From Streptomyces sp. PCS3-D2 (GTDB taxonomy: Bacteria > Actinomycetota > Actinomycetes > Streptomycetales > Streptomycetaceae), in NCBI RefSeq assembly GCF_000612545.2, contig NZ_CP097800.1:3821001-3885000 (forward strand): a DNA stretch of 64,000 nucleotides, written 5' to 3'. The first letter of the stretch is position 1, and each line of letters starts with the position of its first letter. Under the pieces are notes generated by a model that made no database searches, had not been told where the DNA came from, and saw only the letters and a list, made by a program, of their open reading frames with translations. The translations under genes were made by a program, and so were the position numbers. Shown here piece after piece: positions 1-64,000 of this stretch.

Positions 1-587
1 CTCTCGTCGGAGAAGGCGGCGGGGTAGTACATCACCAGGTCGTCGTCGAGGACGCACAGCGCGGTGTCCAGGTGGTAGAAGCGGGGGTCGGTCAGGGCCA
101 GGCCGACCACGGGCAGGCCGAAGAACGCGCGGAGCTCCTCGAACGCGCCGGGGTCGCTGCGGAATCCCGCGCCGGCCAGGATCCGCCGGCCGGCCGGGGC
201 GAAGTCGCCCTCGCCCTCGTTGACGCGGTCCGGGACCTTGATGTCGGTGTAGCCGTGTTCCTCGAACCAGGCCCGGTAGGCGTCGGCCTCGGCCGCCCGT
301 TCCTGGTGGCGGAACTTCGCGATCAGGACCTTCCCGTCGACCACGGTGGCGCCGTTGGCCGAGAACACCATGTCCGGCAGGCCGGGCACCGGGTCGATGT
401 ACGAGACCTCGTGGCCCAGGCCGAGGAACAGGTCCCGGACCCGCTCCCACTGGGCCAGAGCCAGAGCCGCGTCCATCGGCTTGTCCGGGTTCATCCACGG
501 GTTGATCGCGTAGCTCACCTCGAAGTGGGTGGGCCGGCACATCAGGTAGTGGCGCCTGGTGGCGGTGCGCCGGACGGTCTCAGCCAT
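1..587 (-). CDS. dimethylargininase-like amidinohydrolase, 3' end cut by window edge
   Basis: This is the N-terminal ~195 residues of a protein of the dimethylarginine dimethylaminohydrolase (DDAH) / arginine-deiminase fold, which hydrolyses guanidino groups through a Cys-His pair. Visible family features are MCRPTHFEVSYAINPWMNP near the N-terminus, LPDMVFSANGA, NEGEGDF and FYHLDTAL, which holds the catalytic His. The catalytic Cys would lie beyond position 1. The ATG at 587 overlaps the stop of the upstream ATP-grasp gene by 8 bp, so translation is probably coupled. It is the last visible gene of the leftward operon. The intact gene at 6884-7750 is a clear paralogue (same motifs, by eye over half identical). 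Substrate is unknown; an arginine-derived intermediate is an inference. Confidence 0.82.
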   Translation of the reverse strand, partial: MAETVRRTATRRHYLMCRPTHFEVSYAINPWMNPDKPMDAALALAQWERVRDLFLGLGHEVSYIDPVPGLPDMVFSANGATVVDGKVLIAKFRHQERAAEADAYRAWFEEHGYTDIKVPDRVNEGEGDFAPAGRRILAGAGFRSDPGAFEELRAFFGLPVVGLALTDPRFYHLDTALCVLDDDLVMYYPAAFSDE

Positions 588-1833
588 GCTCGGGCCTCAT
601 CTCGGTACGGATGCGGCCGGCCGCGACGTGTGCGGCGGTCAGCGCCTCGGTCAAGGAGGTGCCGGTGGCCCCGATGAAGCCGAGGATGTTGTTGCCCGCG
701 GGCGGCCGCTTGATGACGCTGCCCGGGGTGGCGGTGATCTTGAGGAAGAACAGCGCCGGGTCCTCGGCCACCTCGCTCGGCACGTCGATCGACTCGACCG
801 TGCCGGCGCCGCTGATCAGGCACATCGCGGCGGTGTGCACCTCGGTCGGCGCGTAGTGGGAGACGTCGGGCCGGATGCCGCGGGCCACGTCCGACACGCA
901 TTGGATGGGGTCGTGGCCGGCGCTGATGCGGGCCATGTGGTCGAGCCCGCCGCCTCCGGGGCGGATCGCGATCTCCAGGATGAAGGGCCTGCCCTGGTGG
1001 AAGCGCACCTCGGCGTGGAGCACCGACCGGCGCAGTCCCTGCGCGTGGGCCGCGTCCCGGACCACCTCGTGGACGGCGGCGACCTGCTCCGGGGTCAGCG
1101 AACTCGGCGCGTGGTGGACGTCGTCGTCGAAGGTTCCGCTCTCGACGGTGATCCGGTCCACGATGGAGCCGAGGTACACCTCCTCGTCCCAGGCCAGCGC
1201 CTCGATGAGGTGCTCGTGCCCGTCGAGGTAGCCCTCGACGATGATCCCGTGCGGACCGAGGTCCAGGCCGTCGGCCTCCATCAGCGCCCAGGTCATGGTC
1301 TCGATGCCCGAGGTGGCGTCCGCGAAGCGGGCGCGCATCTCCTCGGGGTCGTCGACCTTGAAGACGAAGTTGCTGGCGGCGCCGAGGGTCGGCTTGAGGA
1401 TCAGCGGGTAGCCGAGCTCCTCGCCGGCGGCCAGGGCCGCCTCGACGTCGGGGGCGTAGCGGAACCCGGGGTGCGCCGCGCTGCCGCGCTCGTGCGCCTG
1501 GCGCATGAGCAGCTTGTTGCGGCTGGTGCGGGCGGCCTCGAAGCCGATGCTCGGCAGTCCGAGCGCCTCGGCGACGACCGCCACCGTGACGACCCCGGAC
1601 TCGGAGAAGGTCAGGACCCCCTCGAAGTCCTCCTCCGCGTGCCAGGCCTTGGCGGCCGTGACGATGTCCTCGATGTGCTTGGATCCGGCGATCCGGTAGC
1701 GGTCCGCGTCCCAGAAGTCCTCGGTTCCGATGCCGTTCAGTACGAAGACCCGGGCGCCGCGTTCCTCGATCTGCTGGTAGCGGGAGACGTAGTAGGTGGC
1801 GTTCTGGCTGGCCTCGATGGCGAGCAGCTTCAT
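580..1833 (-). CDS. ATP-grasp domain ligase
   Basis: A 417-residue ATP-grasp protein, the family that makes amide or acyl bonds through an acyl-phosphate. The N-terminal ~100 residues look like the pre-ATP-grasp domain (MKLLAIEASQNATYYVSR). Next come ATP-binding lysine signatures (YPLILKPTLGAAS, about residues 142-154) and, near residue 290, the metal-binding segment FILEIAIRPGGGGLDHM. This layout is typical of L-amino-acid ligases and carboxylate-amine ligases of secondary metabolism. It starts 14 bp after the MFS gene stops and overlaps the DDAH-like gene downstream, so it belongs to the operon beginning at 6547. The likely role is joining an amino acid or carrier to the N-N product, but the substrate cannot be read from sequence. 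Confidence 0.85.
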   Translation of the reverse strand: MKLLAIEASQNATYYVSRYQQIEERGARVFVLNGIGTEDFWDADRYRIAGSKHIEDIVTAAKAWHAEEDFEGVLTFSESGVVTVAVVAEALGLPSIGFEAARTSRNKLLMRQAHERGSAAHPGFRYAPDVEAALAAGEELGYPLILKPTLGAASNFVFKVDDPEEMRARFADATSGIETMTWALMEADGLDLGPHGIIVEGYLDGHEHLIEALAWDEEVYLGSIVDRITVESGTFDDDVHHAPSSLTPEQVAAVHEVVRDAAHAQGLRRSVLHAEVRFHQGRPFILEIAIRPGGGGLDHMARISAGHDPIQCVSDVARGIRPDVSHYAPTEVHTAAMCLISGAGTVESIDVPSEVAEDPALFFLKITATPGSVIKRPPAGNNILGFIGATGTSLTEALTAAHVAAGRIRTEMRPEHG

Positions 1834-1847
1834 GTCCGGTCCTCCTC

Positions 1848-3179
1848 TCAGACCCTGGCCGGGACGGACTCGCGGGCCTCGGCCCCGGCCGTGACGGGCT
1901 CGGCGGCCTCGGCGGCCGCGACGGGCTCGGACTCTTCGGCGGCCTCGGCGGCCTTGGCGGCGGCCTCGGCGGCGGCGACCTCACGGTCGTGCTTGCGCAG
2001 CGACAGGATGGTGAGCGAGGCGATGACGACGACCAGGACGGAGAGGGCGTAGAAGCCGTTCTTGACGTTGGTGGAGTCGACGAGCAGGGAGATCAGGACG
2101 ACGGCGGCGGTGCCGGCCGCGAGGCCGAAGGCGTTGGTGGCGCCGAAGACGAAGCCCGTCTTCTCCTCGGGGGCCGCGCTCATGAGGGCGGTGCGGGCGG
2201 AGATGCGCGCCACGCAGAAGGCGATGGCGGCGAAGGGGATGACGGCCATCATCGCGTAGAGGTGCAGGGACTCCAGCGACAGCAGCACCGCGAAGGCGAG
2301 GTAGCCGATCAGGGCCGTCTTCAGCACGGTGGCCCTGGAGCTGATCTTCTTGAAGGCCCAGGCCGCGAAGAGCGCACCGATGCCGAACAGGGCGTCGACG
2401 ATGCCGAGGTAGCCGGCGTTGGACTTGAAGCCGTCGATGACCAGGACCAGCATGATGCTGTTGCCGACGATGATGACGATGTTGCCGATGATGTAGAGCA
2501 GCGCCAGACGGGCCAGCGGCGGGCGGGTGGCGGAGGCGGCGACCGTCGCGACGGCGGCCTTGGCGGCGGCCTCGGTGGCACGGGTGGCCTCGCCCGCCGG
2601 ACGGCGGCCGATGAAGAACAGCAGGGCGGCCGAGACCAGGAAGGTGATCGCGTTGAAGTAGAAGAGCGACGTGGTGCCGACCCAGACGATCACCCAGCCG
2701 CCGAGGGCCGCGGAAGCGAGCGTGCCGGCCTGGATGGCGATCTCGGAGTTGCCGTTGAACTGGGCGAGCCGGGACTCCGGGATGCGCTCCTTGATCAGCG
2801 CGTTGCTGGCCGGGAAGAAGAGGGCCGCGGAGATCGACAGGATGAAGCTGGCGACGTAGCTGACCGTCGAGGGGTTCCCGCCGAGGGCCAGCCAGACGGG
2901 CAGGCCGATCGCGGCGGCCGCGCTGGCCAGGTCCGAGATCATCGCCAGGGTGCGGCGGTCGAAGCGGTCGGCGAGCTTGCCGAAGAACAGGGACAGCGCC
3001 ACCTGCGGAATGGTGACGGCGATCATCAGCCAGCTCACCGCGAGCATGGTGTTGGCTTCGGTGAACACCAGGTAGGAAGCGGCGGTGAGCTGGATGCCGT
3101 TGCCCAGGTTGGTGATGAACGTCGCGGGGATGAGCAGTCGTTCTGCCCGATTGGGTCGGGGCGGGGCGATCGTGGACAC
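1848..3179 (-). CDS. MFS transporter
   Basis: A 443-residue major facilitator superfamily protein of about 12 hydrophobic segments. The GTG start at 3179 is preferred because a GAGGAG ribosome site lies just upstream and the protein then begins MSTIAPPRPNRAERLLIPAT. The loop between helices 2 and 3 has the MFS motif (FFGKLADRFDRRTLAM). The C-terminal ~40 residues are an unusual Ala/Glu-rich, probably cytoplasmic tail (repeats of AAEAAAKAAEAAEE). It sits inside the biosynthetic operon, 17 bp after the MetRS-like gene, so export of the product or self-protection is the likely role. Direction and substrate are inferred from context only. Confidence 0.85.
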   Translation of the reverse strand: MSTIAPPRPNRAERLLIPATFITNLGNGIQLTAASYLVFTEANTMLAVSWLMIAVTIPQVALSLFFGKLADRFDRRTLAMISDLASAAAAIGLPVWLALGGNPSTVSYVASFILSISAALFFPASNALIKERIPESRLAQFNGNSEIAIQAGTLASAALGGWVIVWVGTTSLFYFNAITFLVSAALLFFIGRRPAGEATRATEAAAKAAVATVAASATRPPLARLALLYIIGNIVIIVGNSIMLVLVIDGFKSNAGYLGIVDALFGIGALFAAWAFKKISSRATVLKTALIGYLAFAVLLSLESLHLYAMMAVIPFAAIAFCVARISARTALMSAAPEEKTGFVFGATNAFGLAAGTAAVVLISLLVDSTNVKNGFYALSVLVVVIASLTILSLRKHDREVAAAEAAAKAAEAAEESEPVAAAEAAEPVTAGAEARESVPARV

Positions 3180-3196
3180 GGGTGCTCCTCGGGAGG

Positions 3197-4816
3197 TCAG
3201 GCTCGGACGTCGACCGGCACGGGCAGGGGCTCGAAGGCCCCCACGACGGTGGACAGGAGGGGGAGTCGCAGGGGCGCGACGGTGGTGGCCGCGGTCGTGC
3301 CGGCCGGGAGGGTCAGATCGGCGCCGGCCTGCTCGGCACGGGCCGCCAGGTCGACGAGCAGCGGGGCGGCGCACGCGATGAGGGTCCGGACGGCCAGCAC
3401 CAGGTCGCCCAGGTCGGTGGGTACGTCCACCGCGACGCGGTCGGCCTGCTTCAGCAGCCGGTCCAGGTGGACGACCAGGAGGTCGGCGGCCCGGTGGAGG
3501 CTGAAGCTCTCCAGCTCGTAGTGGGAACGGAAGCGCTCGACGACGATGGCGGCGTGCTCGGCGCCGGTCTCGGACAGCGGCAGCAGCGCGTCGGCCGGTG
3601 TTCCGGCCAGCAATTCCTCCAGGCGGCCCGCGAGCCGGTTCCACGGCTCGACCAGGCGGTCGGCCGACAGCTGTTCCAGCGCCTCGCGGCTGAAGTTCGT
3701 GCGGGAGTGCTCCGGAGCGGTCAGCGCCAGGTAGAAGCGGACCAGGTCCCGCGGTACCTCGGCCACCAGGTCGGCGGCCCACACCACGTGGCCCTTGCTC
3801 GTGGAGAACTTCTGGTTCTCCAGCTCGTAGAACTCGTTGGAGATGATCGCGTGCGGCTCGACGTACCGGTCGCCGTGCGCCATCAGCAGCGCGAGGTGCG
3901 TCATCCCCCAGAAGTAGACGTTGTCGAATCCGAGGAAGTAGACGAGCTCGATGCCGTGCTCGGCGAGCCAGTGCTCGTCGTAGCGGTCGGCGTGCTCACC
4001 GAGCTGCTCGGCGGCCCACCAGGTGCAGTACATCGAGGCGGCCATGCCCTCGGCCCAGGCGTTGAGGACCTGGTCCGGGGTCTCGGTGAAGGGGGCCGGG
4101 ATGCCCCAGCCGGTCGGGTAGGTGATCGGGAAGTCCGGCAGGGGCCGGTCCAGGGCCTCCCGGATGAGCTGCGCGGTGTGCGGGCGCAGCATGTCGCGGT
4201 GGCGGACGTAGTAGTCGGCGAGCCGGTCGCGGTACTCCTCCATCGGCAGCACCAGGATCTGCGCCTCGCGGTGCGTGACGACGGCGTCCGGGTCGACGGT
4301 GGAGCGCGGGCGCAGCAGCTCGTCGAAGTTGTTGGGATGGCCGCAGGACTCGCAGAGTCCGCCGCGGCTCTCCACCAGGCAGACCGGGCAGTCGCCGGCG
4401 ACGAGGCCCTCCATGAGGTACTCGCCCGTCGCCTCGACGTAGGGCAGCCGCACCGTCTTCAGCCGGAACGCACCGTCGGTGTGGAGGTCGGTGACGAAGT
4501 CGACGACGGTCTGTCGGTAGCCCTTGTCGAAGGGCGCGAAGCCGTCCACGGAGATGCCGGCCGCCTCCAGGGTGGCGCGGATCTGCGTCGCCGAGCGCAG
4601 CGCCAGCTCCTCCGGGGTCAGACCGGCGCGCGCGGCGCTGGAGACCACGTAGGTCTGGCTGTCGTCGGTGCCGCTGGTGAAGACCACCGGACGGCCGGAC
4701 GCGCGCAGGTAGCGCGCGTACACATCGCCGGCGATGTACGGGCCCGCCAGGTGCCCGGTGTGCAGGTCCCCGTTGGGGGTCGGTGGGGGCGCGATGATGA
4801 CCGTACGGGGTGTCAT
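3197..4816 (-). CDS. methionyl-tRNA synthetase-like protein (probable hydrazine synthetase subunit)
   Basis: A 539-residue class I aminoacyl-tRNA synthetase homologue closest in layout to MetRS. The Rossmann signature is HTGH at residues 19-22 (HIGH box). A MetRS-type zinc knuckle CPVC/CESC lies at 143-158, and a KMSKS-equivalent KFSTSK at 336-341. The C-terminal half is short and helical. The ATG overlaps the cupin stop by 4 bp (ATGA), so the two proteins are made together. In known pathways (Spb40 of s56-p1, PyrN of pyrazofurin, Tri28 of triacsin) a cupin and a MetRS-like domain are fused and join an amino acid to N6-hydroxylysine, forming N-N. Here they are separate polypeptides. A housekeeping MetRS is unlikely given the operon. 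The amino acid activated is unknown. Confidence 0.85.
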   Translation of the reverse strand: MTPRTVIIAPPPTPNGDLHTGHLAGPYIAGDVYARYLRASGRPVVFTSGTDDSQTYVVSSAARAGLTPEELALRSATQIRATLEAAGISVDGFAPFDKGYRQTVVDFVTDLHTDGAFRLKTVRLPYVEATGEYLMEGLVAGDCPVCLVESRGGLCESCGHPNNFDELLRPRSTVDPDAVVTHREAQILVLPMEEYRDRLADYYVRHRDMLRPHTAQLIREALDRPLPDFPITYPTGWGIPAPFTETPDQVLNAWAEGMAASMYCTWWAAEQLGEHADRYDEHWLAEHGIELVYFLGFDNVYFWGMTHLALLMAHGDRYVEPHAIISNEFYELENQKFSTSKGHVVWAADLVAEVPRDLVRFYLALTAPEHSRTNFSREALEQLSADRLVEPWNRLAGRLEELLAGTPADALLPLSETGAEHAAIVVERFRSHYELESFSLHRAADLLVVHLDRLLKQADRVAVDVPTDLGDLVLAVRTLIACAAPLLVDLAARAEQAGADLTLPAGTTAATTVAPLRLPLLSTVVGAFEPLPVPVDVRA

Positions 4817-5181
4817 GCCGGGGCTCCTTCGTGGCGTGCTGCGAACCGCTGTGTCATGTCGAGGTCCCACCAGACCGAATACATCTCGAAGTCCGCGTCC
4901 GACTCGTTGATCACCCGGTGTGCGGTGCCGGGGGTGAAGTGGACGATGTCCCCCTTCACGAAGGGCTTGCGGACGCCCTCCGACTCCAGGACGGCGGAGC
5001 CGGCGACGGCGATGAAGATCTCGTACTCGTGGTGGGCGTGGGCCGTCGAGGCGGTTCCGGGGCGGATCACGCACCAGGAGCCTTCGAAGGGGGCGTTGAG
5101 TTCGGGCCAGGGCAGCAGGCGCTGGGCGTCCAGACCGTTCTCGTGCGTCAGTGCTTCGCGGTCGAGTTGCTTGGTGAGCAT
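4813..5181 (-). CDS. small cupin protein (probable N-N bond forming partner)
   Basis: A 122-residue single-domain cupin. Motif 1 is seen as HAHHEYE (residues 48-54) and motif 2 as GDIVHFTPGTAHRV with His88, giving the usual metal-binding His/His/Glu/His set. Zinc-binding cupins of this kind rearrange an O-acylated N-hydroxy amino acid into a hydrazine in the known pathways. It is translationally coupled to the MetRS-like gene by an ATGA overlap and lies 52 bp downstream of the N-hydroxylase gene. The free-standing form, in place of a fused cupin-MetRS protein, is notable. A general sugar- or oxygenase-type cupin is possible by fold alone. The neighbours make the hydrazine role much more likely. 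Confidence 0.85.
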   Translation of the reverse strand: MLTKQLDREALTHENGLDAQRLLPWPELNAPFEGSWCVIRPGTASTAHAHHEYEIFIAVAGSAVLESEGVRKPFVKGDIVHFTPGTAHRVINESDADFEMYSVWWDLDMTQRFAARHEGAPA

Positions 5182-5233
5182 GTGGTTCGGTCTCTCCTCG
5201 TCATGCGGTGTGGCTCGTGGGGGCGTGCGGTGC

Positions 5234-6547
5234 TCAGACCGCGCCGGCGAGGGCGAGCTCCCGCGCCTCGGCCGTGAACTCCGCCGACCGGGAACGGCGG
5301 TGGGCGAGGATGTCCTGGGTGATCTCGGCGGAGCGTCCCGCGAGCACGCTGAGCAGCGAGTCGGCGATGCCGTGGGTGGCCTCGTTGACGCCCTGCAGGT
5401 AGACGGCGGCGGTCGCCGGGCGGCCGAGGTCGAGCCGGTAGTTGCGGCTGACGTTGATCTCGTCGAGCCCGATCGCCGCGGCGAGGGCCTTGACCGCCCA
5501 CGGCATCGCGCGGACGAAGCCGGTGCCCAGCAGCACCAGGTCGGTGCGCATCTCCCGCTCGGTGCCCGACTTGCGGTCGACGAGGGTCAGGACGACCTCC
5601 TCGCCGTCCATCCGCGCGGCGGCCACGTCGGTCATCGGCTGCATGCCCAGGCGCTCCTCGCCGCTGCGGCGGTCCTGGTAGAACTGCCGGTAGAGGCCGT
5701 CGAGGGTGGCCGGGGCCAGGCCGCCGTAGTTGGAGCGGTACATCTCGGCGAGCAGTTGCTGACGGGCCTCGGGCGAGGACTCGTAGAACTCGTCGATGAA
5801 GGACGAGTAGTACAGCTCGTTGGTGAACTTGCTGCTCTCGTACCCGTTCAGGCCGATGGAGCGCATGATCATCGTGGGCTTGCACTCGGGCAGGTCCCGC
5901 AGGGCGGCGCCGAACAGCTCGGCCGCGCTCTGCGCACCGCCGACGACGGCGACCCGGTGCGGCAGGTCCTTGCGCACCTCGCCGATCCGCTGGCTGTACT
6001 GCGTGCTGTGGATGACCCGGTCGGCCGGCAGGCCGGCGAACACCTCGGGGACGTGGGCGTCGCGGCCCGCGCCGATGACCAGGTAGCGGCAGCCGATGGT
6101 GTCGCCGTCGGCCAGCGTCACCACCCAGCCGGAAACCTCTCCGTCCGTTCCGGTGACCGGCTCGACGGACGTGCATTCACGGCCGTATTCGACCTTCACC
6201 GTGTCGAGTTCGTCCGCCACCCATTGCAGGTACTCGGATATCTCACTGCGATAGGGCACGAAGCTGGCGAGATTGACGAAGGCGTCCAGGCGCTCCTGCG
6301 CGTGGAGGAAGTTGACGAAGGAGAAACGACTGGTCGGATTGCGCAGGGTGACCAGGTCCTTGAGGAAGGAGACCTGGCTGAGGGCATCGGGCAGGAGCAT
6401 GCCGCGCTGCCACACGATGTCGCGCTCGCGCTCGATGAGCAGGGTGTCGCCGGCCAGCTCGGGAGCGAGCTCCTCGACGGCGATCGCCAGCGCCAGGTTC
6501 GCCGGACCTGCACCGACTGCGAGCAGTTCGACGTTGCGATGCGCCAT
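5234..6547 (-). CDS. lysine/ornithine N-monooxygenase
   Basis: A 437-residue flavin-dependent N-hydroxylating monooxygenase of the IucD/PvdA/SidA family, which converts the side-chain amine of lysine or ornithine to a hydroxylamine with NADPH and O2. Visible features are the FAD-binding GAGPANLALA near the N-terminus, LPDALSQVSFLKDLVTLRNP, the NADPH-binding VVGGAQSAAELF and the late GTGF. The ATG is preceded by a GGAGG about 8 bases upstream. It is the first gene of the leftward operon, followed by the cupin. No siderophore synthetase (IucA/IucC or NRPS) is present, which argues against a simple hydroxamate siderophore and for feeding N-hydroxylysine to the cupin/MetRS pair. Lysine versus ornithine specificity is not decidable here. 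Confidence 0.9.
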   Translation of the reverse strand: MAHRNVELLAVGAGPANLALAIAVEELAPELAGDTLLIERERDIVWQRGMLLPDALSQVSFLKDLVTLRNPTSRFSFVNFLHAQERLDAFVNLASFVPYRSEISEYLQWVADELDTVKVEYGRECTSVEPVTGTDGEVSGWVVTLADGDTIGCRYLVIGAGRDAHVPEVFAGLPADRVIHSTQYSQRIGEVRKDLPHRVAVVGGAQSAAELFGAALRDLPECKPTMIMRSIGLNGYESSKFTNELYYSSFIDEFYESSPEARQQLLAEMYRSNYGGLAPATLDGLYRQFYQDRRSGEERLGMQPMTDVAAARMDGEEVVLTLVDRKSGTEREMRTDLVLLGTGFVRAMPWAVKALAAAIGLDEINVSRNYRLDLGRPATAAVYLQGVNEATHGIADSLLSVLAGRSAEITQDILAHRRSRSAEFTAEARELALAGAV

Positions 6548-6883
6548 GGAAGTACCTCCAGATGGAACAGGTGGACAGGTTGGTACGGTCAGGCAGGAGG
6601 CCTCGGGCCGTTGTGCGGCTCCGTTCCCCGCCTTGCGAAACCGGTTGATGACCTCATTCCACGGCGCCGTGCGATTGCCCGGAACACATCACGGGCACGG
6701 ACAATCAACTCGGGTGCGGACCTGGTGAGGGGCGTTGATTGGCCGGTGTCCTCCGAGCCTTCCGGTCAATGCGGAGGCGTCTTTCCATGGGACGGAGCGA
6801 TCAGCCGCTTCAGACGTATCCGGCCGGCCGACCATCCCTCGGCCGCCGGGCTTCCATCACCACCCCATGAGAAGGAGCCCTCC
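6548..6883. promoter_or_regulatory. divergent promoter region of the N-N bond locus
   Basis: This 336-bp non-coding gap separates the leftward N-monooxygenase operon from the rightward DDAH-like gene, so it must hold both promoters. Ribosome sites are visible at each end: GGAGG on the minus strand near 6553-6557 and GAAGGAG at 6871-6877. I could not assign convincing -35/-10 boxes or a clear operator palindrome, and no regulator gene is present in the visible locus. Confidence 0.6.
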
Positions 6884-7750
6884 GTGCCGCTCACCGAGGC
6901 CATCACCCCCGCCGGCGCCCCGCACCTTTCCGGGTCCACCGCCCGTGTCGCCACGCGCCGCCGCCTGCTGATGTGCCGGCCCCGGCACTACGACGTCACG
7001 TACTCGATCAACCCGTGGATGAACCCGCAGCACGCCACGGACAACGCGCTGGCCGTGAGCCAGTGGGAGGGCCTGCGCGACCTGTACCTCGAACTCGGCC
7101 ACATGGTGGAGGAGATAGAGCCGCTGGAGGGCATGCCCGACATGGTGTTCGCGGCCAACGGCGCCACCGTCGTGGACGGCAAGGTCTACGGCGCCCGCTT
7201 CCGCCACGCGGAGCGCACGGCGGAGGGTCCGGCGTACCTGCGGTGGCTGGAGGGCCGCGGCTACACGGACACGCTGTGGCCGGAGTACGTCAACGAGGGC
7301 GAGGGCGACATCCTCACCGTCGGCCGGCGCCTGCTCGCCGGTACGGGCTTCCGCACCGACCCGCGCTCGCACGCGGAGGCCCAGGAGTTCTTCGGGCTGC
7401 CCGTCACCTCGCTGACCCTGGTCAACCCGGACTACTACCACCTCGACACGGCGCTGTCCGTGCTGTCGGACGACGAGGTGATGTACTACCCGGCGGCCTT
7501 CTCCCAGGGCAGCCAGGCCGTGCTGCGCGCGATGTTCCCCGACGCGATCCTGGCCTCCGCCGAGGACGCGGCCGTCTTCGGCCTCAACGCCTTCTCCGAC
7601 GGCCGCAACGTGCTCCTTCCCGCCGCGGCCACCGGCCTGCACGCGAAGCTGAGGGCGCGGGGCTTCGAGCCGATCGGCGTCGAGCTGTCCGAACTCCTCA
7701 AGGCCGGCGGCAGCGTGAAGTGCTGCACCCTGGAACTGCGCGACCGCTGA
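6884..7750 (+). CDS. dimethylargininase-like amidinohydrolase
   Basis: A complete 288-residue DDAH-family protein. Motifs are LLMCRPRHYDVTYSINPWMNP (29-49), MPDMVFAANGA (84-94), NEGEGDI (137-143), the catalytic His186 in YYHLDTAL and a C-terminal Cys pair (280-281) in GGSVKCCTLEL, one of which is the nucleophile. The GTG start at 6884 follows GAAGGAG by 6 bases. DDAH hydrolyses methylated arginine to citrulline and an amine; relatives act as arginine deiminases or dihydrolases. The gene diverges from the N-monooxygenase operon and is followed by a strong terminator. Streptomyces often carry a single house-keeping DDAH, so this copy may be that enzyme, but a second paralogue in the operon suggests both could serve the pathway. 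Confidence 0.87.
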   Translation: MPLTEAITPAGAPHLSGSTARVATRRRLLMCRPRHYDVTYSINPWMNPQHATDNALAVSQWEGLRDLYLELGHMVEEIEPLEGMPDMVFAANGATVVDGKVYGARFRHAERTAEGPAYLRWLEGRGYTDTLWPEYVNEGEGDILTVGRRLLAGTGFRTDPRSHAEAQEFFGLPVTSLTLVNPDYYHLDTALSVLSDDEVMYYPAAFSQGSQAVLRAMFPDAILASAEDAAVFGLNAFSDGRNVLLPAAATGLHAKLRARGFEPIGVELSELLKAGGSVKCCTLELRDR

Positions 7751-7769
7751 TCCCCGCACGGCACGGCGA

Positions 7770-7810
7770 AGACCCCTTCCGGCCCCCCTCCCACGGGCCG
7801 GAAGGGGTCT
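7770..7810. terminator. intrinsic terminator after the DDAH-like gene
   Basis: Perfect 16-bp inverted repeat (arms 7770-7785 and 7795-7810, AGACCCCTTCCGGCCC and its complement) with a 9-base loop, 19 bp after the stop codon. It lies between converging genes, so it can act in both directions. Confidence 0.85.
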
Positions 7811-7837
7811 CTCGTCGTACGGGGCCCCGCGCGCCGG

Positions 7838-8020
7838 TCAGAGGTTGGCGCGGATCAGCGCCAGCAGGCCGGGAAAGCGCTCCTCCAGGTCCTCCCGGCG
7901 CAGGGTGGCGGCCCGGCTGTTGCCGCGGTCCACCTGCCGCACCAGTCCGGCCTCGCGCAGGATCCGGAAGTGGCGGGTGATCGTCTCGACCGTCTTCGAC
8001 GGCCCCGCCCGGGCCACCGA
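7838..8020 (-). pseudogene. ArsR-type regulator remnant (3' end only)
   Basis: Only the C-terminal ~50 residues of a winged-helix regulator remain: ETITRHFRILREAGLVRQVD is the recognition helix/wing of ArsR/SmtB-type HTH proteins, followed by a basic/acidic tail ending FPGLLALIRANL. The 5' part is lost. Upstream of about 8000 the frame runs into sequence unlike the family. The other side of the break carries an efflux-pump C-terminus in the opposite orientation, so a single deletion seems to have removed the 5' halves of two divergent genes. Confidence 0.65.
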
Positions 8021-8021
8021 G

Positions 8022-8183
8022 ATGTCCGGCGCCGTGGACACCGAGGCGTTCGGCCACTTCCTGGCCCAGTCCTACGACTCCGCCTTCCACACCGTGCTCT
8101 GGGGCCTCGCCGTGGTCTGCGTCGCCCTCTGCGCCGTGGTCGCCGCCCTGCTGCGCGGCGGATCCGCCGAGCGCACGGCCTGA
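8022..8183 (+). pseudogene. MFS drug-efflux transporter remnant (C-terminal end)
   Basis: About 53 residues containing AFGHFLAQSYDSAFHTVLW and a final hydrophobic helix ending VVAALLRGG, which resembles the last periplasmic loop and last transmembrane helix of DHA2 (EmrB/QacA-like) exporters. No other part of a transporter precedes it. It abuts the ArsR remnant, as expected if a regulator and the divergent pump it controlled were joined by deletion. Confidence 0.55.
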
Positions 8184-8330
8184 CGGCCGGCCCGGCGGGC
8201 CCGTGAGCCCGCGGCCGAAACGACCCGGCCAAACCGTCGCCGCCCCCGTCGACTTGGGGACGGGCGCCCTGCACACACCCCCAGGCACATAGATGTACAT
8301 GCCACACAGATAGTCGCCCCGAGGGCGCGC

Positions 8331-8371
8331 AAAATGCCCCCCGACCTGTGTTTCCGCAGGTCGGGGGGCAT
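8331..8371 (-). terminator. terminator of tRNA-Ala
   Basis: Perfect 15-bp stem (8334-8348 with 8357-8371) and an 8-base loop, followed on the minus strand by TTTT. It begins 6 bp beyond the 3' end of the tRNA-Ala gene. Confidence 0.9.
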
Positions 8372-8377
8372 GTGGTG

Positions 8378-8450
8378 TGGAGCCTAGGAGATTCGAACTC
8401 CTGACATCTGCCTTGCAAAGGCAGCGCTCTACCAACTGAGCTAAGGCCCC
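8378..8450 (-). tRNA. tRNA-Ala (anticodon TGC)
   Basis: The minus strand folds into a standard cloverleaf of 73 nt without encoded CCA. The acceptor stem GGGGCCT/AGGCTCC includes the G3:U70 wobble that identifies alanine tRNAs. The anticodon loop TTTGCAA gives TGC, and the T arm has GTTCGAAT. A strong terminator follows. In Streptomyces this gene usually lies near tRNA-Ile; here the integrated element has pushed the two about 15 kb apart. Confidence 0.96.
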
Positions 8451-8612
8451 GTGGAACTGGACGCACCTGTCCCGTGCGAGGGATGCGGTCGTTCCGCAGA
8501 ACAGAGTACCGGGTTTACCCCCTCATCTCGCAAAATGATAGGGACTCCCGCCTCACGACCACTCTCCGTAAGATGCTCGCGAGGTTCGCACCAGCGAAGG
8601 GGAGTAGTAAGA

Positions 8613-9161
8613 GTGGACGCAGTACAGCAAGAGGCCACGGCCAGAGCCAGAGAGCTCCAGCGCAGCTGGTACGGAGAGCCGCTGGGAGCGCTCTTCCGCA
8701 GGCTCATAGACGACCTCGGCCTGAACCAGGCCCGCCTGGCTGCCGTACTCGGCCTGTCGGCGCCCATGCTCTCCCAGCTGATGAGCGGCCAGCGCGCCAA
8801 GATCGGCAACCCCGCGGTGGTCCAGCGCGTCCAGGCCCTCCAGGATCTGGCCGGACAGGTGGCCGACGGCAGCGTCAGCGCCGCCGAGGCGGCCGACCGC
8901 ATGGACGAGATCAAGAAGACCCAGGGGGGATCCGTCCTCAGCAGCAGCGGCCAGACCACCACCGGGTCCGGCGCGCCCACCGTCAAGCGCGTGGTCCGCG
9001 AGATCCAGTCGCTGCTGCGCTCGGTCTCCGCGGCCGGCGACATCATCGACGCGGCCAACAGCCTCGCCCCCAGCCACCCGGAACTGGCAGAGTTCCTCCG
9101 GGTGTACGGAGCCGGCCGCACCGCGGACGCGGTCGCGCACTACGAGGCACACCAGAACTGA
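8613..9161 (+). CDS. helix-turn-helix DNA-binding protein
   Basis: A 182-residue protein starting with GTG at 8613, about 8 bases after an AAGGGGAG ribosome site. Residues ~20-60 form a Cro/C1-type helix-turn-helix (LNQARLAAVLGLSAPMLSQL). The rest is helical with a Ser/Thr/Gly-rich linker (SSSGQTTTGSG) and a C-terminal helical pair. It is probably a transcription regulator conserved among streptomycetes; target and ligand are unknown. It precedes a protein kinase gene by 61 bp in the same direction, so the two may be co-transcribed. Confidence 0.75.
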   Translation: MDAVQQEATARARELQRSWYGEPLGALFRRLIDDLGLNQARLAAVLGLSAPMLSQLMSGQRAKIGNPAVVQRVQALQDLAGQVADGSVSAAEAADRMDEIKKTQGGSVLSSSGQTTTGSGAPTVKRVVREIQSLLRSVSAAGDIIDAANSLAPSHPELAEFLRVYGAGRTADAVAHYEAHQN

Positions 9162-9222
9162 CGCGCACGGGGGCGGACGACAGGTGACGGGGGACAAGGC
9201 GTGACGGGGGACGGGCGCAGCG

Positions 9223-10569
9223 ATGGGTGAGGTCTTCGCCGGCCGGTACGAGCTGATCGATCCGATCGGGCGCGGCGGCGCGGGTGCCGTGTGGCGGGCC
9301 TGGGACCACCGCCGTCGCCGGTACGTCGCGGCGAAGGTGCTCCTGCAGAGCGACGCCCACACGCTCCTGCGGTTCGTACGGGAGCAGGCGCTGCGGATCG
9401 ACCACCCGCACGTACTGGCACCGGCCAGCTGGGCGGCCGACGACGACAAGGTCCTCTTCACCATGGACCTGGTCGGCGGCGGCTCCCTCGGCCATGTGAT
9501 CGGGGACTACGGTCCCCTCCCGCCCCGCTTCGTGTGCACGCTGCTCGACCAGCTCCTGTCGGGCCTGGCGGCGGTGCACGCGGAAGGCGTCGTGCACCGG
9601 GACATCAAACCGGCCAACATCCTGATGGAGGCGACCGGCAGCGGGCGGCCGCACCTGCGGCTGTCCGACTTCGGCATCTCCATGCGCAAGGGCGAGCCCC
9701 GGCTGACCGAGACCGACTACGTGGTCGGCACGCCGGGCTATTTCGCGCCCGAGCAACTCATGGGCGCCGAGCCCGACTTCGCCGCGGACCTCTTCGCCGT
9801 CGGGCTGGTCGCGCTGTACCTCCTCAAGGGCAGCAAGCCCGACTCCCAGGCCCTGGTGGACCACTTCCGCGCGCACGGGACCCCGGACGCCCCGCAGGGC
9901 GTCCCCGGCCCGCTCTGGGAGGTCGTCGCGAACCTCCTGCAACCCGACCCCCAGAACCGCTTCCGGACGGCCACAGGGGCGCGCAAGGCCCTTGCCGGGG
10001 CCGTTGAACTCCTGCCCGCGCCCGCCCCCGGCGAGGAACCGGTGGAGGTGTTCGACCAACTCGGTCCGCTCCCACCCGGATTCGGCCCCGACGGCCCGAC
10101 GGGCACGGCCCGCTCGGAGCCCGCTTCCGCTCCGTCCGCTCCGTCCACGGCCTCCGCGCCGTCCGCTTCCGGAGCGGCTTCCGCCGCTTCCGGCGCGGGC
10201 CCTCAGCCGCCCACCGCGGCGCCGGGCGGCTCGGCCGCCACCTGGGCGGCGGAGCCCACCCGTACCGACCCCCGCGGCGCTTCCGCCACGGCGCACCCGG
10301 TCCCTCGGCAGGCCGCCGCCCCGGTGCCTCCGCCCGCATACGGGCCGCCCGCCTACGGTCCTTCGGAGACGGGCAGCTTCCACCTGCCCCCGCCGACCGC
10401 GCCGGGGACCTCGGGCGCGCCCACCACGGTGGCCCCGGCCTCCCCGGCCGGCGCGCCGGCCGGCAGGCGCGGTGGTATCGCCCCGCCTCCGCCGAAGGCG
10501 GTGGCGTCGCTGCTCGCCGCGGCGCTGGTGTGCTTCGCGGTCGGCGTCTGGGCCCTCACGCAGATGTAG
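9223..10569 (+). CDS. serine/threonine protein kinase with C-terminal membrane anchor
   Basis: A 448-residue Hanks-type kinase with all catalytic marks: glycine loop GRGGAGAV, catalytic Lys in YVAAKVLL, HRDIKPANIL, DFG (LSDFGIS) and APE as FAPEQL. The kinase domain fills residues 1-265. A long Pro/Ala/Ser-rich linker follows (265-420), then one transmembrane helix at the very C-terminus ending TQM, leaving no extracellular sensor domain. This differs from PknB-type receptors with PASTA repeats. The ATG at 9223 is used. The short repeat GTGACGGGGGAC (9184 and 9201) just upstream is of unknown meaning. Substrates are unknown. Confidence 0.88.
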   Translation: MGEVFAGRYELIDPIGRGGAGAVWRAWDHRRRRYVAAKVLLQSDAHTLLRFVREQALRIDHPHVLAPASWAADDDKVLFTMDLVGGGSLGHVIGDYGPLPPRFVCTLLDQLLSGLAAVHAEGVVHRDIKPANILMEATGSGRPHLRLSDFGISMRKGEPRLTETDYVVGTPGYFAPEQLMGAEPDFAADLFAVGLVALYLLKGSKPDSQALVDHFRAHGTPDAPQGVPGPLWEVVANLLQPDPQNRFRTATGARKALAGAVELLPAPAPGEEPVEVFDQLGPLPPGFGPDGPTGTARSEPASAPSAPSTASAPSASGAASAASGAGPQPPTAAPGGSAATWAAEPTRTDPRGASATAHPVPRQAAAPVPPPAYGPPAYGPSETGSFHLPPPTAPGTSGAPTTVAPASPAGAPAGRRGGIAPPPPKAVASLLAAALVCFAVGVWALTQM

Positions 10570-10671
10570 TCCCTGCCCGCCGGGCGCCTCCGGGGACGGC
10601 GCGCGCCCCCGCCCCTACGGCCCCGCACGGACCCCACTGCACCGGACGACGCGGCACCGGACGATGCGGGT

Positions 10672-12000
10672 TCAGCCGGCCCGACCCGGAAGGGACGGGC
10701 CCGCGCCGCGGTCCCGCCGGCCGAGCAGGACCCAGCCGCCCAGCACCGCCAGCAGCAGGGCCCCGGTACCGAAGCCTGCGCCCGCCACGACGCGCATCAA
10801 CGAGCGGGTCCCGGCAGCCTCGGCGGCCTCCGGGGCGGTGAGCCCCTCCCGTGCCGCCGTCCGGTCCTCGGCCCCGACCGCGAATCCGCCCGCCGCCGGA
10901 TCCTCCGTGTACGCGGGCCCCTTGGCCGCGGTACCGGTGACCTCCAGCCGCAGCGTCAGCGGGACCGGTACCGCGTCCTCGGTGAAATCGGCGACCTTCG
11001 CGCCCATCGTCACAGCGACGTAGTACCAGCCTGCGACGCTCACGGGCCGCACCCCGCGGTCGCCGGAGAAGCGGTTTCCGTAGTCGACCGGAGCGGTCTT
11101 CTCCAGGGTGAGCCCGGCCTGCACGCCGTCGTAGGACACGTCCTTGCCCGAGACCGGGCCCCGGAACGGGCTGTAGAGCCTGACGCTCAGTCCGCCCGAC
11201 GCGGAGGTGTAGTCCTTCGTCTTCTTCGCGGCGGAGAGCTCCGCCCCCAGGCCGAGCCGCTGCCCCCAGTCCAGGGGGACGCGGTACCAGCGGGTCTGCC
11301 CGGGTCGCATCTCGTCGCGCCACACGCCGGCGCCCAGGGCGCGCGCGTCGTTGAAGCCGGTACCGCCGGCCCGACCGACCGCCTCGGTGCCGGGCAGCGA
11401 CGGGGCTCCCGTGGGCCAGCCGCTGGGCGCGGTGGTGGGGGCGCCGGGCCCGCGGCCCGGTTCGCGCTGCACCTTGAGTTCGATCGGCCAGGGGCTCTGG
11501 TCGGATCCCTTGGCCGAAGTCCGGGTGACCTTCGCGTAGTAGACGCCGGCGGGCGCGCAGTCGCCGTCCTCGGAGCCCCGGCGGACCCCCGCGGCGGCGA
11601 GGGGCACGGCGTCGTAGCCGAAGGTCGCCCGCCCCATGCTCGCCGGGCAGGAGCGCCCGGCGGTGGTCATGAGTTCCACCGCGACGCCGTCGCTGCCGGA
11701 GACCTTGGCGCCCGCCGGGGGTCGGAGCACGGCGGAGACGTAGGCGTCGGAGCCGTCCTGCTCCAGGACGAGCCGGTAGAGGCGGTCCCCGGGCCCGATG
11801 GTGTCCTCGTAGGTGTTTCCGGCCTCGATGAGCGGGGCGTCCGCCGTGGAGGGCGTTCCCTCGATCGTCCTGGCGCCGTCGGCGGCACGGTAGGCGGGCG
11901 GCGGCTGGGGCGCGCTCTCCCCGGCGTACGCGGCGGCGGGAACACCGGCCAGCGCCGTGCCGAGGGCCGCCGCCCACACTGTCGTCCGTACCCGACCCAT
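10672..12000 (-). CDS. secreted protein with C-terminal membrane anchor
   Basis: A 442-residue protein of unknown function. The start ATG at 12000 gives a good signal peptide (MGRVRTTVWAAALGTALAG... ending AYAG) where a longer frame would bury it. The body is rich in beta-type sequence with two related stretches of the kind YRLVLEQDGSD and WYRVPLDWGQ, which suggests two jelly-roll-like domains. Near the C-terminus is a transmembrane helix followed by GRRDRG, giving a type I membrane topology with the body outside the cell. It faces the kinase gene convergently. No catalytic motif was recognised. Confidence 0.75.
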   Translation of the reverse strand: MGRVRTTVWAAALGTALAGVPAAAYAGESAPQPPPAYRAADGARTIEGTPSTADAPLIEAGNTYEDTIGPGDRLYRLVLEQDGSDAYVSAVLRPPAGAKVSGSDGVAVELMTTAGRSCPASMGRATFGYDAVPLAAAGVRRGSEDGDCAPAGVYYAKVTRTSAKGSDQSPWPIELKVQREPGRGPGAPTTAPSGWPTGAPSLPGTEAVGRAGGTGFNDARALGAGVWRDEMRPGQTRWYRVPLDWGQRLGLGAELSAAKKTKDYTSASGGLSVRLYSPFRGPVSGKDVSYDGVQAGLTLEKTAPVDYGNRFSGDRGVRPVSVAGWYYVAVTMGAKVADFTEDAVPVPLTLRLEVTGTAAKGPAYTEDPAAGGFAVGAEDRTAAREGLTAPEAAEAAGTRSLMRVVAGAGFGTGALLLAVLGGWVLLGRRDRGAGPSLPGRAG

Positions 12001-12071
12001 CACACCCACCCCGTTTTTGCTACCGCAAGCCAAATCTTTGCAGAACGTAAGATTTCGTCACAGAGCAGCAC

Positions 12072-12103
12072 AAAGCCCCGGCCGCAGCGGCAGCCGGGGC
12101 TTC
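12072..12103. terminator. terminator after DLW-39 gene
   Basis: Inverted repeat AAGCCCCGGC / GCCGGGGCTT (12073-12082 and 12093-12102), 10 bp, with a 10-base loop. It lies 20 bp past the DLW-39 stop on the minus strand. Confidence 0.75.
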
Positions 12104-12122
12104 ATGAACTCGGCCTTCGGTC

Positions 12123-12257
12123 TCACACACCGGAACCAGAGGGCACGGAGTCGGTTGCCTCCGTCCACAGGTCCTGCTCGGCGCGGTCCGCCTGGATCTG
12201 GCGGTACACGAGGAGCCCGCCGATGGCGGCCAGTGCGACCAGGAGCAGCTTCTTCAC
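12123..12257 (-). CDS. DLW-39 family small protein
   Basis: A 44-residue protein beginning with GTG: a short hydrophobic segment (KKLLLVALAAIGGLLVYR) then QADRAEQDLWTEATDSV, which carries the DLW signature of this actinobacterial family. The segment is long enough for one membrane helix. It is normally found just downstream of tRNA-Ile near gyrA, so it marks the original right-hand neighbour of the tRNA before the mobile element inserted. Function is unknown. Confidence 0.85.
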   Translation of the reverse strand: MKKLLLVALAAIGGLLVYRQIQADRAEQDLWTEATDSVPSGSGV

Positions 12258-12362
12258 CGCGCGACCTCGTCTTTCGTTGACGTAGGGGACTTCTGGCGCC
12301 CAACAATACACACCGACCGATACCGATCGGTGACCTGGCGGCTCACCAACTGGCCCGACGAA

Positions 12363-12395
12363 GAAGACCCCCAGGCCTTTGGCCTGGGGGTCTTC
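12363..12395. terminator. original terminator of tRNA-Ile, now stranded
   Basis: Perfect 15-bp stem (12363-12377 with 12381-12395) with a TTT loop, just left of the left attachment repeat. It would have ended tRNA-Ile transcription before the element inserted. The tRNA gene now sits 10.7 kb away. Confidence 0.85.
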
Positions 12396-12401
12396 AACAC
12401 T

Positions 12402-12445
12402 GTGGGGCTAACAGGATTTGAACCTGTGGCCTCATCCTTATCAGG
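12402..12445. repeat. left attachment site (44-bp direct repeat, tRNA-Ile 3' end copy)
   Basis: The 44 bases are identical to 23152-23195, the 3' part of tRNA-Ile from the anticodon stem to the acceptor end. Identity stops sharply at both edges. This leftover tRNA fragment marks the end of the integrated element distal to the integrase gene. Confidence 0.95.
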
Positions 12446-12471
12446 TCGATCACGGGGTGCTGGCGACGTCC

Positions 12472-13347
12472 CTAAGCGTTGTCCCGTAAGTGCTGGTCAC
12501 GGGTGAGATGATCTTGCTGTGTCTGGTGTGATCACGGCGTCGGAGCCGTCCTGGATAGCCCCGTTCGCCGGGCTGAGCCCGCGGCAGTTCAGCAAGCTGA
12601 TCACCGCGCTGCGGCGCGAGGGAGCCGACCCGGTCCGCAAGGGCCGACCCTGGAGCCTGCCATTGGAGGACCGGGTCCTGCTGGTCGCCGCGTACTGGCG
12701 CACCAACCTCACCCTGCGCCAACTCGCCCCGCTGTTCGGGGTGTCGAAGTCCGCGGCCGACCGGATCGTCGACCACCTCGGCCCGGCGCTCGCGTTCCAG
12801 CCCCGCAAGCGGTTCCGCAAGGACACCGTGCTGATCGTCGACGGCACCCTGGTCCCCACCCGGGACCACACCATCGCCGAGCAGTCGAAGAACTACCGGT
12901 ACTCCACCAACCACCAGGTCGTCATCGACGCCGACACCCGGCTCGTCGTCGCGGTCGGCCGGCCACTGCCCGGCAACCGCAACGACTGCAAGGCATGGGA
13001 GCTGTCCGGAGCGAAAGACGCCGTCGGCAAGGCCACGGTGATCGCGGACGGCGGCTACCGAGGCACCGGCCTGGTCATCCCCCACCGCCGCGAACCCGGC
13101 CAGAGCGAACTCCCGGGCTGGAAAGAGGAACACAACCGCTCGCACCGCAAGGTCCGAGCCCGCGTCGAGGACGCCTTCGCCCGCATGAAGACCTGGAAGA
13201 TCCTCCGCGACTGCCGCCTGAAAGGCGACGGAGTCCATCACGCCATGCTCGGCATCGCTCGCCTCCACAACCTCACGCTCGCTGGTTGACCAGGAAACGA
13301 CGCTGGTCAACCAGCATGCCGTAGATCATTTACGGGACAACGCTTAG
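12472..13347. mobile_element. IS5-family insertion sequence
   Basis: An 876-bp element with perfect 18-bp terminal inverted repeats (12472-12489, CTAAGCGTTGTCCCGTAA, and its complement at 13330-13347) and one transposase gene. If the true ends are AGCGTTG and CAACGCT, a TA dinucleotide is duplicated at both edges, which fits the IS427-like group. It starts only 26 bp from the left attachment repeat, inside the AICE. Confidence 0.9.
12519..13289 (+). CDS. IS5-family DDE transposase
   Basis: A 256-residue single-frame transposase. An N-terminal HTH (LTLRQLAPLFGVSKSAADRIVDHL) is followed by a DDE_Tnp_4-type catalytic core: first Asp in LIVDGTLV, second in VIADGGYRG, and a Glu in the C-terminal HRKVRARVEDAFARMKTWKI. 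All three acidic residues are present and the frame is uninterrupted, so the IS may still be active. It begins with GTG 30 bp inside the left inverted repeat. Confidence 0.92.
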   Translation: MSGVITASEPSWIAPFAGLSPRQFSKLITALRREGADPVRKGRPWSLPLEDRVLLVAAYWRTNLTLRQLAPLFGVSKSAADRIVDHLGPALAFQPRKRFRKDTVLIVDGTLVPTRDHTIAEQSKNYRYSTNHQVVIDADTRLVVAVGRPLPGNRNDCKAWELSGAKDAVGKATVIADGGYRGTGLVIPHRREPGQSELPGWKEEHNRSHRKVRARVEDAFARMKTWKILRDCRLKGDGVHHAMLGIARLHNLTLAG

Positions 13348-13471
13348 ATCCATGCTATTCGCTGTTGGGCTGTCTGCTGGTGTTCGGCGCCGTCTGCCGC
13401 TGTCCGGCTTTGTTGGTGTCAGGCATTGGTGTCACCGAGAGGGGCGCCGTTGACAAACCCAACGCGGGGCA

Positions 13472-13918
13472 CTAGGCCTCCATGAGCTGACGGAGATCCG
13501 GCCACCACGCCGGGTGCTCCCCGACCAGTCCGCGCAGCGTTGGACTGTGATCAAGGATGTAGCAGCAGTAGTCGCGCCAGTCCTCGAATGACTCCGTACC
13601 AGCGATGCGGCGGGTTGTCATGAGCCCTGTCTCCAAGACGTCTGCCAGCGCCTCCGCTAAGAGAAGCACCCGTTCTCGTTCGATCTCCGCTTCAGGGCAA
13701 GGCACCTCGTCATAGAAGTACTTCCGGAGCCCGGGGTACTCCATCATCTTGAAGTAAACGTCGCGCAGGTTGTTGAGACATTGATCGAGTCCGGTCGTGC
13801 CGCTCACGTTTGCGGCCATGCGAAGCTGTTCCGACACTGCGCGCGTCTGAACGGCCAGAAAAATCAAGGATGCGATCAGGCCGAGCAATCCCCCGATCGC
13901 CGTCACTGTGGCTATCAC
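13472..13918 (-). CDS. membrane-anchored protein of unknown function (DUF6082-like)
   Basis: A 148-residue protein with one N-terminal transmembrane helix (TAIGGLLGLIASLIFLAVQT) followed by a helical soluble domain. The domain has DVYFKMMEYPGLRKYFYD and, near the end, conserved-looking Trp residues (HPAWWPDLRQL). The layout resembles the streptomycete DUF6082 group; that assignment is by eye. It is cargo of the element, lying between the IS and the repressor region and transcribed leftward. It could be an exclusion or defence-type function, but nothing in the sequence shows this. Confidence 0.65.
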   Translation of the reverse strand: MIATVTAIGGLLGLIASLIFLAVQTRAVSEQLRMAANVSGTTGLDQCLNNLRDVYFKMMEYPGLRKYFYDEVPCPEAEIERERVLLLAEALADVLETGLMTTRRIAGTESFEDWRDYCCYILDHSPTLRGLVGEHPAWWPDLRQLMEA

Positions 13919-14469
13919 GTGCGTCCTCTCAGCTTGGGGAGCACGAGCATTCCCGCCTTGGAACGTTGTTAGTCCGCGGCGCCGACACGCCTGCTAGACC
14001 GCTTCATCAGCCCATCACTTCCCCAGCTCCCATCCCGTCTGCCGTCGACCCACACACCGTGGAGCGGGCGTGGTCCATGGCGTCCAGGTGGAGCGCGCCA
14101 CTGCACGAACGACCTGGACGCCATGGGCCGCGTCTGCTCGGCTCTGCCTGGGTCGATGGCAGACGGGATGGGAGCTCCCCGCGCACGCCACTACTCCGGC
14201 CGGCACTCGCAGACGGCGCCCCCGCCATCTCGGAGCCTGAGCGCCCCCGCCGGAGGCACTTCTTTGAGCGTTGCCGCGCTATGCGGTGATCGACGCATGG
14301 CCACCGGCCCTATCCATATGTGGGCGCGCGTCGGCGCAGCGCGGGCGGAGCGGGCCGAAGGCAGGAGCGTCGCCCGCAGCGGAGCCGGGAAGCGCGCCCG
14401 GCGGAGCGGAGCGCAGCCGGGGCTTGATGAGGTAGAGAAACCTGTAACAGGTCCCCCGCTGATCCTCGG
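13919..14469. other. 551-bp non-coding stretch of the element with a 15-bp hairpin
   Basis: No convincing gene is seen. It contains a perfect 15-bp inverted repeat (14075-14089 and 14112-14126, CCATGGCGTCCAGGT and its complement) with a 22-base loop. From about 14330 to 14430 there is a run of iterated GCGGAGCGG-like units. Such structure could serve as a transfer (clt-like) locus or single-strand origin, but this is only a suggestion. Confidence 0.5.
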
Positions 14470-15162
14470 CTACGCCGTGGTGAGTGCGTCGGCGATGGCC
14501 TGCATGTCGTCCGTGACGGCATCGGCTCCCGCGTCCGCGAAGAGATCGGCCTTGTGGGGCTTGTTGGCGTAGCCGATGACCTTCGTCCGTGCGGCATGAG
14601 CGGCCTGGATGTCTGTGAGCGAGTCACCGATCAGGGTGCAGTGCGTGACATCCATCTGCATCTGCTTCGCCGCCCCAATCAGTGGGAACGGGTTCGGCTT
14701 CATCAGGTGGGGCTGCCCAGATGGCCGACCGATGACCTTCGCGACGAGCTCCCCCAACCCGTGCTTCTCCAGGAAGCGCTGCACGCATTCCGCGGAGTTG
14801 TTGCTCACCACCGCCACGGCCCGCCCCGAGGCACGCACGGCCTCAAGAGCTTCCACCGCCCCCGGGGTCGGAGGGCCTGCCACCGCCACGGCTTCGACCT
14901 CAGCCGCTGTCAGGGCCTGCTCCACCGTCCGGCCGATCTCGTCACCGGCCTCGTGGGCGATGCGCATGACCTCGATCGGATCGTCGGTCTCGGCGGCCTT
15001 GGCGCCGGCGGCCTCGTCCTGCGCTGCGAGCAGTGCAGTGAGCTGCTTCGCGACCTCCGGGGCGGGCAGCCCAGCGAACACGTCGCAGACGGGGCCGTCG
15101 AAGTCGAAGAAAATCACGCGCGCGTTCGCCAGGACTCCGGAGAGGCGGTCATCGTGCGTCAA
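14470..15162 (-). CDS. HAD-family hydrolase
   Basis: A 230-residue haloacid-dehalogenase-type phosphatase. Motif I is FFDFDGPVCDVF near residue 20, motif II the Ser/Asn in VVSNNS, motif III a Lys in the LMKPNPFP region and motif IV GDSLTD. I chose TTG at 15162, which lies inside the end of the GntR gene and follows GGAAGGGA. The longer in-frame start would only add translated GntR DNA. The 14-bp overlap makes it coupled to the GntR regulator. Paired GntR/HAD genes occur in related elements. Substrate is unknown; a small phosphorylated metabolite or nucleotide is likely. Confidence 0.8.
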   Translation of the reverse strand: MTHDDRLSGVLANARVIFFDFDGPVCDVFAGLPAPEVAKQLTALLAAQDEAAGAKAAETDDPIEVMRIAHEAGDEIGRTVEQALTAAEVEAVAVAGPPTPGAVEALEAVRASGRAVAVVSNNSAECVQRFLEKHGLGELVAKVIGRPSGQPHLMKPNPFPLIGAAKQMQMDVTHCTLIGDSLTDIQAAHAARTKVIGYANKPHKADLFADAGADAVTDDMQAIADALTTA

Positions 15163-16017
15163 GGTCGAAGTCCCTTCCGATGGTCTCCCAGACGCTGTCG
15201 AACCACATGCGGGCCTGCTGGACCTGCTGCGCTCCGCTGGAAGACTCGCCGTCATTGATCGAGTGGTGGAAGAGCGTGGCGTCCTTACCCACAAGGTCGT
15301 AGATCTCGATCGTCTCGCCCTGGGCGACGACCTTGTTGGGGCGGATCGGGTAGTACCCGAAGAACGCGTCTTCGTCGTTGATCACGTAGAGCTTGAAGAA
15401 CTGCGTACCGCTGTGGACACGCACGCTGATCTGCGTCTCCGCCACGAGGCCAAGGTGCTCCAGCTCGGCGATGGCGTCCCGAATGCTGCGGGTGTAGCTG
15501 ACCATGATGTCGTGCATGCGGTCGCGGAGCCGTTTGTCGTCCGCGCCGTCGTCCTTCCGCACCGGCGCGGCCTGTGGCACCGACATGTCCGGGACGAGTA
15601 TCCGCATGGTGATGCTCGACGGCGTGAGCCGACCGACTCGGATCTTGTCGAGCGGCTCCTGAAGCGCCCCGTGCAGGGTCTCGCTGGAGAAGCCTGCGAA
15701 ATCGATCGTCACGCGGTGCTTGGCGAAGGCCTGCTCGACGTAAGGGCGCAGGCCCGCCGGCCGTTCGGTCCGATTGCGCACATAGACGCCGCTGCCCTTG
15801 CGGGAGACCACCAGGCCCTCGTCTTCGAGGTCGCGCAGCGCGCGTTGGATTGTCGCCCGAGCGAACCCGTAGTGCTCCGTCAGCTTCGCGTGGGACGGGA
15901 GCTTCTCACCAGGGCCCAGCTTTCGAGTGCGGATGGCCGCGCTGAGGCTGCTCGCCACCTGCTCGTACGGGGCTCGGTCGTCATCTGGGTCGAGGGGCTC
16001 GGGGACAAAGGTCATGG
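15149..16017 (-). CDS. GntR-family transcriptional regulator (KorSA-like)
   Basis: A 289-residue regulator starting at ATG 16017. Residues ~10-85 form a GntR winged helix (YEQVASSLSAAIRTRKLGPGEKLPS, then RATIQRALRDLEDEGLVVSRKGSGVYV). The long C-terminal half is not the usual FadR or UTRA domain that I can recognise. In pSAM2 the GntR protein KorSA represses the element's activation genes; position and orientation here match. The divergent region to its right carries palindromes that are probable binding sites. Its product would keep the element quiet in the chromosome. Confidence 0.82.
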
Positions 16018-16168
16018 GGTCGATGGTAGGCGACACCCCCCAAGCAGGACAGCCATGCCAGTCATGTTGTTGACATGGCTAGCCATCTCCCTCACCTTCA
16101 AGATGTGACCAACCAGGCTAGCCAAGTTGGTCATCTAGCTTCCTGCTGGCATCTCTGAAGGAGAAACC
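16018..16168. promoter_or_regulatory. divergent control region with GntR operator candidates
   Basis: Two palindromes share the core GGCTAGCC: a perfect 12-mer at 16075-16086 (ATGGCTAGCCAT) and a 26-bp near-perfect one at 16107-16132 with arms GACCAAC/GTTGGTC around the same core. AGCCATG at 16051-16057 and CATGGCT at 16074-16080 make a further inverted pair. A TTGACA at 16070-16075 overlaps the first palindrome and could be a -35 box for the rightward transfer operon, although no good -10 follows. A ribosome site (GAAGGAG) precedes 16169. Confidence 0.7.
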
Positions 16169-16498
16169 ATGCCGTCGTTCAAGGTGGACACGTCGACCGC
16201 CGTGGTGTTCGTGGCCACGGCCCCGACCCCGAAGCTCGTGAGCAAGCAGACCGGTGAGCGCGCCATGGACCGGGAGACCAACGCCCCGCTGTCCACGGTG
16301 GGCCTGCTGATCTCGGACGAGGGGGAGGGCAACCTCTACCAGGTGACCGTTCCGGAGACCGGTCTCCCTGCGGGCCTGATGCCCGGCATGCCGGTGTCAG
16401 TGATCGGCCTGAAGGCGCGGGACTGGGAGAACACGTTCAACGGCCAGACCCGGCACGGCATCTCGTTCCGCGCCGTCGCCCTCACGGTCGGGGTCTGA
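16169..16498 (+). CDS. small conserved AICE protein of unknown function
   Basis: A 109-residue soluble protein predicted by eye to be mostly beta strands (KVDTSTAVVFVATAPTPK, GLLISDEGEGNLYQVTVPE, SVIGLKARDWE). This resembles small OB-fold-like proteins found at the head of streptomycete element transfer operons, though I cannot name the family. It is the first gene after the operator region and ends 2 bp before the FtsK-like gene, so the two are one transcription unit. A single-strand DNA-binding or plasmid-maintenance role is a guess. Confidence 0.65.
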   Translation: MPSFKVDTSTAVVFVATAPTPKLVSKQTGERAMDRETNAPLSTVGLLISDEGEGNLYQVTVPETGLPAGLMPGMPVSVIGLKARDWENTFNGQTRHGISFRAVALTVGV

Positions 16499-16500
16499 CC

Positions 16501-17853
16501 ATGACTGACCTGTCGACGTTATGGGAGGTCGGCCTCCCACTGGCCGCCGGTGCGGGCGGTGGTCTCGGATACGCGAAGGTCCGAGCGCCCCGCGTGTTCT
16601 GGGCCGTGGCCGGTCTGCCCGTGGCAAGGGTCCGGTTCGCGGTGACGTACCGGGCCACGATGGACGTGTGCGGGCTGACGGTCCAGCCGTCCCGCCTGAG
16701 GGCGTTCCTGATCCGCAACGTCGCCCGCCGCAGCGACGTCCAGCCCGTACCGCCGAAGGTCCGCCGCGTACGCGGTTCCTCGACCGGCATGCGGGTCACC
16801 CTGCGCCTTCCGGCCGGACTGGAGCCCGCCGACGTGGTCGCCGCTTCCGAACGGCTGCGGCACGCCTGGGGCGTCCACTCCATCACCGTCTTCGAGACCA
16901 AGCCCGGGTTCGTCGAGCTGCGGATGACCGGGTACGACGTGCTGCGCCGGGTGAAGATGCCGCGCAAGCTCCCCTCCGGGCCCATGACCGTTACGGTCGC
17001 GCTCCGGGAGGACGGCACCGCGTTCGTACGGGACTACCTGAAGGTGCCTCACGCGCTGACGCTCGGCGCCAACCAGTCGGGCAAGTCCATGTACCAGCGC
17101 AATCTGGTCGCGGGCCTCGCCCGGCTGCGGGTCGCCTTGGTCGGGATCGACTGCAAGCGCGGTGTCGAGCAGCGGGGAAACGCGCCCCGGCTGTCGGCGC
17201 TGGCCATCACACCCGAGACCGCATCGGGGCTGCTGGATGCGCTGGTGGGCGAGATGGAAGACCGGTTCGATCTGCTGAGCGCCTACGGGGCCGCCGACGT
17301 GTGGGCGCTGCCCGAGGGCATTCGTCCGGTTCCCGTCGTGGTGCTCGTGGACGAGGTCGCGGAACTGTTCCTCGTGGCCAGCAAGAAGGAAGAGGACCGC
17401 CGGGACCGGATGGTCATGCAGATGATCCGCCTCGGGCAGATGGCCCGCGCGGCCGGAATGTACCTGGAGATCTGCGGCCAGCGGTTCGGCTCCGACCTCG
17501 GCAAGGGCGCCACGACGCTCCGGGCCCAGCTCACCGGCCGCGTGGTCCATCGCGTCAACGACAAGCAGACCGCCGACATGGGTCTCGGTGACATCGCCCC
17601 GGACGCGGTCATGGCCGTGACGGCGATCGCGCCCGACCTGCCCGGCGTCGCGGTGGCTGGCGACTCCTCGGGCGGCTGGTCCCGGATCCGTACGCCTGAA
17701 TTGAGCGCGGCCAAGGCTGCCGAGGTCTGCGTCGAGTACGCGTACCTGACTCCGGCCCTTCCGGCACTCGCCCCGTACCGGCCGGTGGTCTCCGCCTCCG
17801 CCTGGTCCGCCGGGTCCGCCCCGCTGGTGAAGCCGACTCCGGCAACGCCGTAG
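16501..17853 (+). CDS. FtsK/SpoIIIE-type DNA translocase (conjugal transfer protein, TraSA-like)
   Basis: A 450-residue FtsK-domain ATPase. Walker A is GANQSGKSM near residue 190 and Walker B VPVVVLVDEVAEL near 280. A C-terminal sequence after the ATPase is Ala/Pro-rich. The N-terminus has a short hydrophobic stretch (LWEVGLPLAAGAGGGLGY) that may contact the membrane. In pSAM2-like elements this one protein, a hexameric pump, moves double-stranded element DNA between hyphae from a clt sequence. It follows the small conserved gene by 2 bp. The ATPase motifs are intact. Confidence 0.88.
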   Translation: MTDLSTLWEVGLPLAAGAGGGLGYAKVRAPRVFWAVAGLPVARVRFAVTYRATMDVCGLTVQPSRLRAFLIRNVARRSDVQPVPPKVRRVRGSSTGMRVTLRLPAGLEPADVVAASERLRHAWGVHSITVFETKPGFVELRMTGYDVLRRVKMPRKLPSGPMTVTVALREDGTAFVRDYLKVPHALTLGANQSGKSMYQRNLVAGLARLRVALVGIDCKRGVEQRGNAPRLSALAITPETASGLLDALVGEMEDRFDLLSAYGAADVWALPEGIRPVPVVVLVDEVAELFLVASKKEEDRRDRMVMQMIRLGQMARAAGMYLEICGQRFGSDLGKGATTLRAQLTGRVVHRVNDKQTADMGLGDIAPDAVMAVTAIAPDLPGVAVAGDSSGGWSRIRTPELSAAKAAEVCVEYAYLTPALPALAPYRPVVSASAWSAGSAPLVKPTPATP

Positions 17854-17934
17854 CAGTTCTCTCCCCCTCGGTCGGCGTGACCATCTCGCGCCAGGTCCCT
17901 ACCCGACCCATGCCCGAAACCGAAGGGAACCGCC

Positions 17935-18126
17935 ATGAGCACTGACACGAAGCCGTCGGCCCGACGGCCGCGTTCGGCCAAGCCCGCTCCCGTCCCGCCG
18001 TCCTGCGAGACCTGCGACGGAACGGGGGAGACCACGACGACCGTCCGGGTCGGGCGCAAGCGCCGGGAGATCGGCGCCACACAGACGGGGCTCTGCCCGA
18101 GCTGCCTCGGCACCGGCACCGCCTGA
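17935..18126 (+). CDS. small zinc-knuckle protein
   Basis: A 63-residue protein: a basic Pro/Ala/Lys N-terminus, then two CxxCxGTG repeats (CETCDGTGETTT and CPSCLGTGT) as in the zinc domain of DnaJ. The pair probably binds one zinc ion. A second gene of this kind (19663-19842) and an insertion in the RepSA-like protein carry the same knuckle. The ATG at 17935 follows GAAGGGA by 7 bases. Function is unknown; nucleic-acid or partner-protein binding within the element is an inference. Confidence 0.7.
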   Translation: MSTDTKPSARRPRSAKPAPVPPSCETCDGTGETTTTVRVGRKRREIGATQTGLCPSCLGTGTA

Positions 18127-18155
18127 CTCGAATCCTCCCCGAAAGGAGGTGCCTC

Positions 18156-18815
18156 GTGTTCCGCACCCTCCGCCTCGACGCTGTACTCATCCAGGCCGTC
18201 ATCGCCGGTGCCCTGTCCTTCGCCCACCTGCACGATCTGGCTGCGGCGGCCGGACAGGACGGATGGAAGGCGTGGGCCTACCCGGTCAGCGTCGACCTGC
18301 TGCTGGTCGCCGCATGGCGCCGGATGCGCACCAACGCAGAGAACCGCGACGCCTGGCTGTGGTTCGCCATCGCCCTCGTCGCCTCACTCGGCGCCAACGT
18401 CGCCACCGCCGGACTGCTCGACCTGCACCACGTCCCGCCCTGGCTGCGCATCCTCGTCGCCGGATGGCCCGCCCTCGCCTTCCTCGGCGGCACCCTCCTC
18501 CCCCACGCACCCACACCGGCGCCGGAGCCTGTGGAAAAGCCCCACGTGGAACCCGTTCCGGACCTGACTGTCGAGCGGGACCCGGAACCGGCTCCCGAAC
18601 TGCCGCCGGCCGAACCCGCCCCGGATCACGTACCGCCACAGCCCGCCCTCACGCCGTCCGCAGGACCTGTTCCGCCCGCGCTGCTCGACCACGCCCGAAA
18701 GATCGCGGACGCCCACCAGGCACAGACCGGCGCCCCGATCGACGCGGCAACCCTGCGCAGCCGCCTCGGCATCCCGCCCGCTCTCGCGGACTCCATCGCC
18801 CTCCAACTCGCCTGA
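18156..18815 (+). CDS. DUF2637/SpdB2-like membrane protein
   Basis: A 219-residue protein starting with GTG after GAAAGGAGG. Residues ~8-110 contain about four hydrophobic helices (LIQAVIAGALSFAHLHDLAA, AYPVSVDLLLVAAW, WLWFAIALVASLGANVATA, ILVAGWPALAFLGG), the layout of the DUF2637 spread proteins. Then comes a Pro/Glu-rich linker (PAPEPVEKPHVEPVPD) and a C-terminal HTH-like segment (DAATLRSRLGIPPALADSIA). Spd proteins help element DNA spread between compartments of the recipient mycelium. Confidence 0.8.
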   Translation: MFRTLRLDAVLIQAVIAGALSFAHLHDLAAAAGQDGWKAWAYPVSVDLLLVAAWRRMRTNAENRDAWLWFAIALVASLGANVATAGLLDLHHVPPWLRILVAGWPALAFLGGTLLPHAPTPAPEPVEKPHVEPVPDLTVERDPEPAPELPPAEPAPDHVPPQPALTPSAGPVPPALLDHARKIADAHQAQTGAPIDAATLRSRLGIPPALADSIALQLA

Positions 18816-18835
18816 AACGAAAGGAGACAGACCCC

Positions 18836-19021
18836 ATGCGCCCGAACCGCTTCTACAACCTCGCCCGCTTCGGCCCGGTGCGTGTCGGCACCCACCACGA
18901 CGGCCGGGGCCGTACCAAGCACACCGCCGTGTGCACCGCTCCGGGCTGCGACTTCTCCGCCGACTACTTCACCCGCGCCAGCGCCGAACTCGCCGCCCGC
19001 ACCCACCGCTGCAAGGCCTGA
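18836..19021 (+). CDS. SpdB-like mobile element transfer protein
   Basis: A 61-residue soluble protein: basic N-terminus (MRPNRFYNLARFGPVRVGTHHDGRGR), then CTAPGCDFSADYFTRASAELAARTHRC, with two Cys, a His and a final Cys that could form a small zinc site. Small proteins of this type recur in the spread operon of streptomycete elements. GGAG precedes the ATG. It sits between the DUF2637 gene and the SpdD-like gene. Confidence 0.7.
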   Translation: MRPNRFYNLARFGPVRVGTHHDGRGRTKHTAVCTAPGCDFSADYFTRASAELAARTHRCKA

Positions 19022-19035
19022 AGGGAGATCCGTTC

Positions 19036-19332
19036 ATGCTCACGCCGAAGTACCCGAAGCCCGACACCTACACCCCGGTCCACCTGGTCCCCGAACCCGC
19101 GGCGGTCCCCATGCCGACCGCCCCGGCCCCGGCCCCCGTTCCGACTACCCGCCCGAGCGTCCAGCTCACGCCCGGCAGCGTCGCTGCCCTCGTCGCCAGC
19201 GGCGGGGCCGTGGTCCTGGTCGTCGGCGCCGTCCTCGTCTCCATGCTCCTCGCCGTCGCCATCACGGCCGCCTCGGTCGCCGTGTGCGCCGTTGTCATCC
19301 GCTCCCTGCAAAACAACCCGAAGGGTCACTGA
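19036..19332 (+). CDS. SpdD-like spread protein
   Basis: A 98-residue protein with a Pro/Ala-rich N-terminal half (VPEPAAVPMPTAPAPAP) and a long C-terminal hydrophobic stretch that can cross the membrane once or twice (AALVASGGAVVLVVGAVLV, then AVAITAASVAVCAVVI). This is the pattern of SpdD proteins of pSAM2-like elements. It starts 14 bp after the SpdB-like gene, in the same operon. The role would be intramycelial spread. Confidence 0.75.
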   Translation: MLTPKYPKPDTYTPVHLVPEPAAVPMPTAPAPAPVPTTRPSVQLTPGSVAALVASGGAVVLVVGAVLVSMLLAVAITAASVAVCAVVIRSLQNNPKGH

Positions 19333-19333
19333 C

Positions 19334-19570
19334 ATGGGCATCTTCAGCCGCAAGAGCAGCACCCCCGAGCCCGCCCGCAACGAAGAGATGGTCGAACTCG
19401 GCCGTGAGTACGCGATCGCCCGCCGCCACCGCGACACCAAGGCCATGAACCGGATCATGCGGCAGGTCGGCAACGACAAGGACGTGACCGACCTGAGCGA
19501 CTTCCGCGACGGCCAGGAGTCCTACGACTCCATCCCGCCCATCCCGCGCAGTCGCAACCGCCGCCGCTGA
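19334..19570 (+). CDS. small element protein of unknown function
   Basis: A 78-residue, highly charged soluble protein (RNEEMVELGREYAIARRHRD, KAMNRIMRQVGN) with a basic C-terminus ending SRNRRR. It begins one base after the SpdD-like stop. Nothing recognisable was found beyond its position in the spread operon; DNA or membrane-protein binding would fit the charge. Confidence 0.65.
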   Translation: MGIFSRKSSTPEPARNEEMVELGREYAIARRHRDTKAMNRIMRQVGNDKDVTDLSDFRDGQESYDSIPPIPRSRNRRR

Positions 19571-19662
19571 ACGGCCCCGGGGCGGCCCTCTCGCCAAAGA
19601 ACCGCCGCCCCGGCGCCTGCAACCACTTCCAGATCCAACGGACCCGAAAGGGAAGCCTCATC

Positions 19663-19842
19663 ATGCCCCAGCACGCCCAGGCCAAGCCCGTCTGCCGCGA
19701 CTGCGACGGCTTCGCCACCGCCACGATCACCACCGGCACCCGGACCCCTGACGGCGCCAAGGCGATGGTCAGCGTCAACTGCCCGGCCTGCCGTGGACTC
19801 GGCCGCACCGTCCCCGCCGTCCACGTCCGGATCGGTAGGTGA
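19663..19842 (+). CDS. small zinc-knuckle protein (second copy type)
   Basis: A 59-residue protein with CRDCDGFATATI near the start and CPACRGLGRT near the end, the same CxxCxG knuckle pair as 17935-18126 but with a longer loop. The ATG at 19663 follows AAAGGGAAG at about 19648-19656. It precedes the next gene by 4 bp. Function is unknown. Confidence 0.65.
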   Translation: MPQHAQAKPVCRDCDGFATATITTGTRTPDGAKAMVSVNCPACRGLGRTVPAVHVRIGR

Positions 19843-19846
19843 CCGC

Positions 19847-20089
19847 GTGAACAGCCTCTCCGTCTCCGGACACATCGAGCCGGACACCCGCCTTCGCGTC
19901 ACCGCCTTCCCCGACAGCTCCCGCCCCTTCGTCAGCCTTCGTATCGAGGGCGACACCACCGAAATCGCGCTCCTCGCGGCCCCCGGCTCGGCTGAGGCCC
20001 TTCGCGCTCTCTCCGCTGCCGCGAGCGAGGCCGCCGCAACCTTGGAGGCCCTCACCGCCAAGGCTGTTGAGGTGGCCGGACATGGCTGA
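19847..20089 (+). CDS. small element protein of unknown function
   Basis: An 80-residue protein starting with GTG: a beta-type N-terminal half (DTRLRVTAFPDSSRPFVSLRIEG) and a helical Ala-rich C-terminal half (EALRALSAAASEAAATLEAL). No known domain was recognised. It overlaps the next gene by 8 bp, which supports its being translated. Confidence 0.6.
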   Translation: MNSLSVSGHIEPDTRLRVTAFPDSSRPFVSLRIEGDTTEIALLAAPGSAEALRALSAAASEAAATLEALTAKAVEVAGHG

Positions 20090-20267
20090 CCTCACCCCCA
20101 CCGCCGGCCGCCCCGGCCTGCACGTAAGCAAGCCCTCACCGACCGAGCCCGGCACCGCCTCCGCCGTCTGCCACTGCGGCGCCACCGCTGCCGCCAAGGG
20201 AGATGCACAGGTCAGTGCCCTGGTCTCCGGTTGGAACGCCAACCACGGCCCCGCCCACAGGAAGTGA
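20082..20267 (+). CDS. small Cys/His protein of unknown function
   Basis: A 61-residue protein whose middle, SAVCHCGATAAAKGDAQ, has a CxCG motif, followed by HGPAHRK at the end. This could be a minimal zinc site. It is the last of the small genes before the replication initiator, which starts 4 bp later. No further assignment is possible. Confidence 0.6.
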   Translation: MADLTPTAGRPGLHVSKPSPTEPGTASAVCHCGATAAAKGDAQVSALVSGWNANHGPAHRK

Positions 20268-20271
20268 GCAC

Positions 20272-21759
20272 GTGATCGACACCGCCACTGCGGCGGGCCT
20301 GGACCCGGCCACCTTGAGCGATCTGCTCCGGGTGGCTGGGTCCCCCGGCTTCGACCGCCTCCACGAACAGATCCGCCGCACCGGGGGCTGCACGGCCCCG
20401 ATCCGCCTCTCCGGCGGCACCAAGCTCATCGACCCGGGCACCGGGACCCTGCTCCACTCGTACGACACCAGCACCGAGCCCGGCGGCGTGCTCCGCGTCG
20501 CCTGCGGCAACCGCCGGGCCTCCCGGTGCCCCGCCTGCGCCTGGACGTACGCCGGTGACACCTACCACCTGATCCGCGCCGGCCTCATCGGCGATCCCGC
20601 CAAGGGCACCCCCGAGACGATCCGCGATCACCCCCGCGTCTTCGCCACCCTGACCGCCCCGTCCTTCGGCCCCGTCCACAACCGGCCCGGCACCCGCCCC
20701 TGCCGCTGCGGCATCCGGCACCCCGAGGATGCCGAGGAACTGGGCACCCCGCTCAACCCGGACACCTACGACTACGCGGGCGCCGTGTTGTGGAACAACC
20801 ACGCCTCCGAACTGTGGCGCTACTTCACGATCTACCTTCGCCGCGAGATCGCCGCCCGTGCCGGGATCACCCAGGTGGAGCTGAAGGAGGAATGCCGGGT
20901 CTCATTCGGGAAAGTCGCCGAGTACCAGAAGCGCGGAGCGGTTCACTTCCACGCCGTCGTGCGCCTCGACGGACCGGGCGGACCGCATACGTCTCCGCCG
21001 CCGTGGGCATCGGTCAGCCTGCTCGATGACGCGATCCGTGCCGCTGCCCGCCGCGTCGCCGTGAATCTCCCTGCCGCCGGGGACTTCCCCGCACGCACCC
21101 TCGCCTGGGGAGACCAACTCGACGTGCAGCCCATCGGCGGACTCGGTCACGAGGAGCTGACCGAACAGGCCGTTGCCTCCTACGTCGCCAAGTACGCCAC
21201 GAAGGCAGCTGAGAGCACCGGAGCCATCGATACAGCCGTGCACTGCCGAAGGTGCGGGGGAACCGGGGTGTCCGACCGGTACGACCGCCCGGGGTCCGTG
21301 CTGAGTCGCTGTGCTGGTTGCCACGGAACGGGCACCCGCGAAGACCTCGCAAGGCTGTCTGTCCCCGATCACGTCCGCCGTCTCATGGCGGCCTGCATCG
21401 CCCTCCAGGCGTCCTATCCGACCCGGCGCCTCGCCGCCTGGGCTCACATGCTCGGCTTCCGCGGCCACTTCTCCACCAAGTCCCGCAGCTACTCGACCAC
21501 CCTCGGCGCGTTACGCCAGGTCCGCGCCGACTACCGAGCCGCCCAGCAACGCACATCCCTCGGCCTGCCCAACCCCGACGACCACCCGGAGGCCACGCTC
21601 CTCGTCGTCGCCCACTGGGCCTATGCCGGCAACGGCCACACGCCGGGGGAATCCTGGCTCGCCGCAAACGTCCGGCGTGACCTTCAGCACAACCGTGAAC
21701 ACGCCCGCGAGTACCGGGCCCAACTCGAAGCCGACGACACAGGGGGCTGGGATGACTGA
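20272..21759 (+). CDS. RepSA-like rolling-circle replication initiator
   Basis: A 495-residue replication initiator of the pSAM2 RepSA type. GTG at 20272, the first start after the preceding gene's stop, is used. Key parts are a Cys-rich N-terminal region (RASRCPACAW, RPCRCGIRHP), the metal-binding HUH-type motif GAVHFHAVVRLD, and YVAKYATKA, which supplies candidate catalytic tyrosines for nicking. Between the latter and the C-terminus is an inserted CRRCGGTG...CAGCHGTG zinc knuckle like those of DnaJ. It drives replication of the excised element. It overlaps the excisionase gene by 8 bp. Confidence 0.87.
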   Translation: MIDTATAAGLDPATLSDLLRVAGSPGFDRLHEQIRRTGGCTAPIRLSGGTKLIDPGTGTLLHSYDTSTEPGGVLRVACGNRRASRCPACAWTYAGDTYHLIRAGLIGDPAKGTPETIRDHPRVFATLTAPSFGPVHNRPGTRPCRCGIRHPEDAEELGTPLNPDTYDYAGAVLWNNHASELWRYFTIYLRREIAARAGITQVELKEECRVSFGKVAEYQKRGAVHFHAVVRLDGPGGPHTSPPPWASVSLLDDAIRAAARRVAVNLPAAGDFPARTLAWGDQLDVQPIGGLGHEELTEQAVASYVAKYATKAAESTGAIDTAVHCRRCGGTGVSDRYDRPGSVLSRCAGCHGTGTREDLARLSVPDHVRRLMAACIALQASYPTRRLAAWAHMLGFRGHFSTKSRSYSTTLGALRQVRADYRAAQQRTSLGLPNPDDHPEATLLVVAHWAYAGNGHTPGESWLAANVRRDLQHNREHAREYRAQLEADDTGGWDD

Positions 21760-21937
21760 GGAGCTGTTGACCGTCCCGGAGGTCATGGGATGGCTCAAGG
21801 TCGGCCGTACGACCGTCTACGACCTGATCCGCACACACCGCCTGCCGTCCCTGACCATCGGCCGGAGCCGGCGTATCCCTGCTGACGGACTTCGGGACTT
21901 CCTCGCGGCGCGGCTCCAGTACGAGGAGGCCGCCTGA
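21752..21937 (+). CDS. excisionase (XisSA-like)
   Basis: A 61-residue MerR-like winged-helix protein of the excisionase family: LLTVPEVMGWLKVGRTTVYD, then RLPSLTIGRSRRIPADGLRDF. It directs the integrase to excise the element by bending DNA at the attachment site. It overlaps the initiator by 8 bp and the integrase by one base (TGATG), so the three are translated together. Confidence 0.9.
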   Translation: MTEELLTVPEVMGWLKVGRTTVYDLIRTHRLPSLTIGRSRRIPADGLRDFLAARLQYEEAA

Positions 21938-23094
21938 TGGCCAAGCGTCGCCCCAACGGCGGGGGAACCATCACCAGACGGAAGGACGGCCGGTACCAGG
22001 GGGCCGCCTACGTCACCAACACGGACGGCCACCGTGTCCGGAAGTTCGTCTACGGCGCGACGTACGACGAAGCCGCCGAGAAACTGGGCAAGCTCCAGGA
22101 CCAGGAGCGCAACGGTGTCCCCGTGCCCTCTCGCTCGTGGACGCTCGGGGAGTGGCTGGCCTACTGGCTTGAGCACATCGTGAAGCCGGAGCGCGAGCAC
22201 AACACCTACGCCAAGTACGAATCCAAGGTCCGGCTGTACCTGGCGCCCCACCTCGGCAAGAAGCCCTTGACCAAGCTCACGCCCGCCCAGATCCGGGCTC
22301 ACATGGCCACCCTGAAGCGCGAGAAGGTGGGCGCCGCGACGCGGTTCGAGGTGCTGCGCATCCTCCGGAACGCCCTCAACAGGGCCATCCGGGAGGAGCT
22401 GCTGACGCGCAACGTCGCGCTGCTCGTGGACATGCCCAAGGTCAGCAAGGACAAGGCCAAGCCCTGGAACGCCCGGGAGGCGATCACCTTCCTGCGCTCG
22501 GCCCGGGCCCATCGCTTCTACGCGGCCGGCGTCCTGGTGCTCGTTCTCGGGCTGCGGCGGAGCGAGGTGCTCGGCCTGCGCTGGCAGGACATCGACTTCG
22601 AGAAACGCCAGTTCACGCCGGTCAAGCAGGTGCAGCGGGAGAAGGGCGTCGGCCTGGTCCTCAAGGACCTCAAGACCGAGTCCTCACAGGCGGTACTGCC
22701 GCTCCCGGAGTTCTGTGCCCGCGCCCTGGAGGAGCGCCGGGAGCTGCAAGAGCTGGAACGGAAGATCATGGGCGACGGCTGGAGCCAGGAGGACGACCAG
22801 GACGTCATCTTCTCATCGGACCACGGCGGCCTGACCGACCCCATGGGCTTCTCTCGGACCTTCGATCGGCTCGTCACCCGGGCTCGCGTCCGCCGCATCA
22901 CGGTCCGCCTCGCCCGGCACACCTGCGGCACCCTGCTGGCCTTCCTGAAGGTGCATCCCAAGGTCGCTCAGGCGATCCTGCGGCACAGCCAGATCAGCAT
23001 GACGATGGATGTCTACACCCACGTTGTGGGCGACGGTGAGCGCGAAGCCGTGACCCTGCTCGCCGAGCTTCTGGAAGACCCGCTGATCGGCTGA
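21937..23094 (+). CDS. tyrosine site-specific integrase
   Basis: A 385-residue tyrosine recombinase. An AP2-like arm-binding N-terminus (GGTITRRKDGRYQGAAY) and a SAM-like core-binding domain (~70-160) precede the catalytic domain. Catalytic residues seen are Arg in LGLRRSE, Arg and His in RLARHTCGT, His in ILRHSQISMT and Tyr in MDVYTHV. The first His of the usual HxLR box is Arg here (RLAR), a change that may be tolerated. The gene ends 58 bp from the 3' end of tRNA-Ile, the normal place for the attachment site. It integrates and excises the element. Confidence 0.93.
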   Translation: MAKRRPNGGGTITRRKDGRYQGAAYVTNTDGHRVRKFVYGATYDEAAEKLGKLQDQERNGVPVPSRSWTLGEWLAYWLEHIVKPEREHNTYAKYESKVRLYLAPHLGKKPLTKLTPAQIRAHMATLKREKVGAATRFEVLRILRNALNRAIREELLTRNVALLVDMPKVSKDKAKPWNAREAITFLRSARAHRFYAAGVLVLVLGLRRSEVLGLRWQDIDFEKRQFTPVKQVQREKGVGLVLKDLKTESSQAVLPLPEFCARALEERRELQELERKIMGDGWSQEDDQDVIFSSDHGGLTDPMGFSRTFDRLVTRARVRRITVRLARHTCGTLLAFLKVHPKVAQAILRHSQISMTMDVYTHVVGDGEREAVTLLAELLEDPLIG

Positions 23095-23110
23095 TGTCAG
23101 CCGTAGATGT

Positions 23111-23146
23111 CAAAAGACCCCGACCGATACCGGCCGGGGTCTTTTG
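23111..23146. terminator. bidirectional terminator between integrase and tRNA-Ile
   Basis: Perfect 12-bp stem (23111-23122 CAAAAGACCCCG and 23135-23146) with a 12-base loop; A-rich on one side and T-rich on the other. It ends the rightward integrase operon and the leftward tRNA-Ile transcript, replacing the original terminator at 12363. Confidence 0.88.
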
Positions 23147-23151
23147 CACTG

Positions 23152-23195
23152 GTGGGGCTAACAGGATTTGAACCTGTGGCCTCATCCTTATCAGG
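23152..23195. repeat. right attachment site (44-bp direct repeat in tRNA-Ile)
   Basis: Identical to 12402-12445. On this side the repeat forms the 3' part of the intact tRNA-Ile gene, so integration restored a functional tRNA. Confidence 0.95.
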
Positions 23196-23226
23196 GATGC
23201 GCTCTAACCAACTGAGCTATAGCCCC
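23153..23226 (-). tRNA. tRNA-Ile (anticodon GAT)
   Basis: The minus strand folds into a 74-nt cloverleaf without encoded CCA: acceptor GGGGCTA/TAGCCCC, anticodon stem CATCC/GGATG with loop CTGATAA (anticodon GAT) and T arm GGTTCAAATC. Its 3' 43 bases come from the integrated element's attachment site and are identical to the displaced original at 12402. Confidence 0.97.
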
Positions 23227-23343
23227 TCCGCGCTGCGCGCTGACTCCTGAAGATTAGCGCACAGACCCGGTCAGGCCAAAATCGGTTACCGGCGGGCGTC
23301 TGCGCAGGTCATCCGACCCGTCACCGGCGCTTCCCCGGAAGGC

Positions 23344-23994
23344 CTACTCGTCCTCGGCGAGGGTCAGCTCGACGCCGCCGACGAATCCCGCCGACAGGTT
23401 GTAGATGAACGCGCCCAGCGTCGCCAGCGCCGTCGCCAGCACCACGTCGATCACCGCGATCACCGACGTGAAGATCAGCACGCGCGGCAGCGACATGAAC
23501 GCCTGCAGGTCGAAGCCGTTGCCCTCGTTCGAGCCGGTCGCCTCGCTGATCGTGCCGCCGACGGTCGAGAAGACGCCCATCGCGTCCATGACCATCCACA
23601 GCACCGCCGCCGCCACGACCGTGCAGATGCCCAGCGCGATCGACAGCAGGAAGCTGACCTTCATCACCGACCACGGGTCCGCCTTGGCCACCCGCAGCCG
23701 CGCCTTGCGCGTCCTGGGGGCCGTACGGACCTGCGTACGCGGCTTGCGCTGGGTGGCGGCCGCGCCGCCGGCGCGCGGCGCGCCGGGGCCCGCGGGCGCC
23801 GAGTAGGCCTGCGGCGGCTGATACGGCTGCGCAGGCCCGTCCTGCTCCGCCCCGGCGGCGGGCTTGGCCTCGGCCTCGTCCGGCGCCTGCGGTCCTCGGG
23901 TGTCCGTCACGGTTCCCCCCTGGGAGTCCGCGGCGGGGCCACGGGCACCGTTCGCTCCAGTTCTGGCCGGTCCGGCGCCCGTGGCTCCACTCAC
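23344..23994 (-). CDS. DUF3566 transmembrane protein
   Basis: A 216-residue protein with a long Pro/Ala/Gly-rich N-terminus (1-90), a basic stretch (RTRKARLRVAKADPWSVMK) and two membrane helices (VSFLLSIALGICTVVAAAVLWMV; IFTSVIAVIDVVLATALATLGAFIYNL). It belongs to the DUF3566 group found immediately after gyrA in actinobacteria (M. tuberculosis Rv0007). The GTG at 23994 lies 3 bp from the gyrA stop, so it is co-transcribed with gyrase. The exact role is unknown; an envelope or division-linked function is assumed from relatives. Confidence 0.87.
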   Translation of the reverse strand: MSGATGAGPARTGANGARGPAADSQGGTVTDTRGPQAPDEAEAKPAAGAEQDGPAQPYQPPQAYSAPAGPGAPRAGGAAATQRKPRTQVRTAPRTRKARLRVAKADPWSVMKVSFLLSIALGICTVVAAAVLWMVMDAMGVFSTVGGTISEATGSNEGNGFDLQAFMSLPRVLIFTSVIAVIDVVLATALATLGAFIYNLSAGFVGGVELTLAEDE

Positions 23995-23997
23995 GAC

Positions 23998-26616
<2,619 letters not shown>

Positions 26617-26661
26617 TGCTGGTCAGAAATCCTTTCAGGCGGCGGTCAGCGTCGGGCCGAC

Positions 26662-28988
<2,327 letters not shown>

Positions 28989-29525
28989 TCACCCGTAGGT
29001 GTCGCCCGGTCCGGTGCTCCCGGGAGCCCGCCAGGGCCCGTACCCCTTCGGACGTCCACCCGGGCCCTGCACCTTGATCAGGCGGACCGTGCCCTGCCCC
29101 AGATCCGCGTTCAGCCGCGCCACCAGCTGCGGGGCCAGCAGCTTCAGCTGCGCCGCCCACGCCGAGGAGTCGCACCTCACGACCAGCTCACGGTTCTCGT
29201 ACCGCTGTGGTTCACAGTGCGCCGCGATCTCGGGGCCGACGATCTCCGGCCAGCGCTCCATCACGCCCGCCACCGCCATCGGCATCTCCCAGCCGCGCTC
29301 GGTGCGCAGCCGGTCCAGCGCGGCCATCAGCGGCATCGGGTCGCGGCCGTCCGCGCGGGCGCCCGACCTCAGCCCGGGCTGCTGCTGGTGCTTGCGGCCG
29401 ATCGCCGCGTTGCCCCGGGCCCGCGCCTGCTCCCGCGCCGCGGCGAGGGCCTGGCGGGCCAGATCCACCCCGGAGGCCTCCGGAGCCCTGCGCCGCTGCT
29501 GCGGGTCCTTGCCCTGCTCGTTCAC
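28989..29525 (-). CDS. DciA-type helicase-loading protein (DUF721)
   Basis: A 178-residue DUF721 protein: a basic Gln/Ala-rich N-terminus ([18 protein letters not shown]), then the conserved core [25 protein letters not shown] and [19 protein letters not shown], which forms the KH-like fold of DciA. DciA helps load DnaB helicase at the origin in bacteria without DnaC. The GTG at 29525 overlaps the recF stop by 4 bp (GTGA), so it is coupled to recF. It sits in the same position as Rv0004 of M. tuberculosis. Confidence 0.88.
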
Positions 29526-30685
29526 AACCGGGTCACCTCGCCGCCGGACACCCCGAACCGTGCCCCCACCAGCACCCCCGGGACGTCGTCGTCCACGGCC
29601 GCCGTCACGAGCACCTGCTCGCCCGGCGCCACCAACTCCGCCAGCCGCTCCCGGCGGCGGGCGTCCAGTTCCGCGAACACGTCGTCCAGGATCAGCACCG
29701 GCTCACTGCCCTCGGAGCGCAGCAGCTCGTAGGAGGCCAGCCGCAGCGCCAGCGCGTACGACCAGGACTCGCCGTGGCTGGCGTAGCCCTTGGCGGGCAG
29801 CTCCCCCAGCCGCAGAACCACGTCGTCGCGGTGCGGGCCGACCAGGGTCACCCCGCGCTCGATCTCCTGCTTGCGCGCCTCGCCGAGCGCGGCCAGCAGC
29901 ACCTCGTAGAGGGCCTCGCGGGTGCGTGCCGCGCCGCCGTCCACCGGCTCGCCGGCCGAGCACTTGTACGCCAGCCCCAGCGGGCCGCCGCCGGGTGCGA
30001 GCTGCTCGTAGGCCTTGTCCGCCAGCGGCAGCAGCGTCCCGACCAGCTCCAGGCGCTGCGCGAGCAGCTCGGCGCCGGCGCGCGCGAGGTGCTGGTCCCA
30101 CACGTCGAGCGTGGACAGGTCCGCCCCCGAACCCCGTCCGGAGGATGCCCCCTGGCGGCCGCCGTGCCGGCGGGCCATCGCCGCGGACTTCAGCAGGGTG
30201 TTGCGCTGCTTGAGGACGCGCTCGTAGTCGGAGCGGACCCCGGCCATCCGCGGGGAGCGCGCGGTGACCAGCTCGTCCAGGAACCTCCGCCGCTCGCCCG
30301 GGTCTCCCTTGACCAGGGCCAGGTCCTCCGGCGCGAACAGCACCGTCCGCACGATCCCCAGCACGTCCCGCGGCCTGACCTGGGAGGACCGGTTGATGCG
30401 GGCCCGGTTGGCGCGGCCGGGGTTCAGCTCCAGCTCGACCAGCTGCTGGCGCTCGCCCTGGGTGACGGCCGCGCGGACGACCGCCCGGTCCGCGCCCATG
30501 CGGACGAGGGGCGCGTCCGAGGAGACGCGGTGGCTGCCCAAAGTCGCGAGGTAGCCGACCGCCTCGACGAGGTTGGTCTTGCCCTGGCCGTTGGGGCCCA
30601 CGAAAGCGGTGACGCCCGGGTCGAGGGGAACCTCGGCCCGGGCGTACGAGCGGAAGTCGGCCAATGAGAGATGCGAAACATGCAT
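29522..30685 (-). CDS. recF: DNA replication/repair protein RecF
   Basis: A 387-residue SMC-like ATPase that loads RecA at gaps: Walker [14 protein letters not shown] (about residues 30-42), the signature region near [14 protein letters not shown] and Walker [21 protein letters not shown] Gly/Ser-rich insertion ([16 protein letters not shown]) lies in the coiled-coil arm. It lies 69 bp downstream of gnd on the minus strand and is coupled to dciA. Confidence 0.96.
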
Positions 30686-30754
30686 ACGGCGCCGACCTCC
30701 CCCGGCTTCCCTACTGCTCTTCGTGGTGCTGTGCTGCTGCCCGGCCGCGGGCGG

Positions 30755-31630
30755 CTAGGCCTTCTCGACCGCGTGCCCGCCGAACTGGTTGCGCAGGGCG
30801 GCGATCATCTTCATCTGCGGGGAGTCCTCCTGGCGCGAGGCGAACCGGGCGAACAGCGACGCGGTGATCGCGGGCAGCGGCACGGCGTTGTCGATCGCCG
30901 CCTCCACCGTCCAGCGTCCCTCACCGGAGTCCTGCGCGAAGCCCTTCAGCCGCTCCAGGTGCTCGTCCTCGTCGAGGGCGTTCACGGCCAGGTCCAGCAG
31001 CCAGGAACGGATGACCGTGCCCTCCTGCCAGGAGCGGAAGACCTCGCGGACGTCGGTGACCGAGTCCACCTTCTCCAGGAGCTCCCAGCCCTCGGCGTAG
31101 GCCTGCATCATGGCGTACTCGATGCCGTTGTGGACCATCTTCGCGAAGTGGCCCGCACCGACCTTGCCGGCGTGCACCGCGCCGAAGTCGCCCTCGGGCT
31201 TGAGGGCGTCGAAGACCGGCTGGACGCGTGCGACGTGGTCCTTGGCGCCGCCGTACATCAGCGCGTAGCCGTTCTCCAGGCCCCACACGCCGCCGGAGAC
31301 ACCGCAGTCGACGAAGCCGATGCCCTTGGCCGCCAGCTCCTCGGCGTGCTTCTCGTCGTCCGTCCAGCGGGAGTTGCCGCCGTCGACGACGACGTCGCCG
31401 ATCGAGAGCAGCTCGCCCAGCTCGTCGATGGTGGACTGCGTCGCCGCGCCGGCGGGGACCATGACCCACACGACGCGGGGGGCCTGCAGGCTGTCCACGA
31501 GTTCCCGGAGGCTGTGGACATCCGCGAGGTCCGGGTTGCGGTCGTATCCGATGACGGTGTGGCCTGCGCGGCGGATGCGCTCGCGCATGTTGCCGCCCAT
31601 CTTGCCGAGACCGACGAGACCAAGCTCCAT
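30755..31630 (-). CDS. gnd: 6-phosphogluconate dehydrogenase, decarboxylating (short GndA-like form)
   Basis: A 291-residue protein that oxidises 6-phosphogluconate to ribulose 5-phosphate and CO2. The dinucleotide-binding motif is GLVGLGKMGGNM at the N-terminus, with substrate motifs DGGNSRWTDDEK and DCGVSGGVWGLENG and catalytic KMVHNGIEYAMM. It is the ~300-residue form, shorter than the 470-residue enterobacterial enzyme. ATG 31630 is chosen because it places the Rossmann motif at the N-terminus. It sits between recF and dnaN, the usual Streptomyces arrangement. Confidence 0.95.
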   Translation of the reverse strand: MELGLVGLGKMGGNMRERIRRAGHTVIGYDRNPDLADVHSLRELVDSLQAPRVVWVMVPAGAATQSTIDELGELLSIGDVVVDGGNSRWTDDEKHAEELAAKGIGFVDCGVSGGVWGLENGYALMYGGAKDHVARVQPVFDALKPEGDFGAVHAGKVGAGHFAKMVHNGIEYAMMQAYAEGWELLEKVDSVTDVREVFRSWQEGTVIRSWLLDLAVNALDEDEHLERLKGFAQDSGEGRWTVEAAIDNAVPLPAITASLFARFASRQEDSPQMKMIAALRNQFGGHAVEKA

Positions 31631-31827
31631 CAGGTGGTTCCTTAAGCGTTGTGGCCGTCTTTGCCGGGGCTGCCCCGGCAAAGTCCTCGCAGGACGCGCA
31701 GGGGTCGCCCACCGGATCCGAGCCTACGCCGGGCCGCGTCGGCCGGCCCCGCGGGCGCTCCATGGCGACCGGTCCGGCTTTCCGGGTTTCCTGGTTTCCC
31801 ACGGTGCCCTCACCGGCCCGTGGACGG

Positions 31828-31871
31828 CGCCGGGCCCGGACCGCAGCAGCGTGCGGGACCCGGGCCCGGCG
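31828..31871 (-). terminator. terminator after dnaN
   Basis: Perfect 12-bp stem (31828-31839 CGCCGGGCCCGG and 31860-31871) with a 20-base loop, 15 bp after the dnaN stop on the minus strand. Confidence 0.75.
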
Positions 31872-31886
31872 TCGAAGGGTGGTGCG

Positions 31887-33017
31887 TCAGCCGGACAGCC
31901 GCACCGGCATGATCAGGTACTTGTAGGCCTCGTCCGCCTCGGCGTCGACCGCGGGGCGGCCGCTGAGCAGTGCCGGCTTGGTCGACGTGGTGAAGCTGAG
32001 CTGGGCCACCGGCGAGGCGATCGCGCTGAGGCCGTCCAGCAGGAAGGTCGGGTTGAAGGCGATCGAGATGTTGTCGCCGTCCAGCTGGGCGTCGACCCTT
32101 TCCACAGCCTGTGCGTCGTCGGAGGAGCCGGCCTCCAGGATCAGGACGCCCTGCTCGAAGCTCAGGCGGACCGGGGTGTTGCGCTCGGCCACCAGGGCCA
32201 CACGCTTGACGGCCTCGACGAAGGGGGCGGTCTCGATCACGGCGACGGAGTTGAACTCGGTCGGGAAGAGCGTCCGGTACTTGGGCAGGTCGCCCTCGAG
32301 CAGCCGGGTGGTGGTACGGCGGCCGGCGCCCTCGAAACCGATCAGGCCCTCGCCCGCACCGGAGCCGGAAAGGGCCAGGGTCACGGTGTCACCGCTGGTC
32401 AGCGAGTTGGCGATCTCTTGGAGCGTCTTGGCGGGCACCAGGGCCACCGCCGACGCCTCCGGGTTCTCCGGCTTCCACAGGAACTCGCGGACCGCGAAGC
32501 GGTAGCGGTCGGTGGAGGCCAGGGTGACGCGGTCGCCCTCGATCTCGATGCGCACACCGGTCAGCACGGGCAGCGTGTCGTCGCGGCCCGCGGCGGTGGC
32601 CACCTGCTTGGCAGCGGCGGCGAAGACCTCGCCGGACACGGTGCCGGTCGCGGTCGGCATCTGCGGCAGCGCCGGGTACTCCTCCACAGGAAGGGTGTGG
32701 AGTGTGAATCGAGAGGAGCCGCAGACCACGGTCGCCCGCACACCGTCTGTGGAAATCTCCACCGGCCGGTTGGGGAGGGCGCGGCAGATGTCGGCGAGCA
32801 GCCGGCCGGACACCAGGACGGTGCCGTCCTCCTCGACGTCCGCCTCGACCGAGACCCGGGCCGAGACCTCGTAGTCGAAGCCGGAGAGGCTCAGGGTGCC
32901 GTCCTCGGCCTTGAGCAGCAGGCCCGCGAGGACGGGCACCGGCGGCCGGGCCGGGAGGCTGCGGGCCGCCCAGGCCACCGCCTCCGCGAGTACGTCGCGC
33001 TCCACCCGGATCTTCAC
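31887..33017 (-). CDS. dnaN: DNA polymerase III sliding clamp (beta subunit)
   Basis: A 376-residue beta clamp of three repeated domains that encircles DNA and holds the polymerase. Typical stretches are MKIRVERDVLAEAVAWAARS at the start, VEEYPALP in the first domain, and the C-terminal pocket-forming AYKYLIMPVRLSG. The ATG at 33017 follows GGAGGCGG. It flanks the origin on its left side and is transcribed away from it. Confidence 0.98.
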   Translation of the reverse strand: MKIRVERDVLAEAVAWAARSLPARPPVPVLAGLLLKAEDGTLSLSGFDYEVSARVSVEADVEEDGTVLVSGRLLADICRALPNRPVEISTDGVRATVVCGSSRFTLHTLPVEEYPALPQMPTATGTVSGEVFAAAAKQVATAAGRDDTLPVLTGVRIEIEGDRVTLASTDRYRFAVREFLWKPENPEASAVALVPAKTLQEIANSLTSGDTVTLALSGSGAGEGLIGFEGAGRRTTTRLLEGDLPKYRTLFPTEFNSVAVIETAPFVEAVKRVALVAERNTPVRLSFEQGVLILEAGSSDDAQAVERVDAQLDGDNISIAFNPTFLLDGLSAIASPVAQLSFTTSTKPALLSGRPAVDAEADEAYKYLIMPVRLSG

Positions 33018-33199
33018 CGGAACCGCCTCCTGCTGTTGCTCGCTCGTCTGCCGGCCTTCGTCGTCGGCTCGTCGATGCCTCGACCGACGCCGGGGACCAG
33101 TCTGACGTACGGCGCCGACACTCGCTGCGGCCGGAGGTCAAGTCGGGAGCGAGGTGCCGGGACGGACGACCGGCGAGTTGTGCACAGGTCCTGCTTGAA

Positions 33200-33830
33200 A
33201 ACCGAAACCGGCCTCACTCTCCATGGGGGTAGTAGTAGGGCCTGTGGAAACGGTGGATAACCCTGTCGTTGCAGGTCAGAGTGCCTTTTTTATCCACCGG
33301 CCCTGTGGGTGGCACCGGTGGACAACACGGTGTCCCTGTGGAGAACGAAAAGTTCTGCACAGGCTGTCCCCAGGTGGCCCCGACTACTCCACAGGTGTGT
33401 CCCCAGCTTTCCCCCGTTACTCCACAGCCCAAACGTCTACATCCGTGTGACGGCTTTCACTCCGGGCGGTGAGAGGGGGTGGCGGGTTGCCGAACAGTGG
33501 ACAAGGGTGTGGAGAAGTCCGGGAAACCTGTGCACAGCATGAGGGAACCTGTGGGGTGGCGGTGGACAACGGCGGGGGCGGGGGTGTGGACGAGATGGTT
33601 GTCCACAGGGTGTGGATGGCGGTTGCGCACAAATCCACAGGGTCCTGACCTGGTCTGATGGATCCTCACCCGGCACCCCTGTGGACAGATTGTGGGTGAC
33701 GCGGACAGTCCCCAGGGTGTGGACGGAAGAAAGTCGCCGAATCTGTGGATGAGTTGCTCCCCAGGGGGCGTATTCGAACAGGTCAGGGGCGCACGCACGA
33801 AGAAGGGCGCCCCCGTTGTGGACCGGGAGC
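33200..33830. other. chromosomal replication origin (oriC) with DnaA boxes
   Basis: The dnaN-dnaA gap (33018-33893) has no credible gene and is filled with 9-mers matching or close to TTGTCCACA on both strands. There is a perfect box at 33599-33607. Near matches as read on the plus strand are GGTGGATAA 33252, TTATCCACC 33290, GGTGGACAA 33317 and 33561, AGTGGACAA 33496, TGTGGACGA 33585, TGTGGACAG 33680, TGTGGACGG 33718, TGTGGATGA 33744 and TGTGGACCG 33817. Many further TGTGG/CCACA half-matches lie between. Most point the same way. This clustering, with dnaN and dnaA on either side, defines a Streptomyces oriC. Confidence 0.95.
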
Positions 33831-33893
33831 GCCCTCTGAATGTGTTTGAAGGAGGGTTGAGGCGGGACCGGTCCAGCCGACCAGGGCCCGCGC

Positions 33894-35708
33894 TCAGCCG
33901 TTCTTGATGCGGTTGGTGAGCTCCGTGACCTGGTTGTAAATGGAGCGCCGCTCGGCCATCAGAGCGCGGATCTTGCGGTCCGCGTGCATGACCGTGGTGT
34001 GGTCGCGGCCGCCGAACTGCGCCCCGATCTTGGGCAGCGACAGGTCGGTGAGCTCACGGCACAGGTACATGGCGATCTGCCGCGCGGTGACCAGCACCCG
34101 GCTGCGCGAGGAGCCGCACAGGTCGTCCACGGTCAGGCCGAAGTAGTCCGCGGTGGCCGCCATGATGTCGCTGGCGGTGATCTCCGGTGCGCTGTCCTCG
34201 CCGCCGGGGATCAGGTTCTTCAGAACGTCCTCGGTGAGGCCCAGGTCGACCGGCTGCCGGTTGAGGCTCGCGAAGGCCGTGACCCGGATCAGCGCTCCCT
34301 CCAGCTCCCGGATGTTGCGCGAGATCCGGGAGGCGATGAACTCCAGCACCTCCGGAGGGGCGTTGAGCTGTTCCTGGACCGCCTTCTTGCGCAGGATCGC
34401 GATGCGGGTCTCCAGCTCGGGGGGCTGGACATCTGTGATCAGGCCCCACTCGAAGCGGTTGCGCAGCCGGTCCTCCAGGGTGACGAGCTGCTTGGGCGGC
34501 CGGTCGGAGGAGAGGACGATCTGCTTGTTCGCGTTGTGGAGCGTGTTGAAGGTGTGGAAGAACTCCTCCTGCGTCGACTCCTTGCTCGCGAGGAACTGGA
34601 TGTCGTCGACGAGCAGGATGTCCATCTCGCGGTAGCGCTTGCGGAACGCGTCGCCCTTGCCGTCGCGGATCGAGTTGATGAACTCGTTGGTGAACTCCTC
34701 GGAGCTCACGTACCGCACGCGGGTGCCCGGGTAGAGGCTCCTGGCGTAGTGCCCGATGGCGTGCAGCAGGTGCGTCTTGCCGAGGCCCGACTCCCCGTAG
34801 ACGAAGAGCGGGTTGTACGCCTTCGCCGGCGCCTCGGCGACCGCCACCGCGGCGGCGTGCGCGAAGCGGTTGGACGCACCGATGACGAACGTGTCGAAGA
34901 GGTACTTGGGGTTCAGTCGGGCGGTCGGCTCCAGCGGGCCCGACGTGGAGCCGCCGGACGGGACCGGGGGCGGTGCGGGCCGGCCGGGGGCCGGGCGCGG
35001 TGCGGGCTGCTCGTACGACTGCTGCTCGTATTGATGGGATTGATGGGATTGATGGGGCTGGTGCGACTGCTGCTCGTACGGCGACTGCTCGTACTGCTGC
35101 TGTTCGTAGGAGCCCTTGTCATAGGAGGGCGGGTCGTACTTCTGCTGGTCGTAGCCCGAGGACTCGGCCTGCTGGAGGTAGCCCGGCTGCGGGGAAGCGT
35201 AGGGGTCGCGTTCGGGGAAGCCGCCCAGCCGCGGCTGCTGCCAGCCGTAGTCGTCCTGCTGCCCGCCGCGGGGCCACGCGCCGGGCTCGGGGCGTGGCTG
35301 CTGGTAGTCCGGATAGGCCGGGCGGGCCGCGGGGAGCTGGTCGTCCGGGGGACCGCCGCCGCCCGGACGCTGGCCGCCGTACGGTTCGTAGCCGCCGGGC
35401 TGCTGGGCGGGAGGAGCGGCGGGGGCGGGCTCGCCGGCGGAGTCGTCCACGGTGATGGCGATCCGGATGGGGCGGCCGCACTCCCGGCTGAGCGCATCGC
35501 TGATCAGCGGGGCGAGGCGGCCTTCGAGGACGCGCTTGCCCCATTCGTTGGGGACGGCGAGCAGGGCGGTGTCGGCGACGAGTGCCAGGGGCTGACACCG
35601 CTCGACCCACTGCTTGTCCTTGGGCTCGATGCCCGGCTGTCCCTCCCCGAGGAGCTTCTCGAGCACCCTTGGCCACACTGCGGCAAGATCGGCAGGTACG
35701 TCAGCCAC
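33894..35708 (-). CDS. dnaA: chromosomal replication initiator DnaA
   Basis: A 604-residue DnaA that binds TTGTCCACA boxes and melts the origin. Domain I is residues 1-95 ([20 protein letters not shown]). Domain II is a very long Gln/Tyr/Pro/Ser-rich linker (~100-270), as in other streptomycetes, and includes a short SHQ-type repeat. The AAA+ domain III has Walker [12 protein letters not shown] and Walker [11 protein letters not shown]. Domain IV has the DnaA signature in [15 protein letters not shown]. The GTG at 35708 is chosen because it begins the conserved domain I. A perfect DnaA box upstream suggests autoregulation. Confidence 0.97.
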
Positions 35709-36063
35709 AGAGCACGCTCTCTCACAGGGGTCCCACGAATGTGTGGTTCTTTGGGACGGTCGGGACAAAAAATCCGGGGTCAGGCAACGGTAGTCAGGCC
35801 AGAGGCCGCGGTTCAAGTCGTTGTCCACAGCCTGTGCACAGTGGAGGGTGGGGCAGGCTCGGTTTGACCGGATGGCGTAGCCGCGCGTACCGTAACGAGG
35901 TCGAGTTGTCGATGGCTGCTGCCGCCTGCCTACCGATGGGCGAAGGTCACTGATAGTGATCAATTAGCGGTGCCACTCGGGCGAACACGCGAGTTTCCTC
36001 GTGGGCGCACGGTGACAGCCAGGCGATGTCCCGCCACAACGATTCATTCTCTGGAGCCCCCGA
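35709..36063. promoter_or_regulatory. divergent dnaA-rpmH promoter region with a DnaA box
   Basis: 355 bp between the divergent dnaA and rpmH genes. A perfect DnaA box TTGTCCACA is at 35821-35829, followed by CTGTGCACAG at 35832. Its position about 115 bp upstream of the dnaA start fits autorepression by DnaA. No clear -10/-35 boxes could be assigned for rpmH; a GGAG lies 9 bases before its GTG. Confidence 0.75.
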
Positions 36064-36201
36064 GTGAGCAAGCGCACCTTCCAGCCGAACAACCGCCGTC
36101 GCGCCAAGACCCACGGCTTCCGCCTGCGGATGCGTACCCGTGCCGGCCGCGCGATCCTGGCGAACCGCCGTTCCAAGGGCCGCGCCGCCCTGTCCGCGTA
36201 A
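36064..36201 (+). CDS. rpmH: 50S ribosomal protein L34
   Basis: A 45-residue L34 starting with [23 protein letters not shown], then [20 protein letters not shown]. Such a strongly basic short protein is typical. It is the first gene of the rightward rnpA-yidD-yidC-khpB-rsmG run and is too small for many gene finders. Confidence 0.97.
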
Positions 36202-36222
36202 CAACGCTCAGGTCGTGACGTC

Positions 36223-36597
36223 GTGCTGTCTCCCGAGAATCGGCTGAGGCGGCGCGAGGAATTCGCGAGCGCGGTACGCCGAGGACGTCGGGCCGGTCGC
36301 CCACTCCTCGTCGTCCACCTACGTACAAGCGGTGCAACGGACCCGCACGAGTCGGGGGAGATCGATCCCTCGTCGCGTGCGGGTTTCGTCGTCAGCAAGG
36401 CCGTCGGCAATGCCGTCACGCGGAACCGGGTGAAGCGCCGCCTTCGCCATCTGGTGCGCGAGCGGCTGTCTCAGCTGCCCGCCGGTAGCCTGGTGGTGGT
36501 ACGAGCCTTGCCCGGAGCGTGTGATGCCGGCCCCGACGAACTGGCCCGGGACCTGGATGCCGCTCTGGCGCGGCTCCTGGGAGGCGTGGCTCGATGA
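36223..36597 (+). CDS. rnpA: ribonuclease P protein component
   Basis: A 124-residue basic protein that helps the RNase P RNA remove tRNA leaders. The conserved motif [21 protein letters not shown] marks the family, preceded by the typical [16 protein letters not shown]. It starts with GTG and overlaps yidD by 4 bp. The RNA partner gene (rnpB) is not in this window. Confidence 0.96.
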
Positions 36598-36875
36598 AGT
36601 ACCCGCTGCTCGCTTTGATCAAGCTGTACCAGTGGACGATCAGTCCGCTGCTCGGGCCGGTGTGCCGCTACTACCCGTCGTGTTCGCACTACGGGTACAC
36701 GGCCATCGACCGGCATGGTGCGGTGAAGGGGACAGCCCTGACCGCCTGGCGGATCCTGCGGTGCAATCCGTGGTCCCCGGGTGGCGTGGACCATGTCCCA
36801 CCCCGTAAACGCCCGCGTTGGCACGAGCAGCTGCGCAGTGCGTTGCGTAGATCTCGCAATGCTCAAGGAGCCTGA
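36594..36875 (+). CDS. yidD: membrane protein insertion efficiency factor YidD
   Basis: A 93-residue YidD (DUF37) protein with the signature cysteines in [12 protein letters not shown] and [13 protein letters not shown]. It is membrane-associated through an N-terminal amphipathic helix and assists YidC. Its ATG overlaps the rnpA stop. yidC follows 3 bp later. Confidence 0.95.
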
Positions 36876-36878
36876 TTA

Positions 36879-37982
36879 GTGGACACGATCGCCGGTCTGT
36901 TCAGCTTTATCACCACACCCGTTTCCTGGATCATCGTCCAGTTCCACTCGTTGTACGGGGCGGTCTTCGGGCCGGACAGTGGATGGGCCTGGGGCCTGTC
37001 CATCGTGTCCCTGGTGGTCTTGATCCGTATCTGCCTGATCCCGCTCTTCGTGAAGCAGATCAAGGCGACGCGTGGCATGCAGGCGCTCCAGCCGAAGATG
37101 AAGGCGATCCAGGAGCGCTACAAGAACGACAAGCAGCGTCAGTCCGAAGAGATGATGAAGCTGTACAAGGAGACGGGTACCAACCCGCTCTCCTCGTGCC
37201 TTCCCATCCTGGCGCAGTCGCCGTTCTTCTTCGCGCTCTACCACGTGCTGGCGAACATCGCCGACGGCAAGACCATCGGTGTCCTCAACCAGCAGCTCGT
37301 CGACAGTGCCCGTGAGGCCAAGATCTTCGGTGCGCCGATCGCCGCCAAGTTCATGGACAGCTCCGAGAAGGTCGCCGCCCTCGGCGCCTCGCTGACGGAC
37401 GTCCGGATCGTGACCGCGGTCATGATCGTCATGATGTCGCTGTCGCAGTTCTACACCCAGCGTCAGCTGATGCAGAAGAACGTCGACCTGTCGGTCAAGA
37501 CGCCGTTCATGCAGCAGCAGAAGATGCTGATGTACATCTTCCCGGTGATCTTCGCGGTCATGGGTATCAACTTCCCCGTCGGTGTCCTCGTCTACTGGCT
37601 CACCACGAACGTCTGGACCATGGGTCAGCAGATGTACGTGATCAACCAGAACCCGACGCCGGGCAGCAAGGCGCAGGACCAGTACCTGACGCGGCTGCTC
37701 AAGCACGCCAGCTCGCACGGTGAGGTCAAGGGCCGGGGCAAGAAGAAGATCGTCGCCGACATCGTGGCCAAGGGCCCGGACCGCAACGACAACGAGCGGA
37801 AGTTCATCACGGCGCTGTCGAAGCAGGGCCTGGCCGCGCAGGCTGACGGCTCGGTGATCAAGAGTTCCGAGGCCACGGCCGATTCGGATGCCGCGAGCGG
37901 TGGTGCTGCGAAGAGGCAGCAGCCGAAGCGGCAGACGAAATCGCAGCGCCAGACGCCCAGCAAGCCCTCTTCCAAGAAGTAA
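36879..37982 (+). CDS. yidC: membrane protein insertase YidC
   Basis: A 367-residue YidC/Oxa1 insertase with about five membrane helices: [74 protein letters not shown] and [20 protein letters not shown]. The conserved basic residue is in [10 protein letters not shown] long charged cytoplasmic tail ([15 protein letters not shown] and a Lys/Gln-rich end) probably contacts the ribosome. It starts with GTG after AAGGAG. Confidence 0.96.
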
Positions 37983-37997
37983 GAAGGAGTCCCTCCC

Positions 37998-38510
37998 GTG
38001 ACGGAAGGCACCACCACCGCCGCCGCTGAGAGTGGCGACACCCTGACCCGCCTTGAGCAGGAGGGTGAGATCGCGGCCGATTACCTTGAGGGTCTGCTGG
38101 ACATCGCAGACCTGGACGGCGACATCGACATGGACGTCGAGGCGGACCGTGCTGCGGTGTCGATCGTCAGTGACTCCGCCAGCCGCGACCTGCAGAAGCT
38201 CGTGGGCCGCGACGGTGAGGTCCTGGAAGCCCTGCAGGAGCTGACCCGCCTGGCCGTCCACCGGGAGACCGGGGACCGCAGCCGGCTGATGCTCGACATC
38301 GCCGGGTTCCGCGCGAAGAAGCGTGAGGAGCTGGCGGCTCTGGGCGCGAAGGCGGCAGCTGATGTGAAGGCGTCCGGCGAGCCGCTGAAGCTGGCTCCGA
38401 TGACCCCGTTCGAGCGGAAGGTCGTCCACGACGCCGTGGCGGCCGCCGGTCTGCGGAGCGAGTCCGAGGGCGAGGAGCCGCAGCGCTTCGTCGTTGTGCT
38501 CCCGGCCTGA
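37998..38510 (+). CDS. RNA-binding protein KhpB (Jag), KH-R3H domains
   Basis: A 170-residue protein with a KH domain (LDIADLDGDIDMDV..., GRDGEVLEALQELTRLAVHRET) and an R3H domain (FERKVVHDAVAAAGLRSESEGEEPQR cut here to its core FERKVVHDAV). It lacks the N-terminal Jag domain of Firmicutes. It binds RNA, usually as a partner of KhpA. It lies 15 bp after yidC. Confidence 0.93.
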   Translation: MTEGTTTAAAESGDTLTRLEQEGEIAADYLEGLLDIADLDGDIDMDVEADRAAVSIVSDSASRDLQKLVGRDGEVLEALQELTRLAVHRETGDRSRLMLDIAGFRAKKREELAALGAKAAADVKASGEPLKLAPMTPFERKVVHDAVAAAGLRSESEGEEPQRFVVVLPA

Positions 38511-38526
38511 TCGCCGGCATGAATGC

Positions 38527-38557
38527 TCGGCCCCGTCTGTGTCGCAGGCGGGGCCGA
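38527..38557 (+). terminator. terminator after khpB
   Basis: Near-perfect 13-bp stem (38527-38539 and 38545-38557) with one G-U pair and a loop of 5 bases, 17 bp after the khpB stop. Confidence 0.75.
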
Positions 38558-38638
38558 TGTTTGTCAGCCTGGCATGTGAACGACACGGCATCTTGAATAC
38601 GTGGTCCTCAGAACCACGAGGTACGGAAGGACGGTCCC

Positions 38639-39355
38639 GTGACGGAGGCAGCTGAGCTTCCCGAGGCGCCCGAGGAGGCGCGCGCGGTGTTCGGTGAGTT
38701 TTTCCCGGAAGCTGTGCGGTATGCCGAGCTGCTCGCGGACGCGGGAGTCAAGCGCGGCCTGATCGGGCCGCGTGAGGTGCCGCGGCTGTGGGAGCGGCAC
38801 CTGCTGAACTGCGCAGTGCTGTCGGAGGTGGTGCCCCAGGGCGTCACCGTGTGCGACGTGGGCTCGGGTGCGGGTCTGCCCGGTATCCCGCTCGCGCTGG
38901 TGCGACGGGATCTCAAGATCACATTGCTTGAGCCGCTGCTGCGGCGGACGACCTTCCTCCAGGAGGCCGTGGAACTGCTGGGCCTGGACCACGTCACGGT
39001 CATGCGCGGACGGGCCGAGGAGGTCCTCGGCAAGCTCCAGCCGGTGCACGTGGTGACGGCGCGTGCAGTGGCTCCGTTGGACCGGCTGGCCGGCTGGGGC
39101 GTGCCCCTGCTGCGTCCGTACGGCGAGATGCTGGCCCTCAAGGGCGACACCGCCGAGGAGGAGCTGGTGTCGGCGAAGACGGCGCTGGCCAAGCTCGGTG
39201 TGGTGAAGACCTCGGTGCTGCAGGTGGGCGAGGGCCTGGTGGATCCGCTGTCGACGGTGGTCCGGGTCGAGGTCGGAGAAAGCCCCGGTGGGGTGAGGTT
39301 CGCGGCCAAGCGGGCTAAGGCTGCCAGGGTCGGCAGGTCTCGCCGGCGTCGTTGA
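38639..39355 (+). CDS. rsmG: 16S rRNA (guanine527-N7)-methyltransferase
   Basis: A 238-residue GidB/RsmG methyltransferase that modifies G527 of 16S rRNA. The SAM-binding motif is VCDVGSGAGLPGIPLALVR near residue 80, followed by LLEPLLRRTTFLQEAVELL and the later TARAVAPLDRLAGW. GTG start. Loss of this gene gives low-level streptomycin resistance in streptomycetes; here the frame is intact. Confidence 0.96.
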   Translation: MTEAAELPEAPEEARAVFGEFFPEAVRYAELLADAGVKRGLIGPREVPRLWERHLLNCAVLSEVVPQGVTVCDVGSGAGLPGIPLALVRRDLKITLLEPLLRRTTFLQEAVELLGLDHVTVMRGRAEEVLGKLQPVHVVTARAVAPLDRLAGWGVPLLRPYGEMLALKGDTAEEELVSAKTALAKLGVVKTSVLQVGEGLVDPLSTVVRVEVGESPGGVRFAAKRAKAARVGRSRRRR

Positions 39356-39459
39356 TTCGCTGGTTGTGTGGGGCCCGCACGGCGATTTCGTCCGTGTTGG
39401 GCCCTGTAGGTATGCATTTCGGAGTGTCGTAGAGGCCTGAAGACTCCGTCCGGGCATCG

Positions 39460-39475
39460 TGTTTCACGTGAAACG
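39460..39475. promoter_or_regulatory. parS site (one mismatch)
   Basis: TGTTTCACGTGAAACG, one base from the consensus TGTTTCACGTGAAACA. It lies upstream of parA and is a binding site for ParB. Confidence 0.9.
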
Positions 39476-39668
39476 TCGCTCTCTGCTGCACGGAATCATC
39501 AGCCGCGGTCGTGCGGCTGCGTCCCCCCTCCAGCGCAAGGAGGGAAGGGGGACGGAGTTGTCCACATCGGTGGATTCATCCACAGGAGTACGGGCCCCGC
39601 TGGTTCGCGACCCCGGTGACATGGCAGGCTCTGCTCATCGCGAGCCTGATGTCGAGGAGAGTGACACC

Positions 39669-40709
39669 GTGCGGTCCGACGCCAACCTCGCGGGGCCGAT
39701 GGCCGACCCGGTCCCCGGTCCCCGCTCTGAACGCGTGGGTGAGGATGTTTCACGTGAAACATCACCCCCACCTCTCGTGGACAACGAGACGCCTGTCGGC
39801 CGATCCGCCCAGCTGGCGGTAGAGGCGATGGGACGTTCCGGTGCGGCCATGCCGCGCCCGGAGCAGACCCGCGTCATCGTGGTCGCCAACCAGAAGGGCG
39901 GCGTGGGCAAGACCACGACGACCGTGAACCTGGCGGCCTCGCTGGCTCTGAACGGGGCCCGGGTCCTCGTGGTCGACCTCGACCCGCAGGGGAACGCATC
40001 CACCGCTCTGGGCATCGATCACCACGCCGACGTTCCGTCCATCTACCACGTCCTCGTGGACAGCCGGCCCCTGCTGGAGGTCGTCCAACCGGTGGTCGAC
40101 GTGGAGGGGCTCTTCTGCGCTCCAGCCACGATCGATCTGGCGGGTGCGGAGATTGAGCTGGTGTCGCTGGTGGCGAGGGAGAGCCGGCTCCAGCGGGCGA
40201 TCCAGGCGTACGACCAGCCCCTCGACTACATCCTGATCGACTGCCCGCCCTCGCTCGGCCTGCTAACGGTGAACGCCCTGGTGGCCGGCGCTGAAGTCCT
40301 CATCCCGATCCAGTGCGAGTACTACGCGCTGGAGGGCCTGGGCCAGCTGCTGCGCAACGTCGATCTGGTGCGGGCCCACCTCAACCCGGCCCTCCATGTG
40401 TCGACGATCCTGCTGACGATGTACGACGGCAGGACCCGGCTCGCGTCGCAGGTGGCGGACGAGGTGCGCAGCCACTTCGGCAAGGAGGTGCTCCGGACGA
40501 GCATCCCCCGGTCGGTGCGCATCTCCGAGGCACCCAGCTACGGGCAGACGGTGCTCACGTATGACCCGGGTTCCAGTGGTTCCCTCTCCTACTTGGAGGC
40601 GGCGCGAGAGATCGCGTATCGGGGGGTCGGAATGCAGTACGAGTCCCAGCACGCCCATCTGGGCGCGGGTATGAACAGCACGCAGAGTATGGCGGAGGGG
40701 ATCCAGTGA
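39669..40709 (+). CDS. parA: chromosome segregation ATPase ParA
   Basis: A 346-residue ParA if translation starts at GTG 39669, which I chose because AGGAGA lies 8 bases upstream. A longer frame to 39459 would translate through a parS site. Residues ~1-70 are variable. The ATPase has the deviant Walker [28 protein letters not shown] and [16 protein letters not shown]. ParA polymers help place replicated origins during sporulation. A consensus parS lies inside the variable N-terminal coding region. parB follows with a 4-bp overlap. Confidence 0.93.
39746..39761. promoter_or_regulatory. parS site inside parA
   Basis: Perfect consensus TGTTTCACGTGAAACA within the first ~30 codons of parA. Confidence 0.95.
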
Positions 40710-41800
40710 GTGAGCGACGTAGAGGTCTGGGACGGGGGCTCGCCGCGCTGATCCCGCAGGCTCCGCAGGAGAAGGCGCTGCCGGCGAGCGGTGCCGGCTC
40801 CGCGTCACCGACGGCGGTGCCGGAGCTGGCCTCCGAGCGCGGGATCGCGGCGGCGAAGCTTGCGGCTCTGTCGCAGGCCGATGTTTCACGTGAAACATCG
40901 CTCGCGGTTCTCCCGGTGGACGAGCCTGCTGCGGAGCCGGCGGCCGAGGCCAATGAGGTGGCGGGAGCGACGTTCGCTGAGCTTCCGATGGACACGATCA
41001 CCCCGAACCCGCGGCAGCCGCGTGAGGTGTTCGACGAAGACGCGCTCGCCGAGCTGGTGACCTCCATCCAGGAGGTGGGTCTGCTTCAGCCGGTCGTGGT
41101 GCGCCAGTCTGCACCTGGCCGCTACGAGCTGATCATGGGTGAGCGGCGCTGGCGTGCCTGCCGGGAAGCCGGACTGGAGGCCATTCCGGCGATCATTCGT
41201 GCGACGGACGACGAGAAGCTGCTGCTGGACGCCCTGCTGGAGAACCTTCACCGGGCCCAGCTCAACCCGCTGGAAGAGGCCGCGGCCTACGACCAGCTGC
41301 TCCAGGACTTCAATTGCACGCACGACCAGCTGGCCGATCGGATCGGCCGTTCCCGCCCTCAGGTGTCGAACACCCTGCGACTGCTGAAGCTGTCGCCGCC
41401 GGTGCAGCGCCGGGTGGCTGCCGGTGTGCTCTCGGCGGGGCACGCGCGAGCGCTGCTCTCAGTGGAGGATTCTGCGGAGCAGGACCGGCTGGCGCACCGG
41501 ATCGTGGCCGAGGGGCTGTCGGTACGTGCGGTCGAGGAGATCGTGACGCTGATGGGCTCGGAGCCTTCGAGCGCGGTGAAGCCGAAAGGCCCGCGTGCGG
41601 GAACCCGGGTGTCTCCGGCGCTCAGTGAGCTGGCGACGCGGCTGTCGGATCGCTTCGAGACGCGGGTGAAGGTGGACCTGGGCCAGAAGAAGGGCAAGAT
41701 CACGGTCGAGTTCGCTTCGATGGAGGATCTGGAGCGGATTCTGGGGACCTTGGCACCGGGCGAGGGCCGGGTGCTGGACCAGGGCCTGCCTGGAGAGTGA
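40706..41800 (+). CDS. parB: chromosome partitioning protein ParB
   Basis: A 364-residue ParB. The N-terminal CTPase/sulfiredoxin-like domain has PRQPREVF, then QPVVVR and the GERRWRACR box. A central HTH ([24 protein letters not shown]) reads parS and a C-terminal dimerisation domain follows. It spreads from parS as a CTP-dependent clamp and works with ParA. It starts with GTG overlapping the parA stop. A perfect parS site at 40882 lies in its own 5' coding region. Confidence 0.96.
40882..40897. promoter_or_regulatory. parS site inside parB
   Basis: Perfect TGTTTCACGTGAAACA, embedded in a 22-bp palindrome (40879-40900). It is translated as part of ParB residues ~59-65. Confidence 0.95.
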
Positions 41801-41815
41801 TCCCGGGGCAGGCCG

Positions 41816-41857
41816 AGGGGCGGATCGTGCCGGTGCGAACCGGCGTGACCCGCCCCT
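41816..41857 (+). terminator. probable parAB terminator
   Basis: An outer 8-bp stem (41816-41823 with 41850-41857) encloses a 6-bp inner hairpin (41829-41834 with 41839-41844, GCGA loop). It lies 15 bp past the parB stop and is followed by a weak T-rich tract. Confidence 0.5.
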
Positions 41858-41903
41858 TCGTCTTGCTGTCGAAGAACGAGGGACCAGTGGATACGATGCC
41901 GTC

Positions 41904-42521
41904 ATGGGTCGTCGGCTGGTACCGCTCACGCTGGACAACCTCCAAGACCTGCCGCGTCGTTGCCGGTCCTGCGTCTTCTGGGAACTGGATCCGGTCAGCG
42001 GTGAGGCCGCCGTCACGACGGGCACCGCGGCGACGGAGAAGGAGGCCTGGATCTCGGCTGTCCTGCTGGAGTGGGGATCCTGCGGCCGTGTGGTCTACGT
42101 GGACGACGTTCCGGTGGGGTTCGTGCTGTATGCACCACCGGCATACGTCCCCCGGTCCACCGCTTTCCCGACGAGTCCGGTCTCGCCGGACGCCGTCCAA
42201 CTGATCACCGCGTGGATCATGCCGGGATATCAGGGACAGGGACTGGGCCGGGTCATGGTTCAGACAGTGGCCAAGGACCTGCTGCGCAGGGGGTTCCGGG
42301 CGATCGAGGCGTTCGGGGACGCGCGGTGGGAGGGCCCGGCCTGCCTGCTTCCGGCGGACCATCTCCTGGCCGTTGGCTTCAAGACCGTACGGCCCCATCC
42401 GGCTCATCCCCGGTTGCGGCTGGAATTGCGGTCTACCTTGTCCTGGAAGGAAGACGTCGAGCTGGCTCTGGACCGGTTGCTGGGCGGCGCGCGCAAGGAG
42501 CCGGCCCTACGGCCGCTCTGA
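41904..42521 (+). CDS. GNAT-family N-acetyltransferase
   Basis: A 205-residue protein with the acetyl-CoA site MPGYQGQGLGRVMVQTVAKDLL (Q/RxxGxG/A motif) in its middle. It has an N-terminal Cys pair (RRCRSCVFWE), a pattern conserved among actinobacterial homologues beside parB. No acceptor is known. The end of the gene is followed by a strong hairpin that overlaps a parS site. Confidence 0.88.
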   Translation: MGRRLVPLTLDNLQDLPRRCRSCVFWELDPVSGEAAVTTGTAATEKEAWISAVLLEWGSCGRVVYVDDVPVGFVLYAPPAYVPRSTAFPTSPVSPDAVQLITAWIMPGYQGQGLGRVMVQTVAKDLLRRGFRAIEAFGDARWEGPACLLPADHLLAVGFKTVRPHPAHPRLRLELRSTLSWKEDVELALDRLLGGARKEPALRPL

Positions 42522-42535
42522 TGGCGAACACGGAA

Positions 42536-42569
42536 ACGGGCCCACCCCCTCCGAGGGGGGTGGGCCCGT
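42536..42569. terminator. bidirectional terminator between GNAT gene and trxA
   Basis: Stem of at least 12 bp (42537-42548 CGGGCCCACCCC and 42557-42568) between convergent genes, with AAA before it and TTT after it. Its right foot overlaps the parS site at 42567. Confidence 0.85.
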
Positions 42570-42582
42570 TTCACGTGAAACA
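42567..42582. promoter_or_regulatory. parS site (one mismatch) overlapping a terminator
   Basis: CGTTTCACGTGAAACA, one base from consensus. Its first two or three bases are the foot and T-tract of the preceding terminator. Confidence 0.88.
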
Positions 42583-42592
42583 TCGGCCGTCG

Positions 42593-42934
42593 TCAGACGG
42601 TCTTGACCTCGACGAAGTCAGCGAGATCACGCAGGATGGCGGCCTTCGGCTTGGCGCCGACGATGGTCTTGGCGACCTCGCCGCCCTTGTAGACGTTGAG
42701 CGTCGGGATGGACATGACGCCGTACTTGGCCGCGGTGGCCGGGTTCTCGTCGATGTTGAGCTTGACGATCTCGATCTGGTCGCCGTACTCGGCGGCGATG
42801 GCCTCCAGAGACGGGGCGATCTGGCGGCACGGTCCGCACCAGGCGGCCCAGAAGTCGACCAGTACGGGCTTGTCGCTCCTGAGGACCTCGGCGTCGAAGT
42901 CGGCGTCGGTCACGTTCTTGAGGGTGCCGGCCAC
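42593..42934 (-). CDS. trxA: thioredoxin
   Basis: A 113-residue thioredoxin with the active site WCGPC in LVDFWAAWCGPCRQIAPS and the cis-Pro in VMSIPTLNVY. It reduces protein disulfides and is recharged by the adjacent thioredoxin reductase. The GTG at 42934 is chosen because AAGGAGG lies 6 bases upstream; the frame extends much further without conservation. trxB lies upstream and the pair is probably one operon. Confidence 0.95.
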   Translation of the reverse strand: MAGTLKNVTDADFDAEVLRSDKPVLVDFWAAWCGPCRQIAPSLEAIAAEYGDQIEIVKLNIDENPATAAKYGVMSIPTLNVYKGGEVAKTIVGAKPKAAILRDLADFVEVKTV

Positions 42935-42995
42935 AGCGGCCTCCTTGTTCTTCCTGCGGGGTGGGGTGTGTGGGGCTGGTGCGGGGTGGAACCGG

Positions 42996-43955
42996 TCAGA
43001 CCGCTGCGTGAGCCTTCTCGGCGTCCGCGAGGGCGGCGAGGAAGCGCTCGGCGTCGAGGGCGGCGGAGCAGCCGGTGCCCGCGGCGGTGATGGCCTGACG
43101 GTAGGTGTGGTCCACGACGTCGCCGGCGCCGAACACGCCGGTGACGCTGGTGCGGGTGGACGGGGCGTCGACCTTGAGGTAGCCCTCGTCGTCAAGGTCC
43201 AGCTGGTCCTTGAAGAGCTCGGTGCGCGGGTCGTGGCCGACGGCGATGAACAGGCCGGTCACGGGCAGCTCGGAGGTCTCACCGGTCTTGGTGTTGCGCA
43301 GGGTGAGGCCGGAGAGCTTCTGCTCACCGCGGATCTCGGAGACCTCGCTGTCCCAGGCGAACTTGATCTTCGGGTCGGCGAAGGCGCGGTCCTGCATGGC
43401 CTTGGAGGCGCGCAGGCTGTCGCGCCGGTGGACGATCGTGACGGACTTGGCGAACCGGGAGAGGAAGGTGGCCTCCTCGATCGCGGTGTCACCGCCGCCG
43501 ACGACGGCGATGTCGTGGTCCTTGAAGAAGAACCCGTCACAGGTGGCGCACCAGGAGACGCCGCGGCCCGAGAGGGCGTCCTCGTTGGGCAGACCGAGCT
43601 TGCGGTGCTGCGAACCCGTGGTGACGATGACGGCCTTCGCACGGTGCACGGTGCCGGCCGTGTCGGTGACGGTCTTGATCTCGCCGGTGAGGTCCACGGC
43701 CACGATGTCGTCCGGAACCAACTCGGCGCCGAAGCGCTCGGCCTGGCCCCGCATGTTGTCCATCAGGTCCGGGCCCATGATGCCGTCCTGGAAACCGGGG
43801 AAGTTCTCCACCTCGGTGGTGTTCATCAGCGCGCCACCGGCGGTGACGGCGCCTTCGAAGACCAGGGGCTTGAGCGAAGCGCGTGCGGTGTACAGGGCGG
43901 CGGTGTAACCGGCCGGCCCGGAGCCGATGATGATCACGTTTCGAACGTCGCTCAC
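42996..43955 (-). CDS. trxB: thioredoxin-disulfide reductase
   Basis: A 319-residue FAD/NADPH enzyme: FAD motif [18 protein letters not shown], redox-active CATC in [16 protein letters not shown] motif [15 protein letters not shown] and the final [16 protein letters not shown] 43955 follows GAGGAAG by 9 bases. In S. coelicolor this locus is under the disulfide-stress sigma factor SigR; I did not find an unambiguous SigR promoter. Confidence 0.96.
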
Positions 43956-44079
43956 GGGTTTCTTCCTCGTCTCTGCGGACTGCGTGCTGCCTACCGGGGG
44001 CCGGTGCGGACTCTCACCCCACCCAACGGATCCTACGGCGCCTGCATTCCCCACCTGTCGCAGTGCGGACCTGAACGGG

Positions 44080-45003
44080 TCAGCTTCGCGGATAGGTGTT
44101 CTTCAGGAGGACCTTTCCGGGAGCGGCCGAGCCCGTGCTCTCGCACGTGGTGTCGACGAGGTAGGCGTCCACGCGCGAGTCGTCGCCGGCGTGGGGCAGG
44201 ACGAGCAGATGGACCGGGGCGCCCTGGTAGCTGCCGCGCTCCGCGGCGAGTGGGGCGTCCGATCGGCCCGTGGCGTCCTGAACGCAGGAGGCGACCGCGG
44301 GCGCCACCCGCTTGCCCTCGGGAGCGACTCCGGAAGCGCCGGCGGTGTCGTCCAGCCCGAAGGGGGTGTTCCGCTCGCCGGGGTCACTCTTGGCGGCCGC
44401 TCCGGGCGCGATGAGCCGCTGAACGCTGTCCTGCAGGCCCTGCGCGGTGAAGGTTCCGCCGGCGGCCTCGCCGACGGGTGGGTGGGCGGCGGAGTCCGAG
44501 GCCGCGGTGTGCGGGTGCGGGGCACCGGAGAAGTCGACGAAGAGGAAGAGGCCGAGAGCACACGCGGCGGCGCCGGCCAGGCCGCCGAGGACGGCGATCC
44601 GGCGACGGGCGCGGCGACGCCCCGGACCGGTTGGGCCGGTCGGGTGACCGGAGGGCGCTGCTGCACGGGAGACGGCGCGGTCCGCAGCGCGGGGGCGGGG
44701 GGACGGACCGGCCTGGTCCCGCGGCTGGGTCGCGTCGAGCAGGGCCTCGGCGGCGAGGGCCGCGTCGATCCGCCCGGCGATGTCCGCCGGCATGCGGGCA
44801 GGACCGGGCAGGGTGCCGAGGAGCCCGCGGATCTCCTCCAGGGAGGAGCGGACATCGGCGCACAGGGCGCAGCCTTCCAGGTGACGGCGGATTTCCCCGG
44901 TACGGGACGGGGAGAGGAGCCCTTCGGTCAGGTCGGAGATCTCCGAGACGTCCGGGTGCCGGATCGTTCCGGTCGTGCCGGGCGTGCCAGTCGCAGGGCT
45001 CAC
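44080..45003 (-). CDS. membrane-anchored zinc-finger anti-sigma factor
   Basis: A 307-residue protein. The N-terminal domain has the anti-sigma zinc motif HLEGCALC (HxxxCxxC, residues ~41-48). A Pro/Arg-rich linker and one membrane helix ([20 protein letters not shown]) follow, then an extracytoplasmic domain ending in a [20 protein letters not shown] region. It starts 4 bp inside the end of the sigma gene, so it is made together with it and probably holds SigM at the membrane. Confidence 0.9.
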
Positions 45004-45698
45004 GATCGTCCACCTCCGCCCTTCACAGCGTCTGTGTCTGGTTGCCGGGGTTGTGCCGTCGCCGGTGGGACGGGCGTGCCCGGCGTCCGGTTCCTTCCCC
45101 GCTCGGCGGCGGTGTTATCCCCGGCATTCGCGCGCAGATGAGTGAGGAGCGGCAGGAGCTTTGCCCTCCCGCGTGCGCACCGGCTCTTCACCGTGCCGAT
45201 GGGTACGTCGAGGACATCGGCGGCCTCGGCGACGGGGTATCCCTGCATGTCGACGAGGACCAGCACGGCCCGCTGCTCGTCCGGGAGGGTACTCAGGGCG
45301 GCCAGGAGCTGGCGGTGGAGGTCCTGGCGCTCGGCGGGTGCCTCGGCGGACTCGTGGGGCTCCAGAAGGCTCTCCAGGCGCTCCGTGTCGTTCAGCGGCG
45401 CGGTCCTGCGCGAGGCGGCCTTGCGGGCACGGTCGAGGCACGCGTTGACGGTGATCCGGTGCAGCCAGGTGGTGACGGCCGACTCCCCCCGGAAGGTGTG
45501 CGCGGACCGGTAGGCCGAGACCAGGGCGTCCTGCACGGCGTCCGCGGCCTCCTCCCGGTCCCCGAGCGTCCGCAGCGCCACGGCCCACAACCGGTCCCGG
45601 TGCCGCCGCACGAGCTCTCCGAAGGCATCGGGATCACCGCCCACGTGCAGCGCCAGAAGCTCCTGGTCGCTGCACGCGCCGGGCGTCGTGTCGTTCAA
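45000..45698 (-). CDS. sigM: ECF sigma factor SigM
   Basis: A 232-residue ECF sigma factor with only regions 2 and 4: region 2 DAFGELVRRHRDRLWAVALR, AADAVQDALVSAYR and TTWLHRITVNACLDRARK; region 4 TLPDEQRAVLVLVDMQGYPVAEAADVLDVPIGTVKSR. A disordered C-terminal tail follows. The name rests on its place next to trxB and its anti-sigma factor, as in S. coelicolor, where SigM is linked to osmotic stress and sporulation. Confidence 0.9.
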   Translation of the reverse strand: MNDTTPGACSDQELLALHVGGDPDAFGELVRRHRDRLWAVALRTLGDREEAADAVQDALVSAYRSAHTFRGESAVTTWLHRITVNACLDRARKAASRRTAPLNDTERLESLLEPHESAEAPAERQDLHRQLLAALSTLPDEQRAVLVLVDMQGYPVAEAADVLDVPIGTVKSRCARGRAKLLPLLTHLRANAGDNTAAERGRNRTPGTPVPPATAQPRQPDTDAVKGGGGRS

Positions 45699-45723
45699 CG
45701 GTGAGCCCCTCCCGGTTGTGCGG

Positions 45724-47517
45724 TCAGCCCGAGAACTTCACGTCCGTGATGGCCTGCTTGTAACCGGCGTCGCTGAACATGTCGGCCGGTGCCTGCGGCA
45801 TGGCGGTGATCCACACAAGCACGTAGCGCGTCTTGACCGGTTTCTCGGCGGCCAGCTGGAGATTGGTGTCCGAGGTGGTAATTCCGGCGATCTTCACCAT
45901 GGAGTCGACGGAGCCCTTGGGGGACTTGGAGTCGGTCGCGTACAGCGTGAGGGTGGTGTGCGAGCCGCCGTGCTTCAGCGCTATCGAGGCTGCGCTGACC
46001 TCCTGCTCGGACCCGAGATCGTAGACGATGCCGAGGCCGTCCTTGATCTTCACTTCGGGACCGTCGAAATAGCTCTTGGTGCGCCAGTAGCTGGAGGCGT
46101 CCTCGTCGTACGTCTTTGAGACGTCCTCGGGGTTCTGCGGTTTGCCGTCGGGGGCGTATTCCTGGGCACCCGTGATCGCGATCTGGGTCGGCTCCTTCTT
46201 CTCCCCGCTGTCGTCCGTGCCGGGCTTGGTGTTGTTGTTGCTCGTGCCGCTGTTGCCCTTCTGGGTGCCGCGTTCCAGGAGGGTGTCCGCCAGTTGCCAG
46301 CTGCCCAGGCCGAGGGCGGCGATGAGCAGGGCGGCGACGCCCCACTTGAGCGCGCGGCCGGTGCGGCTCTGCAACGGCGCCGGCGGGGGCACGACGGTGC
46401 GCTGGACGGTGGTCACGCCGGACGGCGTGGTGCGGCCGTAGCTGCCCTGCTGGTAGGTGGTGTGCTGGTACTCCGGCGGGGCCGTGAAGGCCGGCTCCGG
46501 CGGCCGGATACGGGGCATCGCGGCCACGGCCTTGGACAGCTCTTCCGGGGTGGTGCAGGCCGGCTCCTGGCGGGAGGCAGTGGCCCCGTCGTTGGCGAGC
46601 GCACGCATGGCGACCTCGCCCAGGCCCCGGTGGACGCCCGCGCGGACCTGGTCGGGGGCGATGAGACCGACGCCCTTGGGCAGACCGGTGAGACCGTACG
46701 CATCGCTCTCGTAGGGCCAGCGCTGGGTGAGGGCCGCGTACAACAGGGCGCCGATGGCTTCGGTGTCGGCCCGCTGCGGGGTCTCGCTGGTGATGCCGCG
46801 CAGCGCGGCGTTCACGGCCAGGCCTCGGATGCGCCATTGGCCCGTGGACGTGCGCAGTATCGCGCTCGGCGTGAGGCGAAGGTGGGCGAGGCCCTCGCGG
46901 TGCGCGGCTGCCATCGCCTGGGAGACCTGGCTGACGAGTTGGTAGGCCTCGTGCGGCTCCAGCGGGCCCACGGCGAGCAGGGCGGTGAGCTCGGTGGCGT
47001 CGGGCAGCCACTCGTGGACGACGTAGACGAGGTCGTTCTCCTCGACGGCATCGAGGACCTGGACGAAGCGCGGGTCGCCGAGGAGGGCGGACGAGCGGGC
47101 GGCGGCCAGTACGGCGCGCGCCCGTGAGTGGTCGGCCGGCATCAGATGGACGCCCACGGCCCGGCGCAGCTTCTCGTCCATCGCGCGCCAACTGCTGAAT
47201 CCGTCCACACGGGTGACGCACTCTTCCAGTCGGTAGCGTCTGGCGAGCTTGTGACCGCTGTGGAGTTCGGGTGCGGCCGTGGAGGCCGTGTTCGTGCGTT
47301 CGCCGTCCTTGTCGGGCATGGGTCCGTCCGCGGCTCGTCCGTTCTGGGTGTCCACCCCGTCGGACGTGGCCTTCGCCGCCTGAGCGGCAGACGGCTCGTC
47401 GCCGTCGTTGTCGGCCACGTCGACGGCAGCCGTGCTACGTTCCGCCACCGTCGTTCCTGCCTCCCCATCCGTTGCGCGCTGTAGGCCAGTCTGCGAAGCC
47501 ATGCCAATTGTGCCCAC
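45724..47517 (-). CDS. MurJ-linked pseudokinase with extracellular C-terminal domain
   Basis: Up to 597 residues. Residues ~70-350 have a protein-kinase fold in which the catalytic residues are lost: the HRD position reads HLRLTPSAILR and the DFG position reads IRGLA. One membrane helix (WGVAALLIAALGLGSWQLA) follows, then a Ser/Asn linker and a galactose-binding (discoidin-like) domain near residues 450-597. M. tuberculosis carries such a pseudokinase fused to MurJ (Rv3910), where it binds FhaA to regulate cell-wall synthesis; here it is separate, next to murJ. ATG at 47502 is an alternative start. Confidence 0.85.
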   Translation of the reverse strand: MGTIGMASQTGLQRATDGEAGTTVAERSTAAVDVADNDGDEPSAAQAAKATSDGVDTQNGRAADGPMPDKDGERTNTASTAAPELHSGHKLARRYRLEECVTRVDGFSSWRAMDEKLRRAVGVHLMPADHSRARAVLAAARSSALLGDPRFVQVLDAVEENDLVYVVHEWLPDATELTALLAVGPLEPHEAYQLVSQVSQAMAAAHREGLAHLRLTPSAILRTSTGQWRIRGLAVNAALRGITSETPQRADTEAIGALLYAALTQRWPYESDAYGLTGLPKGVGLIAPDQVRAGVHRGLGEVAMRALANDGATASRQEPACTTPEELSKAVAAMPRIRPPEPAFTAPPEYQHTTYQQGSYGRTTPSGVTTVQRTVVPPPAPLQSRTGRALKWGVAALLIAALGLGSWQLADTLLERGTQKGNSGTSNNNTKPGTDDSGEKKEPTQIAITGAQEYAPDGKPQNPEDVSKTYDEDASSYWRTKSYFDGPEVKIKDGLGIVYDLGSEQEVSAASIALKHGGSHTTLTLYATDSKSPKGSVDSMVKIAGITTSDTNLQLAAEKPVKTRYVLVWITAMPQAPADMFSDAGYKQAITDVKFSG

Positions 47518-47565
47518 AGTCCGACGCTATGCACGACACACGAAAGGGGGCGACGGTTGTGCGCA

Positions 47566-49740
47566 TCAGCGCCCCAAACGCCCGCGGACCATCCCGACCA
47601 TCGCGTTGAGCTCTTCGATCCGCATCCGCTTGGCCGCGATGAGGAACACGGCAGCCAGGGCGATACCGCCGACGACCAGCGACGTGGCGGAACCGAACAC
47701 TCCGCTGCCCAGCCACTGGGTGACCGCGTAGGCTGCCGCTCCGGCCACGGCGGCGGCCGGGACGCAGGCTCCGGTGAGTCGGGCGTAGGTGCGCATCACG
47801 TGGGCGCCGTCGAGGTCCCCGCCGAGCCTGGTGCGCAGGCGGCGCCAGGCCACGCCCACGCCCACGGCGTAGCCGAGACCGTAGGAGGCCGCCATGCCGA
47901 CGACCGCCCAGCGGGCGGGGAGGACGAAGAAGGAGACCGCCGATCCGGCCGCGTTCACGGCGGCGACGATGACGGTGTTGTAGAAGGGCGTCCGAGTGTC
48001 TTCGTAGGCGTAGAACCCGCGCAGGACGACGTACTGGACGGAGTACGGGATCAGCCCGAGGCCGAAGGCCATCAGGACGTAGCCGATGTTCTGGGCACCG
48101 GATCCGGAGCCCGCGTAGAGCAGGGTCGCCATCGGGACGCCGAGCGCGAGGAACGCGAAGGCACAGGGCACGATCGCGACGGCCGAGGTGCGCAGTCCGT
48201 ACGAGATGTCGTCGCGGACCGCGGCGGCGTCGCCGTCGTGGGCGGAGCGGGAAATGCGGGGCAGGACGGCCGTCATGACGGAGACGGTGATGATCGCCTG
48301 AGGCATCTGCCACAGCAGCAGCGCGTAGTTGTAGGCGGTGATACCGGTACCGGGGTGACCCTGCTTCTCGGCGACCGAACCGGCCCAGGTGGCGAGCTGG
48401 GTGACGATGACCAGGCCGACCTGGTTGGCCAGGACGAAGAAGAACGTCCACTTGGCCAGGCGGGCGGCCTTGCCGAGGCCGTGGCCCTTCCAGTCGAAGC
48501 GCAGGCGCGGTGTGAAGCCGGCGTCACGCAGGTACGGGAGCATTGCGAGGGCCTGGACGGTCAGGCCGAGCAGGGTGCCGAGCCCCAGCAGGCGGACGCC
48601 TTCCGGGGTGACGGTCGTGGCGTTGACGCCGGAGGTGGTGAAGCCGCCGAAGGCCCAGATGAAGGCGCCGAAGGTGGCGATGACCACGATGTTGTTGAGG
48701 ACCGGAGTCCACATCATCGCGCCGAACCGTCCCCGGGCGTTGAGGATCTGACCGAGCACCACATGAACGCCCATGAAGAACATGGTGGGCAGGCAGTAGC
48801 GCGCGAACGCGACGGCGACGTCCATCTGCTGCGGGTCGGAGGCGATCTTCGGCGACATCATCGTGATGAACACCGGCGCCGCCAGGACGCAGATGGTGGT
48901 GATGCCGGCCAGCAACACCACGACCAGGGTCAGCAGCCGGTTGGCATAGGCCTGTCCCCCGTCGTCGTCATTCTTCATCGCGCGGACCAGCTGCGGGATG
49001 AAGACGGCGTTGAGGGCGCCGCCGCCGACGAGCACGTAGATCATCGTGGGCAGCGTGTTGGCGATCTGGTACGTGTCGTTGAAGGTGCCGACGCCGATCG
49101 CCGCGGCGATCACCAGGGTTCTCAAGAAGCCGGTGATGCGGGAGACGATCGTGCCCGCGGCCATGAGCGCGCTGGACTTGAGCAGGCTCGCGGCACGTCC
49201 GGCCGGCTTGCTCGGGGCCGGAGCGGCGACGGGGGCGTCCTCGGCGGGGATACGGGGCGCCGCCTCCTGGTCCCGGTAGAGGTGCGCGAAGGCGTCCGGC
49301 TCGGGCTGTTCCTCCGAGGCACGTGTGACGAGCGAGTCCACCCCCACGAACTCGGTGGTGGAGGCGCGATCGCCGTACGGAAGGTGCCGGGACGGGCCGT
49401 CCGGTTCCGGCGGCGGGGTCTGGGCCCAGACGCGAGGATCGGGGGAGTACATGGGCGCGCTCGGGGCCGCGTAGAGCGGACCGGGCTCCTGGAAGGTGCC
49501 GGGCGCCGGCGGCGGGTGCGCGGCACGGTCGTAGAGAACCTCGTCGACCGGGTCCTGGGCGGACAGGTCCTGGGACCGGTACGGGTCGTAGTCGTAGGCA
49601 CCCTGGACATACGGGTCGCGGTCCGGCGCGGGCGCAGGCACGGGAACCTGCCCGGGCACCGGGGTGCCCGGGGCAGTGCCCTGGGAGGGCGCGGGCCCGC
49701 CAGTGCCCTGCGCGCGGTCACCGTCGTACGGCGCGTTCAT
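47566..49740 (-). CDS. murJ: lipid II flippase MurJ
   Basis: A 724-residue MurJ/MviN protein. A disordered Pro-rich N-terminal tail (~1-180, with RDPYVQGAYDYDPYR) precedes about 14 membrane helices from ASLLKSSALMAAGTIVSRITG onward; the segment FIPQLVRAMKNDDDG is typical. It flips lipid II across the membrane for peptidoglycan synthesis. It is encoded upstream of the pseudokinase gene and downstream of a DUF6049 gene in a leftward run, the same group as Rv3909-Rv3910. Confidence 0.94.
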   Translation of the reverse strand: MNAPYDGDRAQGTGGPAPSQGTAPGTPVPGQVPVPAPAPDRDPYVQGAYDYDPYRSQDLSAQDPVDEVLYDRAAHPPPAPGTFQEPGPLYAAPSAPMYSPDPRVWAQTPPPEPDGPSRHLPYGDRASTTEFVGVDSLVTRASEEQPEPDAFAHLYRDQEAAPRIPAEDAPVAAPAPSKPAGRAASLLKSSALMAAGTIVSRITGFLRTLVIAAAIGVGTFNDTYQIANTLPTMIYVLVGGGALNAVFIPQLVRAMKNDDDGGQAYANRLLTLVVVLLAGITTICVLAAPVFITMMSPKIASDPQQMDVAVAFARYCLPTMFFMGVHVVLGQILNARGRFGAMMWTPVLNNIVVIATFGAFIWAFGGFTTSGVNATTVTPEGVRLLGLGTLLGLTVQALAMLPYLRDAGFTPRLRFDWKGHGLGKAARLAKWTFFFVLANQVGLVIVTQLATWAGSVAEKQGHPGTGITAYNYALLLWQMPQAIITVSVMTAVLPRISRSAHDGDAAAVRDDISYGLRTSAVAIVPCAFAFLALGVPMATLLYAGSGSGAQNIGYVLMAFGLGLIPYSVQYVVLRGFYAYEDTRTPFYNTVIVAAVNAAGSAVSFFVLPARWAVVGMAASYGLGYAVGVGVAWRRLRTRLGGDLDGAHVMRTYARLTGACVPAAAVAGAAAYAVTQWLGSGVFGSATSLVVGGIALAAVFLIAAKRMRIEELNAMVGMVRGRLGR

Positions 49741-49786
49741 CGAAACCCCACCTCATCGTCCCCAGGCCGACCGGCCACGGCATCGC

Positions 49787-52051
49787 TCAACGGTCCACTG
49801 TCTCACTCGTGCCGGACCCCTCGGTGCTTTGCGGTTCGGTGTCCGGGGACTCGTCACTCGGCTGCGTGCTCTCCTCCGCGGCGGCACGGGCCGCCACACG
49901 CTTGCGGCTGGCGTACATCTTGATGCCTGCCAGGACCAGCAGGAGCACGCCGCCGGCGATCACGAGCATCACGGTGGGAGTGATCTCGGTGGCCTCCACG
50001 GTGAACCGGCGTTCCTCGCCGTAGGGGATGCCGTCCTTGGTGAAGAGCTGTGCCGTGACCTCGACGGGCCCGCTCGCGGTGGCGTTGGCGGGGAACTTCA
50101 CCGTCTGGGTGTGGTCGCCCTGGACGGTGACCTGCTGCTCCGCCTGGCCGCTGTCGCCGAACATCAGGCGGGACGGGTTGGCGGACTTCACCCGCAGCAC
50201 CAGGTCGTGCACGTCCTGCACCAGGCTGTTCTGCACGCTGACCGGGATGGTGGCGCTGTGTCCGGACAGGGTGGCGTCGGACTTGGGGATGACCTTGACC
50301 TTCTCGGTGAGACCGATCAGGTAGTCCTGCACCTGGTCCCGGTAGAGGCGGGCTTCGTCGGGACGTCCTCGCCAGGAGGTCGACATCTCCCGGTTGATGG
50401 TGTTACCGAAGGGGATCTCCACGCGGTCGGGCGCTGCGAGGATCACTTTGAAGTGGTCGAGGGTGTTCTGCGTCGTGCGGATCTTCTCGAAGGCCGATAC
50501 CGGCAGCTCCTGCTTGCGCAGGTCTTCCGGATACTGGCCGGCGCCCGGCACCTGGGTGGCGGCCCCGGGGTCGGGCTTGGCGGTAGCCGCCGCCTCGAGG
50601 TCGGCCGGCTGCGTCCAGCGGCCCCCCTGGAGGCCGCGCAGGGCGGCGGCCATCGACCGGGCCTGGCTGACGGTGGGCATCCGCTGCGGGGCCACGACGA
50701 AGCTGCGCTGCTCGTCGGTCTTCTGCAGGTTCAGGGCCAGGCTGTGGGCCAGGAACCGCTGCACGGCGAGGGTGGAGCTGCCGGCGTTCAGCATGTCGCC
50801 CTCGAAGGCGGTGGACAGCTCGGCATCCGCCACGACGGCGGTGGTACCTGCTCCGATGGGCCGGGCCGCCGACGGCGTGTAGCCGAGGGCACCGCTCTCC
50901 ACCAGGCTGTCGCTGCGGGCCAGGACGTTGTGGGCGCCGGCCGATGTGGCCACGTTCACGATCGAGGGGTCGATGGCGCCGTTCACGGGCCAGGAGAAGT
51001 CGGTGGACGCCGGGACGTGCAGGACGGTCTGCACCGCGTCCTTTGCCTTGTCGGTGGCCGGGTGTAGCTGTCCCAGAGTGCCCGAGACGTCCTTGCCGCG
51101 GTGTGCGAGGGAAGCCAGGTCGGGGTCCGCGAAGGGCAGCGCGACGACCTTCTTGCCCTGCACGGCCGCTTCCAGTGAGCTCAGCCACTGCTCGGCCACG
51201 GCCTTGTTCTTGCCCTGGACGGACTTTCCGTTCGGGCCCCTGACCCGGTAGCCCTTGGTCATCGCGTCGACCGTGTAGAGCAGGTCGGGATCGATGACCC
51301 AGGTGACCGGGAGGTCCCTGCCGAGCGTGACCATCTGTTCCAGGCGGCCTCCCGGCTTGAGCTCCTCGTAGAGGGAATCGTCGAGGAAGACCGGTGTCTG
51401 GAGCTCGTCGGATCCGGTCTCGGCCGTGACACGGGTGGCGGAGATCAGGGGCCAGACGTAGGTGAGCTGTGAACGCTTGGAGGCGGCCTCGGGCTGCCAG
51501 GGCAGGAAGGTCCGCTTGATGCCCAGCACCTGCTCGGACGGCCGGCTCTCGGTCACGCCGGACAGGGACACACCGAGCTGGTAGACGCCGTCCTTGTCGA
51601 GCTCGAGCTTGTTCACCGGGACGGTGAGGGTGAAGTTCTGGGTGACTTTCGACGGCAAGGAGGCGATCTTCACTGCGTAGGCCGAGTCGATCTCGCCGGG
51701 ATCCGTGCCAGCCCGGAAGCCGTTGCGGTCCGCGGTCTCGTCGATGGACGAGCGGTCCGTGAGTGCGGGGCCCACCCGCAGGCCGACATGGGCGTCCGTG
51801 ATCGTTTCGGACCCGGTGTTGACCACGGTGCCCTCGATGGTGAGGGTGTCGCCCTTCACCGGGGCGCTGGGTGCCATCGAGACCAGCTGGACGTCGACGG
51901 AGGAGGCCTGCACGGCCTCCGCTTGCGGGGCGGGGGCGTAGACGAGAGCGGCCAGCACGGGGGTCCCGGCCAGCAGGACGATCGCGCGCCGCAGCCATCG
52001 GCGCCGGACAGGGGCGGGTGAGACCCCTTGGATGTCTGCCGCCTCGGCCAC
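49787..52051 (-). CDS. DUF6049 family envelope protein
   Basis: A 754-residue exported protein: N-terminal signal/anchor (WLRRAIVLLAGTPVLAALVY), a CARDB/Ig-like region (APVKGDTLTIEGTVVNTGSET), a central domain (ESRPSEQVLGIKRTFLPW...) and a C-terminal membrane helix (PTVMLVIAGGVLLLVLAGIKMY) before a basic/acidic tail. It corresponds in position to M. tuberculosis Rv3909. Function is unknown, probably cell-wall assembly with MurJ. Confidence 0.87.
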   Translation of the reverse strand: MAEAADIQGVSPAPVRRRWLRRAIVLLAGTPVLAALVYAPAPQAEAVQASSVDVQLVSMAPSAPVKGDTLTIEGTVVNTGSETITDAHVGLRVGPALTDRSSIDETADRNGFRAGTDPGEIDSAYAVKIASLPSKVTQNFTLTVPVNKLELDKDGVYQLGVSLSGVTESRPSEQVLGIKRTFLPWQPEAASKRSQLTYVWPLISATRVTAETGSDELQTPVFLDDSLYEELKPGGRLEQMVTLGRDLPVTWVIDPDLLYTVDAMTKGYRVRGPNGKSVQGKNKAVAEQWLSSLEAAVQGKKVVALPFADPDLASLAHRGKDVSGTLGQLHPATDKAKDAVQTVLHVPASTDFSWPVNGAIDPSIVNVATSAGAHNVLARSDSLVESGALGYTPSAARPIGAGTTAVVADAELSTAFEGDMLNAGSSTLAVQRFLAHSLALNLQKTDEQRSFVVAPQRMPTVSQARSMAAALRGLQGGRWTQPADLEAAATAKPDPGAATQVPGAGQYPEDLRKQELPVSAFEKIRTTQNTLDHFKVILAAPDRVEIPFGNTINREMSTSWRGRPDEARLYRDQVQDYLIGLTEKVKVIPKSDATLSGHSATIPVSVQNSLVQDVHDLVLRVKSANPSRLMFGDSGQAEQQVTVQGDHTQTVKFPANATASGPVEVTAQLFTKDGIPYGEERRFTVEATEITPTVMLVIAGGVLLLVLAGIKMYASRKRVAARAAAEESTQPSDESPDTEPQSTEGSGTSETVDR

Positions 52052-52237
52052 GCGCTAGCCCGTCCCTAGAAGTGTCAGTGGTCGTCTTTCGTGCGTCCAC
52101 GAATGGTAACGAGGTGCGCTGTGTGCGAGTGCCGCCCCTTGCTCCACATGATCGGTACAGCCCGGCGGCGGCCGCATACCGGGGTCGCCGATAAACGGGG
52201 CGGTTACCGGTGGACCGGGCACGTACCCTTTTCAGTT

Positions 52238-53704
52238 GTGCCGAACGCCAATGAAGACAACCCCAGTGCCCTGAGTCAGGTGCAGCGCCGCGCGGTCAGT
52301 GAACTGCTGCAGGTCGCTCCTGTCGCCGACGAGCTCGGCCGCCGGTTCCAGGAGGCGGGCTTCCGCCTGGCCCTGGTCGGCGGGTCCGTCCGCGACGCGC
52401 TGCTGGGGCGTCTCGGCAACGATCTCGACTTCACCACCGACGCCCGACCCGAAGACGTTCTCAAGATCGTCCGGCAGTGGGCGGACGCGGTCTGGGACGT
52501 GGGCATCGCCTTCGGCACCGTCGGGGCCCAGAAGAACGCGCGCGTCGGCGATGCCGTGCGGAACTTCCAGATCGAGGTGACGACGTACCGCTCGGAGGCC
52601 TACGACCGTACGTCGCGCAAGCCGGAGGTCTCCTACGGTGACTCAATCGACGAGGACCTCGTGCGCCGTGACTTCACGGTGAACGCGATGGCCCTGGCTC
52701 TGCCGGAGCAGGAGTTCATCGACCCGCACGGCGGCCTGGAGGACCTGGCCGCCGGAGTGCTGCGGACCCCCGGCACCCCCGAGGATTCCTTCTCCGACGA
52801 TCCCCTGCGCATGCTGCGGGCGGCGCGGTTCTCGGCGCAGCTGGACTTCGAGGTCGCACCCGAGGTCGTGGCGGCGATGAAGGCCATGTCCGACCGGATC
52901 GAGATCGTTTCCGCGGAGCGGGTCCAGGGCGAGCTGAACAAGCTGATCCTGTCCGCCAACCCGCGCCGCGGCCTGGGACTGCTCGTGGACACGGGGCTGG
53001 CCGACCGTGTGTTGCCCGAGCTGCCCGCGCTGCGGCTGGAAAGCGATGAGCACCACCGGCACAAGGACGTCTACGACCACTCGCTGATCGTGCTGGAGCA
53101 GGCGATCGCGCTGGAACAGGACGGCCCGGACCTCGTACTGCGGCTCGCTGCCCTGCTGCACGACATCGGCAAGCCCCGTACCCGCCGCTTCGAGAAGGAC
53201 GGCCGGGTCTCCTTCCACCACCACGAGGTGGTGGGCGCCAAGATGACCAAGAAGCGGCTGACCGCGCTGAAGTACTCCAACGACATGGTCAAGGACGTGT
53301 CCCGGCTGGTCGAGCTGCACCTGCGTTTCCACGGCTACGGGGACGGCGAATGGACCGACTCCGCGGTGCGGCGCTACGTCCGTGACGCCGGGCCGCTGCT
53401 GGACCGCCTGCACAAGCTGACCCGGTCCGACTGCACCACGCGCAACAAGCGCAAGGCGAACGCGCTCTCCCGCACCTACGACGGGCTGGAACGGCGCATC
53501 GCACAGCTCCAGGAGCAGGAGGAGCTGGACGCGATCCGTCCCGACCTGGACGGCAACGAGATCATGCGCGTGCTGGACGTGGGCCCCGGACCGGTGATCG
53601 GCAAGGCCTATGCCTTCCTGTTGGAGATGCGGCTGGAGAATGGTCCGATGGGGCACGATGCCGCCGTGGCCGCGCTCAAGGAGTGGTGGGCGGCCCAGGA
53701 CTGA
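52238..53704 (+). CDS. CCA tRNA nucleotidyltransferase / PcnA-type
   Basis: A 488-residue nucleotidyltransferase that adds CCA to tRNA 3' ends. The head domain has LVGGSVRDALLGRLGNDLDFTT (the G-S and DxD motif) and RRDFTVNAMAL. An HD domain follows (LAALLHDIGKPRTR). GTG at 52238 is used since a conserved N-terminus (NEDNPSALSQVQRRAV) begins there and the earlier frame is poorly conserved. Since none of the tRNA genes seen here encodes CCA, the enzyme is needed. It converges on a leftward MFS gene. Confidence 0.93.
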   Translation: MPNANEDNPSALSQVQRRAVSELLQVAPVADELGRRFQEAGFRLALVGGSVRDALLGRLGNDLDFTTDARPEDVLKIVRQWADAVWDVGIAFGTVGAQKNARVGDAVRNFQIEVTTYRSEAYDRTSRKPEVSYGDSIDEDLVRRDFTVNAMALALPEQEFIDPHGGLEDLAAGVLRTPGTPEDSFSDDPLRMLRAARFSAQLDFEVAPEVVAAMKAMSDRIEIVSAERVQGELNKLILSANPRRGLGLLVDTGLADRVLPELPALRLESDEHHRHKDVYDHSLIVLEQAIALEQDGPDLVLRLAALLHDIGKPRTRRFEKDGRVSFHHHEVVGAKMTKKRLTALKYSNDMVKDVSRLVELHLRFHGYGDGEWTDSAVRRYVRDAGPLLDRLHKLTRSDCTTRNKRKANALSRTYDGLERRIAQLQEQEELDAIRPDLDGNEIMRVLDVGPGPVIGKAYAFLLEMRLENGPMGHDAAVAALKEWWAAQD

Positions 53705-53724
53705 TCCTCGGGCGCCGGTGTCGA

Positions 53725-53740
53725 TGTTTCACGTGAAACA
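53725..53740. promoter_or_regulatory. parS site in a 36-bp perfect palindrome
   Basis: TGTTTCACGTGAAACA at the exact centre of a perfect 36-bp palindrome (53715-53750), between two convergent genes. It can act as parS and possibly as a hairpin terminator. Confidence 0.95.
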
Positions 53741-53768
53741 TCGACACCGGGGGTGCCGTCATGGGCGA

Positions 53769-53784
53769 TGTTTCACGTGAAACA
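53769..53784. promoter_or_regulatory. parS site containing the MFS stop codon
   Basis: Perfect TGTTTCACGTGAAACA within a 22-bp palindrome (53766-53787), 28 bp from the previous parS. The TGA stop of the leftward MFS gene (53773-53775) lies inside it, so the last residues (RCFT) are encoded by the site itself. Confidence 0.95.
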
Positions 53785-55056
53785 TCGGCTGCGACGGCTG
53801 AGGAGCACCGCGGTCAGCGCGTAGAGCACGGACACGCAGACGAGCAGCACTACGGACCGGCCGTCGGCGGGCAGCATGAGTGCGGCCACGGCCGCCGCAC
53901 CGACGAACGCGACGTTGAAGAGCACGTCGTAGACGGAGAACACCCGGCCGCGGTAGTCGTCGTCCACACGGGACTGCACTTCGGTGTCGGTGGAGATCTT
54001 GGTGCCTTGGGTGGCCAGGCCCAGGACGAACGCGGCGACCAGCATCGGACCCGGGGCGAAGAACAGGCCGAGGGCCGGCACCAGCACGGCGGAGCCCGCC
54101 GCGCAGGCGGTGATCCAGCCGAGGGTGCCCAGTCGCCCCACCATCCACGGAGTCGCCACCGCGGCCGCGAAGAATCCGGCTCCGGACGCGCCGACCGCGA
54201 TGCCCAGGAGAGTCAGCCCCTCGGCTTCGTTGTCCGACCAGGCGTAGCGGCAGAGCATCAGCAGCATGACGAACAGTGCTCCGTAGCAGAACCTCATCAT
54301 GGTCATCGCGGTGAGCGCCTGGGCCGCCGGCCTCCGGGCGGCGAGGTGCCGGAGCCCTTCGGCCATGCCCCGCACGGTGAGGGCGATGCCCTGGGCCACT
54401 GAGGGGTGTGCCTGCCCTGCGGAGTGTTCGGGGCCAAGCAGTCCGACGGCCAGGCGCAGGGAGACGAGGGCCGCACACAGGTAGAGACCCGCTCCGAGTA
54501 GCACGACGAGGGCGTTGGAGCCGGACGCGAGCAGCCGGACGAGGAAGGCCAGCCCTCCGCCGGCCACCGCCGCGAGCGTCCCCGCGGTGGGGGAGAGCGC
54601 ATTCGCGGTGACCAGCTGACCGGCTCCGACGACGCGGGGCAGCGAGGCAGCCACCCCGGCCAGTACGAAGCGGTTGACCGCCGTCACGGACAGCGCCGAG
54701 GCGTAGAACAGCCAATCGGGTACGTGCGCGACGATCAGCACCGCGGTGATGCAGGCGAGGAAGGCCCGCAGCAGATTGCCGTAGAGGAAGACCTGGCGTC
54801 GGCGCCAGCGGTCGAGCAGCACTCCGGCGAAGGGGCCGATCACCGAGTAGGGCAGCAGCAGCACCGCCATTGCGGAGGCGACGGCTGCCGGGGAGGTCTG
54901 TTTCTCGGGGGAGAAGACGACATAGGTGGCGAGCGCGACCTGGTACACGCCGTCCGCCGCCTGGGAGAGCAGCCGTACGGCGAGCAGGTTGCGGAAGTCC
55001 CTCAGGCGCAGGAGTACGCGCAGATCACGTACGACAGGCATGAGGGAAAGGGTCAC
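53773..55056 (-). CDS. MFS transporter
   Basis: A 427-residue major facilitator with about 12 hydrophobic helices. The early part RDLRVLLRLRDFRNLLAVRL and the loop motif GVLLDRWRRRQVFLYGN are typical of drug-efflux-type MFS members. Start is either GTG 55056 or ATG 55041; no strong ribosome site helps to choose. Its 3' end runs into a parS site. Substrate is unknown. A strong terminator separates it from ino1 upstream. Confidence 0.88.
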   Translation of the reverse strand: MTLSLMPVVRDLRVLLRLRDFRNLLAVRLLSQAADGVYQVALATYVVFSPEKQTSPAAVASAMAVLLLPYSVIGPFAGVLLDRWRRRQVFLYGNLLRAFLACITAVLIVAHVPDWLFYASALSVTAVNRFVLAGVAASLPRVVGAGQLVTANALSPTAGTLAAVAGGGLAFLVRLLASGSNALVVLLGAGLYLCAALVSLRLAVGLLGPEHSAGQAHPSVAQGIALTVRGMAEGLRHLAARRPAAQALTAMTMMRFCYGALFVMLLMLCRYAWSDNEAEGLTLLGIAVGASGAGFFAAAVATPWMVGRLGTLGWITACAAGSAVLVPALGLFFAPGPMLVAAFVLGLATQGTKISTDTEVQSRVDDDYRGRVFSVYDVLFNVAFVGAAAVAALMLPADGRSVVLLVCVSVLYALTAVLLSRRSRCFT

Positions 55057-55059
55057 ACA

Positions 55060-55100
55060 CGCGGAGGGTCCCCGGGCACATTGCCCGGGGACCCTCCGCG
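55060..55100 (-). terminator. strong terminator after ino1
   Basis: Perfect 19-bp stem (55060-55078 and 55082-55100) with a CAT loop, in the 91-bp gap between the ino1 stop and the MFS start. Confidence 0.92.
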
Positions 55101-55147
55101 GAAGAACAGCCGAAGTCCAGGTGTCGACAGGACGTGCGGGGGTTCGA

Positions 55148-56230
55148 CTAGCGCTCGACCTCGCCCTTGATGAACTTCTCGACGTTGGCCAGGGCCTCGT
55201 CGTCGAAGTACTGGACCGGCGGGGACTTCATGAAGTAGCTGGACGCCGACAGGATCGGACCGCCGATACCCCGGTCCTTTGCGATCTTCGCGGCGCGCAG
55301 GGCGTCGATGATGACACCGGCGGAGTTCGGGGAGTCCCACACCTCAAGCTTGTACTCGAGGTTCAGCGGGACGTCGCCGAAGGCACGGCCCTCGAGGCGG
55401 ACGTAGGCCCACTTGCGGTCGTCGAGCCACGCGACGTAGTCGGACGGGCCGATGTGGACGTTCTTGTCGCCCAGCTCGCGGTCGGGGATCTGCGAGGTGA
55501 CGGCCTGCGTCTTCGAGATCTTCTTCGACTCGAGGCGCTCGCGCTCGAGCATGTTCTTAAAGTCCATGTTGCCGCCGACGTTGAGCTGCATGGTGCGCTC
55601 GAGACGGACACCGCGGTCTTCGAAGAGCTTCGCCATCACGCGGTGCGTGATGGTGGCGCCGACCTGCGACTTGATGTCGTCGCCGACGATCGGGACACCG
55701 GCCGCGGTGAACTTGTCGGCCCACTCCTTGGTGCCGGCGATGAAGACCGGGAGGGCGTTGACGAAGGCGACCTTGGCGTCGATGGCGCACTGCGCGTAGA
55801 ACTTCGCCGCGTCCTCGGAACCGACCGGCAGGTAGCAGATCAGGACGTCGACCTCGCGGTCCTTGAGGACCTGGACGATGTCGACCGGGGCCTCAGCGGA
55901 CTCCTCGATCGTCTGGCGGTAGTACTTGCCCAGACCGTCGTAGGTGTGGCCGCGCTGAACGGTCACACCGGCGTTCGGGACGTCGCAGATCTTGATGGTG
56001 TTGTTCTCGCTGGCGCCGATGGCGTCCGAGAGGTCGAGGCCGACCTTCTTCGCGTCGACGTCGAACGCGGCGACGAACTCGATGTCACGCACGTGGTAGT
56101 CGCCGAACTGGACGTGCATCAGCCCGGGGACCTTGGACGCCGGGTCGGCGTCCTTGTAGTACTCGACGCCCTGCACCAGCGAGGCGGCGCAGTTGCCCAC
56201 GCCGACGATGGCTACGCGAACCGAACCCAT
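55148..56230 (-). CDS. ino1: inositol-1-phosphate synthase
   Basis: A 360-residue NAD-dependent myo-inositol-1-phosphate synthase that makes the inositol used for mycothiol and phosphatidylinositol. The Rossmann motif is [20 protein letters not shown] at the N-terminus; later motifs are [17 protein letters not shown] and [20 protein letters not shown] 56230 is preferred because GGGAG lies 8 bases upstream and the motif then begins at residue 3. A PadR regulator gene lies 49 bp upstream in the same direction. Confidence 0.95.
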
Positions 56231-56279
56231 TCCGGTTGCTCCCTGTTTGTTCTCGGACGAGGTCTGCAAGCTGCAGTCC

Positions 56280-56882
56280 TCATTTTTCGGTTTCGTCGGA
56301 CGGACCTGATCGTCTCCGATCGCGTCCCGCCCGCTCACTCTCGATGAGCTCGTTCAGCCAGCGCACTTCGCGCTCCACGGACTCCATGCCGTGCCGCTGC
56401 AGCTCAAGCGTGTAGTCGTCGAGGCGCTCCCGCGTCCGGGCGAGGGAGGCGCGCATCTTCTCCAGGCGCTCCTCCAGCCGGCTGCGGCGGCCCTCCAGCA
56501 CTCGCATGCGCACGTCTCGTTCGGTCTGGCCGAAGAAGGCGAAGCGGGCGGCGAAGGACTCGTCCTCCCAGGTTTCGGGGCCCGTGTGGGAGAGGAGCTC
56601 CTCGAAGCGCTCCTTACCCGCGGCCGTCAACCGGTAGACGATCTTGGCGCGGCGCCCTGCGAGTGAAGCGGCGAGAGCGTCTTCCGGGGCGTTGCCCGGT
56701 TCTTCGATCAACCAGCCGTTGGCGACGAGCGTCTTGAGGCAGGGGTAGAGCGTCCCGTAGCTGAAGGCCCTGAACACTCCCAGCGAGGTGTTGAGCCGCT
56801 TGCGCAGCTCATAGCCGTGCATGGGGGATTCGCGGAGCAGTCCGAGGACGGCGAACTCGAGGATGCCGGAGCGTCTGCTCAT
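56280..56882 (-). CDS. PadR-family transcriptional regulator
   Basis: A 200-residue PadR protein. The winged helix is [21 protein letters not shown] and [25 protein letters not shown], followed by an extended C-terminal dimerisation region rich in coiled-coil heptads ([20 protein letters not shown]). A perfect 21-bp palindrome at 56924-56944 lies 42 bp upstream of its start and is a likely operator. It is upstream of ino1 in the same direction, so it may control both. Confidence 0.92.
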
Positions 56883-56923
56883 CCGCCTGCCTCTCCTCCA
56901 CCCCTGAGTCTTTATGTCGAGCT

Positions 56924-56944
56924 GATGTATCGACTCGATACATC
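56924..56944. promoter_or_regulatory. 21-bp palindrome, probable PadR operator
   Basis: Arms GATGTATCGA and TCGATACATC around a central C, perfect over 21 bp. PadR sites typically contain ATGT/ACAT half-sites like these. It lies in the padR-PBP gap, close to the padR start. Confidence 0.8.
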
Positions 56945-57157
56945 CAGACGATAGAACGGGCCGGGTCCATCGACAAGGGGAGACATGGTGACCGGCATCA
57001 CATCACCGATTCGCGCCGGGCAGGTTGCCTGATTTGGGGTGAACTTCGGCACTGGGTGGGTTTTGAGCCTGCGTAGTCTGTGCGCCATGACACCGGGGGG
57101 AACCGGAATTCATCTGCCGCTTCCAGGCCACTCGCCTGCCCGAGGAGTAGTCGTTCG

Positions 57158-59740
57158 ATGAGCGAGCACCGCCGCAAACCGCCGCAACCGCAGGGCGGGG
57201 GGCGGGCTTCTGCCCGCCGCGCCGCCCAGCAGCACCCCGGCAGGGGTGCCGGACGTGACGTCCCCACCGCGTCACACAGCGGTCCGTACGCACAGCAGCC
57301 CGCCCGGGGCAGTCGCGCCGACGCCCGCCGAGCCGCGCAGAGAGGGTCTTCGGGCCGTGGCAGAGGCGGAGCAGGCAGCGCGCGCGGCGCCGGCCGCCAG
57401 GACAGGCGGCTGATCAACTACCCGCGGTCCGACCGGGACGGATGGAAGCGCTTCGTCCCTTCCTGGAAGCTGGTGTCCGGAACCGCCCTGGGCTTCTTCG
57501 CGGTGATCATCGCCGGAGCCGGCATCGGCATCGCCATGGTGAGCACGCCGGACCCGAACAAGGCGGCCGAAGCGCAGAACAACGTCTTCTACTGGGCCGA
57601 CGGCAGCCAGATGGTGGCCACAGGCGGTTCGATGAACCGGCAGATCGTCCCCATCTCGAGCATCCCCCGGTCGATGAGGGACGCCGTGATCGCGGCGGAG
57701 AACGAGTCCTTCGAGTCCGACAAGGGCGTGGACCCGATGGGTATCGCCCGCGCCGTGTGGAACATGGGCACGGGCGGCTCCACCCAGGGCGGCTCGACGA
57801 TCACCCAGCAGTACGTGAAGAACACCTACCTGGACTCCGAGCAGACGCTCAAGCGGAAGGTCACCGAGCTCTTCATCGCGATCAGGCTGGGTGTCTCCGA
57901 AGAGAAGGACACGGTCCTCGCGGGATACCTCAACACCGCCTACTACGGCCGTGACGCCTACGGCATCCAGGCTGCGGCCCGCGCCTACTTCGGCAAGGAC
58001 AGCCAGGACCTGAACCCCTCCGAGTGCGCCTTCCTGGCCGCCATGCTCAAGGGCCCCAACCTCTACAACCCGGACGGCGGCATCGGTGCCGCGGCCACTC
58101 CCGCCCTCAACGAGGACCGCGCCAGGAAGCGCTGGGCCTGGGTGCTGGACCGCGAGGTCGAGGTGGGCCGCATGGACCCGGCCGAGCGGGCTAAGTACAC
58201 GCAGTTCCCCGAGCGCGTCGAGTCGGAGCAGGCCCGCGGCATGACCGGCCAGATCGGCTACCTGGTCGACACGGCCAAGGCGTACGTGATGAAGACCAAG
58301 GGCATCACCGTCGAGCAGATGGCCCTCGGCGGCTACCGGATCAAGACCACCTTCGAGAAGCCCAAGGTGGACGCCATGGCCAAGGCGGTGGAGGACATCC
58401 GCGCCGGGCTGATCGACGAGAAGAAGCGCCCCGACACCGACACCTTCGTACAGTTCGGCGCGGCCTCCGTGGACGTGAAGACCGGCGCGCTCGTGGCCCT
58501 GTACGGCGGCCCGGGCTGGGACCAGAAGTACTTCGCCAACAACGCCAACACCAGCGGTGTCCCGGTCGGCTCGACCTGGAAGCCGTACGTGCTGGCGGCG
58601 GCCATGGAGTACGGCACCCAGAACTCCAACGGCAAGGGCATCTCGGCCGACAGCAAGTACCAGGCGAACGACCTCACCGTCATCAACAACCGTGAGGGCA
58701 AGCCGCTGCGCGACGCCTCGGGCAAGCCCTTCAAGCAGAAGAACGAGAGCCCGACCCCCTTCGGGTACGTGACCCTCAACGAGGCGATGGAGAAGTCCAT
58801 CAACGTTCCGTTCGCCCAGCTCGTCTTCGACGTCGGCCACGACAAGGTCAAGACCGTGGCGAAGTCCACGGGCATCCTGGAGGAGTCGATCAACCCCAAC
58901 AACGACGCCTCCTTCGCCCTGGGCACCTCCACCCCCAGCGCCATCCGCATGGCCGACTCCTATGCGACCTTCGCCGCCTCCGGCACGCACCGCGAGCCGT
59001 ATTCCGTGATCGCGGTCGAGAAGAACGGCGAGAAGCTGTCCGGCTTCGAGGCCCCCAAGGACCAGCGGGCCATGGACCACGCGGTCGCGGACAACATCAC
59101 CAAGGTGCTGCAGAACGTCGTCGAGAACGGCACCGGCAAGAAGGCCAAGAAGCTGGGCAGGCCCGCGGCGGGCAAGACCGGTACCACGGACGAGAACAAG
59201 TCGGCCTGGTTCGTCGGGTACACCCCGGAGCTCTCCACCTCCGTGGTCCTCTTCCGCACCGACCCCAACTCGGCGGAGAAGAACCTGATCTCCATGAAGG
59301 GCGTGGGCGACATCCCCTCCCTCCACGGTGGCGACATCCCGGCCGAGATCTGGACCGAGTACATGGGGGAGGCCCTCAAGGGCGCCCCGGTCAAGCGGTT
59401 CCCGGAGGCCGAGGACATCGGCGTCACGGCCGATTCGGCCGGCGCCCCCTCCCCCACCCCTGAGGCACCCGTGACGCCGTCCTCCTCCCCGTCCTCGGTC
59501 CCGCCGAGCACTCCGCCGCCCTCCCCGACGCCTTCCAAGGGCGGTGGCCGGCCGTGCAAGCCGTGGGAGCTGTACTGCGACCCGGACACCACGCGCGGCG
59601 GCACCAACGACGGCACCACCACCGGAAGCAGTACGGGCATCATCGGCGGGCCCAGCGGATCACCGTCCCCCTCGCCCAGTACCAGACCGGGACGCCCGGG
59701 CGGCCTCACCGGATCGACCACCGGTACCGCCACGGAGTGA
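57158..59740 (+). CDS. class A penicillin-binding protein (transglycosylase/transpeptidase)
   Basis: An 860-residue bifunctional peptidoglycan synthase. A basic disordered N-terminus and one membrane helix (VSGTALGFFAVIIAGAGIGI) precede the GT51 domain (AAENESFESDKGVDPMGIAR; GGSTITQQYVKNTYL). The transpeptidase has SxxK as GSTWKPYV, SxN-like SINVPF and KTG as AAGKTGTTDENK. The C-terminus is a Pro/Ser/Thr-rich, surface-type tail with PCKPWELYC. The ATG at 57158 follows CGAGGAG by about 11 bases. Confidence 0.95.
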   Translation: MSEHRRKPPQPQGGGRASARRAAQQHPGRGAGRDVPTASHSGPYAQQPARGSRADARRAAQRGSSGRGRGGAGSARGAGRQDRRLINYPRSDRDGWKRFVPSWKLVSGTALGFFAVIIAGAGIGIAMVSTPDPNKAAEAQNNVFYWADGSQMVATGGSMNRQIVPISSIPRSMRDAVIAAENESFESDKGVDPMGIARAVWNMGTGGSTQGGSTITQQYVKNTYLDSEQTLKRKVTELFIAIRLGVSEEKDTVLAGYLNTAYYGRDAYGIQAAARAYFGKDSQDLNPSECAFLAAMLKGPNLYNPDGGIGAAATPALNEDRARKRWAWVLDREVEVGRMDPAERAKYTQFPERVESEQARGMTGQIGYLVDTAKAYVMKTKGITVEQMALGGYRIKTTFEKPKVDAMAKAVEDIRAGLIDEKKRPDTDTFVQFGAASVDVKTGALVALYGGPGWDQKYFANNANTSGVPVGSTWKPYVLAAAMEYGTQNSNGKGISADSKYQANDLTVINNREGKPLRDASGKPFKQKNESPTPFGYVTLNEAMEKSINVPFAQLVFDVGHDKVKTVAKSTGILEESINPNNDASFALGTSTPSAIRMADSYATFAASGTHREPYSVIAVEKNGEKLSGFEAPKDQRAMDHAVADNITKVLQNVVENGTGKKAKKLGRPAAGKTGTTDENKSAWFVGYTPELSTSVVLFRTDPNSAEKNLISMKGVGDIPSLHGGDIPAEIWTEYMGEALKGAPVKRFPEAEDIGVTADSAGAPSPTPEAPVTPSSSPSSVPPSTPPPSPTPSKGGGRPCKPWELYCDPDTTRGGTNDGTTTGSSTGIIGGPSGSPSPSPSTRPGRPGGLTGSTTGTATE

Positions 59741-59830
59741 TCGGCGGGCACCGCCCTCCGGTGAAGCCGAGGAAGGCCGTCGCACCCACTGTGCGGCGGC
59801 CTTCCCGCGTCCCCCGCCCGGTACGGCAGG

Positions 59831-61300
59831 ATGACCCCCATGACCCAGGTGCACGAGGACCGCCCCGTACTGCCCACGCAGCAGGACGAGGTCGCCGCAG
59901 CCGGCAGTGAGCTGATCGGCGGCCCGCTCGGCCGCCACGCCCGCCTCGGCGGCCACTGGCTCGGACCGGTGCGCGTCGTGGCCCTCGTCGCCATCGGCAT
60001 GTTCGCGCTCGGCATGGTGCAGAAGCTGCCCTGCTACGAGTGGGCCTGGTTCCGCGGGGCGTCCTCGCAGTACACCCACGCCTGCTATTCCGACATCCCG
60101 CATCTGTACGCGGTCCGCGGCTTCGCCGACAATCTGACTCCGTACTTCGACCGGCTCCCCGGCGACATGGAGTACCTGGAGTACCCGGTCCTCACGGGGC
60201 TCTTCATGGAGATCGCCTCCTGGCTGACTCCCGGCAGCGGTTCCATGCAGCACCGCGAGCAGATGTACTGGATGGCCAACGCGGGCATGCTGATGGCCTG
60301 TGCGGCGGTCATCGCCGTCTGCGTCGCCCGTACCCACCGCCGCCGGCCTTGGGACGCCCTGCTCTTCGCCCTCGCGCCCGCTTTCGCCCTGACGGCGACG
60401 ATCAACTGGGACCTGCTGGCCATCGCCCTGACCGCGGCCGGGATGCTCATGTGGTCCCGCGGCCGGACGGTCCTCTTCGGAGCCCTCATCGGCCTGGCCA
60501 CCGCCGCCAAGCTGTACCCCGTCCTGCTGCTCGGCGTCCTGTTCGTGCTCTGCTGGCGGGCCGGCAAGTGGCGTTCATTCGGCGAGGCCACTGCCGCGGC
60601 GGCCGGAGCCTGGCTCGTGGTGAACGTTCCCGTCATGCTCTTCGCCTGGGAGGGCTGGACGAAGTTCTACACCTTCAGCCAGGAGCGGCCCATCGACTTC
60701 GGCTCCGTCTGGCTGCTGATCTCCCAGCGCTCGGGCAACCCCTTGCACGACGCCAACACGTATGCCACCGGGCTGACGCTCCTGCTGTGCGGGGCCATCG
60801 GCCTGCTCACGCTGACCGCCCCCCGCCGCCCCCGCTTCGCCCAGCTGGCCTTCCTCGTCGTCGCCGCGTTCATCCTCTGCAACAAGGTCTACTCGCCGCA
60901 GTACGTGCTGTGGCTCATCCCGCTCGCCGCGCTGGCCCGGCCGCGCTGGCGGGACTTCCTGATCTGGCAGGCCGGCGAGGTCGTCTACTTCCTCGGGATC
61001 TGGTTCTACCTCGCCTACATCAACAGCGGGGACAAGCACCAGGGCCTGCCCGTGGAGGGCTACCAGCTGGCGATCGCCGCCCACCTGCTGGCCACGCTGT
61101 ACCTGTGCGCCGTCGTCGTCCGCGACATCCTGCTCCCTGAGCACGACGTCGTACGCCGGGACGGCTCGGACGACCCCTCCGGGGGCGTCCTGGACGGGGC
61201 GCCGGACGTGTTCGTGCTGTCGGACGCAGCGAGGGCGCCGCGCTACGCGGCGCCCTCGGAGGGACAGCGGGTCGACTGGGGCACCGGCCCCCGGGACTGA
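59831..61300 (+). CDS. GT87-type membrane glycosyltransferase
   Basis: A 489-residue protein with about 10 membrane helices and a first luminal loop containing acidic residues typical of GT-C enzymes (ACYSDIPHLYAVRGF). Features such as EYPVLTGLFMEIASW and YSPQYVLWLIPLAAL match the DUF2029/GT87 family of polyprenyl-phosphate-mannose-dependent mannosyltransferases. It follows a PBP gene, so wall or lipoglycan glycosylation is likely. ATG start. Confidence 0.88.
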   Translation: MTPMTQVHEDRPVLPTQQDEVAAAGSELIGGPLGRHARLGGHWLGPVRVVALVAIGMFALGMVQKLPCYEWAWFRGASSQYTHACYSDIPHLYAVRGFADNLTPYFDRLPGDMEYLEYPVLTGLFMEIASWLTPGSGSMQHREQMYWMANAGMLMACAAVIAVCVARTHRRRPWDALLFALAPAFALTATINWDLLAIALTAAGMLMWSRGRTVLFGALIGLATAAKLYPVLLLGVLFVLCWRAGKWRSFGEATAAAAGAWLVVNVPVMLFAWEGWTKFYTFSQERPIDFGSVWLLISQRSGNPLHDANTYATGLTLLLCGAIGLLTLTAPRRPRFAQLAFLVVAAFILCNKVYSPQYVLWLIPLAALARPRWRDFLIWQAGEVVYFLGIWFYLAYINSGDKHQGLPVEGYQLAIAAHLLATLYLCAVVVRDILLPEHDVVRRDGSDDPSGGVLDGAPDVFVLSDAARAPRYAAPSEGQRVDWGTGPRD

Positions 61301-61310
61301 CCGGGACGGC

Positions 61311-62342
61311 TCAGGCGTCGAGCATCCGGTCGAACTGCGTGGTGGTGTGGCGCAGGTGCGCCACCAGCTCGTCCCCGACCTTCGGCTCGGTCGCGTCGGC
61401 GGGCACGAACAGGATCGACACCTGCATGTGCGGCGGCTCGGCGAACCAGCGCTGCTTGCCCGCCCACACGAACGGCGAAAGGTTCCGGTTGACCGTGGCA
61501 AGGCCCGCCCGGGCGACGCCCTTGGCGCGCGGCATCACACCGTGCAGCGCCTTCGGGGCTTCCAGGCCCACACCGTGCGAGGTACCGCCGGCCACCACGA
61601 CCAGCCAGCCGTCGGAGGCCGCCTTCTGCTGGCGGTAGCCGAACCGGTCCCCCTTGGCCACGCGCGTGACGTCGAGCACCGAGCCGCGGTACTCGGTGGC
61701 CTCGTGGTCGCCCAGCCACAGCCGGGTGCCGATCCGGGCCCGGAAGCGGGTCTGCGGGAACTGCTGCTGGAGCCGTGCCAGCTCCTCGGCCCGCAGGTGG
61801 CTCACGAACATGGTGTGCAGCGGCAGTCGGGCCGCGCGCAGCCGGTCCATCCAGCCGATGACCTCCTCCACGGCGTCCGAGCCGTCCGGGCGGTCCAGCG
61901 GCAGGTGCAGGGCGAAGCCCTCGAGGCGCACGTCCTCGATGGCGCTGTGCAGCTGGCCGAGGTCCTGTTCGGAGATTCCGTGGCGGCGCATCGAGCTCAT
62001 GCACTCGATGACCACACGGGCGCCAACCAGGCTGCGGACGCCTTCCAATGAGGACACCGAGCGGATGACGCGGTCCGGCAGTGGCACCGGCTCCTCGCCC
62101 CGGCGGAACGGGGTGAGGACGAGTAGGTCGCCGCCGAACCAGTCCTTGATGCTGGCCGCCTCGTACGTGGTGCCGACCGCGAGGAGGTCGGCACCCATCC
62201 GGGTCGCCTCTTCGCACAGCCGCTCGTGGCCGAAGCCGTAGCCGTTGCCCTTGCAGACCGGGACCAACCCGGGGAACTGGTCCTGGACCTGCTTCTGGTG
62301 CGCACGCCAGCGCGCGGTGTCGACGTAGAGCGTGAGCGCCAT
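61311..62342 (-). CDS. alanine-racemase-like PLP protein
   Basis: A 343-residue protein with the alanine racemase N-terminal barrel: the PLP lysine is in VPVCKGNGYGFGH near residue 31. I did not recognise the second catalytic Tyr region of standard Alr, and the C-terminal beta domain seems small and atypical (SPFVWAGKQRWFAEPP...). ATG at 62342 is chosen over an upstream in-frame one because the PLP fold starts there. It is encoded next to a FemX-type gene, upstream of it in the opposite of GT87's direction. Racemase of another amino acid, or a PLP-binding homologue, are both possible. Confidence 0.82.
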   Translation of the reverse strand: MALTLYVDTARWRAHQKQVQDQFPGLVPVCKGNGYGFGHERLCEEATRMGADLLAVGTTYEAASIKDWFGGDLLVLTPFRRGEEPVPLPDRVIRSVSSLEGVRSLVGARVVIECMSSMRRHGISEQDLGQLHSAIEDVRLEGFALHLPLDRPDGSDAVEEVIGWMDRLRAARLPLHTMFVSHLRAEELARLQQQFPQTRFRARIGTRLWLGDHEATEYRGSVLDVTRVAKGDRFGYRQQKAASDGWLVVVAGGTSHGVGLEAPKALHGVMPRAKGVARAGLATVNRNLSPFVWAGKQRWFAEPPHMQVSILFVPADATEPKVGDELVAHLRHTTTQFDRMLDA

Positions 62343-62419
62343 GCCCGTCCGGGACCTCTCCTGTGCAGCTGCCTGGTGCAGCGGGACTGTGTGGGGAAAG
62401 CGGGTGGATCTGGGGGTCG

Positions 62420-63538
62420 TCAGCGACGCGACATGTAGATGTCGAGCGCCTTGTGCAGCACCTTGTTCAGCGGGAAGTCCCACTCGCCGACGTACTCCAC
62501 GGCTTCGCCGCCGGTACCGACCTTGAACTGGATCAAACCGAACAGGTGGTCGTTCTCGTCCAGCGTGTCAGAGATTCCGCGCAGGTCGTAGACGCTCGCA
62601 CCGAGTGCGTACGCGTCGCGCAGCATCCGCCACTGCATCGCGTTCGAGGGCCGGACCTCACGCTTGTGGTTGGCGGACGCGCCGTAGGAGTACCAGACGT
62701 GCTGGCCGACGGTGAGCATCGTGGCCGCGGCCAGCGGCTCGCCCTCGTGCGTGGCGATGTACAGGCGCATCCGGTTGGGGTCCTCGGAGTTGAGGGCCGT
62801 CCACTGACGCTGGAAGTAGCTGAGGGGGCGCGGGCGGAACTTGTCGCGCTCGGCCGTGATCTCGTACAGGTGCTGCCAGGTCGGCAGGTCCTCGTAGCCG
62901 CCCTGGACGACCTCGACGCCGGCCTTCTCCGCCTTCTTGATGTTGCGGCGCCACAGCTGGTTGAAGCCCTTGAGGACGTCGTCCAGCGAGCGGTTGGCCA
63001 GCGGCACCTGGAAGACGTAGCGCGGCTGGACGTCGCCGAAGCCGGCGCCGCCGTCCTCGGCCTGCTGCCAGCCCATGCGGCGCAGCTTGTCGGACACCTC
63101 GAAGGCGCGCGGCTCGATGACCGAGGCCTCCACATCGCGCAGTCGCTTCACGTTCGGGTCCTGGATGCCCGCCTTGATGGCGGCCGCGTTCCAGCGCCGG
63201 ATGACGACGGGCGGGCCCATCTTCACGGTGAAGGCGCCCTGCTGCTTGAGGTGGGCCAGCATCGGCTGGAGCCACTCCTCCAGGTTCGGGGCGTACCAGT
63301 TGATGACCGGCCCCTCGGGGAGGTATGCGAGGTAGCGCTTCACCTTGGGCAGCTGGCGGTACAGCACGAGTGCCGCTCCGACGAGTTCCTCGGACTCGTT
63401 GAACCAACCGAGGTTCTCGGAACGCCACTCGTTCTTCACGTCGGCCCACGCCGGGACCTGGCAGTGGCTCGCCGAGGGCAGGCTCTGGAGGTAACCCAGA
63501 TGCTGCTCTCGGCTGATGGTCCTCAGGGACAGGCTCAT
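62420..63538 (-). CDS. FemX-type peptidyltransferase (cell-wall bridge formation)
   Basis: A 372-residue protein of the FemAB/FemX family of tandem GNAT-like folds, which transfer an amino acid from tRNA to the lipid II stem peptide. Conserved-looking parts are SHCQVPAWADVKNEWRSENLGW near the start, RNIKKAEKAGVEV and the late VWYSYGASANHKREVRPSNAM. In Streptomyces FemX adds the first glycine of the pentapeptide bridge. The alanine-racemase-like gene follows 77 bp later on the same strand. Confidence 0.92.
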   Translation of the reverse strand: MSLSLRTISREQHLGYLQSLPSASHCQVPAWADVKNEWRSENLGWFNESEELVGAALVLYRQLPKVKRYLAYLPEGPVINWYAPNLEEWLQPMLAHLKQQGAFTVKMGPPVVIRRWNAAAIKAGIQDPNVKRLRDVEASVIEPRAFEVSDKLRRMGWQQAEDGGAGFGDVQPRYVFQVPLANRSLDDVLKGFNQLWRRNIKKAEKAGVEVVQGGYEDLPTWQHLYEITAERDKFRPRPLSYFQRQWTALNSEDPNRMRLYIATHEGEPLAAATMLTVGQHVWYSYGASANHKREVRPSNAMQWRMLRDAYALGASVYDLRGISDTLDENDHLFGLIQFKVGTGGEAVEYVGEWDFPLNKVLHKALDIYMSRR

Positions 63539-63679
63539 GCGGGGCGTCTCCTCGGCGGCTTCGCTGGCTATGGCGCGAAGCCTACTGCGACAGGGGCGCC
63601 ACCCTTCTGGGGGACGGGCCGCAGGCCCGGGCCGGTGTGCCGCCGGCGCCCTGCCGAGGAGGTGCCCCGGTCGGCCCTG

Positions 63680-63982
63680 TCAGCCCCCGAAGAGGCCACC
63701 GTGGAACATACCGAGGTAGAAGCCGATGGCAGACGCGCCAAGGCCGATGATCAGCGCGAAGCGCTCGCGTGTCGTGACGGAGACGAACTGTCCGTACGCG
63801 CCGGTCAGGATGCCGATCAGTCCGGCCCACGAACTGATCAGGTGCAGGTTGTGGAAGAAGGCCGTGACGAACGCCACGGCGCCGAGGGTGAGGGTGACCG
63901 CCATCAGGGTGTCCTGCAGCGGATGGGGCTTTCCGTCGGTCGAGAGCAGGGAGATCTGAGGGGGCCGCATTGCCTGTGCCAT
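63680..63982 (-). CDS. small three-helix membrane protein
   Basis: A 100-residue protein with three hydrophobic stretches (MAVTLTLGAVAFVTAFFHNL; WAGLIGILTGAYGQF; ALIIGLGASAIGFYLGMF). It is conserved near femX in streptomycetes as far as I recall, but has no known role. It begins at ATG 63982, close to the window edge. Confidence 0.75.
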   Translation of the reverse strand: MAQAMRPPQISLLSTDGKPHPLQDTLMAVTLTLGAVAFVTAFFHNLHLISSWAGLIGILTGAYGQFVSVTTRERFALIIGLGASAIGFYLGMFHGGLFGG

Positions 63983-64000
63983 CGGAAGGCACCTCCTGGC

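Follow-up and report, generated by a model that had tools for sequence, protein, structure and literature searches.

A split cupin/MetRS-type gene set in a conserved ATP-grasp island of Streptomyces sp. PCS3-D2, with a predicted role in N-N bond formation

The window (the whole 64,000-nucleotide stretch of Streptomyces sp. PCS3-D2 DNA analysed) carries near its left edge three consecutive minus-strand genes encoding a flavin N-hydroxylase of the lysine N6/ornithine N5 type (NMO; 5234..6547, 437 aa), a standalone zinc-type cupin (4813..5181, 122 aa) and a MetRS-like amino-acid-activating protein (3197..4816, 539 aa), in agreement with the positions and lengths of the initial annotation as checked against open reading frames. 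That annotation had all three overlapping, but only the cupin and MetRS-like genes do so (by 4 nt, as two genes rather than one encoding a fused didomain protein); NMO and cupin lie ~50 nt apart. The exporter and ATP-grasp ligase said to follow the trio were borne out by Pfam as an MFS protein (1848..3179, minus strand, 443 aa from a GTG start; MFS_1, PF07690, E 7e-34 for the scanned piece 1989-3185, which is without the last 46 residues) and AG1, a ligase of the L-amino acid ligase type (580..1833, minus strand, 417 aa; ATP-grasp_4, PF13535, E 2e-18, and LAL_C2, PF18603; PDB 3vot, E 2.5e-26). The DDAH-like gene noted earlier is present, but as two genes rather than one: DDAH1, a DDAH/arginine-dihydrolase-like hydrolase on the minus strand that runs off the left edge (1..587, frame from 3; the first 195 of its 274 residues inside the window, complete at L009:17763-18587), and the DDAH-like hydrolase DDAH2 on the plus strand, divergent from the operon (~6890..7750, start approximate). 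When the locus was followed leftwards beyond base 1, as had been proposed, the contiguous sequence L009 carried the cluster 11-12 kb further left. The whole is a ~21 kb island near gyrA, about half of which had been covered initially; beyond the genes first noted, the island adds a second ATP-grasp ligase (AG2), a DAO-family FAD oxidase, regulators and the two DDAH-like hydrolases in full. Three of its products are unexpected: a second YbaK-type editing protein, a protein of 120 residues with a predicted avidin fold (S120) and a solute-binding protein (SBP) without a visible secretion signal. An ATP-grasp-like frame near the left end (L009 ~5470-6397) matched nothing in Pfam and, by eye, seems truncated. 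A promoter/terminator scan of window positions 1-9000 gave no match and is uninformative at such G+C.

The gene order is not a chance arrangement: it is kept at ~90% protein identity in six distinct sister loci (L033-L036, L053 and L066; the near-copies L054 and L055 were left out), in all of which DDAH2 occupies the same position with 93-94% identity. The same conservation, together with open core frames and intact motifs, makes it highly improbable that the island is decayed or silent, a view that the truncated-looking ATP-grasp-like frame would favour.

The cupin matches Cupin_2 (PF07883, E 3e-14) and the solved structures 4rd7 (E 6e-46) and, more distantly, the RHS1 cupin 5uqp (E 1e-9). 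Its metal ligands H48, H50, E54 and H88, the invariant Glu included, are all kept and are invariant across 22/22 aligned cupins; they correspond to tested residues of PyrN and RHS1, those of PyrN being H50, H52, E56 and H90 (PMC8664883). The MetRS-like protein belongs to tRNA-synt_1g (PF09334, E 1e-68). In an alignment of 14 family members with canonical MetRS, the HxGH-type and KFST(S/T) activation motifs are kept in all 14 (HTGH and KFSTS in the window protein) and the canonical methionine-pocket residues are altered; we infer that the KFSTS lysine is the equivalent of PyrN K458. At the pocket position of canonical His301 (E. coli MetRS numbering), 8/9 split members aligned have Trp and 4/5 of the fused members aligned have His, and we would guess that Trp makes for a smaller pocket in the split members. 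A separate MetRS with 26% identity to the MetRS-like protein is encoded elsewhere in the genome (G000:C1:1261294-1262754; judged canonical by eye on sequence). Because the four cupin ligands and the activation motifs are kept and the methionine pocket is not, N-N bond formation is the best reading of the trio, and the N-N chemistry suggested at the outset gains support from ligands, motifs and Pfam assignments alike, the trio resembling a cupin/MetRS-type hydrazine synthetase with its N-hydroxylase. The alternative of a peptide-ligase system, with the MetRS-like protein forming an ordinary amide of the Met-Lys type as first proposed for neighbourhoods with ATP-grasp, PBP and dimethylargininase genes (PMC2922099), has very little probability here, since the methionine pocket is altered and that interpretation has been superseded by direct tests of homologues, which form first an ester and then the N-N bond (PMC8664883).

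The nearest PDB matches of the NMO (Lys_Orn_oxgnase, PF13434, E 3e-85) are ornithine-type PvdA (3s5w), lysine-type MbtG (9nns) and then KtzI (4tlx), again of the ornithine type, and ornithine appears as possible a substrate as lysine. The family is shared with siderophore NMOs, and a siderophore role has been raised for some members (PMC2922099), in which case the enzyme would supply N-hydroxyornithine or N-hydroxylysine to a siderophore or hydroxamate pathway and no N-N bond would be made. We give this very little credence, as the Pfam-scanned island proteins include no siderophore synthetase or NRPS, and the genome holds elsewhere three other near-full-length NMO matches, which the island NMO does not closely resemble (30-35% identity). 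Moreover, we know of no role for a cupin/MetRS pair in known hydroxamate pathways. One further, broken NMO copy in the genome has 46% identity to the island NMO over a short stretch.

The initial annotation regarded the split of cupin and MetRS as a special feature and as one reason to expect a new product. We rejected the idea that the split is itself new, as standalone cupins next to a MetRS paralogue were described in 2010 (PMC2922099), standalone cupin/MetRS proteins were assayed in 2021 (PMC8664883; tabulated in PMC11705231), and the split rows of our tree are one side of a single branch with 100/100 support. The RHS1 pair of Rhodococcus jostii, that of Cellulomonas flavigena and other such pairs likewise have a separate cupin with corresponding ligands, a MetRS-like partner and an adjoining N-hydroxylase. 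The window cupin is only distantly similar to that of RHS1. Two ChemBioChem papers by Matsuda (2024) reportedly review and characterise additional synthetases, and an activity may already be known for some member of the window pair's clade. Relative to these standalone pairs, the island has extra DDAH, editing, avidin-fold and signal-less SBP genes, and no saccharopine dehydrogenase among the proteins scanned. The s56-p1, triacsin, azaserine and N-nitroglycine systems (Spb38-40, Tri26-28, AzsLMN and NngKLM) follow the same logic of N-hydroxylase, FAD oxidase (for which the island's DAO-family oxidase is a candidate equivalent) and cupin/MetRS, but with fused synthetases (PMC11705231, PMC10445470, PMC13274452). 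Clusters of the azaserine/triacsin type also have carrier-protein, AMP-ligase and N-acetyltransferase genes, none of which were found among the Pfam-scanned island proteins, whereas the island has two ATP-grasp ligases instead; the azs cluster holds one ATP-grasp gene, perhaps uninvolved according to its authors. The expectation of a possibly new product therefore survives on other grounds, namely that the neighbours differ from those of the s56-p1/triacsin/azaserine type, and the literature searched, in the parts available, names no product for this cluster type. Two further systems were set aside: negamycin, the N-N bond of which comes from other machinery, the heme enzyme NegJ (PMC12154649), and the Pantoea PNP-1 cluster, the paper on which contains no tRNA or monooxygenase terms.

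The cluster has relatives across many actinobacteria and, in smaller form, in Serratia, Pantoea and Deinococcus. Among 45 long related loci, picked by MetRS match and counted without regard to relatedness, 41 carry both NMO and cupin along with the MetRS-like gene (43 each when counted alone) and 34 carry AG1. With AG1, S120 and AG2 are each found in 32 of the 34 loci, DDAH in 29 and SBP in 24; the corresponding counts for the 11 loci without AG1 are 3, 3, 1 and 0. AG1, S120, AG2, DDAH and SBP therefore travel as a set, although SBP is missing from several loci that retain the ligases. This distribution (DDAH in 29/34 loci with AG1 and 1/11 without, NMO in 43/45) weakens the idea that DDAH feeds ornithine to the NMO. 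Both hydrolases exceed the NF045659 cut-off of 300 bits for the Mtb dimethylargininase (427 bits for DDAH1, 442 for DDAH2) and fall below the arginine dihydrolase cut-off; DDAH1 also matches the ArgZ-type Sll1336 (6jv0, E 7e-48). The Cys, His and acid taken to be catalytic, and the two Asn of ArgZ, are kept in 11/11 aligned sequences, and the sequence fits a deiminase, a dimethylargininase and a dihydrolase alike. The DAO-family oxidase (Pfam) is a possible release enzyme; it is only distantly like the aligned oxidases beside fused synthetases, and an FAD oxidase is annotated beside four of the five fused synthetases fetched, with none in the fifth stretch.

The YbaK-type gene (PF04073, E 1.8e-19) lies between SBP and AG2, and a homologue is present elsewhere in the genome. 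Lys43 and GxxxP, presumably the catalytic Lys and motif of the YbaK/ProX editing family, are kept in 12/12 aligned rows, and the protein is likely an aminoacyl-tRNA editing or proofreading enzyme, with a score of 51.5 bits against NCBIfam YbaK_EbsC that is below the cut-off of 153. S120 is predicted to fold as an eight-stranded avidin barrel; aligned by structure, it shares ~10% identity with avidins, and it lacks any visible signal peptide. SBP is of the SBP_bac_5 type; judged by eye, it and 23/24 listed homologues have only ~5-30 hydrophilic residues before the domain (the L044 homologue was unreadable in that frame), and structure prediction for the L053 orthologue was unsuccessful (pLDDT 55). 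The PheRS B3/4 domain is, we assume, an editing domain, and the 2010 study of MtRS-paralogue neighbourhoods is said to be by Iyer and colleagues. That study already noted standalone cupin, NMO, ATP-grasp, periplasmic-binding-type protein and dimethylargininase, interpreted as Met-Lys peptide synthesis; in its accessible text 'signal peptide' has no match and neither an editing domain nor an avidin-fold protein was found, with the PheRS B3/4 domain in its abbreviation list (PMC2922099). Streptavidin, likewise encoded beside antibiotic genes, neutralises acidomycin and is a precedent for self-resistance by an avidin fold (PMC13336041), and as intracellular binding-type proteins S120 and SBP may shield the producing cell from the compound it makes. 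Tentatively, self-protection could work by trans-editing, the YbaK-type deacylase clearing hydrazino acid from tRNA while S120 and a repurposed SBP sequester reactive hydrazine intermediates. We think it rather unlikely that, with the trio making the N-N bond, these three proteins serve instead in catalysis or as carriers, for instance by hydrolysing acyl esters that have stalled or by ferrying a reactive hydrazine from one enzyme to the next: their genes overlap adjacent frames or lie very close to them, and the rates of S120 and SBP among AG1 loci look more like those of a pathway step than of optional resistance, but all three have binding or proofreading folds, SBP is lost from several ligase-bearing loci, and in Pantoea and Deinococcus an unrelated PBP fold without visible signal follows AG1 instead.

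On balance we consider it probable that the island makes a hydrazine-containing product, either a small peptide or an amino-acid antimetabolite, assembled by ATP-grasp ligases, and that the producer protects itself by tRNA editing and sequestration. The analysis shows which genes are present, how they are ordered and conserved, their motifs and a single predicted fold. From the known family the first three steps would follow: the NMO would hydroxylate lysine or ornithine at the side-chain nitrogen, the MetRS-like protein would adenylate another amino acid, probably a small one, and pass it to the hydroxylamine as an ester, and the standalone zinc cupin would rearrange this ester to the N-N bond. 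We infer the remainder, in which the DAO-type FAD oxidase would release a hydrazino acid by cleaving one C-N bond, AG1 and AG2 would join it to further amino acids, the DDAH-like hydrolases would probably provide ornithine or citrulline, and the product would leave via the MFS protein, while the YbaK-type protein would remove mischarged product or intermediate from tRNA and S120 and the signal-less SBP would capture product or intermediates within the cytosol. The island enzymes should join two amino acids via a rare N-N bond. Few enzymes form such bonds, the products of this family including azaserine, triacsins and pyrazofurin, and the cluster type points to another assembly logic, with ATP-grasp ligases in place of carrier proteins. 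If the self-protection reading is true, aminoacyl-tRNA editing would be a resistance device for amino-acid antibiotics, and, given the unrelated signal-less fold of Pantoea and Deinococcus, hydrazine biosynthesis would have a new and recurrent element in cytosolic substrate-binding proteins.

The initial annotation had placed the trio of a flavin N-hydroxylase (NMO), a standalone cupin and a MetRS-like protein correctly, and all three proteins carry the expected domains. The genes had been described as consecutive and overlapping, which is true of the cupin and MetRS-like genes (4-nt overlap) but not of the NMO and cupin genes, which are separated by a gap of ~50 nt. Genes for an MFS protein (window 1848-3179) and an ATP-grasp ligase, AG1 (window 580-1833), follow on the same strand, as annotated. 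Extension past base 1 of the window, as had been proposed, into L009 (G000:C1:3803001-3822000, the DNA overlapping the left edge; window base 1 = L009:18001) revealed that the operon continues leftward on the minus strand with a DDAH-like hydrolase (DDAH1, L009:17763-18587, 274 aa), a 120-aa protein of predicted avidin fold (S120, L009:17431-17793), an SBP_bac_5 solute-binding protein (SBP, L009:15638-17434, 598 aa; PF00496, E 3e-31), a YbaK-type editing protein (L009:15135-15638, 167 aa), a second ATP-grasp ligase (AG2, L009:13867-15129, 420 aa; PF13535 and LAL_C2), a sarcosine-oxidase-like DAO-family FAD oxidase (L009:12687-13832, 381 aa; PF01266, E 8e-28) and a YjbR protein (PF04237, L009:11615 to ~12745, start uncertain). 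Beyond these lie an HTH/NB-ARC regulator (L009:10076-11542, plus strand) and an AfsR/SARP-type regulator (L009:6725-10027, minus strand), while a second DDAH-like gene (DDAH2, window ~6890-7750) is divergent from the operon. The cluster is an island of ~21 kb, since its flanking genes, for a PPIase and at window 8451, are 23.2 kb apart here versus 1.9 to 2.6 kb in five of six relatives compared (the right-hand flanking gene was not seen in the sixth stretch, L121). At its left end, a truncated-looking ORF (L009:5470-6397, plus strand) appeared ATP-grasp-like by eye and had no match in a Pfam search; to the right of the island is a transposase-like ORF, also recognized by eye (window 12519-13289, plus strand). 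The window (G000:C1:3821001-3885000 of a 7.63 Mb genome) is taken to be the oriC region because gyrA, gyrB, recF, dnaN and dnaA were recognized by eye among its ORFs.

The trio very probably forms an N-N bond. In alignment, the MetRS-like protein retains the HTGH and KFSTS motifs, is 26% identical to the genome's own canonical-type MetRS, and differs from it at methionine-pocket residues (Leu to Pro, Tyr to Thr, Tyr to Ser and His to Trp), which we take to be L13, Y15, Y260 and H301 lining the pocket in E. coli numbering. Structure-database matches show the NMO to be kin to ornithine as well as lysine hydroxylases, and it is unlike the other NMO matches of the host genome. The cupin retains all four metal ligands (H48, H50, E54 and H88), and an alignment of the window cupin with 21 selected relatives shows no variation at these positions in any of the 22 sequences. 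The corresponding ligands are important in both PyrN and RHS1, and where the cupin and MetRS-like proteins stand alone they carry out the function of the fused protein (excerpts of PMC8664883). The split had been read as a mark of novelty, a view that does not hold, as the arrangement is already known: MetRS paralogues with a standalone rather than fused cupin were on record in 2010, adjoined by genes for NMO, ATP-grasp, periplasmic-binding-type and dimethylargininase proteins (excerpt of PMC2922099). In a tree of 34 rows, a selection of relatives with canonical MetRS on a very long branch, one branch (100/100 support) separates the 28 split members from the five fused members, the latter all from plasmid hits.

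MetRS-like matches (E <= 1e-60) were found in 47 of 296 genomes of the genus, with 90-100% identity in only five, host included. A named scan gave 43 loci, two of them short-stretch matches only (L094, L095), including Streptomyces avidinii, S. purpureus, Hamadaea, Saccharothrix, Actinosynnema, Streptosporangium and Serratia; plasmid relatives also came from Pantoea, Deinococcus and Klebsiella. Leaving out these short matches and near-copies (L054, L055, L067), 58 loci were tabulated, of which 45 have a length of at least 19 kb and MetRS identity of at least 46%. Scored by tblastn thresholds and uncorrected for relatedness, these contain NMO (43), cupin (43; both in 41), AG1 (34), AG2 (35), S120 (35), DDAH (30), SBP (24), a close DAO (18) and MFS (13). 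S120, AG2, DDAH and SBP go along with AG1, being present in 32, 32, 29 and 24 of the 34 loci with AG1 versus 3, 3, 1 and 0 of the 11 without.

The solved structures closest to the island DDAH are cyanobacterial Sll1336 and Alr4995, which presumably correspond to ArgZ and AgrE, named in titles as arginine dihydrolases. Such a role would yield ornithine, but the NCBIfam cut-off passed is that of a dimethylargininase. Three more DDAH-like genes occur in the genome beyond the island's two (G000:C1:1016678, 1151038 and 5421865), and 18 same-genus relatives (E 1e-50) have one (13 genomes), two (2), three (1) or none (2).

With moderate confidence, we propose a hydrazine-forming pathway in which the trio would create the N-N bond, the ATP-grasp ligases would assemble the hydrazine product and the product would be exported. 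FAD oxidases are annotated close to other synthetases as well (none in two further stretches examined), and their presence fits oxidative release as known for Spb39, Tri27 and NngL (excerpts of PMC11705231, PMC10445470 and PMC13274452). The editing, avidin-fold and solute-binding proteins may serve self-protection, the newest element of this interpretation. Canavanyl-tRNA editing in bacteria is a precedent for the first. For the avidin fold, streptavidin guards against acidomycin (excerpt of PMC13336041). No description of the exact cluster was found in the open-licence PubMed Central literature searched.

A sub-branch (L058, L060, L062, L063, L065, L070; Microbispora, Actinokineospora, Amycolatopsis and other hosts) keeps NMO-cupin-MetRS without AG1, DDAH or S120; all six loci share a ~685-aa protein family and five share another family, represented in L083 by a TauD-like protein. 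Its product class is possibly different. Elsewhere, a PEP-mutase-family protein and/or berberine-bridge-type FAD oxidase (Pfam labels from one representative each) is extra in L037-L039, L041, L046, L059, L068, L069, L084 and L101. A further cluster in two genomes (L045 and L047, 19.9 kb each) has two NMO genes beside the MetRS-like gene, where no cupin match above threshold was found. Smaller versions lie on Pantoea plasmids predicted to be conjugative (L100, L104) and a Klebsiella plasmid predicted to be non-mobilizable (L102, whose record stops after the MetRS-like gene), all three with a divergent NIPSNAP-family gene upstream.
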